Positions 1 through 37,942 of a stretch of 37,942 nt of DNA are shown here, piece by piece; the stretch's first letter is position 1; each line of letters opens with the position of its first letter. The notes below the pieces were generated by a model. It worked only from the letters and a program-made list of their open reading frames with translations. It did not search any database and was not told the origin of the DNA. This DNA is from a virus. The stretch is from positions 1-37,942 of the IMG/VR virus record IMGVR_UViG_3300043803_000633; one strand, given 5' to 3'. The position numbers and the translations under genes are program-made.

Positions 1-3000
1 CCCCTGCATCTCGGCGCTCGGTGCCTTGCCCTCGAACAGGTAGACCTCGAACGAGTAGGCGAACTGCTCGTGCGCCTTGCGCTTCTGGTCGAGCGTCATG
101 CCGTTCCACGTGGCGAGGCGCGCCTGCGGCGTGTCGCCGGCGATGCCTGCCCAGCGGAGCACTTCGTCCAGGTCGTTGACGATGCGCGCCGGGGCATCCG
201 GCATCTGCGCGACCTGCTCGTAGAACGTGAGGAATGCGTGCGCCGACTCGTGCAGGAACGTCGAAAGGTCGGCGGTCTTGTTGAGGATCGTGGTCAGCCG
301 GCGCGGGTCGAAGCCGCCGCGGGCGGGGCCTACTGCGGCCTGCTCGTATCGTCCTGCTTCTTCGAGGTACTGGGCAACGAGGCGCGTGGCTTCGCGGCGG
401 TAAGCATCAACACGCCGTCGCCCAGGAGCGCCTTGAGCTCGCCGCCCTTCATCTGCCGCACGGGCGGCTTCGTCTGGGATCCGGGTTTCATCGAGTGACC
501 TCCATCCAGTGTCGTGCGTGATTTCAACAACGCGGCCATCGCCAGCAAGGGCATCCGAGATTGTACGCGCAAGTACAGCGCCATCGACCCCGGGGTTGAG
601 ACTAATAATCATCGAGTCTTCAACCGTGGCGTGCCCCTGAATGCCAAGCGGGAACAACTTGGTTTCGTACAGGTTTCCAATGTCTTCGACGGTCGTTCCG
701 GGTTGGAGGCGCAGCACGACAATGTCGGCGGCCTCGGATCCCTGGAACTCGCTGGCCGACAGCGTGAACACCGCCTGCTGCGACAGCGCTTGGCCGACTG
801 CTTGGGCGACTTGGCGCACCAGCGGGCCAGGCGGCATCTTCAGTGCGAAACCAACGTTGGTGCTCCCCTCCCAGCCGCCGACCTGCATGACCATGTCTGC
901 CGCAATTCCGAACTCCTGCGTGATGTTCGGGATGATGTCTTCGGCAACGCGGACGCTGATCTCTTGCCGGAGCTGCGGAGTCAAGGACTCCCAACGACTG
1001 ACGAGTTCCGTGTTTGCCGGATCTGGCGCCACCTCAAACATGACGGACGCGGCCGTTGGCTGCGCGACGAATCGCTTTGCCTGGGCATCCGCCGCAGTGC
1101 GTGATACGCCCTCATATCCGGCTCCAGGCTGCATGTCGGTCGGAAGCGCCACCCATGACGGCATTGTGATCCCGCCGGCACGCTGCATGACGTCTGCACG
1201 CGCCTCGTCTATTCCGATCTCGCCGTCGACATACCGCTTCCATGTCGCGGCTACCGGGGCTTTCAGGCCGCCCTTCATCGCAGCTTCGAACATCCCGCGA
1301 ATCGCCTCCCAGGTGATCGACTGCATCTCACGCGGCTCAATCCCACGAGCCTCGGCGGCGCGGCGATATGCCTCATAGAAGACCGCATATCCGCCACCGA
1401 GCCCGAACATCGCGTTTCCGACACCACCGCCCAGGCCGTGCGCCACGAGTTTGTCTGTGCCGGCAAGCGGCATCAGATAGGCGGCGGCGATTGCGTGCGT
1501 GTCAATCGTCGCGAACCGTGGGTCCGCTGGGTTGAACAGGTTGTTGTAGAAATTCCTGACTTTGTGCTCTGCGCCGATCAGGAAGTGCACGTTCTCGGCG
1601 CGGCCATCGACATACGCTGCAATCGCCTTGGCGACCTCGTTGTAACTGCCGTACCTGATGCTTGCCGGGATTCCTGCATCGGTCAACATCGGCGACCCAA
1701 CGCCACCCTCCGGGCTGATCACCGGGTACGTTCGGTCGTTCTTCGTCTGGTCGAACCAGCGCACCATGATCGCCGCGAGGAAGAAGTCACGGTCTTCGAG
1801 AAGCTTTGACAGCGTGCGATCACCAATCGCATCGATGTTTCTCTGAGCCTCGACAACCTTCGCGGACGCAGCATCCAGCAGGGCGGCGATCTCATCTCGC
1901 TCCTTCTGCCATTCTTCGGCGGCCTTCTTGCCACGCTTGGGCTTGGCGGCATCGTGCTTGTCAAGCTGGCCCTGCTTCTTCGTGACGTCCTTGCGAAGCG
2001 AAGACAGATAGGCGTCCCGCATCTCCGCATCCATCGCTGCGGAACTCTGGGTCGCGACGATGTCGATGATCCTGATGCCAAGTCCGACGTTCTCGTACCA
2101 GTTCTTCTGCGGGGACAAGACCGCAAATACTGTCGCCGCCTGCATCGGAGACATGCCGTGTCTCTCGGACAGCCAATCAACGAGCCTCCTTCCGCCGACG
2201 TACCACATCCTGGCGCGGTCGCGGATTGCCGGATCCATCGCGTCGTGAAGCCACAGAAGATTGCTCTTCATGTGCTCGATGATCTGCTCAAGCTGCTGCT
2301 GCTCGGTTGCGCTTTCGTCGATTCGCACCGGAGCGTTCAACTCCTTGAACTTCGCAAGGTTCTTCGCAACGAACTTCTCGTCACGCAGGAACGCCGGGAA
2401 GTCTGCGAGCAACACATCGTTGAGCGCATCCTCGATTGGCTTCACCGCGGTCGGAACCCGCGTGGACATTGCGGCCTGCTCAAACAGCTTCGGGCTGGTG
2501 ATGTCGAATCGGCGCGACAGCGGCACGACGTTGCCGGCATCGTCGCGGGTGACGGGGTCGGCGAGTTTGATCTTGTTCTCATTGAGGACAACAGTTGAAA
2601 CAAATGTGCCCTCTACTGCATCTTTATCTTCGTCAAGCAGTTTGACGATGTCATACCCATCTACTGCGGCAGATTCCTGAATGTCTTTCCATCTTCGGCC
2701 ACTCCATGTTCCTTCCCAGTCATACAGCCGTCCGCTCAATACGGCATCCTCTGGTGATACAGATTCACCAGTAGACCGATCAACGAAATCCCATTCTCCA
2801 TCTTCCGCCCATTTGCGAATCCACGCTATTGCTTCGGGTGTTGGCTGAGTCAAATCAAGCGTTCGTCCACCAACATAGAAACGTCTTGCGCCACCTTCCT
2901 TGTTCGCATACTTGTCGGCAACGTCTTGATTTGTGGTCGTAAAGATTCCCGGTTCACGTCGTGCGCCACGTCGATATTCCGTGATTTGCGCTGCGTTCCG

Positions 3001-5535
3001 ATCTCCTCTCCACACAATTTCTGTAAGTCCACTTGCTCTCGCCGCCTCGTCCACCATCCGCTGCGCGGTCGCCATGTCGCCGCGCTCGACCGCCGCAAGA
3101 TAATCGGCGTCGAGCGTGGCGGCCTGCTCAAGCGGCGATGATGGAGCAACGGGGATTCCTGCCAGATTCAGGACCGCGGATTCCTTGATGGCCTCGTACA
3201 GGTTCTGGCCGCGCTTCGGCGTGATCTTGAACAGCGGGATGTTTCCTGCCGCAAGGTTTGGATCATCCTTTGATCTGAACCGCAGCGTCCCATACGGAAA
3301 CACGTATGCCTCGCCGCCGACAAGTTCGCCGGCCCACGTCCACCGACCTTCTTCCATTGCAGCAATGGAATCAACCATCCCACTCCGAAGCCCTTCGCGC
3401 ATGATGCTTTCGGAACGTTCGGCAGCCCCGGGACGAACGTCCTGATGAATCGCCAGCAGGTTCTTCACCGCATCGAAATCCTCGCGACTCCATGTCTTCG
3501 GGTCGCGTGTCAGGATGTCAATGTCTCGCTGCATTGCGGCGTTGCTTGTCGTTGCTGGGATGCCGAGTTGACTTGCGCGAGTCTGCAATTGCGAACGAGC
3601 AGACTGCTCAAGCGGCGCTGCCGGCGCAGCCATGCCCTCGCCCTCGACGCGGACGGGGAAACGCTCGTACACCTGCTTCGGGGTCAGCCCCATCGACGCC
3701 GCCTGCGTCACGTAGAAGTCGCGCATGAACTGCGCGCTCGAGCGCGCCGCACGCTCGTCCATCTGCCCGGTCGCCTGGATCTGCGACGCCAGCGTGTCCT
3801 CGATCTCACGCGCCTCCTGCACGAAGGTGCCGCTCGCTGACTCCTTCTCGGTCAGGATGCGCTCGGCGTCCTTCACGATCTCCTGCCGCCGCGCCTGGAA
3901 CTCCTGCGCCTCGGTCAGGCTCATCGCGTCCGGGTCGAGCCGCATGTGCGGCAGCAGCGCGTTCCCGAGGTCCGTGTTCGCCAGCCGCGCCCCGAACCGC
4001 GCCGTCTGGATCGTCACGTCCCCGCCCGTGGCGACCGCCTCGTCCACCTGCGCCTTGATCCCGGGCAGCACCTCCTCGAGCTGCGCCGCCGTCAGGCCGC
4101 TCTGCGCGAACAGCTCTTGTGCCGTGCGCCCGTCCACGTAGATCGTCTCGGCGGGGCCGTCCTTTGCCTGCGCCTCGAGGAACCGCTCGTATGCCTCCGG
4201 GCTGCGCTTGGCGAGCCTGCTGTCCTTGCCGGCCGTGGCAAGCTTCTCAAAGAACACCTGCTGCCGCTCGGTGTTGGCCGCACGGCTCAGGTCTACGTAC
4301 AGGTTCGCGCCCGGTCCGATGCCGCCCAGGATGGCCGACCCCATCGCGCCCTGCACGAAGGCGTCCACCACGCGCTCGGTGGCCTGCCGCAGGCCAGTCT
4401 CGCTGTCGATCCCGGACGCCGCCTTGGCGATCTCCTCGCCGGCGATGATGACCACCTCTTGGAGCGCCTCCTCGCTGGCCTCGGTCCCGACCTGGAGGAT
4501 GTAGCCCTTCCCGGCCGCTGCGAGCGCAGCGCGGGTCGTGGGCTGCGCCACGGCCTTGGACACCGCCTCGGCCATGAAGCGCTTGGCAAGCGCCTGGAAC
4601 GGCTTGGCGGCGATCTTCATGCCGACCACCTCGATCACGCCGTTCAGGAACCCGCCCGCCACGGACACCGGGATGGCAACGTCATCCTCGACGCCTTCCT
4701 CGCGCAGGTCGAGGTACAAGTTCCCGGCCTCCATCTGCCCGGTCGTGGCGACCACGCCTGCGGTCGCGCCGAGCGCGCCGCCGGCAATCGTGCCGAGGAC
4801 GGGCATCGCGCTGCCGACCGCCGCGCCGCCGACCGTGAACGTGCCGATCCCTCGGATCTGTGCAAGGTTCTGTGCGATGACCTCGGTGGTCGCGCCCAGG
4901 AACCCGACGTCCACCAGCTCGCGCATCCGGTCGCGGATCTTGGTCGCACGCTCAAAGTCCTCGGGCTGCGCCAGACCAGCCATTGCCCTGCCGCCGATCT
5001 CGCCGCGCTCGGCAACGAGCTGGCCACGCTCGAATCCGCGCCGCATTCCCGGGGTCATCCCGGTCACGTAGAACTGCACGTAGTCCAGCATGAACGGCCG
5101 GATCGTCCCCAGCACGTCGATGTCATCGTGAGCCGTCTCCGCGAACTCCTTGTTGGCGAGGAAATTCGCCATGACCGGGTCGGTGCGGAGGAAGTCCTTT
5201 GAGCGCAGGTCGGATAGGTACGCCTGCTGCTCGGCCCGCTGCATGTCGGCACGGGCCACCTCGGCCGGGATGCCGACCTTCCTGCCGACCTTGATGGCGC
5301 GTGCGGCCTCGTCCGGGTTGACGGCGCGTGCGCCGAGCACGGCGGCGTCGAGCGACTCCGTGTCCTTCTCCGCGATCTGCGCAGCCACCGGGTCGACGTC
5401 AGGCATTGCCATCGTCGGCTGCGAGGTCGGGATGGCCGCACGTGACGCGATCTCGGACGCAATCGGGTCTAGATCGTCCTGGACCTGCGAGGGCGAGAAT
5501 CGTGCCATGCGCTCGTTGATGTCCGGCTCGATCAC
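1..5535 (-). CDS. Giant polyvalent virion (injected) protein, C-terminus cut by window edge
   Basis: An open frame of 1,845 codons runs without a stop to the left edge. The chosen start is GTG at 5535, which overlaps the stop of the upstream internal virion gene (GTGA) and has GGAAGGG upstream; ATG at 5508 is an alternative. Residues about 228-268 are a glycine/alanine-rich hydrophobic stretch, followed near 350 by TEASEEALQE, as in other injected phage proteins. Residues about 835-1010 look like the ADP-ribosyltransferase domain of phage polyvalent proteins: EIVWRGDRN at the front, GIFTTTNQDVADKYA in the middle, and the typical ending DDAGNVVPLSRRFD. Residues about 1075-1360 carry LSPQKNWYEN, HKVRNFYNN and IDTHA, resembling a helix-hairpin-helix-like phage domain. 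Near the cut end, HESAH (1762-1766) is a zincin-type HExxH motif. It is the last of the internal virion genes, so it is probably packaged and ejected with the DNA. The domain names are inference. Confidence 0.85.
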   Translation of the reverse strand, partial: MIEPDINERMARFSPSQVQDDLDPIASEIASRAAIPTSQPTMAMPDVDPVAAQIAEKDTESLDAAVLGARAVNPDEAARAIKVGRKVGIPAEVARADMQRAEQQAYLSDLRSKDFLRTDPVMANFLANKEFAETAHDDIDVLGTIRPFMLDYVQFYVTGMTPGMRRGFERGQLVAERGEIGGRAMAGLAQPEDFERATKIRDRMRELVDVGFLGATTEVIAQNLAQIRGIGTFTVGGAAVGSAMPVLGTIAGGALGATAGVVATTGQMEAGNLYLDLREEGVEDDVAIPVSVAGGFLNGVIEVVGMKIAAKPFQALAKRFMAEAVSKAVAQPTTRAALAAAGKGYILQVGTEASEEALQEVVIIAGEEIAKAASGIDSETGLRQATERVVDAFVQGAMGSAILGGIGPGANLYVDLSRAANTERQQVFFEKLATAGKDSRLAKRSPEAYERFLEAQAKDGPAETIYVDGRTAQELFAQSGLTAAQLEEVLPGIKAQVDEAVATGGDVTIQTARFGARLANTDLGNALLPHMRLDPDAMSLTEAQEFQARRQEIVKDAERILTEKESASGTFVQEAREIEDTLASQIQATGQMDERAARSSAQFMRDFYVTQAASMGLTPKQVYERFPVRVEGEGMAAPAAPLEQSARSQLQTRASQLGIPATTSNAAMQRDIDILTRDPKTWSREDFDAVKNLLAIHQDVRPGAAERSESIMREGLRSGMVDSIAAMEEGRWTWAGELVGGEAYVFPYGTLRFRSKDDPNLAAGNIPLFKITPKRGQNLYEAIKESAVLNLAGIPVAPSSPLEQAATLDADYLAAVERGDMATAQRMVDEAARASGLTEIVWRGDRNAAQITEYRRGARREPGIFTTTNQDVADKYANKEGGARRFYVGGRTLDLTQPTPEAIAWIRKWAEDGEWDFVDRSTGESVSPEDAVLSGRLYDWEGTWSGRRWKDIQESAAVDGYDIVKLLDEDKDAVEGTFVSTVVLNENKIKLADPVTRDDAGNVVPLSRRFDITSPKLFEQAAMSTRVPTAVKPIEDALNDVLLADFPAFLRDEKFVAKNLAKFKELNAPVRIDESATEQQQLEQIIEHMKSNLLWLHDAMDPAIRDRARMWYVGGRRLVDWLSERHGMSPMQAATVFAVLSPQKNWYENVGLGIRIIDIVATQSSAAMDAEMRDAYLSSLRKDVTKKQGQLDKHDAAKPKRGKKAAEEWQKERDEIAALLDAASAKVVEAQRNIDAIGDRTLSKLLEDRDFFLAAIMVRWFDQTKNDRTYPVISPEGGVGSPMLTDAGIPASIRYGSYNEVAKAIAAYVDGRAENVHFLIGAEHKVRNFYNNLFNPADPRFATIDTHAIAAAYLMPLAGTDKLVAHGLGGGVGNAMFGLGGGYAVFYEAYRRAAEARGIEPREMQSITWEAIRGMFEAAMKGGLKAPVAATWKRYVDGEIGIDEARADVMQRAGGITMPSWVALPTDMQPGAGYEGVSRTAADAQAKRFVAQPTAASVMFEVAPDPANTELVSRWESLTPQLRQEISVRVAEDIIPNITQEFGIAADMVMQVGGWEGSTNVGFALKMPPGPLVRQVAQAVGQALSQQAVFTLSASEFQGSEAADIVVLRLQPGTTVEDIGNLYETKLFPLGIQGHATVEDSMIISLNPGVDGAVLARTISDALAGDGRVVEITHDTGWRSLDETRIPDEAARAADEGRRAQGAPGRRRVDAYRREATRLVAQYLEEAGRYEQAAVGPARGGFDPRRLTTILNKTADLSTFLHESAHAFLTFYEQVAQMPDAPARIVNDLDEVLRWAGIAGDTPQARLATWNGMTLDQKRKAHEQFAYSFEVYLFEGKAPSAEMQG

Positions 5536-7304
5536 TTCGGCTTGCCCTTCCGGGTCCAGTATTCAAGGATCTGCGCCTCTGTCGGGGACGCGATGCCGGC
5601 GCGGACGAGCTGTTGCTCAGCCATGCGGTACTGAGCGATGGGCACTTCCTGCCCGCCGATGTCGTAGTACGCCTTCCCGAGCTCCTCCTGCGTCATCATG
5701 GCGACGGGGACTCGGCGGTCGCTCCAGAACCTGACGGCCACGTATGCCTCGTCGGTGATGGCCTTGCGGATGATGTTGCGCTTTTCGTCCGGGCTGATCT
5801 TTCCGCCGCGCTCGCGCTGCGCGACCTCGATTATCTGCTTGACGTTGTTTCTGAAGATGAGGCTCGCCTGCTTGTCCTTCGTGCCTTCCTTCGGGCTGAC
5901 GTACCTGTCCATGCCCATGTCTACGAGCAGGCGGTTGATGTCATCCGCATCGACCTGTGCCTCGATGATCTTCTCGGGCTGGTTCATCTCCGACAGCAGC
6001 CTGACGTAGGTGCCTGGCGTCATCTTCGTGCGGTTGCGCTCGAGCCACTCGCGGGTGAGCATGGCCGGGTTGCGCGCCAGCTCCTCCTGCACGCCGATCT
6101 CGTCAGACTCGCGCTGCTGCGCGTAGAACGACTGTCGGTCCTTCGGGCTCAGTGCGGCCATCTGGCTCTCAAGCGCCGGCGGCAGGTTGAACATGGAGTT
6201 GCCCGGCACCGCCATGTGGTTCTCGTAGGCGTCGATCAGGGCGCGGTATTCCTGCGTCCTGAGCGCCTCGTCCTGCGCGTACTGCGTCCTGAGCTGCGAC
6301 TGCACCGCCTTGCGGACGTCATCGTCCTTGATTGACTCGGCGCGCTCGAGCGCATCGCGCAGCGTGGCCGGCGGTTCGGCGCCCTCGGTCGCTTCCTGCC
6401 CATAGGTCTTAGGGTCGCTCTTGGCGTACAGCGTGCCCGTTTCCTTGATGCTTGCCGTGAGTTCGCCGATGACGGCGCGCTGCTGGTTGGTCATCACGCT
6501 CTCGCGCAGCGCCTGCGCCGCCCTGGCGTCGAGCATCTCCTTGGTGTCCGGGTCGGACAGGAACTCGTCGGCTGCGGCGTACTCGCCGTTGACGAGCATG
6601 GAATCCACGATGCCCTTCGCCATCCGGTCGTGGACCTTCTGCTCGAGCTGTTTCATCTGCGCCGAGTCCGGCGCGTAGCCCATGAGCTCGCCGGCCTTGC
6701 GGGCCTCGTCGACGGCCGTGTCTGCGTAGGCGGCGTACCGGAGCATCCCGACCGGGCGCCCGGCGGCGTCTTTCTCGTTGCGGCTTGCCCAGGCGAAGAT
6801 GGCGTTGTCGGCGTTCACCTCGCTGCGTGCGATGGCCTCGTTCGTGTTCCAGACGCGCACCTGGCCGTTGCGGTGCTGCTGCATCCGGCTCTGAAACATC
6901 CCCATGTTCCGGGCGAGGATCGGGGCGAACATGGCCCGCTGCGTGTCGTTCTTCAGGGTGTCCATCGCGGACGCGCCGGCCTGCGACAACTCGCCCATCG
7001 CAGCCTCGAAGTCGCGCTCGGACTGCTGCCCGACCGTGCCGAGGAAGCGGTCGGCCACGCGCTGCATGGCCGTCGTGCCCATCACGTCGGCCTGCTTGGT
7101 CGTGGCATCGTCGATACCGTCCTGGATCGCGGAACCCAGCCGGAAGGCGGCGTTGCCAGCCCCGGTCATCGCCTGCCCAAAGCGGGCGAGCTGCGGCCCG
7201 GCGAGGTTCTCGGCGGCCTGCACGCCCGGCGCCTGGAACTGGCCGATGTCGCCCGGCGCCTGCGGCGCGACCTGCGGGACGAACGTGGTCGGTACGGTGG
7301 GCAT
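5532..7304 (-). CDS. Internal virion protein (590 aa)
   Basis: This 590-residue protein is mostly hydrophilic, predicted helical, and rich in Ala, Gln, Glu and Met, with a proline-rich start (MPTVPTTFVPQVAPQAPGDI). It has no catalytic motif that I recognise. It lies between a membrane-prone 238-residue protein and the giant polyvalent protein. That position and composition match the second internal core protein of BPP-1/BcepC6B-type podoviruses, comparable in place to T7 gp15. It likely forms part of the ejection apparatus that crosses the periplasm. GAGGATCTGACC precedes the ATG, and the stop overlaps the GTG of the next gene, so translation is probably coupled. Function is inferred from order only. 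Confidence 0.85.
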   Translation of the reverse strand: MPTVPTTFVPQVAPQAPGDIGQFQAPGVQAAENLAGPQLARFGQAMTGAGNAAFRLGSAIQDGIDDATTKQADVMGTTAMQRVADRFLGTVGQQSERDFEAAMGELSQAGASAMDTLKNDTQRAMFAPILARNMGMFQSRMQQHRNGQVRVWNTNEAIARSEVNADNAIFAWASRNEKDAAGRPVGMLRYAAYADTAVDEARKAGELMGYAPDSAQMKQLEQKVHDRMAKGIVDSMLVNGEYAAADEFLSDPDTKEMLDARAAQALRESVMTNQQRAVIGELTASIKETGTLYAKSDPKTYGQEATEGAEPPATLRDALERAESIKDDDVRKAVQSQLRTQYAQDEALRTQEYRALIDAYENHMAVPGNSMFNLPPALESQMAALSPKDRQSFYAQQRESDEIGVQEELARNPAMLTREWLERNRTKMTPGTYVRLLSEMNQPEKIIEAQVDADDINRLLVDMGMDRYVSPKEGTKDKQASLIFRNNVKQIIEVAQRERGGKISPDEKRNIIRKAITDEAYVAVRFWSDRRVPVAMMTQEELGKAYYDIGGQEVPIAQYRMAEQQLVRAGIASPTEAQILEYWTRKGKPK

Positions 7305-7307
7305 TGG

Positions 7308-8024
7308 TCAGATCCTCTGCGTTCCCACGCCGGAGAGCAATTCCTCGATGCGTCGGTTCCTGGCCCACGTGGACCCGATCTCGGTGGCGCTGCCGAGGAG
7401 GCTGGTGCCGAGGGCCATGCCGGGGTAGATCGTTCCTGCGGTCGCCTCGAGGTTCCGGGCCGAGATCCCGGCCATCGTGGCCTGCGCGCCGAGGTTCGTG
7501 GCGGCGAGGCGGGCGGCCTCCTGCTCGCGCACGGTGGCGGCGCTGATGCTCAGGCGGTCGATCTCGGCCATCAGGTCCATGCTGCCGATGATCTCGCGTG
7601 CAGAGCCTGCGCCGAGGACAGCCCCGCGTGCGGCCAGTGACGCCCGTGCGCCGGCCCGGGCCTGCCCGGCGCGCATTCCCATGATCCCGGCCCGCATGGC
7701 GCCCTCGCGGCCGACCTGCGCGGCGGTGAACTCAGCGCCCTGCCGGTTGATGCGGGCCATCTCGCCAGCAAACCGCTGGTTCTGCGCCTGCATCTTGAGG
7801 GCGTTCTTCTGGCTCTCGGCGGCGTAGTACGACCCGATGGCGCTCGACGCGGCCCCGAAGATCGAGACAATCGGCCCGGCGACGGTCATGCCCTCGGCGA
7901 AGGCCGGGGCGAAGCCCTGCATGAAGGTGCCGCCCGCCGGCGCGGCGCTGGTCAGCATGGTGCCGACCTCCCGCGTCTGGTACGGCATGTTGAGCATCCA
8001 CTGCTGGGCCGGGGTCAGATTCAT
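7308..8024 (-). CDS. Internal virion protein, membrane-prone (238 aa)
   Basis: The protein has a Gly/Ala-rich hydrophobic segment at residues about 45-68, followed by a long Ala/Gln/Arg helical part (AESQKNALKMQAQNQRFAGE onward). This resembles the small internal virion protein of podoviruses (T7 gp14 by position), which enters the outer membrane during DNA ejection. The start is well supported: GGAGG lies five bases before the ATG, one base after the stop of the tail-tube gene. It is the first of three consecutive ejection-protein genes. The assignment rests on composition and synteny, not on a diagnostic motif. Confidence 0.8.
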   Translation of the reverse strand: MNLTPAQQWMLNMPYQTREVGTMLTSAAPAGGTFMQGFAPAFAEGMTVAGPIVSIFGAASSAIGSYYAAESQKNALKMQAQNQRFAGEMARINRQGAEFTAAQVGREGAMRAGIMGMRAGQARAGARASLAARGAVLGAGSAREIIGSMDLMAEIDRLSISAATVREQEAARLAATNLGAQATMAGISARNLEATAGTIYPGMALGTSLLGSATEIGSTWARNRRIEELLSGVGTQRI

Positions 8025-8025
8025 G

Positions 8026-11000
8026 TCATCCTCCGATGGCGACCTCGAGCGTCAGCCCGACGATGGTCAGGGGCAGCGGGTCAGACTGCCGCACGAAGAT
8101 CCGCCCGGCCTGCTGCCAGGACGGCGTCAGCTTCACGCCGATCTCGTCCGTCTTCAGGGCCGGCGGGCTGCCGTATGGCTCGGTCGTGCGCTGCTTGGCC
8201 TCCACGAGGTTGTCAAGGCTTGGGCCGATGAAGATGCCGCTTGAGCGGTACACGCGCAGGAACGCCTCGTTGATGTTCTTGGCGCGGCCCTGCCCGAATG
8301 CCTCCATCTGGAGCGTCATCGGCAGCGTCTCGAGGTCGCTGTCGTAGGGCAGGCCGACATGCACCACGGTCGATGCGCGCTGGAGAGCGACCGTCCCGGC
8401 CGTCACGACCTTCTGCGGCATCACGGCACCGTCCGCGAGGATGCTCACGGTCTTGCCCTCGAGGTGCCCGAGGCCCGAGATGGAGTCGCGTGCGAACGAC
8501 CACCGCGTGGTCGCCACGCCGCGCAGGGCGGGCGCGATCACCTTGTCCACCTTGGCGGTCGCCACCGTGGTGCTCGACGTGCCGAGGATCGTCAGGCGGT
8601 ACTGCGTGCCGTCCGTGGCCGTGATGACGATGGCGTCGTTCACGTCCGTGGTCGCCGGGAACTGGAAGATCGCGGCGCTCGCCGTCACGGTCAGGACGTC
8701 GGCCGGACCCCAGGTCGAGCCGCCCGTCACCGTCACCGTGGTCGAGCCCGTGTTCGTGCCGTCGTAGCTCAGGCCGCTGTCCACGAAGAAGCAGTCCTCG
8801 ATGTCGCCGACCAGCCGGCTCGCCATGCGCTCGACGTACCGCTTGGTCACGCCGCCAATGGTGCGCTTGACCACCACGTACAGGCGGTCCTCGACGCCCT
8901 CGGCGACCGCCGTGCAGGACTCGAACGACCCGTCCGTGTCATGGCGGTGCCATGCGCCGATCTGCTGCTCGGGGATGTAGGTGAGGCCCAGCAGCCTGCC
9001 CGTGCTCGAGATGAACCACAGGAGCGGCTGCGGAGCCTTGCTGTAGCACATGTCCGAGATGTCGAAGTTGTCGAACAGGTGCGTGGCGCGCAGGCTCAGG
9101 TCGCCCGTCACGAATCCGCTGGCCTGCCACGAGTAGCCGAGCTCGCGCACGTGGCCGTCGCGGGCCGAGCAGTAGACCACCGTGTTGTTGACGATGGACG
9201 GCTGGACGTTGTTGGCCCCGACGTATGCCTGCGGGCGCACGGAGATCGTGGTCGGGGTGATGACGTCGCTGTTGACCGGGGAGATTCGCCACTCTGCGGC
9301 GCTCGTCAGCGCGAGGAGCTGCGTGAGCGGCACCAAGTGGCGGATGGTGTTCGCCTCGCGGGCGGCCACGGTGAAGGAGATGCGGTCGGTGTCCTGCACC
9401 GGGATGTGGTAGGACATGTCGCTCTCGGTGCCCGTGCGGGTCATCCAGAGCGTCTGGGGCGCGAGCGTGGTCCCGGCGAAGACGCGGCGCTGCTCGAAGT
9501 AGCTGACCGCGCCGGGGAACTGGACCGCCGACAGGACCGCCGCACCGAACGTGGCGCTCGACCCGCCTGCCGCCGAGGTGACGGTGATGGTCGGGCTGGT
9601 GTAGTTGCGCCCGCCGTTCACGACCCGGATGGCGGTAATGACGCCGCCCTGGACGATGGGCTCGAGCACGGCCCCGGTCCCCGTGGTGTCGGTGACGCCG
9701 ATGGTGACGCTGCCATAGACCAGCGGCGTGAGCGTCGGCAGGAGCCGTGCGCCGCTGCCGACCACAATTGGGGCGGGGAAGGCGCTGGTATCCGCACCGC
9801 CTACCGAGAAGGTCGGGTCGCTGTACAGGCTTCCGCCGGCCGTGACGGCCACCGCCGTGATGACGCCCGCCGACTCGGTCACGGTGAACGTGGCGCCGCT
9901 CCCGGTCGGGTCGGCCACGGTCACCGATTCGCCGCTGTCGTAGTCCGTGCCGCCGGCGATGACCGCCACCGTCTGAAACGAACCGCCGCTCACCACCGTC
10001 GATCCGTAGCCCGAGCCGCCGTTTGTGACCGGGACCGAAAGGATCGCGCCCGGGACGAACGTCGTGTCCGCGATGGGCGGCGTGATCCCGAGGTTCGGGG
10101 CGATGTTGTTGTCCGTGAACGACAGCGACTGCGTCTGCCCGATGTACCCGTACAGGCCGCTCTGGCGCTTGTAGACGTTGTAGAGCGCCGCGCCAGCAGA
10201 CGCCGCCCACGTGACCGTGTTGCTCGATCCTGGCGCGTTCAGGTTGTTCGTGACGCTCACCGCCGCGCTCGGTGCGCTCTCGTCGATCCCGTTGTCAGCG
10301 AAGGCCGTCACCACGTAGTACGAGTCCGAGTCGATGGTCTTCGCGCCGAACTGCACGAATCCGCCGCCCGACCACGCCGTGAACGAGGTCGTGTTCACCG
10401 GGACGCCGCTGTCGTATGCGCGCAGCGACAGCGTGTTCACGGCGGGCGTCGAGTTCACGGTGTAGAACCCGCGCACCTGGGTCATCGTGCCGCCGTCCAC
10501 GTAGACCGGGTCATCGACCGCGAGGCCGTGGTTGCCGATGGTCGTGATGACGCCCGGGTTCGCCTGCGTGAATGCCGTGATGTTGAGCGCCTGCCCACGG
10601 TTGGCAGTCACCGCGACCGATGTCGGGGTGCTGACGGTCGGCACGAACGAGATCGTGGACAGCACCCACGTGGTCGCACCCAGCCGGCGCAGCTCGCGGG
10701 GCGCGTAGTTGGGGTGGACGAGCGTCAGCACGTCCGCCGACTGCACGTAGTGGATGTCGAACAGGTCGGCCTCGGCGTAGGGATTCGGGATCTCGTAGAT
10801 CCCCGCCGGGAGCGCGTACCAGTACGTGGCGTTCGGCGGTGCGTTGCCCGTGGTCGCCGCGATGCAGTAGTAGTTCACGCCGCCCGAGGAGACGAGCGCG
10901 CCGACCGCATAGGCCGTGGCCCCGTTGTAGGCGGCAGGCGTGCCGGGGCCGAGCGTGGCGCCCTGCGTGTGGAAGCGGAAGTAGCCCGCGCCGAGCTCGA

Positions 11001-11241
11001 GCACCATCGTCTGCGTGGTGCTGAACGTGAACGGCAGCAGCCTGGTCTTCTTGGACGAGTCCTTGACCTCGCGCACGAACTGCGTGCCGGGGCGGTTCTC
11101 GACGGCGCCCTGCGGCAAGGCGATGAAGTTCCGCATCGTGGCCGCGCCCGTCTGGAAGCGGACGTCATCGATGCGCCCGAACATCTCCGGGCTGATCTCG
11201 CCTCCTCCGAATGAGCGGTGGTAGACGCGGGTCTGTGCCAT
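8026..11241 (-). CDS. Tail tubular protein B-like / tail stabilisation protein (1071 aa)
   Basis: The N-terminus (FGGGEISPEMFGR, then MRNFIALPQGAVENRPGTQF) is characteristic of the large podoviral tail protein found in BPP-1-like phages, in the position of T7 gp12 (nozzle). The middle, about residues 390-600, is a run of beta-rich Gly/Ser/Thr repeats with motifs such as GGSGYGS, GGTDYDSG and GGRNYTSP; such sections are often labelled FCCH-like in this family. The C-terminal third returns to a family-typical globular region. It is the largest complete gene in the window and directly follows tail tubular protein A with a 3-base gap. It probably forms the distal tail tube and fibre attachment site. 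The very long antisense frame on the other strand is a codon-bias artefact. Confidence 0.88.
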   Translation of the reverse strand: MAQTRVYHRSFGGGEISPEMFGRIDDVRFQTGAATMRNFIALPQGAVENRPGTQFVREVKDSSKKTRLLPFTFSTTQTMVLELGAGYFRFHTQGATLGPGTPAAYNGATAYAVGALVSSGGVNYYCIAATTGNAPPNATYWYALPAGIYEIPNPYAEADLFDIHYVQSADVLTLVHPNYAPRELRRLGATTWVLSTISFVPTVSTPTSVAVTANRGQALNITAFTQANPGVITTIGNHGLAVDDPVYVDGGTMTQVRGFYTVNSTPAVNTLSLRAYDSGVPVNTTSFTAWSGGGFVQFGAKTIDSDSYYVVTAFADNGIDESAPSAAVSVTNNLNAPGSSNTVTWAASAGAALYNVYKRQSGLYGYIGQTQSLSFTDNNIAPNLGITPPIADTTFVPGAILSVPVTNGGSGYGSTVVSGGSFQTVAVIAGGTDYDSGESVTVADPTGSGATFTVTESAGVITAVAVTAGGSLYSDPTFSVGGADTSAFPAPIVVGSGARLLPTLTPLVYGSVTIGVTDTTGTGAVLEPIVQGGVITAIRVVNGGRNYTSPTITVTSAAGGSSATFGAAVLSAVQFPGAVSYFEQRRVFAGTTLAPQTLWMTRTGTESDMSYHIPVQDTDRISFTVAAREANTIRHLVPLTQLLALTSAAEWRISPVNSDVITPTTISVRPQAYVGANNVQPSIVNNTVVYCSARDGHVRELGYSWQASGFVTGDLSLRATHLFDNFDISDMCYSKAPQPLLWFISSTGRLLGLTYIPEQQIGAWHRHDTDGSFESCTAVAEGVEDRLYVVVKRTIGGVTKRYVERMASRLVGDIEDCFFVDSGLSYDGTNTGSTTVTVTGGSTWGPADVLTVTASAAIFQFPATTDVNDAIVITATDGTQYRLTILGTSSTTVATAKVDKVIAPALRGVATTRWSFARDSISGLGHLEGKTVSILADGAVMPQKVVTAGTVALQRASTVVHVGLPYDSDLETLPMTLQMEAFGQGRAKNINEAFLRVYRSSGIFIGPSLDNLVEAKQRTTEPYGSPPALKTDEIGVKLTPSWQQAGRIFVRQSDPLPLTIVGLTLEVAIGG

Positions 11242-11244
11242 CGG

Positions 11245-11925
11245 TCAGCGTCCAGAGATCCAGGGCGTGATGTGCTCGGGCTTCACGTCGCGCTGGCTGG
11301 CGTCTGACGCCTTCGCCTGCTGGATGTATCCAAGCGCCATCTGCATGCACTTGCGGCCCTCTGCGGCGCCCTCGGCGCCCTTCACGACCGGGCCTGCGAG
11401 CATCGACGCGAGGTGCCACGCGAGCGCGTTGGAGAACAGCGGGTCGAACTTGGTCGGGTCGGTGACGAGCGCCTGGTAGCGCAGGAGCGCGTTCTCCTGG
11501 TTGGTGTAGATCACCTTGTTCCCGGCCGTGTCCGTCTCGATCTGGTACTCCTGCGGGACGTAGGTTCCGCCGGCGACGAACGGGGTGTTGATCCAGCCCC
11601 ATCCGTAGCGGTCGGCCGGGTAGGCGCGCACCGCGTAATCGTTCTCTGCCTGCGGGGGCAGCACCGCCACGGCGGTCATCATGTCGCCCGGGCAGGCGTA
11701 TGCGTACTTCCACATCGTGTATGGCATCGTCACCTGCGCGAGGCTGACGCGCCGCGAGGCGAAGTTCCATGCGTGCATCTGGAGCAGCGTGTCGCGTGCG
11801 ATGGGGTAGAACCGCTGGCAGTGCTCTGCCTGCGCGGAGCCCTCCGGCGGGTCGATACTGGCGACTGTGGCATCGTCCCCCAGGTATGCGAGCGCGAGGT
11901 TGCAGATGTCTACGACGGATGGCAT
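11245..11925 (-). CDS. Tail tubular protein A-like adaptor (226 aa)
   Basis: The start (VVDICNLALAYLGD) and the following AEHCQRFYPIARDTLLQMHAWNFA are the signature of the podoviral tail tubular protein A / head-completion adaptor, equivalent to T7 gp11. Length fits the family (about 200-230 residues). It should form the ring joining the portal to the nozzle. A good ribosome site (AAGGGAG) lies seven bases before the ATG. It is separated from the preceding small gene by 74 bases holding a strong stem-loop, so it may begin its own transcript segment. Confidence 0.92.
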   Translation of the reverse strand: MPSVVDICNLALAYLGDDATVASIDPPEGSAQAEHCQRFYPIARDTLLQMHAWNFASRRVSLAQVTMPYTMWKYAYACPGDMMTAVAVLPPQAENDYAVRAYPADRYGWGWINTPFVAGGTYVPQEYQIETDTAGNKVIYTNQENALLRYQALVTDPTKFDPLFSNALAWHLASMLAGPVVKGAEGAAEGRKCMQMALGYIQQAKASDASQRDVKPEHITPWISGR

Positions 11926-11944
11926 TCTCGCTCCCTTCGTGACA

Positions 11945-11975
11945 GGAGGGGGGCCGGCGTGGACGGCCCCCCTCC
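11945..11975. other. 11-bp perfect stem-loop between capsid and tail modules
   Basis: Left arm 11945-11955 (GGAGGGGGGCC) is perfectly complementary to right arm 11965-11975 around a nine-base loop. It lies in the only non-coding gap (11926-11999) of the late block, upstream of the tail tubular A start. It has no T-tract on the minus strand, so a classic intrinsic terminator is unlikely. Attenuation or an RNA-processing/stability hairpin that tunes capsid against tail expression is more plausible. Confidence 0.7.
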
Positions 11976-11999
11976 CTTGTTCGCGAACTCAGGCACGCA

Positions 12000-12197
12000 T
12001 CAGTTCGGCGTGGCTTCGGCCTTGGGCTTCCGTCCGGGGCGCAGCTTGCGCTCCGGCTCGGCTGCGTCGAGGACGGGGCCGCCGTCCATGAACTCGATCA
12101 CGTCGGGGAGAGCAGGGCCGGAGTAGCGGAACTCCTCGCCCGCCTTCCGAAGCCCGTTGTCCACGAAGCAGTCGACCAATGCCTTGACCATCGCCAT
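12000..12197 (-). CDS. Small conserved phage structural-module protein (65 aa)
   Basis: A short protein with motifs ALVDCFVDNGLRKAGEEF and YSGPALPDVIEF and a basic, proline-containing tail (RPGRKPKAEA). Small proteins of this form are common between the cement-protein and tail-tube genes of podoviruses and siphoviruses. AGGAGC lies five bases before the ATG, and the start is 12 bases after the cement-protein stop. The basic tail suggests binding to nucleic acid or to an acidic partner. No function can be assigned. Confidence 0.75.
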   Translation of the reverse strand: MAMVKALVDCFVDNGLRKAGEEFRYSGPALPDVIEFMDGGPVLDAAEPERKLRPGRKPKAEATPN

Positions 12198-12209
12198 GTG
12201 ATGCTCCTA

Positions 12210-12668
12210 TCAGGCGACCGTGAAGCCGCTGGCGTAGAACTTCTGGCCGTCCTGGATGTCCATGACGATCTGAGCCAGGATGCTTCCCGTGGTCGGTGCA
12301 GTGCCGTTGACGTCGTAGCGGGCGCCGAGGTAGCGCAGGCCGAGGCTTGCGATCTGCGGCGGGATGGCGACCACGTACTGCTTCCCGGCGGTCAGGCCGG
12401 CGAGCAGGACGTTCGTCTCCGCGAGGACGGTGTGGGACGAGAGGTTCGCGTTCGCCGACGAAACCACCTCGAGGTCGAGGCTGGTGAGCGTGTTGAACGT
12501 GGTCACGACGGTGAACACCATGTAGAGCTGGCGGCCCTCGCCGATGTCGCGAGCGGTGCCGAGGTCGATGGTGTCGGTGCTGTAGGCGTCGGCCGTGATG
12601 GCCTGGCCCGAGATGGCCGAGCCGGGGGTGTTGGACCCGGACACGGTGAGAAGGACGTCAGTAATCAT
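12210..12668 (-). CDS. Capsid cement/decoration protein, Bbp16 family
   Basis: The sequence (MITDVLLTVSG, TIDLGTARDIGEGRQLYMVF, then beta-rich segments with LASLGLRYLGARYDV-like text) matches the Bbp16 capsid cement family of BPP-1-like podoviruses. In that phage the cement protein sits on the capsid surface and stabilises the expanded shell. Length (152 residues) is typical. AAGGGAG precedes the ATG. It lies directly downstream of the major capsid gene with a 30-base gap, as in relatives. Confidence 0.88.
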   Translation of the reverse strand: MITDVLLTVSGSNTPGSAISGQAITADAYSTDTIDLGTARDIGEGRQLYMVFTVVTTFNTLTSLDLEVVSSANANLSSHTVLAETNVLLAGLTAGKQYVVAIPPQIASLGLRYLGARYDVNGTAPTTGSILAQIVMDIQDGQKFYASGFTVA

Positions 12669-12698
12669 TGTGAGTGTCTCCCTTCAGGAGTGTGCGGG

Positions 12699-13736
12699 TC
12701 AGCTGACCTGTGCTTCGGTGTTGAGGATGGAATCGACGCGACGGCAGGGGACGCCGAGGAACGACAGCCAGCTGTACGGCGTGCCGAACTGCGACAGGCC
12801 CTCGTTGACCTTCACGACCGCCTGGCTCTTGTCGAGCGCCATGATCGACAGGCCGCTGTGCACGGTCCGGTTCATGTAGAACGCGGCACGGCCCATCGCC
12901 ATGTTCGGGATGCGGTACAGGCCACGCGCCATGAGGCGGATGAGGTTGCTGGCCGAGGTGGTCGCCTGGCCGTTCGACTGCGCGAGCAGGTCGGTCGTGT
13001 TGATGTTGCAGATGCGCACGACGTAGCGCCAGTCCTTCACGACCAGGCCGTTCTTCCACTGGTAGCGCGTGGAGTACGCCTGGAGCCGCGTGCCGTCCGA
13101 GTTGTAGACGGTCTGCTCGCCGAGGTCCTCGTGCATGAGGCCGGCCGTCGAGCCCTTGGGGAAGGGGCAGTAGACGGTGTTGTCGCCCCAGACCACCAGG
13201 TACACCGAGGTGTTCGCGGTGGCCGAGTACGAGCCGCCGCCGGCGAGGCCGTTGAGGATGTTGACGCTGTTGTTGGAACCCGTCAGCGCCGAGTAGCGCG
13301 GGGCCAGCCCGAGGAACTGCTTCGGGTCGGTCGCCGGGTTGCCGTAGAACATCGTGCTCGCCATCGTCTGGTTCATCGCCTCGAGGAAGGCGGTGTCCTC
13401 AGACAGCCGGAACTGCGCGGTGTTGCCGTTCAGCATGGCGAGGTCCTTGTCGACCTCGCTGCGGGCCTCAAGGATGCCGCAGGCCTCGTCGACCTGGGCG
13501 GTCGTCGACTTGCTGTTCGGGATGCCCTGGTTGAGGGCGCGCCAGTAGACCTGGGGCAGGCCGGTGCGGATCACGACGCGCTCGCCAGTCGGGAGGTTGC
13601 CCTCCTTGAAGACGCAGTCCTCGAGGATCTCGTTCGACTGCGACAGGAGTTCGGCGATGATGGGCACGTTGCCCTCGGGATCGGTGCGCTTGGCCCAGTC
13701 CGCGAGGGTCAGGTTGGAAGTGGAGAGAGTTGCCAT
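12699..13736 (-). CDS. Major capsid protein, Bbp17-like
   Basis: 345 residues. It opens LTLADWAKRTDPEGNVPIIAE and continues with ILEDCVFKEGNLPTGERV and a C-terminal GVPCRRVDSILNTEAQV, all typical of the major capsid protein of BPP-1/BcepC6B-like phages (HK97 fold in the BPP-1 structure). It is preceded by the scaffold gene and followed by the cement-protein gene, the standard order. AAGGGA lies upstream of the ATG. Codon use is strongly GC-biased, as expected for a highly expressed gene of this genome. Confidence 0.93.
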   Translation of the reverse strand: MATLSTSNLTLADWAKRTDPEGNVPIIAELLSQSNEILEDCVFKEGNLPTGERVVIRTGLPQVYWRALNQGIPNSKSTTAQVDEACGILEARSEVDKDLAMLNGNTAQFRLSEDTAFLEAMNQTMASTMFYGNPATDPKQFLGLAPRYSALTGSNNSVNILNGLAGGGSYSATANTSVYLVVWGDNTVYCPFPKGSTAGLMHEDLGEQTVYNSDGTRLQAYSTRYQWKNGLVVKDWRYVVRICNINTTDLLAQSNGQATTSASNLIRLMARGLYRIPNMAMGRAAFYMNRTVHSGLSIMALDKSQAVVKVNEGLSQFGTPYSWLSFLGVPCRRVDSILNTEAQVS

Positions 13737-13757
13737 TGCTGTGGTTCCCTTGTTGGG

Positions 13758-14447
13758 TTAGGTGTTTGAGTAAAGAGCCTCGGCGAGGTCGGCGAAGCTG
13801 CGCGGTCCGGCCTTGGCCTGCGTGGCCGCGCCCGTGACCATGCGGTCCTCGCTGATCGCCTTGCCGGCACGGAACATGAACCGGATGAGCTCCGGGTGGT
13901 TTCCGAGTCCGGTTTCGTTCAGCAGCGTGCGGAGTTCGGTGGTGCCGAACGCATCGAGCGCCTTCTTTGCAACGCCCAGGTTCTCCGACAGCTTCTCGCC
14001 GCCGAACTCTCGGTCGGACTTGGAGCTGTCGGCCCAGCCGTTGCGGATGGCCTCGATCTGCGCCGTCTGACGTTCGACCATCTTGGGGCCGACCGCGTCA
14101 AGGAGGCGCTGCGCGGCGTCCTGCGACAGGTTCAGTTCCTTCGCCACCTGCGAGTACGCGGTGATCACCTCGGCGTCGAACGCTCGACCCTCGGGCACCT
14201 TGAACTCGTAGGCTTCCGGCGCCTTGGGTGCCTCGGCCTGGGGGGCCTCGGTCGCCTGTGCGTCGGCCGGCGCGGGTTCCTTTCCGGCAGGGGCCGCGTC
14301 GGCGGCTTGCCGGTCCTGGGTCGCGGGAGCCTTCTGCGTGTTCCCGTAGAGCTTGTCGGCCGTCGCCGCCACGCTTTCCGGGGCCGTCGATGGGGAAGCG
14401 GCTTCAGTTGGGGTTGCGGCCGTTTCCGTCATCGTTGCTTGCGTCAT
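13758..14447 (-). CDS. Scaffold / capsid assembly protein (229 aa)
   Basis: The first 80 residues are low-complexity Ala/Thr/Pro/Glu. Then comes AYEFKVPEGRAFDAEVITAY and a helical region ending HPELIRFMFRAGKAISED. This profile (disordered acidic N-terminus, helical C-terminus, immediately before the major capsid gene) is that of podoviral scaffolding proteins; relatives are sometimes annotated as proteases, but I see no catalytic triad. AAGGA lies upstream of the ATG at 14447. A second in-frame ATG at 14432 is possible. Its first 44 bases overlap the end of the preceding gene. Confidence 0.82.
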   Translation of the reverse strand: MTQATMTETAATPTEAASPSTAPESVAATADKLYGNTQKAPATQDRQAADAAPAGKEPAPADAQATEAPQAEAPKAPEAYEFKVPEGRAFDAEVITAYSQVAKELNLSQDAAQRLLDAVGPKMVERQTAQIEAIRNGWADSSKSDREFGGEKLSENLGVAKKALDAFGTTELRTLLNETGLGNHPELIRFMFRAGKAISEDRMVTGAATQAKAGPRSFADLAEALYSNT

Positions 14448-14754
14448 CCTGGTGTTCCTTCATCATCACGTGGTACTGCTCGGGGCACGCGGCGTGGATG
14501 AGGCCGAGGAGCCTCAGTCCCGCGTTCCGGTTCCCTTCCGCGAAGGCCATCTGCATCGCATTGGCCGCGAAGGTGGTTCGGAACACGCCTGCGCTGTCGA
14601 GGAAGCGCCAGGCCATGCGCCTGCCGCGCTTCTGCGACATGAGCCACTTCATGTCGGCCTCCTCGTTCTGCCTGTCCAGGCGCTCCCTGAGCTCCTTGTC
14701 GGCTCGGTCGCGCTCCTGCCCGCGCAGGTCGAGGGGGTCGTAATTCGTGCTCAT
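14404..14754 (-). CDS. Bbp19-family conserved phage protein
   Basis: 116 residues. The central part MKWLMSQKRGRRMAWRFLDS, followed by AGVFRTTFAANAMQMAFAEG and HAACPEQYHVMMKE, matches the small conserved protein encoded just upstream of the scaffold in BPP-1-like phages (Bbp19 family). The N-terminal 35 residues are highly charged and probably coiled coil. Its role is not known; the conserved position suggests capsid assembly. The 3' end overlaps the scaffold gene by 44 bases in another frame. Confidence 0.82.
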   Translation of the reverse strand: MSTNYDPLDLRGQERDRADKELRERLDRQNEEADMKWLMSQKRGRRMAWRFLDSAGVFRTTFAANAMQMAFAEGNRNAGLRLLGLIHAACPEQYHVMMKEHQDDASNDDGNGRNPN

Positions 14755-14781
14755 CGGCGAATGTAGTCCCGCGTTGGTTGC

Positions 14782-15357
14782 TTACGGGTACTGACCATAG
14801 ACCTCGTTCACGGTGATGATCAAGGACGGCGTGGCCGGGCGGGTCGGCGTGGTCTGCGTCCCGGTGTAGGCCATCGACACCCCGGTCCCGTTGACCGACC
14901 AGTAGATCTGCGCGTACTGGCCCTGGTCGAGGTCCACGAAGAAGTTCCACGCCGCGACGAGGAACGAATTGCCGCCGGCATGCTTCTTCGGGATGGTGAC
15001 AAGCGTGTTGGAGTTGGCGAGCGCGGCGCCCTGCTTGGCGAGCCAGATGCTGATCTCGCGCTCGTCGTTGCCGGAGTTCGTGAACTGGGCGCTGAACGCG
15101 ATGTTGTAGGTCGCCGTGCGGCCGGCGGTGATCTTCGTGTTGTCGACCATCACGACGCCGCGTGAGATGTCCACGCTGTCGCACTCCATCAGCGTCTCGG
15201 TGTTGGCGGATGCCGGCTGGTTCGAGACGTCGTAGAACGACCCGATGTACGGCGCCCTCGAGAAGTACGTCTCGCTGCCGTCAGGGTCCTTCACCCCGAC
15301 GATGTCTCCCGATGCGTTGTCGTAGATCCACGGGAACCCCTGCTTCAGGAAGCCCAT
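14782..15357 (-). CDS. Virion-module protein of unknown function (191 aa)
   Basis: Starts MGFLKQGFPWIYDNASGDIV with GGAGGTCTGAAC directly upstream, overlapping the region just after the portal stop. A longer open frame continues upstream, but that part is a shadow of the portal gene. The protein is beta-rich, with no signal peptide or membrane segment. The opening 'G.PW.YD..SGDIVGVKDPDGSE' is frequent in phage structural proteins. Its place between portal and scaffold/capsid genes suggests a minor head or head-decoration protein. This is inference. Confidence 0.78.
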   Translation of the reverse strand: MGFLKQGFPWIYDNASGDIVGVKDPDGSETYFSRAPYIGSFYDVSNQPASANTETLMECDSVDISRGVVMVDNTKITAGRTATYNIAFSAQFTNSGNDEREISIWLAKQGAALANSNTLVTIPKKHAGGNSFLVAAWNFFVDLDQGQYAQIYWSVNGTGVSMAYTGTQTTPTRPATPSLIITVNEVYGQYP

Positions 15358-15359
15358 GT

Positions 15360-17078
15360 TCAGACCTCCAGTGCGCTCGGGGAGCCATACCCCGAGAACA
15401 TGTTCGTGATGTCGGTGAGGGCGTTGTCGCCGCCTGTCGGCGACTGCGCCATGTTCTTGACCGTCTGCGACTGCTGCTGCATGACGGCCGCCTGCTCCTT
15501 CGCGGCCATCGCCTGCGCCCGCGCCTGGCGGATGAGCGCGACGTCCTTGTCCGCGATGATGAGGGCCGGGTCGATGCCGAGCATGTCGGCATACACGTCG
15601 GCCCACTCGTCCTGGTCGAACTTGTCGAGGATGTCGGGCTTCATCTGCGCGATGGCGCCGAGGTTCCCGACGAAGCGGTCGACGGCGTTCGTTCCGATGG
15701 CGCGCTGCGCCTGCGCCAGCATGGACACGAACTCGATGTTCAGGTCCATTCCCTGCAATTCCTGCGGCGCAGGCGGGACGATCCCGGCCTGCACCATGCG
15801 GGTAAAGGTCGTGTCGACGAGCGGGGCGAGCAGCTCGTTGTGCAGGCGCTCGAGCACGGGGCCGAGCATGATGAGCTTCTCTTCGTGGCGCTCCGCGACC
15901 TCGGTTGCGGTCATCCGCGTGTTCGGGCCGGCGTTGGCGAGCATCAGGAACAGGTCCGCGTAGAACGCGCCCCGCACGCGCTCGCGGCAGTCCATGATGT
16001 CGTTCAGGAGGTACTGGAGGTTGAGGTTCACCTCGAACGCGGTCTTGATCCCGTTGTTGGCCGCGCCGTCGTAGTAGGAGATCCCGCCCGGGAGCATCTC
16101 GATGTCGCGGTTCTTCATCGACGCAGGCACCTGGAGGGGCGGCTTCGTCTGGTAGTCGATGGCCTGCGCCTTGCGGAGCTGCTCGTGCTGGAGCTGCTTG
16201 ACGTCGCCGAGCGCCTCCATGCCGGGGCTGTGGCCGTAGATGTCGCCGCCGACCACGGCCCAGCGGGGGACAACGGCCGGGAACTGCATGAACCCGCTCT
16301 CGCGCAGGAACTTGCCGTCCTCGCCGCCGACCTCGAAGTACCACGACCCGTAGGGCATGTTGCGCGAGTCGCGCTTGCCCATGTCGCGGTCTGCACGCGG
16401 CTCGATGGCGTGGATCACGGGCACCCACTGGTCGAGGCTGCCGTTCGAATACATGTTCCGCACGGTGACGGAGCAGTTCTCGAGGCCGAACTCCTTGACG
16501 ATCTGCGACACCGTCATGTCGAACTCGCGGTAGAGCGTGCAGACTCGGCCCTTCGCGTCGGTCGAGATGCAGTACTCGCCGCAGGTGAGCGGGTAGTGGT
16601 GGATGACCTGCTCGTAGTCCGGGAGCACGATGGACGCGGCGGTGCCGAAGGTGCCGAGCTCCTCGTACATCATGTGCAGCGAGCGGTAGGTGTTCGATTT
16701 CTGGAACACGCGCTGCATGCGCTTGGTGACGTCATCGAGCCACAGCTTGACCGGGTCGAAGGAATTGAGCTCGGGGTCCGGGGTGGCGAGCCGGAACCAC
16801 TGGCGGGCGGGGCTGGTGGCGCCAGACATCATGCCTGCGCCGAGCGTGCGGAGCGCCCGCGTCCCGGTGTTGTCGTAGATGTTGTTGTGCCGGCGCCAGC
16901 CCTTGTCGCGGTCCTGGCGGAAGTAGCGGCCGTTGCGCGGCAGGATGTAGGAGGTCAGTTCCTGCCAGTGGGCGTACCAGGACGCACGCTCGCTCTTGAG
17001 CTGGCCCCAGCGGGTGAACAGCTTGTCCCGCGTGGGCGCGTCCTCGTAGCTCTGGCCGTCGCCGACGTACTGGCTCAC
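15360..17078 (-). CDS. Portal (head-to-tail connector) protein
   Basis: 572 residues with hallmarks of podoviral head-tail connectors: RWGQLKSERASWYAHWQELT, SYILPRNGRYF, NIYDNTGTRALRTLGAGMMSG, SPARQWFRL, and YGHSPGMEALGDVKQLQ. The portal forms the dodecameric ring at one vertex through which DNA is packaged by the terminase. Length fits the T7/BPP-1 connector class. The start is GTG, 3 bases after the upstream stop, with GGAGG in front. Gln/Ala-rich helices at the C-terminus (AMAAKEQAAVMQQQSQTV) fit the barrel region of portals. Confidence 0.94.
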   Translation of the reverse strand: MSQYVGDGQSYEDAPTRDKLFTRWGQLKSERASWYAHWQELTSYILPRNGRYFRQDRDKGWRRHNNIYDNTGTRALRTLGAGMMSGATSPARQWFRLATPDPELNSFDPVKLWLDDVTKRMQRVFQKSNTYRSLHMMYEELGTFGTAASIVLPDYEQVIHHYPLTCGEYCISTDAKGRVCTLYREFDMTVSQIVKEFGLENCSVTVRNMYSNGSLDQWVPVIHAIEPRADRDMGKRDSRNMPYGSWYFEVGGEDGKFLRESGFMQFPAVVPRWAVVGGDIYGHSPGMEALGDVKQLQHEQLRKAQAIDYQTKPPLQVPASMKNRDIEMLPGGISYYDGAANNGIKTAFEVNLNLQYLLNDIMDCRERVRGAFYADLFLMLANAGPNTRMTATEVAERHEEKLIMLGPVLERLHNELLAPLVDTTFTRMVQAGIVPPAPQELQGMDLNIEFVSMLAQAQRAIGTNAVDRFVGNLGAIAQMKPDILDKFDQDEWADVYADMLGIDPALIIADKDVALIRQARAQAMAAKEQAAVMQQQSQTVKNMAQSPTGGDNALTDITNMFSGYGSPSALEV

Positions 17079-17561
17079 TCAGCCTCCGAGGAGCGTCTGG
17101 CGCCCCAGCTGGAGGTCTTGCGGGTTGACGCCCATCGGCCCGGTGAGCATGGTCGTGGACGGGCCGCCCTCGGCGCCCGCCTGCTGCATGATGCCTGCGA
17201 CGTCGGGCTGTGCGCGGGTGGCCGCTGCCATGGCCTGCTGCGACTGACGCTGCTGGCTGCGTGCCTGCGCTGCGGTGGCTTCCTGCGCGGTGCGCTGCTC
17301 CTTCATTGCCTGCGCCTGCGCCTTCTTGCCGCTCTCGCCCGCCGCGATGCCATAGCCCGTGCCTGCTGCGGCCGCTGCTGCGCCGGCGGCCGCGAGCCCG
17401 GTCGCGAGCGCCGATCCGCCTGCTGCCGCGCCTCCGATGCCTGCCGCAGCGCCGAGGCCGGCGCCGATGGCGCCGAGCGCGCTGCCGATGGCCGAGATGA
17501 TGAACCGCCGCTCGTGGCGGGCGGTCAGGTCGCGGTGGCGTCGGAGCGAGTGTCCTTCCAT
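17079..17561 (-). CDS. Conserved virion assembly protein with Ala/Gly hydrophobic core (160 aa)
   Basis: Residues about 20-65 are an Ala/Gly-rich hydrophobic stretch with membrane-insertion character, followed by a Gln/Ala helical region (AQAQAMKEQRTAQEATAAQA) and a conserved end: STMLTGPMGVNPQDLQLG then TLLGG. That C-terminal signature recurs in a small protein encoded beside the portal in many podoviruses, probably a tail- or virion-assembly factor. The ATG at 17561 overlaps the stop of the acetyltransferase gene by one base (TGATG), so translation is likely coupled. Upstream codons in this frame are a shadow. Confidence 0.78.
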   Translation of the reverse strand: MEGHSLRRHRDLTARHERRFIISAIGSALGAIGAGLGAAAGIGGAAAGGSALATGLAAAGAAAAAAGTGYGIAAGESGKKAQAQAMKEQRTAQEATAAQARSQQRQSQQAMAAATRAQPDVAGIMQQAGAEGGPSTTMLTGPMGVNPQDLQLGRQTLLGG

Positions 17562-18010
17562 CACAGTCCTTTCGTGAACGTCCGTTCGGTGACCCTGTAC
17601 CCCAGCCTCGTCAGGATGCGCTCCGCCGCGCTTTCCCCTTCGAGGACGATGTCCGACATGCAGATGGCTTTCGCGCCTTCTTCCTTGGCCCAACGCTCGA
17701 ATTCTGCCAGCATCCGCACGCCTTCAACTCGTCCTCGGACATCTTCGTCCATCCACCACGACGTCTCGAGGGCGACGCGGGCGCCGGGGCTGAACCAGAC
17801 GGGCTGGAGAATCGCTGCCAGGAAGCCGCGAGGAACGCCGTCAACTTCCGCCACCCACACACGACCATGCTCGAAGACAGCGCCGATGGCGGCTCGCATG
17901 TCCTCGTGGCTTGGCGAAAGTGCTGCTGCATAGCGGGTGCCTGCGAAGAACCGTTGTCCCATCGCGGCGATCACGTCGAGATCGTCCGCAGTCGCGAGCC
18001 TTACGGGCAT
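17561..18010 (-). CDS. GNAT-family N-acetyltransferase
   Basis: 149 residues, starting MPVRLATADDLDVIAAMGQRF with a strong GGAGGAA eight bases upstream. The layout is GNAT-like: N-terminal strand-helix, VWVAEVDGVPRGFLAA (strands 2-4), LETSWWMDEDVRGRVEGVRM around the acetyl-CoA-binding loop (here DVRGRVEG, a relaxed version of the Q/RxxGxG/A motif), and a C-terminal LTRLGYRVTERTF. Similar genes occur next to large terminase genes in BPP-1-like and other phages. Substrate unknown; host proteins, a virion protein or a small molecule are possible. Confidence 0.85.
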   Translation of the reverse strand: MPVRLATADDLDVIAAMGQRFFAGTRYAAALSPSHEDMRAAIGAVFEHGRVWVAEVDGVPRGFLAAILQPVWFSPGARVALETSWWMDEDVRGRVEGVRMLAEFERWAKEEGAKAICMSDIVLEGESAAERILTRLGYRVTERTFTKGL

Positions 18011-18026
18011 GACTGTATTCCTCCCA

Positions 18027-19364
18027 TCATCGGTTACGGGTACTGATCTCTGCGTACGGGTCGTAGTCCTTGGGTTTCGGGTCGAGCCGCTCGCGCACCT
18101 CGCGAGGCAGCATCTTGGCGACCGGGTAGGCGAAGGTGAGCGCGAGCGCGTCCGCGATGTCCGGGCTGCCGCCGCCCTGAAGCCGCTTCTTGATCTCGTC
18201 CTTCGACTCGAGGACGCGCTTGCCGACCGCGTCGTACCAGTACATCGGGGTCGACAGTTCCTGCTTGAGGGTCGTGTCCTGCGGGATGCTGCCGCCGTTC
18301 TCGAGCCATTCCTTGACGGCCCACCACATCTCGGTGCGCTTGTTGACGAACAGGTTCGGGAACGTGGCCTTGCCGCCGAATGGCACCTCGGTGACCTCGT
18401 AGCCGAGCTGGCGCAGGCGGTCGATGACGCCCGAGCCGGCGCCTGCGTCAATGAACACGGCGTCCGGGTCGCGGTCCTCGATGATGCTGGCGACGATGGC
18501 CGCGAGGTTCATGTTGTCGATCCCCTGCCGGATGACCGGGTCTTCCATCCGCAGGCCCTGACGCAGGACGATCACGCTGCGGTCATCCCCGAACCGGGCC
18601 GGATCGACGCCGATCACCAGCGGGAACTCGAGGACGTCCCCATCCGGGTAGCGGCGGCTGGCGGCGGCGTCTGCCTCGGACAGGCTGATGAGCTGGTCAT
18701 CGCCGGCGGCGCTGAAGTCGCAGAGGTACTCGCGTGCGAATGCCTGCTCGGGCATGTCGCGCTGGAGGCGCTCAACCTCCTCGGCGTCGAGGGCGTCCGT
18801 GTCGTGGACCGTGTACCTCGCCGCATACCAGTCGGGCAGGGAGCCTGCCCGGTAGAACAGCTCGCTGAACAGGTTGATCCCGGCGGGGGTGCCGATGAAC
18901 ATGGCCCATCCCTTGCGGTCGGAGAGGGCGGGCTGGAGGATGTCGTTCCAGACCTCGGGCTTGATCTGCGCGACCTCGTCGATGACGCAGCCGTCAAGGC
19001 GCACGCCGCGGAGAGCGTCAGGGTTGTCGCCGCCGAACAGGCGGATCGTGGCCTTGTTGTGCTTAAAGGTGACGGCCAGGTCGGCCTCGTTGATCTCGAC
19101 GGCGGCCGAGCGGATGAACGGGTCGAGCTTCTGCTTCAAACGCGCCCAGGCGATGGCCTTGGCCTGCTTCAGGAACGGTGCGACGTATACGAAGAACCCC
19201 AGTTCATCGGTGAACTTCACCGCCCGGTGCATGAGTTCCATGAGCGCGAGCTCGGTCTTGCCGGCGCGGCGGTGCAGGGCGAGCACGGTGAAGCGCCGGC
19301 GCTCGAGGTGGCACTTGCGCTGCCACGCCCTGGGCTCGTAGCCGAGCCGGATCGTCTCAGGCAT
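18027..19364 (-). CDS. terL: Terminase large subunit
   Basis: 445 residues. Walker A is HRRAGKTE (31-38), Walker B is GCVIDE (125-130), and the coupling region WAMFIGTPAG follows at about 153-162. The nuclease domain shows VIGVDPARFGDD (D254), FIDAGAGSG (D306) and SPDIADALALTF (D402/D405), an RNase H-like acidic set. It is the packaging motor and headful nuclease. The ATG overlaps the small-terminase stop by eight bases, and the portal lies two genes downstream. All key residues appear present. Confidence 0.96.
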   Translation of the reverse strand: MPETIRLGYEPRAWQRKCHLERRRFTVLALHRRAGKTELALMELMHRAVKFTDELGFFVYVAPFLKQAKAIAWARLKQKLDPFIRSAAVEINEADLAVTFKHNKATIRLFGGDNPDALRGVRLDGCVIDEVAQIKPEVWNDILQPALSDRKGWAMFIGTPAGINLFSELFYRAGSLPDWYAARYTVHDTDALDAEEVERLQRDMPEQAFAREYLCDFSAAGDDQLISLSEADAAASRRYPDGDVLEFPLVIGVDPARFGDDRSVIVLRQGLRMEDPVIRQGIDNMNLAAIVASIIEDRDPDAVFIDAGAGSGVIDRLRQLGYEVTEVPFGGKATFPNLFVNKRTEMWWAVKEWLENGGSIPQDTTLKQELSTPMYWYDAVGKRVLESKDEIKKRLQGGGSPDIADALALTFAYPVAKMLPREVRERLDPKPKDYDPYAEISTRNR

Positions 19365-19767
19365 CCGGGACGCCGGTGATGACGTTCAGGACGATGTTCC
19401 CGCCATGGTCAAGGTGCTGGCGGTCGCCGTACTTCTTCGGGTTCCACTTGGCGAGGAGCTTCAGGCGGGTATCGACCTGGAGCCGACGCCACGCCACCTC
19501 GACTTGGTCAAGCGGCTGGATGTCCGACAGCGCCATGCACTGGTCGGCGATGATGTCATGCCCATCTTCGCGTGCGCGTGCGATGCGTAGGGCGAAATCC
19601 GGGTCCTTGTCCATCCAGTCGTAAACCGCCGTGAAGTGCGGGTTTCCGTCAATCCTGCACCATTCGCGCAGGGGCCGGCCTTCGGAGATCCACTTGACGA
19701 GGGAGTCAGCCTTGTCCTGCGGGACGGGGATCGTTGTTCCCAGCGGTCGCCCGACCTTCCGCCGCAC
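19357..19767 (-). CDS. terS: Terminase small subunit (start uncertain)
   Basis: The C-terminal part, REWCRIDGNPHFTAVYDW then DPDFALRIARAREDGHD and RLQVDTRLKLLAKWNPKKYG, is the classic small-terminase (Terminase_5-like) pattern; this subunit recognises phage DNA for packaging. An ATG in frame at 19938 exists, but its first 57 codons are out of frame with a better HTH gene. I therefore prefer GTG at 19767 (VRRKVGRPLGTTIPV), giving 136 residues and leaving a 62-base overlap with that gene. No good ribosome site precedes the GTG, so translation may depend on coupling. Confidence 0.85.
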   Translation of the reverse strand: MRRKVGRPLGTTIPVPQDKADSLVKWISEGRPLREWCRIDGNPHFTAVYDWMDKDPDFALRIARAREDGHDIIADQCMALSDIQPLDQVEVAWRRLQVDTRLKLLAKWNPKKYGDRQHLDHGGNIVLNVITGVPDA

Positions 19768-19996
19768 GACGAGGTCGCCGCCAGGAGGAGGGGACTGCGC
19801 TGCGGCGCTGGTAGCGGGCGATCTTCGCGACCGTCTGCCAACGGAGGGAGAGGTGCTTGGCGATGCGACGATAGCCCCATCCACGGTCTTCGTGGAGCTC
19901 GCGGATGACGGCGACTGTTTCGTCCGTGATCGTGGCATTGTGGTGGGTCTGGCCGACGCGGCGGCCGTTCTCGTCGTAGGCGACGAGGGTGGTCAC
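19706..19996 (-). CDS. Small HTH protein upstream of terminase
   Basis: 96 residues: VAYDENGRRVGQTHHNATI, then VIRELHEDRGWGYRRIAKHL and SLRWQTVAKIARYQRRSAVP. The second half is a homeodomain-like helix-turn-helix as in transposase/resolvase-type DNA binders. Small proteins starting '(M)xLVAYDExGxRxGExH' and ending 'RRRSxxPxRW' precede the terminase in several phages, so I treat it as a real gene separate from terS and not as its N-terminus. Start is GTG at 19996 in a GTGA overlap with the previous stop. It may assist pac/cos recognition or regulate late genes. Confidence 0.75.
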   Translation of the reverse strand: MTTLVAYDENGRRVGQTHHNATITDETVAVIRELHEDRGWGYRRIAKHLSLRWQTVAKIARYQRRSAVPSSWRRPRRAAEGRATAGNNDPRPAGQG

Positions 19997-20139
19997 TTCT
20001 TCCGCCGGCCCTTGGCGCGGACGTCGGCGCGGTTGAACTTCTTGGCGACCTTCATGGGGATGCCTACCTTCTTGGCGAAGGCGCGGGAATGGGCGGCGGC
20101 TGCCATGAGGCGGCGCTGGGCGGGTGACTTGCTGGGCAT
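19993..20139 (-). CDS. Small conserved basic phage protein (48 aa)
   Basis: MPSKSPAQRRLMAAAAHSRA with FAKKVGIPMKVAKKFNRAD is a widespread tiny phage protein family encoded near terminases or capsid genes. It is strongly basic (ends RAKGRRKK). Function is unknown; nucleic acid binding is plausible from charge. I chose ATG 20139, because upstream codons of the open frame overlap the next gene and look like shadow. AAGGATTCCTGACC precedes the ATG. Confidence 0.8.
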   Translation of the reverse strand: MPSKSPAQRRLMAAAAHSRAFAKKVGIPMKVAKKFNRADVRAKGRRKK

Positions 20140-20141
20140 GG

Positions 20142-20384
20142 TCAGGAATCCTTCAGGACGAGCCGGAGGTCGAATCCGGCCTCGTGGGCGATCTTGAGCA
20201 CGGAATCGAACGTGGGGCGCCTGCGCCCGATTACGGGGGCATTGGAGAGGAGGCACTGGACGGTATGTGCGCGGAGTGCGCCGTGGGCCTCGAGGCGGCG
20301 TGCGAGTGCGGAGCGCGTGGTTCCCTTGTCGGTCACGGCCTGCGTGATCGCCGCCTTGAAGTCCTCATACGAACGGATATGCAT
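20142..20384 (-). CDS. XRE-like HTH regulator, possibly leaderless
   Basis: 80 residues. TRSALARRLEAHGALRAHTV and QCLLSN form a helix-turn-helix, and PTFDSVLKIAHEAGFDLRLV is the usual C-terminal helix of XRE/Cro-type regulators. The ATG is seven bases downstream of a TATACT hexamer and has no Shine-Dalgarno sequence, so the message could start at the ATG itself, as lambda cI does from its maintenance promoter. It lies in the rightmost part of the minus block, facing the control region. A repressor or transcription switch role is inferred. Confidence 0.75.
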   Translation of the reverse strand: MHIRSYEDFKAAITQAVTDKGTTRSALARRLEAHGALRAHTVQCLLSNAPVIGRRRPTFDSVLKIAHEAGFDLRLVLKDS

Positions 20385-20391
20385 TGCCCGC

Positions 20392-20420
20392 AGTATATCA
20401 CTGCGAGGTGATGACTTCAC
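20392..20420 (-). promoter_or_regulatory. Candidate promoter giving a leaderless HTH transcript
   Basis: On the minus strand TATACT (20397-20392) lies 17 bases after GTGAAG (20420-20415; 3 of 6 matches to the -35 consensus). The expected start, seven bases after TATACT, is the A of the ATG at 20384. The -10 overlaps the stop of the preceding gene. The weak -35 suggests that an activator is needed or that expression is low. Confidence 0.45.
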
Positions 20421-20688
20421 CGAAATCCTCGGCGGTTGCCGGCCAGATGATCCTAGGGGTGCCGGGGCCAAGGTAATTCTGCTCGATGCGGTCGGTGACG
20501 AAGCAGCGCGCCTCGGCCATGGTCATGTTCTCGTTGTCGCGCAGGCGGGCTGCGATCATCTCGGCGCTGTATACGGCGACGGGTATGCAGTTCTCCTCGT
20601 CGGGGCGTGGGTACATGATCCCGAGCAGGCAGTCATCGAACTGCGCCAGGAGGATGGGGTTGTGCTTCGGTCTGCGCCTTCCCGCCAT
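20398..20688 (-). CDS. Conserved small phage protein (96 aa)
   Basis: MAGRRRPKHNPILLAQFDDC, then LLGIMYPRPDEENCIPVAVY, SAEMIAARL, MTMAEARCFV and GPGTPRIIW. The pattern 'FDdallGi..r....pvAvYs...i...l.....m..eeA.e.......g.yvGegTPiii' is found in a common phage/prophage protein of about 90-100 residues with unknown function. I start at ATG 20688; the open frame extends upstream, but that stretch is repeat-like and not coding in character. First gene of the minus block. Confidence 0.75.
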   Translation of the reverse strand: MAGRRRPKHNPILLAQFDDCLLGIMYPRPDEENCIPVAVYSAEMIAARLRDNENMTMAEARCFVTDRIEQNYLGPGTPRIIWPATAEDFGEVITSQ

Positions 20689-20715
20689 GCGGGCGATGCT
20701 ACAAAGCGTTCGTTT

Positions 20716-20739
20716 CGTTTCGCATTTCGCAATGAAACG
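20716..20739. promoter_or_regulatory. Imperfect dyad upstream of the minus-strand block (possible operator)
   Basis: CGTTT-CG-CATT, a four-base loop (TCGC), then AATG-AAACG: nine paired positions with a two-base bulge, 28 bases upstream of the start at 20688. CGTTTCG is also directly repeated just left of it (20709-20722). AT content is higher than in the flanks. Candidate repressor site for the late block. Confidence 0.45.
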
Positions 20740-21140
20740 ATGGTTTTTCAGGACGCCGCTCGCTGCGCTCCGCTGCGCTTCGCCTGCGGCTCCGCTTCGC
20801 TCCACTCGCGGCGCCTGGGGTGAGCCGGCGACAGGGGAGGGATTATTCCGATCCGTCCTTCGCTTCGCTCAGGACTCTGCGGGGCGCTTCGCGCCCCCCG
20901 AATCACGGATTTCAGTTCACATGGTGAGCGCAGAGGGCGTGACCCCGCAAAGGGGGCCACCACGATCAGCCCACGCGGAGCCGCGCTGTCAGTCGTAGCG
21001 ACGATTTTCACCATTTCGCTGGAGGACTGCCAGCCGCTGCCATCGTCGGGGAGCGCACCCTTTCGGGCGGCGCAGGATAGGGTCATGCCCTGCGTCTACA
21101 TCCATGCTCCCCTACCGCGCCGAGAGCTGCGTGCGGCATT
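20740..21140. other. Non-coding stretch with GCTTCGCT-type repeats and a GC hairpin
   Basis: No convincing gene. It contains tandem-like CGCTGCGCTCCGCT / CGCTTCGCT text, a GTCCT/AGGAC stem around TTCGCTTCGCTC (20855-20874), and a hairpin GGGGCGC-TTC-GCGCCCC at 20881-20897. Such text is typical of interspersed bacterial repeats, and translations of it (SPERSEG, LRFAQD) turn up as false proteins in many genomes. It may be a host-derived repeat captured by the phage, or a transcription-blocking spacer between the divergent blocks. Confidence 0.5.
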
Positions 21141-21141
21141 G

Positions 21142-21169
21142 TTGCCCCTGAAGGCACCTGCGGTACAAT
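21142..21169 (+). promoter_or_regulatory. Candidate sigma70-type promoter for a small RNA
   Basis: -35 TTGCCC (21142-21147), 16-base spacer, -10 TACAAT (21164-21169; one mismatch from TATAAT). The predicted start is near 21176. No gene follows closely, but a terminator-like hairpin ends at about 21268. Confidence 0.55.
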
Positions 21170-21175
21170 GCGACC

Positions 21176-21268
21176 GGATCGATTTAGGTGGCTGCATGAT
21201 ACCGATCTCTCGGGGCATGCAAGCGAAATTTGCAGACGGCCGCAAGCACGCTTGCGGTCGTTCTGTTT
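21176..21268 (+). ncRNA. Candidate phage small RNA, about 93 nt
   Basis: Bounded by a promoter-like pair upstream and an intrinsic-terminator-like stem downstream. It contains three successive hairpins: CCGA-TCTC-TCGG (21202-21213), TGCAA-GCGAAAT-TTGCA (21218-21234) and the terminator stem (21235-21262). The start and end were read by eye, and no known RNA family was recognised. Antisense regulation of a host or phage message is the obvious hypothesis. Confidence 0.45.
21235..21268 (+). terminator. Intrinsic terminator-like stem-loop
   Basis: A 12-bp stem (left arm 21235-21246, loop CACG, right arm 21251-21262; two G-T wobbles) is followed by a T-rich run, CTGTTT. It would end plus-strand transcripts before the dyad region. 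Confidence 0.6.
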
Positions 21269-21364
21269 CCGGGGTATGTTTCCCGCGTCAGGCGTGTCCT
21301 CTCTGACGAGGCGAAGCGGCCTGTGGCTGCCGAGCACGGCGCGACCTGACTGAACCCCCGGAAG

Positions 21365-21396
21365 CGCGGCCTGGTTGACGCAAGTCCCGGGCCGCG
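21365..21396. other. GC stem-loop followed by TTTCGTTTC
   Basis: CGCGGCC (21365-21371) pairs with GGCCGCG (21390-21396) over an 18-base loop that contains TTGACG. The plus strand then reads TTTCGTTTC. It could be a weak terminator or part of the operator architecture. Confidence 0.4.
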
Positions 21397-21410
21397 TTTC
21401 GTTTCGGGCG

Positions 21411-21458
21411 TGTGACAAACTGATGACACTTGTCAACAAGTGTGGTGACTTTGTCACA
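21411..21458. promoter_or_regulatory. 48-bp concentric double dyad (operator or replication-type site)
   Basis: The inner inverted repeat ACACTTGT-CA-ACAAGTGT (21426-21443) and the outer repeat TGTGACAAA (21411-21419) / TTTGTCACA (21450-21458) share the same centre, 21434.5. Within it, TGACA/TGTCA half-sites recur (for example TGACA-CT-TGTCA at 21424-21435 and GTGAC-TTT-GTCAC at 21445-21457). This is the organisation expected for cooperative dimer binding. The binding protein is unknown; the HTH regulator at 20142-20384 is a candidate. Confidence 0.65.
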
Positions 21459-21479
21459 TGACTAGTTTGCTGGTCAGGT

Positions 21480-21510
21480 GGGCAGCGCCAGGTCTTAGCC
21501 TGGCCTGCCC
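21480..21510. other. 12-bp stem-loop with one bulge
   Basis: GGGCAG-C-GCCAGG (21480-21492), loop TCTTAG, then CCTGGC-CTGCCC (21499-21510): twelve pairs interrupted by one bulged C. No T-tract follows. It lies 143 bases before the first plus-strand gene and could be a structured leader, a terminator for incoming transcripts, or a protein-binding cruciform. Confidence 0.5.
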
Positions 21511-21639
21511 GATGGCGGAATGCGTTTGCTACACCAATGGGTGCGCGATCACCGGGCCGTCCCTCGCGGGCTTTCTGCCGGTGCCCATGTGAGTGGTTGG
21601 GGCCGAAGCCACCGCAGACTCACCCCTCCGCACCGAGAG

Positions 21640-21653
21640 TATACCTACGCAAA
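21640..21653 (+). promoter_or_regulatory. -10 element placed for a leaderless plus-strand transcript
   Basis: TATACC (21640-21645) stands exactly seven bases before the ATG at 21653, the same geometry as at 20384 on the other strand. No Shine-Dalgarno and no clear -35 are visible, so an activator may be needed. Confidence 0.35.
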
Positions 21654-22237
21654 TGCCCCGCCACGCAAATCTTCCGTTTCATCTCTACGTGCAAGTACAC
21701 AACTCGGCGCTCGGGCCGCAGATGCCCGAGGGCACGACACGCGGCATCTGGCACGCGGCGTACTGCCGGCCCGGGCAGGAACTCCTCGCGCACGTGCTGC
21801 TCGAGACGGGCGCGCACTGGTGCGGCATCCCGCTGCATCTCATGTCGATGACCACCGCGTTCCACCCGCAGGCCGTCGCCGGCGGCGGGTCGCGTGAGCT
21901 CACGCCCTGGGGCGGCATGGGCGAGCACCTCGAGGCCGTGCACCTCCACTACCTCGAGGGACTGCCGTGCATGGGCGTTTCCCAGAAGACCGCACTTGGC
22001 GAGAGGCCCGGATTCACGGGCCGGCATACGGGAATCGTCTTCGACTGGGCGGATGGCTTCAGCCGCTACCCGCAGGAGCACAAGCCCCTGAACCTCATCG
22101 AGACGAGTTCGGGCTGGTTCATGCTGCTGCCGAACAACTACGTGCAGTACATCGACTCGCACTTCACCTCGTACGTCAAGGGCGAGCGCGACTTCCGGCA
22201 CTATCGTCGCGGCGACGAGGTCTACTGGCGTGACTGA
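21653..22237 (+). CDS. Unknown protein, His/Trp-rich, first gene of the plus block (194 aa)
   Basis: Not recognised. The sequence is well ordered in composition (LPFHLYVQVHNSALGPQMPE, RGIWHAAYCRPGQELLAHVL, LETGAHWCGIPLHLM, ETSSGWFMLLPNNYVQYIDS). It has about 15 histidines, many aromatics, no signal peptide and no membrane segment. It reads as a soluble globular protein. Its position as first gene after the control region suggests an early role such as host takeover or anti-defence, but nothing in the sequence proves it. The ATG has no ribosome site; GTG at 21593 is an in-frame alternative without one either. Codon use matches neighbours. Confidence 0.75.
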   Translation: MPRHANLPFHLYVQVHNSALGPQMPEGTTRGIWHAAYCRPGQELLAHVLLETGAHWCGIPLHLMSMTTAFHPQAVAGGGSRELTPWGGMGEHLEAVHLHYLEGLPCMGVSQKTALGERPGFTGRHTGIVFDWADGFSRYPQEHKPLNLIETSSGWFMLLPNNYVQYIDSHFTSYVKGERDFRHYRRGDEVYWRD

Positions 22238-22272
22238 CGATCCGGCGTACAAGTCCGGATAAGGCGTACATA

Positions 22273-22308
22273 TTTCCGCAAACGGAAGCCATCCCGTAAG
22301 CGGAAATC
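22273..22308. other. Stem-loop between convergent genes
   Basis: ATTTCCGC (22273-22280) pairs with GCGGAAAT (22301-22308). A competing inner hairpin TTCCG-CAAA-CGGAA overlaps it (22275-22288, roughly). Its location between the plus gene ending at 22237 and the minus gene ending at 22343 fits a bidirectional transcription end, though no T-tract is present. GGCGTACA is directly repeated just upstream. Confidence 0.45.
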
Positions 22309-22342
22309 GATGCCCGTCATTGATTTGCGGATACGGCTTGGG

Positions 22343-22606
22343 TCAGGCTTCGCGCCTGTAGCCCATACGCCACAGCAGGCGAGACAGGTCGTTCGCCAAG
22401 TCGGTGACGGCTTTTTCGTCCAATTCCGGTCGGCAGCAATGTATGGCTTCATGGAGGGTCGTGTCCAAACGATCCTCCTCGGACTGCCATGTGGCGATCC
22501 GCAGCACGCGGCCTGCGGCATGGCCAGGGTCGACCATGTTGCCATAGTCGGCCAGGTTCGGGCTGAACCTGAGCGTCCAGTACTTGCCTCCGAGCCGGAC
22601 CCTCAT
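22343..22606 (-). CDS. Small zincin-like (HExxH) phage protein
   Basis: 87 residues. MRVRLGGKYWTLRFSPNLAD, then RIATWQSEEDRLDTTLHEAI with HEAIH at 52-56 (HExxH), and ANDLSRLLWRMGYRRE. Short phage proteins with this layout are common and are predicted to have a minimal zincin fold. A third zinc ligand could be one of the acidic residues in ELDEKAV downstream; peptidase activity is not shown. It is the last gene of the minus-strand island, seven bases after the previous stop, with only a weak ribosome site. Confidence 0.8.
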   Translation of the reverse strand: MRVRLGGKYWTLRFSPNLADYGNMVDPGHAAGRVLRIATWQSEEDRLDTTLHEAIHCCRPELDEKAVTDLANDLSRLLWRMGYRREA

Positions 22607-22613
22607 GGCCGGC

Positions 22614-22748
22614 TCACTTGAATCCGCGCTTCATCGCACGGTACGCCGATGGGCTCACCGTGGACTTCGACTTCGGGCGGCTGGTGCCGGCCCTGCGCCG
22701 TGCGTTGATGTTCGCGTACAGGCCGCGCTTCGCTGCTTTCTTCGCCAT
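22614..22748 (-). CDS. Tiny conserved basic phage protein (44 aa)
   Basis: MAKKAAKRGLYANINARRRA then GTSRPKSKSTVSPSAY belongs to a very widespread tiny phage family ('GLYANINakrkAGtSR.KSkSTis..aY..M'). Function unknown, strongly basic. ATG 22748 is preferred because AAGGA lies five bases upstream; an ATG six bases earlier would leave no spacing. The gene starts two bases after the stop of the next upstream gene. Confidence 0.85.
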   Translation of the reverse strand: MAKKAAKRGLYANINARRRAGTSRPKSKSTVSPSAYRAMKRGFK

Positions 22749-22750
22749 GT

Positions 22751-23017
22751 TCATCCTTTCGAGGTCTTGCCGCTGCACTTCCACTTTGCGCGTGACAGGC
22801 GCAGCGGGCTGTTGGGGTTCTTCGCCGCCGCCGAGCTGCGCTGCATCTGCCCCCAACTGCGGGCGCAGTAAGCATCGCCCTTTGCGGTGCCTGGCTTGAT
22901 GCGGTCGCCGCCGCTCTTGGCCTTGCCGGCCTGGCCGTAGCTCACCTTGTTGGTGCGCCCGGTCTTCGGGTTCTTCACGACCTTCACGAATCTCTTGCCC
23001 TTCGCTGGCGTCGGCAT
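22751..23017 (-). CDS. Conserved phage protein with SYGQAGKA...GTAKGDAYCARS motif (88 aa)
   Basis: FVKVVKNPKTGRTNKVSYGQ, AGKAKSGGDRIKPGTAKGDA, YCARS, then NSPLRLSRAKWKC. This is a widespread small family in dsDNA phages, with Lys/Gly-rich and two conserved Cys positions (AYCARS, KWKCSG) but no known function. It nearly always accompanies the GLYANIN protein, as here. The ATG has an AGGAGCATCC ribosome site. Confidence 0.85.
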   Translation of the reverse strand: MPTPAKGKRFVKVVKNPKTGRTNKVSYGQAGKAKSGGDRIKPGTAKGDAYCARSWGQMQRSSAAAKNPNSPLRLSRAKWKCSGKTSKG

Positions 23018-23052
23018 GGATGCTCCTGGATCTGTCTTTCTCAGACGGTCAG

Positions 23053-23958
23053 TTACTGCGCTTCACGGACCTCGAAGCGCAGGGTACGGGTCGAGACCCC
23101 GTTCCTGCGGGCGCATTCCATCCAGAACCTGAGCCATAGCGCCCCCTTCGGCTTGGGCGGCATGCCCTTCTCGACGGCCCATCCGCCCTGCTCGCTGAAC
23201 TCGTCCTTGTAGCCTGGGCTGCGGACATGCAGGACGCGGTCGAGGTACGGCCTGCCGTGGAGCGAAAGCCTCGCCCGCTGGATCGGCATGATCCATTCGT
23301 CGTGGGTGTGGCCCGTCCAGATCAGGTCGGCGTCCGGCAGGTAGACCGCCATGCGCGAGGTCTGGATGGTGCCCCTGGTGACCGGGCCGCCGCCGCCGTA
23401 ACCGTGGTGCATGTACATCACGACGCTGCTGGCAACGAGCTGGCGGTATCCCTTCTTTCGGACGAGGAACCGGACCCAGTTTGCATAACTTCCTGCATAT
23501 GCACGGCAGTCCTTGTTCCTCGCCTTAAGTGCCTCAACCAGGCGCTCGTTCATGTCCGTTTCGTGGCGCTTTCGGATCGCGGTTTCGTGGTTGCCGGGTG
23601 CGAACATGAGCGCCATGTCTGCCCACGGCGCGAGATAGTCGGCGGTTGTGTTGATGACGGCGTCGAGGTAGCGCCCCTCGCGGTGCTCGGGACGGCAAGC
23701 CGAGGTGTCAGACCTCAAATCGTATTTTCCTTGCATACAGCATAGGAAATCCCCGTTCGAGATCCACTTCGCCCCGCGCTCCCGGCACTGGCGCATGTGC
23801 CGCTCGAACATCTGCCGATCCGCGTGGGCGTTGTCGATGTGCGCGTCGGAGATCAGGAGATATTCCTGGCTCCAGTCCTGCGACGGGCTCGATCCATCCC
23901 CATCATGCGACATCTCGACGGTGAACGATCCGGGCTGGTGCTGCGTCATCGACACCAT
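23053..23958 (-). CDS. Calcineurin-like metallophosphoesterase
   Basis: 301 residues from ATG 23958 (AAGG nine bases upstream); ATG 23949 also possible. The five metal-binding blocks are intact: SDAHID (37-42), NGDF (68-71), PGNHE (121-125), MHHGYGGGG (183-191) and GHTHDE (216-221). Such enzymes hydrolyse phosphomonoesters or diesters with two metal ions. In phages they may remove 5'/2',3'-phosphates from RNA or DNA, or degrade cyclic-nucleotide alarm signals used by host defence; the substrate cannot be told here. It is the first gene of a four-gene minus-strand island that opposes the plus block and has a dyad just upstream. Confidence 0.9.
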   Translation of the reverse strand: MVSMTQHQPGSFTVEMSHDGDGSSPSQDWSQEYLLISDAHIDNAHADRQMFERHMRQCRERGAKWISNGDFLCCMQGKYDLRSDTSACRPEHREGRYLDAVINTTADYLAPWADMALMFAPGNHETAIRKRHETDMNERLVEALKARNKDCRAYAGSYANWVRFLVRKKGYRQLVASSVVMYMHHGYGGGGPVTRGTIQTSRMAVYLPDADLIWTGHTHDEWIMPIQRARLSLHGRPYLDRVLHVRSPGYKDEFSEQGGWAVEKGMPPKPKGALWLRFWMECARRNGVSTRTLRFEVREAQ

Positions 23959-23997
23959 GCGCCGACACCTTACGCACTTTCCCCGCGATTTCACGCC

Positions 23998-24025
23998 GTA
24001 AGAAATTCTTGCCGGAATTTCTAAC
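23998..24025. promoter_or_regulatory. Dyad operator between divergent genes
   Basis: AGAAATTC (24001-24008) and GAATTTCT (24015-24022) are perfect inverted repeats over TTGCCG. Two more outer pairs (GT/AC) match beyond one mismatch. It is AT-rich in a GC-rich region and sits between the minus-strand phosphoesterase (start 23958) and the plus-strand operon promoter (24035-24064), so one protein could control both directions. Confidence 0.6.
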
Positions 24026-24034
24026 GCAACCCCC

Positions 24035-24064
24035 TTGCGCCGCCGATATAGCCCGATGTATACA
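24035..24064 (+). promoter_or_regulatory. Candidate promoter of the plus-strand middle operon
   Basis: TTGCGC (24035-24040), 18-base spacer, TATACA (24059-24064). It lies just downstream of the dyad and would start transcription near 24071, at the foot of the leader hairpin. Confidence 0.45.
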
Positions 24065-24068
24065 CCCC

Positions 24069-24104
24069 GCACCCGAGCGCGTTGCTCGGTGCACAACACC
24101 GGAG
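24069..24104 (+). promoter_or_regulatory. Leader with two mutually exclusive hairpins near the ribosome site
   Basis: Hairpin A: GCAC(C)CGAGC-GCGTT-GCTCGGTGC (24069-24092; nine pairs, one bulge). Hairpin B: CGGTG (24087-24091) with CACCG (24097-24101), which uses part of A's right arm and begins to cover the GGAG ribosome site at 24101-24104. Only one can form at a time, so translation of the next gene could be switched. Confidence 0.4.
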
Positions 24105-24111
24105 AACTGCC

Positions 24112-24363
24112 ATGAAGGTCAGAGATACGGTCACCAACCACATCACGCTTCGTCAAGAAACTCGCAGCAAGTACGACAACGTGCTTCTCGCGGCAGCGAT
24201 GGAACTGGGGGACTCGGTCAGCGCCGAGGTCATCGCCGCCAGCCGCGCCGTCGCCCAGAGCAACCTTGACGCCGAGCACGAATTCGACGCCTCCATCCTG
24301 TGGCTCCAGCAGGCCGAGAAGGACTTCCTCGCCGTCCACGCCAAGACGGAGGTCGAGCTGTGA
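24112..24363 (+). CDS. Unknown helical protein (83 aa)
   Basis: MKVRDTVTNHITLRQETRSK, then YDNVLLAAAMELGDSVSAEV and DASILWLQQAEKDFLAV. Predicted all-helical and soluble. No family recognised. GGAG lies seven bases before the ATG. The first gene of a tightly packed operon in which nearly every stop overlaps the next start. Confidence 0.7.
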   Translation: MKVRDTVTNHITLRQETRSKYDNVLLAAAMELGDSVSAEVIAASRAVAQSNLDAEHEFDASILWLQQAEKDFLAVHAKTEVEL

Positions 24364-24608
24364 GGCAGGACACCGAAACCCTCGTGGACCGCATCCTCGA
24401 CATGGTCGAGATTTGCCGCACCGAGCCGATGACGCGCAAGCAACTCGCCCACCGCTGGGACGTCACGCCCCGCACGGTGAACCACATCATCGAACGGGCG
24501 CACGACCTGTTCGGGGTGATGATCGCGCACAAGGACGGGGTCGGCTACACCGTCCTCGACATGGGCATCATTGACCCGCGCAAGTTGCGGATGCGGAGGT
24601 TCCGATGA
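24360..24608 (+). CDS. Small winged-helix/HTH protein (82 aa)
   Basis: Starts at GTG 24360, overlapping the previous stop (GTGA). MTRKQLAHRWDVTPRTVNHI then IERAHDLFGVMIAHKDGVGY is a helix-turn-helix followed by a beta-hairpin wing, like HTH_11/DeoR-type domains. Probably a DNA-binding regulator. Ends in an ATGA overlap with the next gene. Confidence 0.72.
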   Translation: MRQDTETLVDRILDMVEICRTEPMTRKQLAHRWDVTPRTVNHIIERAHDLFGVMIAHKDGVGYTVLDMGIIDPRKLRMRRFR

Positions 24609-24910
24609 ACCTGTTCGACACCGCCGAGGCCGAGCGGCGCAAGGTCATCGGCAAGGCTTTGGCCGCCGACCGCCGGCACGAACTCCTCGCCGCCGCACGC
24701 GGCTTCGCGGCGTTCATCGCACGCAACGGAAACACCGTCACCGCCGACGAGGTCGCGGCGCTCATGGCAGAGAACGGCCTGGACTACGCTGACCTCGGGA
24801 ACGCCGCCGGCAGCGTGTTCGACGGCAAATTCGCATGGACGGGCGAGGTGGTCGCAAGCCGTCGCCCATCCACACACGGTCGCCTGATTCGGGTATGGAG
24901 GCTCGCATGA
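24605..24910 (+). CDS. Conserved phage protein, likely winged-helix fold (101 aa)
   Basis: RRKVIGKALAADRRHELLAA, RNGNTVTADEVAALM, LGNAAGSVFDGKFAWTGEVV, SRRPSTHGRLIRVWRL. The closing pattern 'aGsvF.gk.f...g...SrRpstHgR.irvWrl' is common in small phage proteins of unknown function. The fold looks like a winged helix with a basic end, so DNA or RNA binding is possible. CGGAGG precedes the ATG. Confidence 0.78.
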   Translation: MNLFDTAEAERRKVIGKALAADRRHELLAAARGFAAFIARNGNTVTADEVAALMAENGLDYADLGNAAGSVFDGKFAWTGEVVASRRPSTHGRLIRVWRLA

Positions 24911-25245
24911 TCCTGCACGTAGACCACGTCGTTCCGCTCACGTCCGACTACGCCCGCACCAACCAACGCCTGGCCGAGTACCTCGGCAGCAATGACGTGT
25001 CGGTGCTCGTGGACGCCAAGTGGGTCGAGGACGAGAACGAACGCTTCCACCAGCACGGCAGCGTGCGGACGCGCTACTGGCGCCTGAAGTCCTGGGATCT
25101 ACTCGAGATCCGGCTTGACGGCACGGCGATCAACACGCCGCACGACGTGCCGAACGATTTCCCGATGCCTGAGGTCATCGCCATCGCCGAGGGCGGCGCG
25201 TTGCGCGACGAGCTTGAGCGCCAGGGCGCGAAGGCGAAGGCATGA
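24907..25245 (+). CDS. Unknown acidic protein (112 aa)
   Basis: MILHVDHVVPLTSDYARTNQ, RLAEYLGSNDVSVLV, GSVRTRYWRLKSWDLLEIRL, NDFPMPEVIAIAEGG. No family recognised. Start ATG 24907 overlaps the previous stop (ATGA) and has GGAGG upstream. Its stop overlaps the dcm start. A 9-mer GCGCGTTGC near its end also occurs in three structured sites elsewhere in this operon. Confidence 0.68.
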   Translation: MILHVDHVVPLTSDYARTNQRLAEYLGSNDVSVLVDAKWVEDENERFHQHGSVRTRYWRLKSWDLLEIRLDGTAINTPHDVPNDFPMPEVIAIAEGGALRDELERQGAKAKA

Positions 25246-26585
25246 GATACCTCTCCGTATGCTCGGGCATCGAGGCCGCAAGCGTTGCGTGGCACCATCT
25301 CGGCTGGGAGCCTGTCGGCTTCAGCGAGATCGAGCCGTTCCCGGCAGCGGTGCTGGCGCACCGATTCCCGAGCGTCCCAAACTTCGGAGACATGACCAAG
25401 TATGAGCAATGGCCCCTTCAACCCGGATCAATTGATGTTCTCGTGGGCGGAACTCCCTGCCAGTCCTTCAGCGTCGCAGGACTGCGAAAGGGACTCGAAG
25501 ACCCTCGCGGGAACCTCATGCTCACCTACCTTGCGATTGCTGCTCGGCTCCAGCCTCGATGGGTTGTCTGGGAGAATGTTCCCGGTGTCCTGTCATCGAA
25601 CGGAGGACGGGATTTCGCTACCTTCCTCTCAGCGCTGGGCCAACTCGGGTATGGGTGGGCCTACCGAGTGCTGGACGCTCAATACGTGCGAGTGGGGCGA
25701 TGGCCCCGAGCCGTCCCGCAGCGCCGCCGCCGGGTGTTCGTTGTCGGTCGCCTCCTTGAGCGAGGTGCTGGAGACTGGACCGCTGCCGCCGAGGTTCTCG
25801 CTCTCCGCGAAGGCTTGCAGCGGCATTTTGAGGCGAGCGGAAAGACGCGGAAAGGCGCTGCCTCCGATGCTGAAGTCGGCGCTCGAGGCGGTTGCTGGTG
25901 GGACGGTGGGCAAGTAAGCGAAACGCTGCATCAAAGCAAGTGCGGTGGCGCAGGCGTGTCGCTCATGCCTGACAAGGGCAACTTCGAGGCGGTGTTGCAG
26001 CCGACCGCTTACCGCTGGCAGAACGACGCGCTGGGGTTGCAGCAGGACGATGCCGTGGCAGCTCTTCGCGCATCGGCCGGAAGCTCCGGGTTCCATGAGA
26101 TGAACCACCCGGTGATCGCGCAGCCTGCGGTGGCGTTCCCGATCAACACCATGACGATGGGTGGTAGCCCTGACCCAAGCAACGACTCACGGATGACGAT
26201 GGGTGTGGGCGCGGACGGAGATCCGCAGTTCACTTTGTCGAAGGCCCACAACCACGCGGTGGCCCACGCCTTCTACAGCACGGGCGGAACCCACGGAGTC
26301 AACCAACATCCCGAGGTGTCCCCCGCCGTGAAGGTGGGAAGTGGGCTCGGTATTCCTTCGCCGCCAGCGGTGGCTCAAGCCATGACCGTCCGCCGGCTCA
26401 CGCCCGTTGAGTGCGAGCGGCTCCAAGGCTTCCCGGACAACTGGACGGCGATCCCGTGGCGGAAGAAGCCTGCCGAGGAATGCCCGGACGGCCCCCGATA
26501 CAAGGCACTCGGCAACAGCATGGCCTGCAACTGCATGGCCTGGATCGGGGAGCGGATTGCAAAGTGGGAGGCCGAGCATGCGTGA
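25242..26585 (+). CDS. dcm: DNA (cytosine-5) methyltransferase
   Basis: 447 residues. Motif I SVCSGIEAAS (5-14), catalytic loop GGTPCQSFSVAG with C73, motif VI ENVPG (111-115), motif VIII QRRRRVFVVG (160-169), motif IX near LTPVECERLQGFPDNWT, and motif X ALGNSMACNCMAWIGERI near the end. It transfers methyl from S-adenosylmethionine to C5 of cytosine, probably to protect phage DNA from restriction. Residues about 210-380, in the target-recognition region, are long and low in similarity to other parts. The segment AQYVRVGRWPRAVPQRRRR carries about eight residues more than the AQYFGVPQRRRR usual in relatives. A second open frame lies inside the gene (25402-25917). Confidence 0.95.
   Translation: MRYLSVCSGIEAASVAWHHLGWEPVGFSEIEPFPAAVLAHRFPSVPNFGDMTKYEQWPLQPGSIDVLVGGTPCQSFSVAGLRKGLEDPRGNLMLTYLAIAARLQPRWVVWENVPGVLSSNGGRDFATFLSALGQLGYGWAYRVLDAQYVRVGRWPRAVPQRRRRVFVVGRLLERGAGDWTAAAEVLALREGLQRHFEASGKTRKGAASDAEVGARGGCWWDGGQVSETLHQSKCGGAGVSLMPDKGNFEAVLQPTAYRWQNDALGLQQDDAVAALRASAGSSGFHEMNHPVIAQPAVAFPINTMTMGGSPDPSNDSRMTMGVGADGDPQFTLSKAHNHAVAHAFYSTGGTHGVNQHPEVSPAVKVGSGLGIPSPPAVAQAMTVRRLTPVECERLQGFPDNWTAIPWRKKPAEECPDGPRYKALGNSMACNCMAWIGERIAKWEAEHA
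25402..25917 (+). CDS. Overprinted gene inside dcm (+1 frame), conserved phage protein family
   Basis: 171 residues fully inside dcm in another frame. The text is not random: MSNGPFNPDQLMFSWAELPA, RMFPVSCHRTEDG, NSGMGGPTECWTLNTCEW, SLSEVLETGPLPPRFSLSAK, ACSGILRRAERRGKALPPML. From memory, this matches phage proteins of about 170 residues that occur as their own genes beside cytosine methyltransferases, ending 'SLSDILETG.VPqRyfLSpkACaGILRRAekRGk.LPp.L'. Third-position GC of dcm is lower in a 25-codon sample here (about 60%) than before the overlap (about 81%), as expected if two frames are constrained. GGAG lies about 12 bases before the ATG. Function unknown. Confidence 0.55.
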   Translation: MSNGPFNPDQLMFSWAELPASPSASQDCERDSKTLAGTSCSPTLRLLLGSSLDGLSGRMFPVSCHRTEDGISLPSSQRWANSGMGGPTECWTLNTCEWGDGPEPSRSAAAGCSLSVASLSEVLETGPLPPRFSLSAKACSGILRRAERRGKALPPMLKSALEAVAGGTVGK

Positions 26586-26766
26586 CATCCCCGATGCTGG
26601 CAACGTCGCCGTCACCCTGCGCCACGGCCAGTCCGTGGTCGTGATCGACGAGCAGGGCCGCGCCGTCGCGGCCATTGCGCCCACCCCGTCCAACGTGGGG
26701 AAGGTGACGCTCGTCGTGCGCGCCCCGAAGACCGTGCGAATCCTGAGGGAGCGCGACGATGACTGA
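26578..26766 (+). CDS. Small beta-rich protein (62 aa)
   Basis: MRDIPDAGNVAVTLRHGQSV, VVIDEQGRAVAAIAPTPS, GKVTLVVRAPKTVRILRERD. Alternating hydrophobic pattern suggests a small beta-barrel. No family recognised. GGGAGG precedes the ATG, which overlaps the end of dcm by eight bases. Confidence 0.68.
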   Translation: MRDIPDAGNVAVTLRHGQSVVVIDEQGRAVAAIAPTPSNVGKVTLVVRAPKTVRILRERDDD

Positions 26767-27064
26767 ACCGACCTGGTACGAGCACGCGCTCAACGAGCGC
26801 GGCCTCACGATCATGCTGCTGCGTGCGCGCATCGGGCAGATCCGCGCCGCCGCCGCCCCGCTGCGGCAGCTCTCGGCGGCGCTGGCCGCAGGGTTCAAGC
26901 ACGACCAGAACGAGGCGCTCGAGTCAATCAACGCCCTGCTGCGCGAGATCGACCGCGAGCCACAGACACCCTCCGGCGCGTTGCCGGAAAGCCCCCGCGC
27001 CGTGCCACCTCATCGTGGTTTCCAACACGGCGCGGGGGTAACTTTGAACGAGGACAAGCAATGA
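26759..27064 (+). CDS. Helical protein with RNA-structured 3' end (101 aa)
   Basis: Residues 1-68 are helical (LNERGLTIMLLRARIGQIRA, LRQLSAALAAGFKHDQNEAL, INALLREIDREPQ), possibly coiled coil. The last 33 residues (TPSGALPESPRAVPPHRGF onward) are low in complexity and are encoded by DNA that folds into two strong hairpins, so this part may be shaped by the RNA and not by protein function. Start overlaps the previous gene; the stop overlaps the next ATG (ATGA). Function unknown. Confidence 0.65.
   Translation: MTEPTWYEHALNERGLTIMLLRARIGQIRAAAAPLRQLSAALAAGFKHDQNEALESINALLREIDREPQTPSGALPESPRAVPPHRGFQHGAGVTLNEDKQ
26972..27038 (+). other. Tandem hairpins, one with a perfect 13-bp stem, in the 3' end of a CDS
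   Basis: First hairpin TCCGGC-GCGTT-GCCGGA (26972-26988). Second: CCCCCGCGCCGTG (26992-27004) pairs perfectly with CACGGCGCGGGGG (27026-27038); its 21-base loop holds an inner stem CCAC/GTGG. Only TAACTTTG follows, so termination would be weak. It may act as an RNase-processing or attenuation point inside the operon. Confidence 0.65.
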
Positions 27065-27261
27065 TTGACCCAGGCGACGAGCACCAGGAGCGCGACATCC
27101 TTGAGCGGCTCGACATCTACTGGCCTGGCATGGGCGAGATGGCGAACCTCGAGCGGCGCGAGGCGGCGCGGCACATCCGCGTCCTGCGCGACGAGGTGCG
27201 GAAGTTGCGCAACGTCATGCCAGCCCACATCGAGCGCATCCTCTACGAAGGGTCCGGCTGA
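27061..27261 (+). CDS. Small charged helical protein (66 aa)
   Basis: MIDPGDEHQERDILERLDIY, WPGMGEMANLERREAARHIR, VLRDEVRKLRNVMPAHIERI. Looks like a short antiparallel coiled coil. No family recognised. GAGG precedes the ATG, which overlaps the preceding stop; the hairpin just upstream could affect its translation. Confidence 0.65.
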   Translation: MIDPGDEHQERDILERLDIYWPGMGEMANLERREAARHIRVLRDEVRKLRNVMPAHIERILYEGSG

Positions 27262-27263
27262 CG

Positions 27264-27452
27264 ATGCTTGCGGGGCGAGGGGAACGGGACGAGGATGTCG
27301 TGGACCGCGTACGGGAGAGCGGCACGGACGATCCGCTCACGATTGAACTCATGCAGGAGGTCGTGTACCTGCGGCAGGAGATGGCGAAGCTCATACGCCA
27401 GGTGAACCGCCAAGTACTGGCAGCATCCAACCACAGGGTCCGCAATGATTGA
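27264..27452 (+). CDS. Small coiled-coil protein (62 aa)
   Basis: GERDEDVVDRVRESGTDDPL, TIELMQEVVYLRQEMAKLIR, QVNRQVLAASN. A single long amphipathic helix is likely. AAGGG lies upstream of the ATG, two bases after the previous stop. The stop overlaps the RusA start. Unknown function. Confidence 0.63.
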   Translation: MLAGRGERDEDVVDRVRESGTDDPLTIELMQEVVYLRQEMAKLIRQVNRQVLAASNHRVRND

Positions 27453-27855
27453 ATTCGTCGTGCCGGGATTCGCCGCCCCCCAGGGTTCCAAGCGTGCGGT
27501 CAAGCTCAGGAACGGGCGGGTCGTGCTGCTCGAGTCGAGCGCCAAGGTCAAGCCCTACCGAGCGGTGTTCGCGCTGGTGGCACGCGAGGCGTGGACCGAG
27601 CCGCCGGCGACCGGAGCGGTGGCGGTTGAGCTGTGCTTCCGGTTCCCGCGCCCGAAGTCGCACTTCACCTCGCGTGGCCTGCTCAGGCCGGCGCTGCCCT
27701 TGGCACCCACGCGGCCGGACCTGGACAAGCTTTGCAGAGCTGCCTTGGACGCGATGACCGGGGTCGTGTACGTGGATGACGGCCAGGTCGCGATGATCGC
27801 CGCCAGCAAGGAATGGGGCGAAACCGCCGAAACGCTGGTGAAAGTGTGGGCTTGA
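27445..27855 (+). CDS. rusA: RusA-family Holliday junction resolvase
   Basis: 136 residues. IEFVVPGFAAPQGSKRAVK at the front, FRFPRPKSHF, then the catalytic block TRPDLDKLCRAALDAMTGVV and VYVDDGQVAMIAASKEWG. Acidic residues D92, D94, D111, D112 and basic K95/K122 match the RusA metal site and its PDxDNlxKxxlDal.GvvyxDD signature. It cuts four-way junctions, here likely resolving Bet-made recombination intermediates and branched DNA before packaging. The next gene's promoter lies within its last codons. Confidence 0.93.
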   Translation: MIEFVVPGFAAPQGSKRAVKLRNGRVVLLESSAKVKPYRAVFALVAREAWTEPPATGAVAVELCFRFPRPKSHFTSRGLLRPALPLAPTRPDLDKLCRAALDAMTGVVYVDDGQVAMIAASKEWGETAETLVKVWA

Positions 27856-27879
27856 CGCCGATGTAGTGGGGCGTATACT
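27852..27879 (+). promoter_or_regulatory. Strong sigma70-like promoter for bet
   Basis: TTGACG (27852-27857), 16-base spacer, TATACT (27874-27879): five of six matches in each hexamer, the best promoter seen in the window. Predicted start near 27886 gives a leader of about 59 bases before the bet ATG. Confidence 0.7.
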
Positions 27880-27885
27880 GATCCT

Positions 27886-27944
27886 GTCGGTGGCGCGTTG
27901 CCGCCGGCCGAGCGCGGCGACCCGCGCAAGCGAAGGAGATTCAC
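27886..27944 (+). promoter_or_regulatory. bet leader with two mutually exclusive stems
   Basis: Stem A: GGTGGC-GCGTT-GCCGCC (27889-27905; one G-T pair). Stem B: GTTGCCGC (27897-27904) with GCGGCGAC (27914-27921; one G-T pair). B takes the loop and right arm of A, so they exclude each other. The ribosome site GAAGGAG (27932-27938) is free in both drawings. The A loop is the same GCGTT as in the 24069 leader. Confidence 0.4.
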
Positions 27945-28955
27945 ATGAGTGCATTGGCACGCTTGGATGACGAGAAGCGCGAGCTGCTCGCACGGACGCT
28001 CTGCAACGGCGCGAGCCGGGATGAGCTCGACCTGTTCTTCAACATCTGCGAGCGCACCGGGCTCGACCCGTTCGCACGGCAGATCTACGCCGTGCGCCGC
28101 TACGACCGCAAGGCAGGCCGCGAGGTCATGCAGACCCAGGTCAGCATCGACGGCTTCCGCTTGGTCGCGCAGCGCAGCGGCGAGTACGCCGGGCAGACGG
28201 CCGTCGCGTACTGCGGCACGGATGGGCGCTGGGTGGACGTGTGGCTGAACGAGGAGCCGCCGGCGGCCGCCCGCGTGGGCGTGTACCGCAAGGGCTTCGT
28301 GGAGGCCGTGGTTGCCACGGCCCTGTTCCGCGAGTACGCGCAGCGGTCGAAGGATGGCTACCTCACCGGGATGTGGGGCAAGATGCCCACGGTGATGATC
28401 GCCAAGTGCGCCGAGGCACTCGCCCTCCGCAAGGCGTTCCCCGCCGAGCTGTCCGGTTTGTATACGCCCGAGGAGATGGCTCAGGCTGACAACCCGCCGG
28501 CCGCCGCGCCCATCGCCGCGCTGCCCGCCCCGGAGGTCGTGGAAGCCACCACGATGCCTCAGGACGCGCCCGTGGCCGTGGAGGCCCCCAAGCCCGTCCG
28601 CAAGCGCAAGGCCGCTCCTGAGGCATCTGCGCCCGTTCCGGCCCCGGCACCCAAGCCCGCCGAGCAGGGTGAGCCGTCCGATGTATACCCCGACGAGTAC
28701 GAGGGCAACTTCGCCGTCGTGCGGGTCGTGCGCCGCAAGGACCGCCCCATCGCCATCGCGGTCGCAGGGGAGCACGGCAACGCCTGGCTCGCCACCACGG
28801 TCGCGGAGTACGGGCAGCTCGCGGACAAGTCGACCGAGATGCGGCTCGACATCGCCCGGGTCGGGAACGCCCTGACGATCATGCGCGTCCTGTCGTCCAC
28901 CGAGCGCAAGCCCGCGCCGGCCCCCGCCGATGACGACCTGTCCATGCCCTTCTGA
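27945..28955 (+). CDS. bet: Red-beta/RecT-type recombinase (Bet) with C-terminal domain and SSB-like tail
   Basis: 336 residues. Residues 1-180 are the phage Bet annealing domain (ELDLFFNICERTGLDPFARQ, QIYAVRRYD, MQTQVSIDGFRLVAQRSGEY, GMWGKMPTVMIAKCAEALAL, RKAFP). Residues 183-250 are a Pro/Ala linker. Residues about 250-317 form a small beta-rich domain (NFAVVRVVRRKDRPIAIAVA). The last eight residues are DDDLSMPF, close to the acidic tip of bacterial SSB (DDDIPF). Bet anneals complementary single strands in phage recombination. The exonuclease partner is not in view. It has its own promoter and GAAGGAG ribosome site. Confidence 0.9.
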   Translation: MSALARLDDEKRELLARTLCNGASRDELDLFFNICERTGLDPFARQIYAVRRYDRKAGREVMQTQVSIDGFRLVAQRSGEYAGQTAVAYCGTDGRWVDVWLNEEPPAAARVGVYRKGFVEAVVATALFREYAQRSKDGYLTGMWGKMPTVMIAKCAEALALRKAFPAELSGLYTPEEMAQADNPPAAAPIAALPAPEVVEATTMPQDAPVAVEAPKPVRKRKAAPEASAPVPAPAPKPAEQGEPSDVYPDEYEGNFAVVRVVRRKDRPIAIAVAGEHGNAWLATTVAEYGQLADKSTEMRLDIARVGNALTIMRVLSSTERKPAPAPADDDLSMPF

Positions 28956-28970
28956 CCGAAAGGACCAACC

Positions 28971-29477
28971 ATGTCACTTTACGCAATCCAGAACGAGATC
29001 AGCGACATCATCGACGCCCTGCTCGAGGGCGGGCAGACGGAGGCAGACGCGAACGCGGCGCTCGAGGAGCACCTCGCCGGCCTCGACGCGGCGCTCGATG
29101 ACAAAGCCGAGGGCTACGCCAGCGTCATCCAGGAGCTCGCGCTCCGCGCCAAGGCACGCAAGGACGAGGCCGCCCGCATCCGCGCCCTGGCCGAGGCCGA
29201 CGAGGCCGTGGCCGACCGCCTCAAGAAGCGGCTCAAGGAGGCGATGGAGGCCACTGGCAAGACCAAGATCGACGGCCTGAAGTTCAAGCTGTCGGTGGCC
29301 GCCAACGGCGGGAAGCAGCCGCTCGTCATCGAAACCCCGGTCGATGATCTGCCGTCCGAGTTCAGGGTCGTGCGCCACGAGCCGAACAAGGACGCGATCC
29401 GCGCCGCGCTCGAGGCCGGCACGGCAGTCCCCGGCTGCACCCTGCTCCCGCGAGGCACAAGCCTGCGGATACGCTAG
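28971..29477 (+). CDS. Gp157-family phage protein
   Basis: 168 residues. The helical coiled-coil front (EHLAGLDAALDDKAEGYASV, IQELALRAKARKDEAARIRA) and the back (ATGKTKIDGLKFKLSVAANG, VDDLPSEFRVV, NKDAIRAALEAGTAVPGCTL) match the siphovirus Gp157 family, first linked to phage resistance in Streptococcus thermophilus and often found with recombination genes. Its molecular role is unclear. GAAAGGACC precedes the ATG. Last gene before the terminator. Confidence 0.88.
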   Translation: MSLYAIQNEISDIIDALLEGGQTEADANAALEEHLAGLDAALDDKAEGYASVIQELALRAKARKDEAARIRALAEADEAVADRLKKRLKEAMEATGKTKIDGLKFKLSVAANGGKQPLVIETPVDDLPSEFRVVRHEPNKDAIRAALEAGTAVPGCTLLPRGTSLRIR

Positions 29478-29497
29478 GGAACCTTCTTCTCTCGCTT

Positions 29498-29538
29498 GCC
29501 CCGGCGGCGTGCAGGACGCACTCACCGCCGGGGCTTTT
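29498..29538 (+). terminator. Intrinsic terminator of the plus-strand block
   Basis: GCCCCGGCGG (29498-29507) pairs perfectly with CCGCCGGGGC (29525-29534) and is followed by TTTT. It lies between convergent operons. For the minus strand the same stem lacks a following T-tract, so it mainly ends plus-strand transcripts. Confidence 0.88.
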
Positions 29539-29542
29539 CATT

Positions 29543-29656
29543 TCACTTCGACTTGAACATGTCCATCAGCTTGCCGATGGGCAGGACGTTCCCGACGAGG
29601 TAGCCCGCGAGGGCCAGCATGACGCCGAACCAGACCGATCCGAGGAACTCACTCAT
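29543..29656 (-). CDS. 37-residue membrane protein, lysis-cassette candidate
   Basis: MSEFLGSVWFGVMLALAGYL continues to a short basic/Lys tail ending MFKSK. Residues about 7-29 form one hydrophobic segment. The ATG overlaps the stop of the spanin-like gene (ATGA), so translation is coupled. It could be a small holin-like or accessory lysis protein, or a tail-module membrane peptide. It is the last gene before the convergent terminator. Confidence 0.68.
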   Translation of the reverse strand: MSEFLGSVWFGVMLALAGYLVGNVLPIGKLMDMFKSK

Positions 29657-30159
29657 GTCGTGCCTTTCTGTTTGCGGCGCTTGGCCGCGTTTCGGAACGC
29701 TGCATCGAACTCACTGTCCTGTGCGCGCATTGCAGCTATTAGCTCGCGGTCGCCTTCCGGCCGCGATTCATCGAGCATATCCACGGCCAGCTCGGCCTGC
29801 GACACCTTCTTCCGGGGCAGCCACCCGATGGCGATTCGCAGAAAACTGAAAAACCCGCTCTGCCACCCAACGAACGCCACCGCCACCACCGCCAGCGCGA
29901 TCCCCCACCAGTGCAGCGTGGAGAGCCACGCCGGCACCCTGGCCTCGACGTGAGGGATGTCGGCCTGGATGGCGTCCGCGTGCCCCAGGATGCGCGTGGC
30001 GCCGTCCACAACCACCGGGTCGCCTGCGGCCTTGCCGTGGTCCACGAGCGCCTGCGCCTCGCCACGGATGGCCGTGGCGTTGTTGGCGATCCTGGCGACC
30101 GGGTTGCAGCCGGCCAGGAGCAGGACGAGGATCAGCCCTGCTCGACGATCCACAGGCAT
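29653..30159 (-). CDS. Lipoprotein with C-terminal membrane segment (unimolecular-spanin-like topology)
   Basis: 168 residues. The N-terminus LILVLLLAGC is a lipoprotein signal with lipobox LAG-C18; residue +2 is Asn, which favours outer-membrane sorting. Residues 19-82 are periplasmic. Residues about 84-108 (WWGIALAVVAVAFVGWQSGF) are a transmembrane helix, followed by RKK and a charged cytoplasmic tail of about 55 residues. An outer-membrane lipid anchor plus an inner-membrane helix in one chain is the layout of unimolecular spanins such as T1 gp11, which fuse the two membranes at lysis. The cytoplasmic tail is longer than in T1 gp11. Function is inference. The first 28 bases overlap the preceding gene. 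Confidence 0.72.
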   Translation of the reverse strand: MPVDRRAGLILVLLLAGCNPVARIANNATAIRGEAQALVDHGKAAGDPVVVDGATRILGHADAIQADIPHVEARVPAWLSTLHWWGIALAVVAVAFVGWQSGFFSFLRIAIGWLPRKKVSQAELAVDMLDESRPEGDRELIAAMRAQDSEFDAAFRNAAKRRKQKGTT

Positions 30160-30431
30160 GTCGCCTCGTCGAGCACCGCGTCATCCGCCGGCTTCGGCGG
30201 GATGAATGCGTCCCTCTGCGCGTCATACGAATAGTTGATACCCGCGTAATTGAACCGCAGCGCCTTCGACTGGTCGGCGCTCGGCTCGCCCGCGTGCGGG
30301 TCGTAGTGGACGCCGCCGCGGGTGTTGTAGCTCGTCTGCACCCACGTACCAGGCATGGTCGCGATGAAATCTGCCTCCGCGACGATGACCTGCGTGACGA
30401 TGCCGTCCTTGACCTTTGCGTAGTGCGCCAT
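30132..30431 (-). CDS. Conserved small tail-region phage protein (99 aa)
   Basis: MAHYAKVKDGIVTQVIVAEA, GTWVQTSYNTRGGVHYDP, RFNYAGINYSYDAQRDAFIP, PKPADDAVLDEATCLW. The pattern 'MaHfAkld...Vt.Viv...' with 'W.qTSYNTrgg.h' and 'R.nYAgigy.YD..rdaFippkp' is frequent in tail-fibre regions of marine and other phages. It has a beta-rich, tail-associated look; exact role unknown. Starts two bases after the stop of the glycine-rich gene. Confidence 0.82.
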   Translation of the reverse strand: MAHYAKVKDGIVTQVIVAEADFIATMPGTWVQTSYNTRGGVHYDPHAGEPSADQSKALRFNYAGINYSYDAQRDAFIPPKPADDAVLDEATCLWIVEQG

Positions 30432-30433
30432 GA

Positions 30434-31378
30434 TTACGCTCCCACCGTGAACGTGCCGCTCGTCGTGAACGTGTGGATCGTGTACCCGCCGACCTGCGTG
30501 ATCGTCCCGCCCGTGGCACGCGGCGTTCCGAGGTAGCGGACGATGACGATGCCGGAACCTCCATTGCGTCCAGCCGTCGAGAAACTCGGTGCATTTTCCT
30601 CGGTTGCCCCGCCGCCGCCCCCGCCGCCCGTACCGGAAGTTCCGGTTGTCGAATCGACGGTGTTTCCTCCTCCCGTGCCGCCGCCGCCAAGCCCGCCGGA
30701 ACCGCCAGGAGATCGCGTGCCGGCGCTGGTGTTTGAGTGCCCGCCGCCGCCGCCTCCTGCATAATCGGTCGCAACGCCGCTGATCGAGCTGGATGAGCCG
30801 TTTCCTCCAGCCCCGCCGGAGGTCTGCGTCACCCCTGCCGACCCGACCGCAGACGCGCCGCCGCCGCCGCCTCCGGCGAAGTACACGCCGCTGGCGCTCC
30901 TCGTCCCGGAACCGCCATTCGTTCCCTGGGCCGGACTCGTTGCCGGCGTGTTCCCAGCGCCTCCGGCAGAAGTAAATCCGGAACTCGCGGATGCACCGCC
31001 GCCACCGGAACCTCCGTCGAATGGCCTGCCTGCGGTCGTGTGGTTCTGTGCGCCGCCGCCTCCACCTGCCGAGGTGATCGACAGGAACGAGGAATCAGTC
31101 CCGCTTGCTCCGCGTGCAACTGTTGATCCTGCCCCACCTCCTCCGACAACGACCGGATACGACTGCCCGCTCAGGAGCACGGATGGGGTGCCGCCGACGT
31201 TGGTGCGGAAGCCGCCGCCCCCGCCGCCGCCGCCTGAATACGAACCGATGCCGCCGCCTCCGCCGCCGCCGGCAACCACGAGGTGCTCGACCTCGAGCGG
31301 GAATGCCACGAGGCCGACGTTCTGCACGACCGTCGATGCCCTCATCGGGCGGCGCATCCTGCCGAGGTTGCTTCGCAT
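30434..31378 (-). CDS. Glycine-rich tail/adhesin-like protein (314 aa)
   Basis: Residues about 36-280 consist of many glycine runs (GGGGGGG separated by Ser/Thr/Ala-containing turns), framed by LEVEHLVVAGGGGG at the front and GSGIVIVRYLG, YTIHTFTTSGTFTVGA at the end. This is the phage glycine-rich domain architecture. Related glycine-rich stretches in the T4-like S16 adhesin fold as packed polyglycine-II helices with receptor-binding loops. It likely sits at a fibre tip or acts as an adhesin. AGGAGG lies seven bases upstream of the ATG. The variable loops between glycine runs would be the receptor-specific parts. Confidence 0.82.
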   Translation of the reverse strand: MRSNLGRMRRPMRASTVVQNVGLVAFPLEVEHLVVAGGGGGGGIGSYSGGGGGGGGFRTNVGGTPSVLLSGQSYPVVVGGGGAGSTVARGASGTDSSFLSITSAGGGGGAQNHTTAGRPFDGGSGGGGASASSGFTSAGGAGNTPATSPAQGTNGGSGTRSASGVYFAGGGGGGASAVGSAGVTQTSGGAGGNGSSSSISGVATDYAGGGGGGHSNTSAGTRSPGGSGGLGGGGTGGGNTVDSTTGTSGTGGGGGGGATEENAPSFSTAGRNGGSGIVIVRYLGTPRATGGTITQVGGYTIHTFTTSGTFTVGA

Positions 31379-31388
31379 GTCAGCCTCC

Positions 31389-31931
31389 TCAGATGAACGA
31401 GTAGAAGCAGCCCATCGTCCCGGTCGATGACTCGAACTGGAGCGTGACGTACTGGTAGCCGATCAGGTCGAGCACCGCAGCCGCAGGCGGCGTGCCGGAA
31501 GCGGCAGCCGTTCCCGGGCTGTACAGGTTCACCGTGGGAACGCCCGTGCCGACCGTGATCGCGTGGAAGAAGTGCTGCGTGGTCCCGTTCACCGACAGGC
31601 TCGGGATGCTGCCTCCGGTCGCGTTATACGCGCAGGCCAGATCCGCAAGCAGCGTGGGGACGTAGATCGGGGTGCTGTTCGTCTGCACGTAGGTCGCCCA
31701 GCCGATCACGCGCACGCCGGGCGTGGTCGCATTGTTGGCGCTGTGGAACGGGACCAGGCGCATCAGGCTCTGCGTGTTCCCGCTCGCCATCGGGACCATG
31801 AACGTCTGGCTGGTCGTGGTCGGGAGCGTGGCGGTCGGGACGGCAACGTCGTACGTGCCGCTCGAGGCGGTGATGAGCCCGCTCGTGAGGAAGTTCGGTC
31901 GGTCGGTCGCGATGACGATGTCGGTTGCCAT
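31389..31931 (-). CDS. Beta-rich virion protein of unknown function (180 aa)
   Basis: MATDIVIATDRPNFLTSGLI, TATLPTTTSQTFMVPMASG, VRVIGWATYVQTNSTPIYVP, GTMGCFYSFI. Small-residue and Thr-rich, with alternating hydrophobic strands, no signal peptide and no membrane segment. Composition and location among tail fibre genes suggest a structural component of the tail or fibre. AAGGAACC precedes the ATG. No family recognised. Confidence 0.75.
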   Translation of the reverse strand: MATDIVIATDRPNFLTSGLITASSGTYDVAVPTATLPTTTSQTFMVPMASGNTQSLMRLVPFHSANNATTPGVRVIGWATYVQTNSTPIYVPTLLADLACAYNATGGSIPSLSVNGTTQHFFHAITVGTGVPTVNLYSPGTAAASGTPPAAAVLDLIGYQYVTLQFESSTGTMGCFYSFI

Positions 31932-31941
31932 TGGTGGTTCC

Positions 31942-32166
31942 TTAGGTGACGGCGCGGATGATGTACGTGGACACGAGGCTCATGCCTGCGCCGATTGCGG
32001 CGGCCCAGCCGAGCATGTAGCCGCGTGACTGCTCGAGCGAGCGGAGCCTGTGATCGTGTTCCTTGATCTGCTCGCTCTGGTTGTGCTGCATGACAAGCAA
32101 GGAATCGACCTTGCCCTCGAGGCGGCCGATGGCGAGGAACAGCTCGTCGTGGCGTTCGGCGCTCAT
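31942..32166 (-). CDS. Coiled-coil protein with C-terminal membrane helix (74 aa)
   Basis: DELFLAIGRLEGKVDSLLVM and QHNQSEQIKEHDHRLRSLEQ form a coiled coil; YMLGWAAAIGAGMSLVSTYI (50-69) is a transmembrane helix. This layout resembles XhlA-type and related small phage proteins found near holins and endolysins. It may be a lysis accessory or holin partner. The ATG overlaps the previous stop (ATGA). Confidence 0.75.
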   Translation of the reverse strand: MSAERHDELFLAIGRLEGKVDSLLVMQHNQSEQIKEHDHRLRSLEQSRGYMLGWAAAIGAGMSLVSTYIIRAVT

Positions 32167-32309
32167 TCGGAGCCTCGCGCTTCCTGGATGACCGAACGCA
32201 GGTATGCGTCGAGATCCTGGCCGGACATGCCACCGACCGTTGCCGGGTTGACGGCGACGATGGTGCCGTCGATCTTGTATACGCCTTCGGATATCTGCTG
32301 CGCTTCCAT
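32163..32309 (-). CDS. Small protein downstream of tailspike (48 aa)
   Basis: MEAQQISEGVYKIDGTIVAV, NPATVGGMSGQDLDAYLRSV. ATG 32309 is chosen because GGGATGAAC gives a spaced ribosome site; an ATG two codons upstream overlaps the tailspike stop. Not recognised; may be a tail-fibre accessory or a regulator. Confidence 0.62.
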   Translation of the reverse strand: MEAQQISEGVYKIDGTIVAVNPATVGGMSGQDLDAYLRSVIQEARGSE

Positions 32310-32311
32310 GT

Positions 32312-34189
32312 TCATCCCATCGAAAAGAGCGTGAATGTACGCGATGAGCCGAGCCGGTTCTTGATCCTGATGAGGTTGCTGTCGATCCACACGTTCAGGT
32401 CGGTGTCCACGTCAGGGTTCGTCGTGTTTGCGAACGACACGTTCGTGCCGGCCGAAATCGACGTGATGGTGTTCGTCCCTTGCGAGAACAGGAAGTTCGT
32501 GGTGCCATCGAAGCTGCTGTTGATGAACCGCAGGCTGCTTCCGGTGCCGAGGTATCCCTTCTGCGGGAACGAATACTCCGCATCGTCTGCAACGATCACG
32601 GCCTGCACCGAGTACATGCCGCCGTCAGACGAATCAATGGGAGCAATGTCACCGATCCGCGGAACGAACGCGGTTGTCGTTGCGCGCAACTGGCTGTCTG
32701 CCAGGCCAATGTTGACGTTCCCGAACTCGACGATGTTGGCCGGGTAGTAGGTCGTCGGAGAACTGGTGTTGATGAGGTGGCGCACAGCTGACCCGGACCA
32801 GTTCACGTTCCCGGTCGCGACGATGAAGTTCTTGTCGTACGTCCCGCTCGACGAATTCGCCATGAAGCTGCGCGTCATCTTGCTCGCGTGGTTGTCGCAG
32901 ATCGTCAGGTACATCTCGCCCTGACCGGCACCTCGCAGCGAGATGTTGGCGAAGTCCTGCACCGCGCCGCCGCACACACGGTTGTCCTTGAGCGACTGGA
33001 ACACGGGGAACGCGCTCGATGCCGACTCGCCCATTGTGAGCATGTTGAGCAGCACGCCGGTCGCCTCCGGCACGTTGTTGAACGCGACGTTCCCGATTGC
33101 CGTGACGCTGCGCGGGCGAGAGTGCGCCGAACCAGGATACAAGCCAACGCATCCATTTCCGACCGCGCCAAGCGTGCCGTCCGCATTGAACGGGTTGAGG
33201 TTTCCTGGAGCGACGTCGAAATGCCAGACGTTGTGGCTGACGTCTCCGGCAGCGATCTGGCAGTTGATGATCCCGCCGCTGTCCCCGGTGATCGGGAGCA
33301 TCGCGAACTTGATCGTGTTGTTGATGATGACCGACTCGTCGTTCTGCACCTTGATCGAACGGCCCTTGCAGTTGACGAACGAGTTGTTGCTGATCGTCGC
33401 CATCGCCGGGATGTACGTTGTCCCGGTCGTGTTGCCGCCGAACACCGCCAGCCCGTCGCAGTCAAAGTTGGTCGCGCTCGATGTCGTTTCGCTGTTCTTG
33501 ATCTCACTGAACAGGCACCCGCTGACGTTCACGTTCTGCGGGTAGTAACCGGACAATCCTGCGATCCCGATGCCGCTGGTCCCTGCGACTCCAGAAACGC
33601 CCGCACCGAGCTCTCGGCTGTGGTCGGCGGCGATGCAGTTCGTGACGTTCACGAACCTGTAACCGCCGAAGAACTGTGCGCCGGAATTTCCTGCATATCC
33701 GCCGGTGCCGCCGACCAGCGCCCACGAGTTGATAAACGAGCATTCGTTCACCGACACGTCGTTCGTGCCCTGCGCTGAAGTCTCGTCCACCCGGATGCAC
33801 ACGTTGCACTTCAGGTTCGCGTCGAACGTGATGCCTTCCATCGCGAAATCATGCCCTTGCGTGGACAGGTACATCATGTGCGAGCGGTGCGACGAGGACG
33901 TGCACTTGATGGTCGCGGAATCCCCGACCATCCGCAGGCTCCCGGTGAGCGTCAGCAGGATCTGCCGCTCGCTGGTTCCGCTGGCCGATGACATGGCGTA
34001 GGTGCCCGGCGGGAAGAACAAAGTCTTGCCCATCGCGGCCTGCATCGCGTTTTCGATGGCGGCACGGTCATCGGTCACGCCGTCGCCCTTGGCGCCGTAT
34101 CCGGTGACGCTGACCACGGGTCCGAGGACGTCACGGAGGATCTGCCCGTTGTGCGTGATCTGCTCGGTTGTCGGTCGGGTCATGGTCAT
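32312..34189 (-). CDS. Tailspike with pectate-lyase-like beta-helix
   Basis: 625 residues. VVSVTGYGAKGDGVTDDRAA (about 26-45) is the standard entry to a right-handed beta-helix in phage tailspikes (Pectate_lyase_3 type). The central part has repeated Asn-rich short strands (NNSFVNCKGRSIKVQND, IINNTIKF, IGNVAFNNVPEAT), as expected for stacked coils. The C-terminal 110 residues (SSLRFINSSFDGTTNFLF to SSRTFTLFS) form a separate tip domain. Likely binds or cuts a host surface polysaccharide; active residues cannot be assigned by eye. Start chosen at ATG 34189; the frame is also open to GTG 34201. Confidence 0.88.
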   Translation of the reverse strand: MTMTRPTTEQITHNGQILRDVLGPVVSVTGYGAKGDGVTDDRAAIENAMQAAMGKTLFFPPGTYAMSSASGTSERQILLTLTGSLRMVGDSATIKCTSSSHRSHMMYLSTQGHDFAMEGITFDANLKCNVCIRVDETSAQGTNDVSVNECSFINSWALVGGTGGYAGNSGAQFFGGYRFVNVTNCIAADHSRELGAGVSGVAGTSGIGIAGLSGYYPQNVNVSGCLFSEIKNSETTSSATNFDCDGLAVFGGNTTGTTYIPAMATISNNSFVNCKGRSIKVQNDESVIINNTIKFAMLPITGDSGGIINCQIAAGDVSHNVWHFDVAPGNLNPFNADGTLGAVGNGCVGLYPGSAHSRPRSVTAIGNVAFNNVPEATGVLLNMLTMGESASSAFPVFQSLKDNRVCGGAVQDFANISLRGAGQGEMYLTICDNHASKMTRSFMANSSSGTYDKNFIVATGNVNWSGSAVRHLINTSSPTTYYPANIVEFGNVNIGLADSQLRATTTAFVPRIGDIAPIDSSDGGMYSVQAVIVADDAEYSFPQKGYLGTGSSLRFINSSFDGTTNFLFSQGTNTITSISAGTNVSFANTTNPDVDTDLNVWIDSNLIRIKNRLGSSRTFTLFSMG

Positions 34190-34191
34190 GG

Positions 34192-34485
34192 TCAGGCCCA
34201 CACTCTCGCTGGATGCTGCGGCTTGGGGATCAGGACGGGCGCAAGCGCATCCGCCTGGTCGGCGGTCAGCGCATGGCGCATTCTCAGGTTGGCGTGCCAG
34301 CCGGGGAGCGGCACGGGGATGGGGTTGCCGTCCTCGTCCACATCCGGTCCCGGCACCCAGATCGTGCCGATGGGGTCAAAGGACGACTCCTCGGCCGGCA
34401 GCAGGCCGATGCCTGCCGCCGCCATCGCGTCGTGGACGTGCGCCTCGTCCTCGCCCTTGAGCCAGTAGTCGTGGAAGACGGTCAT
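34192..34485 (-). CDS. Small protein between receptor-binding genes, tail-fibre accessory candidate (97 aa)
   Basis: MTVFHDYWLKGEDEAHVHDA, IGTIWVPGPDVDEDGNPIPV, PLPGWHANLRMRHALTADQA. Proteins with a 'P.pGWHaNlR' end occur beside tail-fibre genes in phages and may act as assembly chaperones or small fibre caps. The ATG overlaps the preceding stop (ATGA). Function is a guess from position. Confidence 0.7.
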   Translation of the reverse strand: MTVFHDYWLKGEDEAHVHDAMAAAGIGLLPAEESSFDPIGTIWVPGPDVDEDGNPIPVPLPGWHANLRMRHALTADQADALAPVLIPKPQHPARVWA

Positions 34486-35726
34486 GTGGTGATCGTCTGA
34501 AGGTTCGCGTCGGTCAGGGTGCCGCTGTAGAAGGCGACGTACCTGATGACGCAATTGCTGTACTGCGAATACCCAGCCGTCGAGCTCGTCGCCTCCGCGC
34601 CGAAGGTGACGTAGTCGATGTTGCCGAAGGTCGTGATGTTGTTCGTCCCGGTCTGCACGGTGCCGCCGTTGATGCAGAAGCGTGAGTTCGTGCCGTTCCA
34701 GTAGTGGACGGCCTTCTGCACCCCGGTGCCGATGGTGCCCGTGGCGGTGTTGCCGCTCGACCAGAACGCCCGTGCCGCAGTCGTGCTGCTGGCCTGAATG
34801 CCGAGTTGCTCGTTTGCCACGTCATCCGTGGAGAGAAGCGTCCCAGCCTGACCCGGCGGGTAGAAGTGGATGACGAGGGCACCGGGGTCGCCCCACGAGG
34901 TGATGGCCGAGTCGAGGACGTGCGCGAGGTCGGCGCTGCGGGTGACGGTGCCAGTCCCGGTGTTGTCGATGTATGCGGTGGCGTTGCTGCCTGCCTCGAA
35001 CTGCGCCCCCCAAACCAGAACTCCGTTCGGAGAAGTACCTGCCTGCGACGAACGCCCGGTCGCATTCGTCGTTGAAGGCAGCACGAATGGGTAGTTTGTC
35101 TCAACGGCTGAAGTGGTCCGCGTTACCACGCATCGATACCACCCATTGCCAACGCTCGTAATGCTGCTTGAAGCAAGGGTTCCAACGGTGTTCCCCATCG
35201 TGCCGTTAGCCAAGTCGAAGTACCTGCCATGTTCGGCACCTCCCGTAATGGTGACATACACAAAGTCCACACCATCCGCCTTGGCGTACACGCTGAACGT
35301 GTATGTGCCGGTTGCCAACGAGCTTTCCGTGTAGTACCAAGCGGAGTTGGCCGTGATACTTGATCCACTCAACTTGCTGGCCGACTCTGACGCTCCATCA
35401 GGACAAGTGATGGAAGAAACAGTCGTTCTTGTAAGTTGTCCACCGTTTGCCCAGTTGGTCAGGAGTTCTGAGTTTGGAGCACGCTGCGTCCTCGACTCCT
35501 CCACCAGCAGTCCGAGCCGGCTGCCGCTGCTGTTGTGGGTCAGGCGGGCGACGTCCGTGGACGCCGACGCGATGTAGCCCGAGGAGTCAACGTAGGTGCC
35601 GCTGCTGGCGCGGGTGAGCGTGTAGCCCGAAGGGGTGCCCGTGGACCAATCAATGCTCCATGCTGGCGTAGGGCCACCTCCGCTCGGCGGTGCCTTGGCG
35701 AAGAAACTCTTGGTCGCGGCGAACAT
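34482..35726 (-). CDS. Carbohydrate-binding tail/receptor-binding protein (414 aa)
   Basis: After a short Pro/Gly-rich front (FFAKAPPSGGGPTP), residues about 70-265 look like a CBM-type jelly roll: APNSELLTNWANGG, YYTESSLATGTYTFSVYAK, GRYFDLANGTMGN, WGAQFEAGSNATAYIDNTG. Residues about 280-414 resemble a concanavalin-A/LamG-like domain (ALVIHFYPPGQAG, HYWNGTNSRFCINGG, VIRYVAFYSGTLTDANLQ). This pair is common in phage receptor-binding proteins. DNA coding the first module is less GC-rich than its flanks, as for an exchanged module. Only a weak ribosome site precedes the ATG, two bases after the fibre stop. Confidence 0.82.
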   Translation of the reverse strand: MFAATKSFFAKAPPSGGGPTPAWSIDWSTGTPSGYTLTRASSGTYVDSSGYIASASTDVARLTHNSSGSRLGLLVEESRTQRAPNSELLTNWANGGQLTRTTVSSITCPDGASESASKLSGSSITANSAWYYTESSLATGTYTFSVYAKADGVDFVYVTITGGAEHGRYFDLANGTMGNTVGTLASSSITSVGNGWYRCVVTRTTSAVETNYPFVLPSTTNATGRSSQAGTSPNGVLVWGAQFEAGSNATAYIDNTGTGTVTRSADLAHVLDSAITSWGDPGALVIHFYPPGQAGTLLSTDDVANEQLGIQASSTTAARAFWSSGNTATGTIGTGVQKAVHYWNGTNSRFCINGGTVQTGTNNITTFGNIDYVTFGAEATSSTAGYSQYSNCVIRYVAFYSGTLTDANLQTITT

Positions 35727-35728
35727 GG

Positions 35729-37942
35729 TCAGGGCGTGAAGTTCTGGATGAACGATCCGTACCAGTTCGTCCCGTCCGCGAAGAACGAGATGACGTCCAG
35801 ACGACCGAGCGTGGCCGTGATCGTCGGCGCCGTGCCGCCGGACCACTTGACGCCAGTGAATGTCGCCGTGGTCGTGCTGCCTGACGCAGGCTGCTTCACA
35901 AAGAATACGAACGACTTGCCTGCCGTCGCGGTCGGCATCGTGAACGTCGCCGCCGTGGCCGACGTCAGGGTCGCCGTCTGCACCGTGCCGTTCGCCAGGT
36001 CGAACGTGTGGGTCGCGCCGACCGTTCCGATGGCGACCACGCCCTCGGTGTAGTTCTTGAACGACGTATTGCCCTGCATCGACACATCCGCTCCGGACAT
36101 GCTCATCGCAGTCGCGGAGCTCGACTTGATGTCGTTGCCTGTCACGGTCAGGTCGCCCGCCACCGTGACGTCCGCGCCTGAGAGCGTCAGCGCCGTAGCC
36201 GTGCTGGACTTGATGTCGTTGCCCGTGACCGTCAGGTCGCCCGCGATGGCAACATCCGTGCTCGAGAGCGTGATGGCCGTTGCCGTGCTCGACTTGATGT
36301 CGTTCCCGGTGACGGTGATGTCCCCGGTCACGGTCACGTCGCCGCCAGAAGTCCAGGACGGCCCGCCGGTCGTGAGCATGGCAGGTGCCACCACGCCGTT
36401 GGCGATGGTCGTGCTGGTGCCGCCCGCAGACTTGGTGACGTTCCCGGTGAATGCCGAGGTCTGAAGCCCGCCGCTCCCGGTGAACTCGATCCCGCCACCG
36501 ACCGTCAGCTCCTCGACGTCGCCTGCGCCGGCCGTGTCGCGCCCGAGCAGCCTGTCCGTCGCGGACACGTTCTGCATCTTGGCGTAGGTCACGACGTCAT
36601 TGTCGATGGTCCAGACCGTGCCGCTCGAAGACACCGTGATGTCGCCGTAATCGGCGTCCGCGATGGATGCCGTGGCTGTGGACCACGAACCGTCTCCGCG
36701 CAGGAAATTGCCGCTGCCTGGCGTCCCGGTCGCGCTGATCTTGGCGACCGTCACCACGCCGTTGTCGATGGTCCAGGTCGCACCGGAACTGCTGACAGTG
36801 ATGTCGCCCTTGTCGCCGTCCGTCAGCGCAGGCACCGCCTGCCACGACCCATCGCCACGCAGGAAGTTGCCGCTGCCCGGAGTGCCCGTGGCGCTGATCT
36901 TCGCCATCGTGACGGCGCCGTTCGCGATGGTGGTCGCCGTTCCGCCTGCGGCCTTCGTGACGTCGCCCGTGAAGGCGCTCGTCTGGATGCCACCCGAGCC
37001 AGTGAACTCCACGCCGCCGCCGACCGTGAGCTGCTCGACGTCGCCCGTCAGCAGGCTGTCGCGGCCGAGAAGGCGGTCGGTCGCGATCTGCTGCATCTTG
37101 GCGAAGGTGACGGCGTTCGCCGCCACGGTCGCAGGAACCGTGCCCGTCCCGGACCCGGTCACGTCCCCGGTCAGCGTCACGATGCCGACGCCGTTGGAGC
37201 CGCTGCCGATCAGGAAGTTCACGAACTCGATGTTGTTCGTCCCAGCCACGGGCGCCTGGTTGAACGTGAGCGTCGTGCCGGCGATGGTGTACGTGTTGCG
37301 CTGCTGGTACACGCCGCCGATGAATACCTGCGCCGAGTTGCCTGCGCCGCCCGGGTCGCTCGCCAGCGTGAACACCGTCTGCGAACCCGTGCCGCTGAAG
37401 ACCTGTCGGGTGATCGAGGTCGGGGCCGCGCTCGAGCTCGCGGCCTGTACGGTCGGGATGCCGTTGGCGTCAAAGGCCAGGAACGTGTTGGCACGCACCG
37501 AGGCGGCCGGGAGCTCCATGTCCGGGCTGCCGTCAGAGATGGGCGCCTTGATCGACCGAGACACCTCGCCGGCCATCTGCTGGATCTGGATGGTCGCACG
37601 GTCGAACGAGTCCGTGATGACCTCCGGGTAGAACCCGCCTTGGTTGGTCAGGTCGGTCGGCTGTAGGTTGGCGATGTCCGAGGTGATCGTCAGCGTGAAC
37701 CCGGTCGCCAGCGGCCCGGCGACCAGCGTGACCGTCCCGCCCGGGTTCGAGTCCTGGTCGATGTTCAGCGCGACCGTGTAGTCGGTCGTGAGGACGAGCG
37801 TGGTTTCCACGCCCGTGGATGTCGCCAGCCGGATCACGTCCAGGTCGCCTGCGGCGAAGACCTTGAACGTGAACGGGAAGGCCGAGGCGGTTCCGTTGCC
37901 AACGAACGGGCCGGCGATTCTCGTCGTGCTGCTGATGGTCAT
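35729..37942 (-). CDS. T7-like tail fibre with repeated shaft
   Basis: 737 residues from the ATG at the very right edge. Residues 1-150 (TRIAGPFVGNGTASAFPFTF, KVFAAGDLDVIRL, LVLTTDYTVALNIDQDSNPG, LTNQGGFYPEVITDSFDRAT) are the T7 gp17-type N-terminal domain that plugs into the tail. Next comes a repetitive beta shaft with two copies of ISATGTPGSGNFLRGDGSW and three 28-residue units beginning D(L/I)TVTGNDIKSS. The C-terminus (AGKSFVFFVKQPASGSTT, LDVISFFADGTNWYGSFIQ) is the end domain usual for such fibres. An earlier start beyond the edge cannot be excluded, but this one aligns with the family. Confidence 0.92.
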   Translation of the reverse strand: MTISSTTRIAGPFVGNGTASAFPFTFKVFAAGDLDVIRLATSTGVETTLVLTTDYTVALNIDQDSNPGGTVTLVAGPLATGFTLTITSDIANLQPTDLTNQGGFYPEVITDSFDRATIQIQQMAGEVSRSIKAPISDGSPDMELPAASVRANTFLAFDANGIPTVQAASSSAAPTSITRQVFSGTGSQTVFTLASDPGGAGNSAQVFIGGVYQQRNTYTIAGTTLTFNQAPVAGTNNIEFVNFLIGSGSNGVGIVTLTGDVTGSGTGTVPATVAANAVTFAKMQQIATDRLLGRDSLLTGDVEQLTVGGGVEFTGSGGIQTSAFTGDVTKAAGGTATTIANGAVTMAKISATGTPGSGNFLRGDGSWQAVPALTDGDKGDITVSSSGATWTIDNGVVTVAKISATGTPGSGNFLRGDGSWSTATASIADADYGDITVSSSGTVWTIDNDVVTYAKMQNVSATDRLLGRDTAGAGDVEELTVGGGIEFTGSGGLQTSAFTGNVTKSAGGTSTTIANGVVAPAMLTTGGPSWTSGGDVTVTGDITVTGNDIKSSTATAITLSSTDVAIAGDLTVTGNDIKSSTATALTLSGADVTVAGDLTVTGNDIKSSSATAMSMSGADVSMQGNTSFKNYTEGVVAIGTVGATHTFDLANGTVQTATLTSATAATFTMPTATAGKSFVFFVKQPASGSTTTATFTGVKWSGGTAPTITATLGRLDVISFFADGTNWYGSFIQNFTP
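36071..36322 (-). repeat. Three tandem 84-bp (28-residue) shaft repeats
   Basis: Units at 36322-36239, 36238-36155 and 36154-36071, each beginning D(L/I)TVTGNDIKSS and ending about AGADV..AG-like text. Perfect 84-base spacing of CTTGATGTCGTT at 36125, 36209 and 36293 on the plus strand. They encode part of the fibre shaft and could expand or contract by recombination. Confidence 0.85.
36683..36898 (-). repeat. Two copies of a 57-bp (19-residue) motif, 159 bp apart
   Basis: ISATGTPGSGNFLRGDGSW is encoded at 36898-36842 and again at 36739-36683. The amino acids are identical but many codons differ, so the protein repeat is conserved while the DNA has diverged. Each copy is followed by ...G(D)ITVSSSG..WTIDN. 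Confidence 0.85.

Follow-up and report, generated by a model that had tools for sequence, protein, structure and literature searches.

A phage RecT-type annealase fused to a predicted OB-fold domain with a conserved SSB-like C-terminal tip

Bacterial SSB uses a short C-terminal tail to recruit repair proteins. Phage annealases (SSAPs) are the basis of recombineering, and how well an annealase matches the SSB tail of a host is believed to restrict the bacteria in which it can be used. The C-terminal domain of lambda Redbeta (Bet), a three-helix bundle, binds host SSB (PMC8303780). Sak4 of phage HK620 depends on the six C-terminal residues of the phage's SSB (PMC5928155), and Sak80alpha of phage 80alpha cooperates with its SSB via the C-termini of the two proteins (PMC11846896); across both pairs, the last 6–7 SSB residues are required (PMC5928155, PMC11846896). 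Among Firmicutes SSAPs, an accessory C-terminal HTH domain has been shuffled between SSAP families, and in Firmicutes phages erf and ssb usually adjoin each other next to Gam/gp157 (PMC8093625). In an engineered PriB-SSBc chimera, the SSB C-terminus strengthened ssDNA binding and had a stimulatory effect on PriA (PMC8509808). No published case of an annealase with its own SSB tip, or with an OB-plus-tip form, was found in the literature searched, which covered few subscription journals.

The window analyzed here was a whole stretch of 37,942 nucleotides of viral DNA (IMG/VR record IMGVR_UViG_3300043803_000633). SSAP and SSB, usually products of neighbouring genes, were found united in a single protein in some freshwater phages, and the parts of the window's annealase are collected with its flanking genes in Table 1.

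Table 1. Features of the annealase gene and its immediate surroundings (window coordinates).
Feature	Position	Strand	Basis
RusA-like Holliday junction resolvase, directly upstream of SSAP	27445..27855	+	PF05866 E 4e-17; phrog_140
Ribosome-binding site AAGGAG	27933..27938	+	sequence reading
SSAP gene (RecT core, linker, predicted OB domain, SSB-like tip)	27945..28955	+	336 aa
RecT-type annealing core, residues about 4-190	27954..28514	+	PF03837, phrog_2780
Pro/Ala-rich linker and basic patch KPVRKRK, residues 191-245	28515..28679	+	composition retained across relatives
C-terminal domain of type I, with predicted OB fold, residues 246-320	28680..28904	+	AF2, Foldseek, alignment
Hypervariable short linker, residues 321-328	28905..28928	+	relatives' length variation; pLDDT about 50
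SSB-like acidic tip DDDLSMPF-COOH, residues 329-336	28929..28952	+	sequence and conservation
Gp157/Gam-like gene, directly downstream of SSAP	28971..29477	+	PF05565 E 2e-34; phrog_253

The annealase ORF opens with ATG and its translation ends ...KPAPAPADDDLSMPF*. Membership of the core in the RecT/Redbeta family was given by the PF03837 profile, which matched residues 13-184 (E 1.5e-30, 106.7 bits, cut-off 24). By PHROG, phrog_2780 matched residues 4-201 at E 6e-62, whereas the Bet-like family phrog_252 scored far below (E 4e-21); the name 'Red-beta recombinase' used in the initial annotation thus holds at the level of the superfamily and fails at that of the family. A sequence search of solved structures with the whole protein returned chance matches only, and the same query against genome contigs returned only relatives that lack the tip.

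Pfam and PHROG scans assigned the type I C-terminal domain to no family, and the PF00436 (SSB) profile matched neither the whole SSAP nor the isolated domain. From 23 aligned window and locus sequences, AlphaFold2 (AF2) modelled the domain as βββαββ, the OB topology (strands 6-17, 24-30, 33-39, 51-61 and 64-75, the helix at 42-50 following the third strand); core pLDDT was about 90 and the tail was disordered. The five predicted strands and one helix do not form a three-helix bundle of the Redbeta CTD or lambda Orf-like kind. When the model was compared with the PDB by Foldseek, the top matches were almost entirely OB proteins (TM by query length 0.64 and 0.60 for RecO and 0.59 for Mycoplasma SSB, with RPA, CST and HIN domains among the further matches), at E-values that were weak (0.01-0.15). 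As a modelled structure, the domain is convincingly placed in the OB fold class. The Pro/Ala linker and small beta-rich domain that had been pointed out before the tip were borne out by the sequence and by AF2, and the OB fold that had been suggested for the domain was the one predicted by AF2 and Foldseek. The top viral structural match was APSE-5 P10, which sits in the lysis/packaging region of APSE-1. Searches of named phages and plasmids with the type I domain gave no meaningful match.

Conservation of the tip was assessed in phage contigs by a scan of the C-domain alignment combined with earlier loci, which yielded 59 distinct type I C-domains, 58 of them complete. A PF-COOH end was present in 53 of the 58; position -3 was L, V, M or I in all 53 and position -4 was D or E in 44, while the number of acidic residues in the tip ranged from 1 to 4. 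The DDDLSMPF end, noticed from the translation as close to the SSB tip DDDIPF, is therefore a conserved feature of the relatives. All four proline codons (CCC, CCG, CCA and CCT) and both phenylalanine codons (TTC and TTT) were in use, and this synonymous variation indicates purifying selection acting on the protein. The stretch from the end of the domain to the C-terminus varied from 9 to 24 residues, and the linker was reduced to a few residues in the L145 group. Tipless type I domains ended EEATHV (two distinct sequences, L011/L012/L140/L142) or QEVVR/QEVAR (L096/L106), so the tip is dispensable in some phages; in one contig (L015) a frameshift was found, with PADTPF readable past it in another frame. 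Among the hallmarks of the SSB family, the acidic Pro-Phe C-terminal tip was thus observed directly and conserved, and the OB fold was predicted from AF2 and its PDB matches.

Two causes of the tip were rejected. Chance was set aside since SSAP alone ends in PF among the 675 stop-to-stop frames of at least 25 aa in the window and since an acidic PF end occurred in 0/60 control RecT homologues without these C-domains. A by-product of overlap with the downstream gene was set aside since the SSAP stop (28953-28955) precedes the next ATG (28971), which leaves the coding of the tail free of overlap. Two of the 60 control RecTs (L021 and L025) end KKILPF, on an unrelated C-domain and with non-acidic adjacent residues. 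Three RecT_A proteins (L016, L017 and L018) carry other beta-rich, OB-looking C-domains without an acidic PF tip; in L018, ELCIPF lies inside the protein and is followed by EGK.

The linker, type I C-domain and tip were found on three cores: RecT_A, RecT_B (a distant RecT type; phrog_561, E 5e-11) and ERF (PF04404, E 3e-20). On the type I C-domain tree, at least 13 core changes were counted against at least 2 tip losses, although many forks of that tree lack resolution and the exact figure of 13 should therefore bear no weight. Identical C-domains were present on different cores (e.g., L012 and L142), so that shuffling is seen directly. A second C-domain was found on a RecT_A core in the L180/L258 contig, from a relative whose capsid protein is 88% identical; there the fused protein ends EDDIPF. 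This type II domain is carried by RecT_A and by a second core of the ERF type (PF04404, E 2e-8), and all 18 of its loci end [acidic]xIPF (e.g., EDDIPF, ADEIPF). It was again modelled by AF2 as βββαββ, with a pLDDT of about 80, and its top PDB matches were SSB, RPA and PriB. Profile-profile comparison of types I and II gave a probability of 8%, too weak for a claim of homology, and the type II domain met no meaningful match in named phages. A type III C-domain, ending PDDLPF, was present in one contig only (L024).

The initial annotation had seen no separate SSB gene in the window, and none was found here, either as a PF00436 match or among the small window ORFs scanned with PHROGs. The window record is linear and possibly 2-3 kb shorter than its 40-41 kb relatives, so its possible incompleteness makes this absence weak when taken alone. 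The absence extends, however, to every contig with a type I or type II fusion: among contigs of at least 30 kb, a PF00436 SSB was present in 0/44 with the fusion vs 5/10 fusion-less relatives in the same phage group (Fisher p 8e-5, with related and partly incomplete contigs counted as independent). In the annotated relatives DC33 and ctQRb9, the RecT is tailless and a separate SSB ends MDDDIPF or MNDDIPF. Gp157 occurs together with the fused SSAP in 12/13 contigs tested and was present in 0/6 fusion-less relatives; this tracking indicates that whole recombination modules were exchanged, with Gp157 coming in and an exonuclease and SSB going out. The missing SSB belongs to that exchange and does not prove that the fusion took its place.

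Other carriers of the tip were also seen. In ctEw122 and zth2-2, which have no PF00436 SSB, the tip is borne by another small protein. Small proteins ending DDDLPF or DDDIPF were noted at L164:10236-10553 (minus strand; MAKKIYDIAVKT...) and L165:17179-17595 (plus strand; MAKKLYDLAVKT...), in relatives with no PF00436 SSB; that of L164 had no Pfam match, and the two possibly represent another phage SSB family. A small protein with a weak DUF736-like match and the C-terminus PDTDIPF was noted at L259:3217-3396 and L260:3021-3338 (both minus strand). As these two are ERF-fusion genomes whose annealase already bears a tip, the fusion sometimes leaves a further protein with the tip in place, and strict mutual exclusion between a fused tip and another tip-bearing protein was rejected.

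By its structural genes (GP7 capsid, head-tail connector), the window phage is an epsilon15-type podophage, and its nearest named relatives, at 80-82% capsid identity, are Limnohabitans phage DC33, two spring-water phages and phage zth2-2. DC33 (L162, PQ492659.1) is filed under Inoviridae despite its 39-kb genome and an epsilon15-type capsid 82% identical to that of the window. A reading frame of 1845 aa on the minus strand (1-5535) runs past the left end of the window and probably belongs to the giant internal virion protein found in DC33 and the spring-water phages. The recombination region also holds a C5-cytosine DNA methyltransferase (25242-26585, plus strand; PF00145, E 7e-47). A metallophosphoesterase resembling DNA repair exonucleases (23053-24339, minus strand; PF00149, phrog_7339) is a possible nuclease partner of the annealase; no YqaJ-type exonuclease was seen adjoining the annealase. 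A weak match to the phage 'ferredoxin' family phrog_3704 (E 2e-6) was recorded at 21593-22237 (plus strand).

The reading that we favour, and hold to be fairly probable, is that the SSAP core anneals, the OB domain grips ssDNA and the tip docks on host SSB-interacting proteins, with no separate phage SSB needed. The RecT core would bind and anneal single strands, and the modelled OB domain probably adds an ssDNA grip of its own, like that of SSB. By analogy with established SSB biology, from which ssDNA binding by the OB domain and partner binding are drawn, the acidic [D/E]-x-[L/V/I/M]-P-F carboxyl tip may dock in the SSB pockets of host ExoI, RecO, RecQ and PriA. Phage ssDNA coated with the annealase would then resemble SSB-coated DNA to the host machinery, and this resemblance is proposed to allow processing or replication restart after annealing without a separate phage SSB gene. 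Of the two findings named beforehand as counting against the idea, a domain unrelated to OB folds and a tail that homologues do not keep, neither was obtained. Mimicry of SSB and possession of an SSB-type domain had been offered as alternatives; the predicted OB fold together with the conserved tip favours both at once. The architecture is strongly supported and the mechanism moderately so, and one fused protein probably does the job of two.

The tip could instead recruit phage partners (RusA, Gp157, the metallophosphoesterase or a replication protein) in place of host SSB-interacting proteins. This is the better of the alternatives, since the RusA and Gp157 genes flank SSAP, Gp157 tracks the fusion as given above, and SSAPs of phages can be acted on by the tails of phage SSBs, as Sak4 (PMC5928155) and Sak80alpha (PMC11846896) are. 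It is nonetheless judged unlikely: the tip fits the general bacterial SSB consensus, and close relatives without Gp157 have this tip at the end of an ordinary SSB. The tails of SSB and T7 gp2.5 have been suggested to act as built-in regulators, and the acidic tail of SSAP might likewise fold onto the protein's own RecT core or OB domain, where it would compete with ssDNA. Such a role would need negative charge, yet the number of acidic residues varies and the invariant elements are the terminal Pro-Phe and the aliphatic residue at -3, which is the signature of docking in an SSB-tip pocket; the linker is, moreover, sometimes only a few residues long, as in the L145 group, and internal regulation is accordingly given slightly less credit than recruitment of phage partners. 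A last alternative, that C-domain and tail were simply inherited with the lineage, as an unspecialised beta domain whose acidic end resembles SSB by accident, is very improbable and largely refuted. Type I Foldseek E-values are weak and the tip is absent in a few members, but in most it is kept while its Pro codon varies synonymously, a second and independent OB domain always carries it, control RecTs lack it and the module has been transferred onto several cores.

Docking of the tip on host SSB-interacting proteins thus remains the preferred reading. A broader proposal, for and against which we see the balance as even, is that an SSB-mimic cassette (OB domain plus tip) has been shuffled among at least two RecT and at least two ERF types, using at least two sequence-dissimilar OB domains, so that the annealase would serve as its own SSB hub, the separate SSB gene would be dispensed with and the direction in which the tip is read would be reversed. 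Where an annealase itself supplies the SSB-type domain and tip, annealing and the host repair network would be coupled by a route not described in the literature searched.

Compared with lambda Redbeta, the SSAP shares a core of the RecT/Redbeta superfamily and a small C-terminal domain tying the annealase to the SSB network, but the Redbeta C-domain is an SSB receptor whereas that of SSAP is a predicted OB fold bearing the tip, i.e., the ligand. With bacterial SSBs (PF00436) and the SSB of DC33 (11520-11924) it shares the OB fold (predicted here), a flexible linker and an acidic Pro-Phe-COOH tip; unlike PF00436 SSBs, it has no PF00436 sequence match and is fused to an annealase, and its linker is much shorter than the linkers of the related phages' SSBs. 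As in HK620 and 80alpha, SSAP and SSB-like parts are paired, although there two genes are involved and the tip recruits the SSAP, whereas the window phage has both in a single chain. The C-domain of Firmicutes SSAPs is helical and Redbeta-CTD-like, with no OB fold or SSB tip described (PMC8093625), and the erf-ssb gene pair of those phages contrasts with the single gene adjoining Gp157 that holds SSAP and SSB-like parts in the window phage. PriB-SSBc likewise joins an OB protein to an SSB C-terminus, but it is artificial, whereas the SSAP fusion is natural and also includes the annealase. Published annealases read the SSB tip; the window-type annealase bears it.
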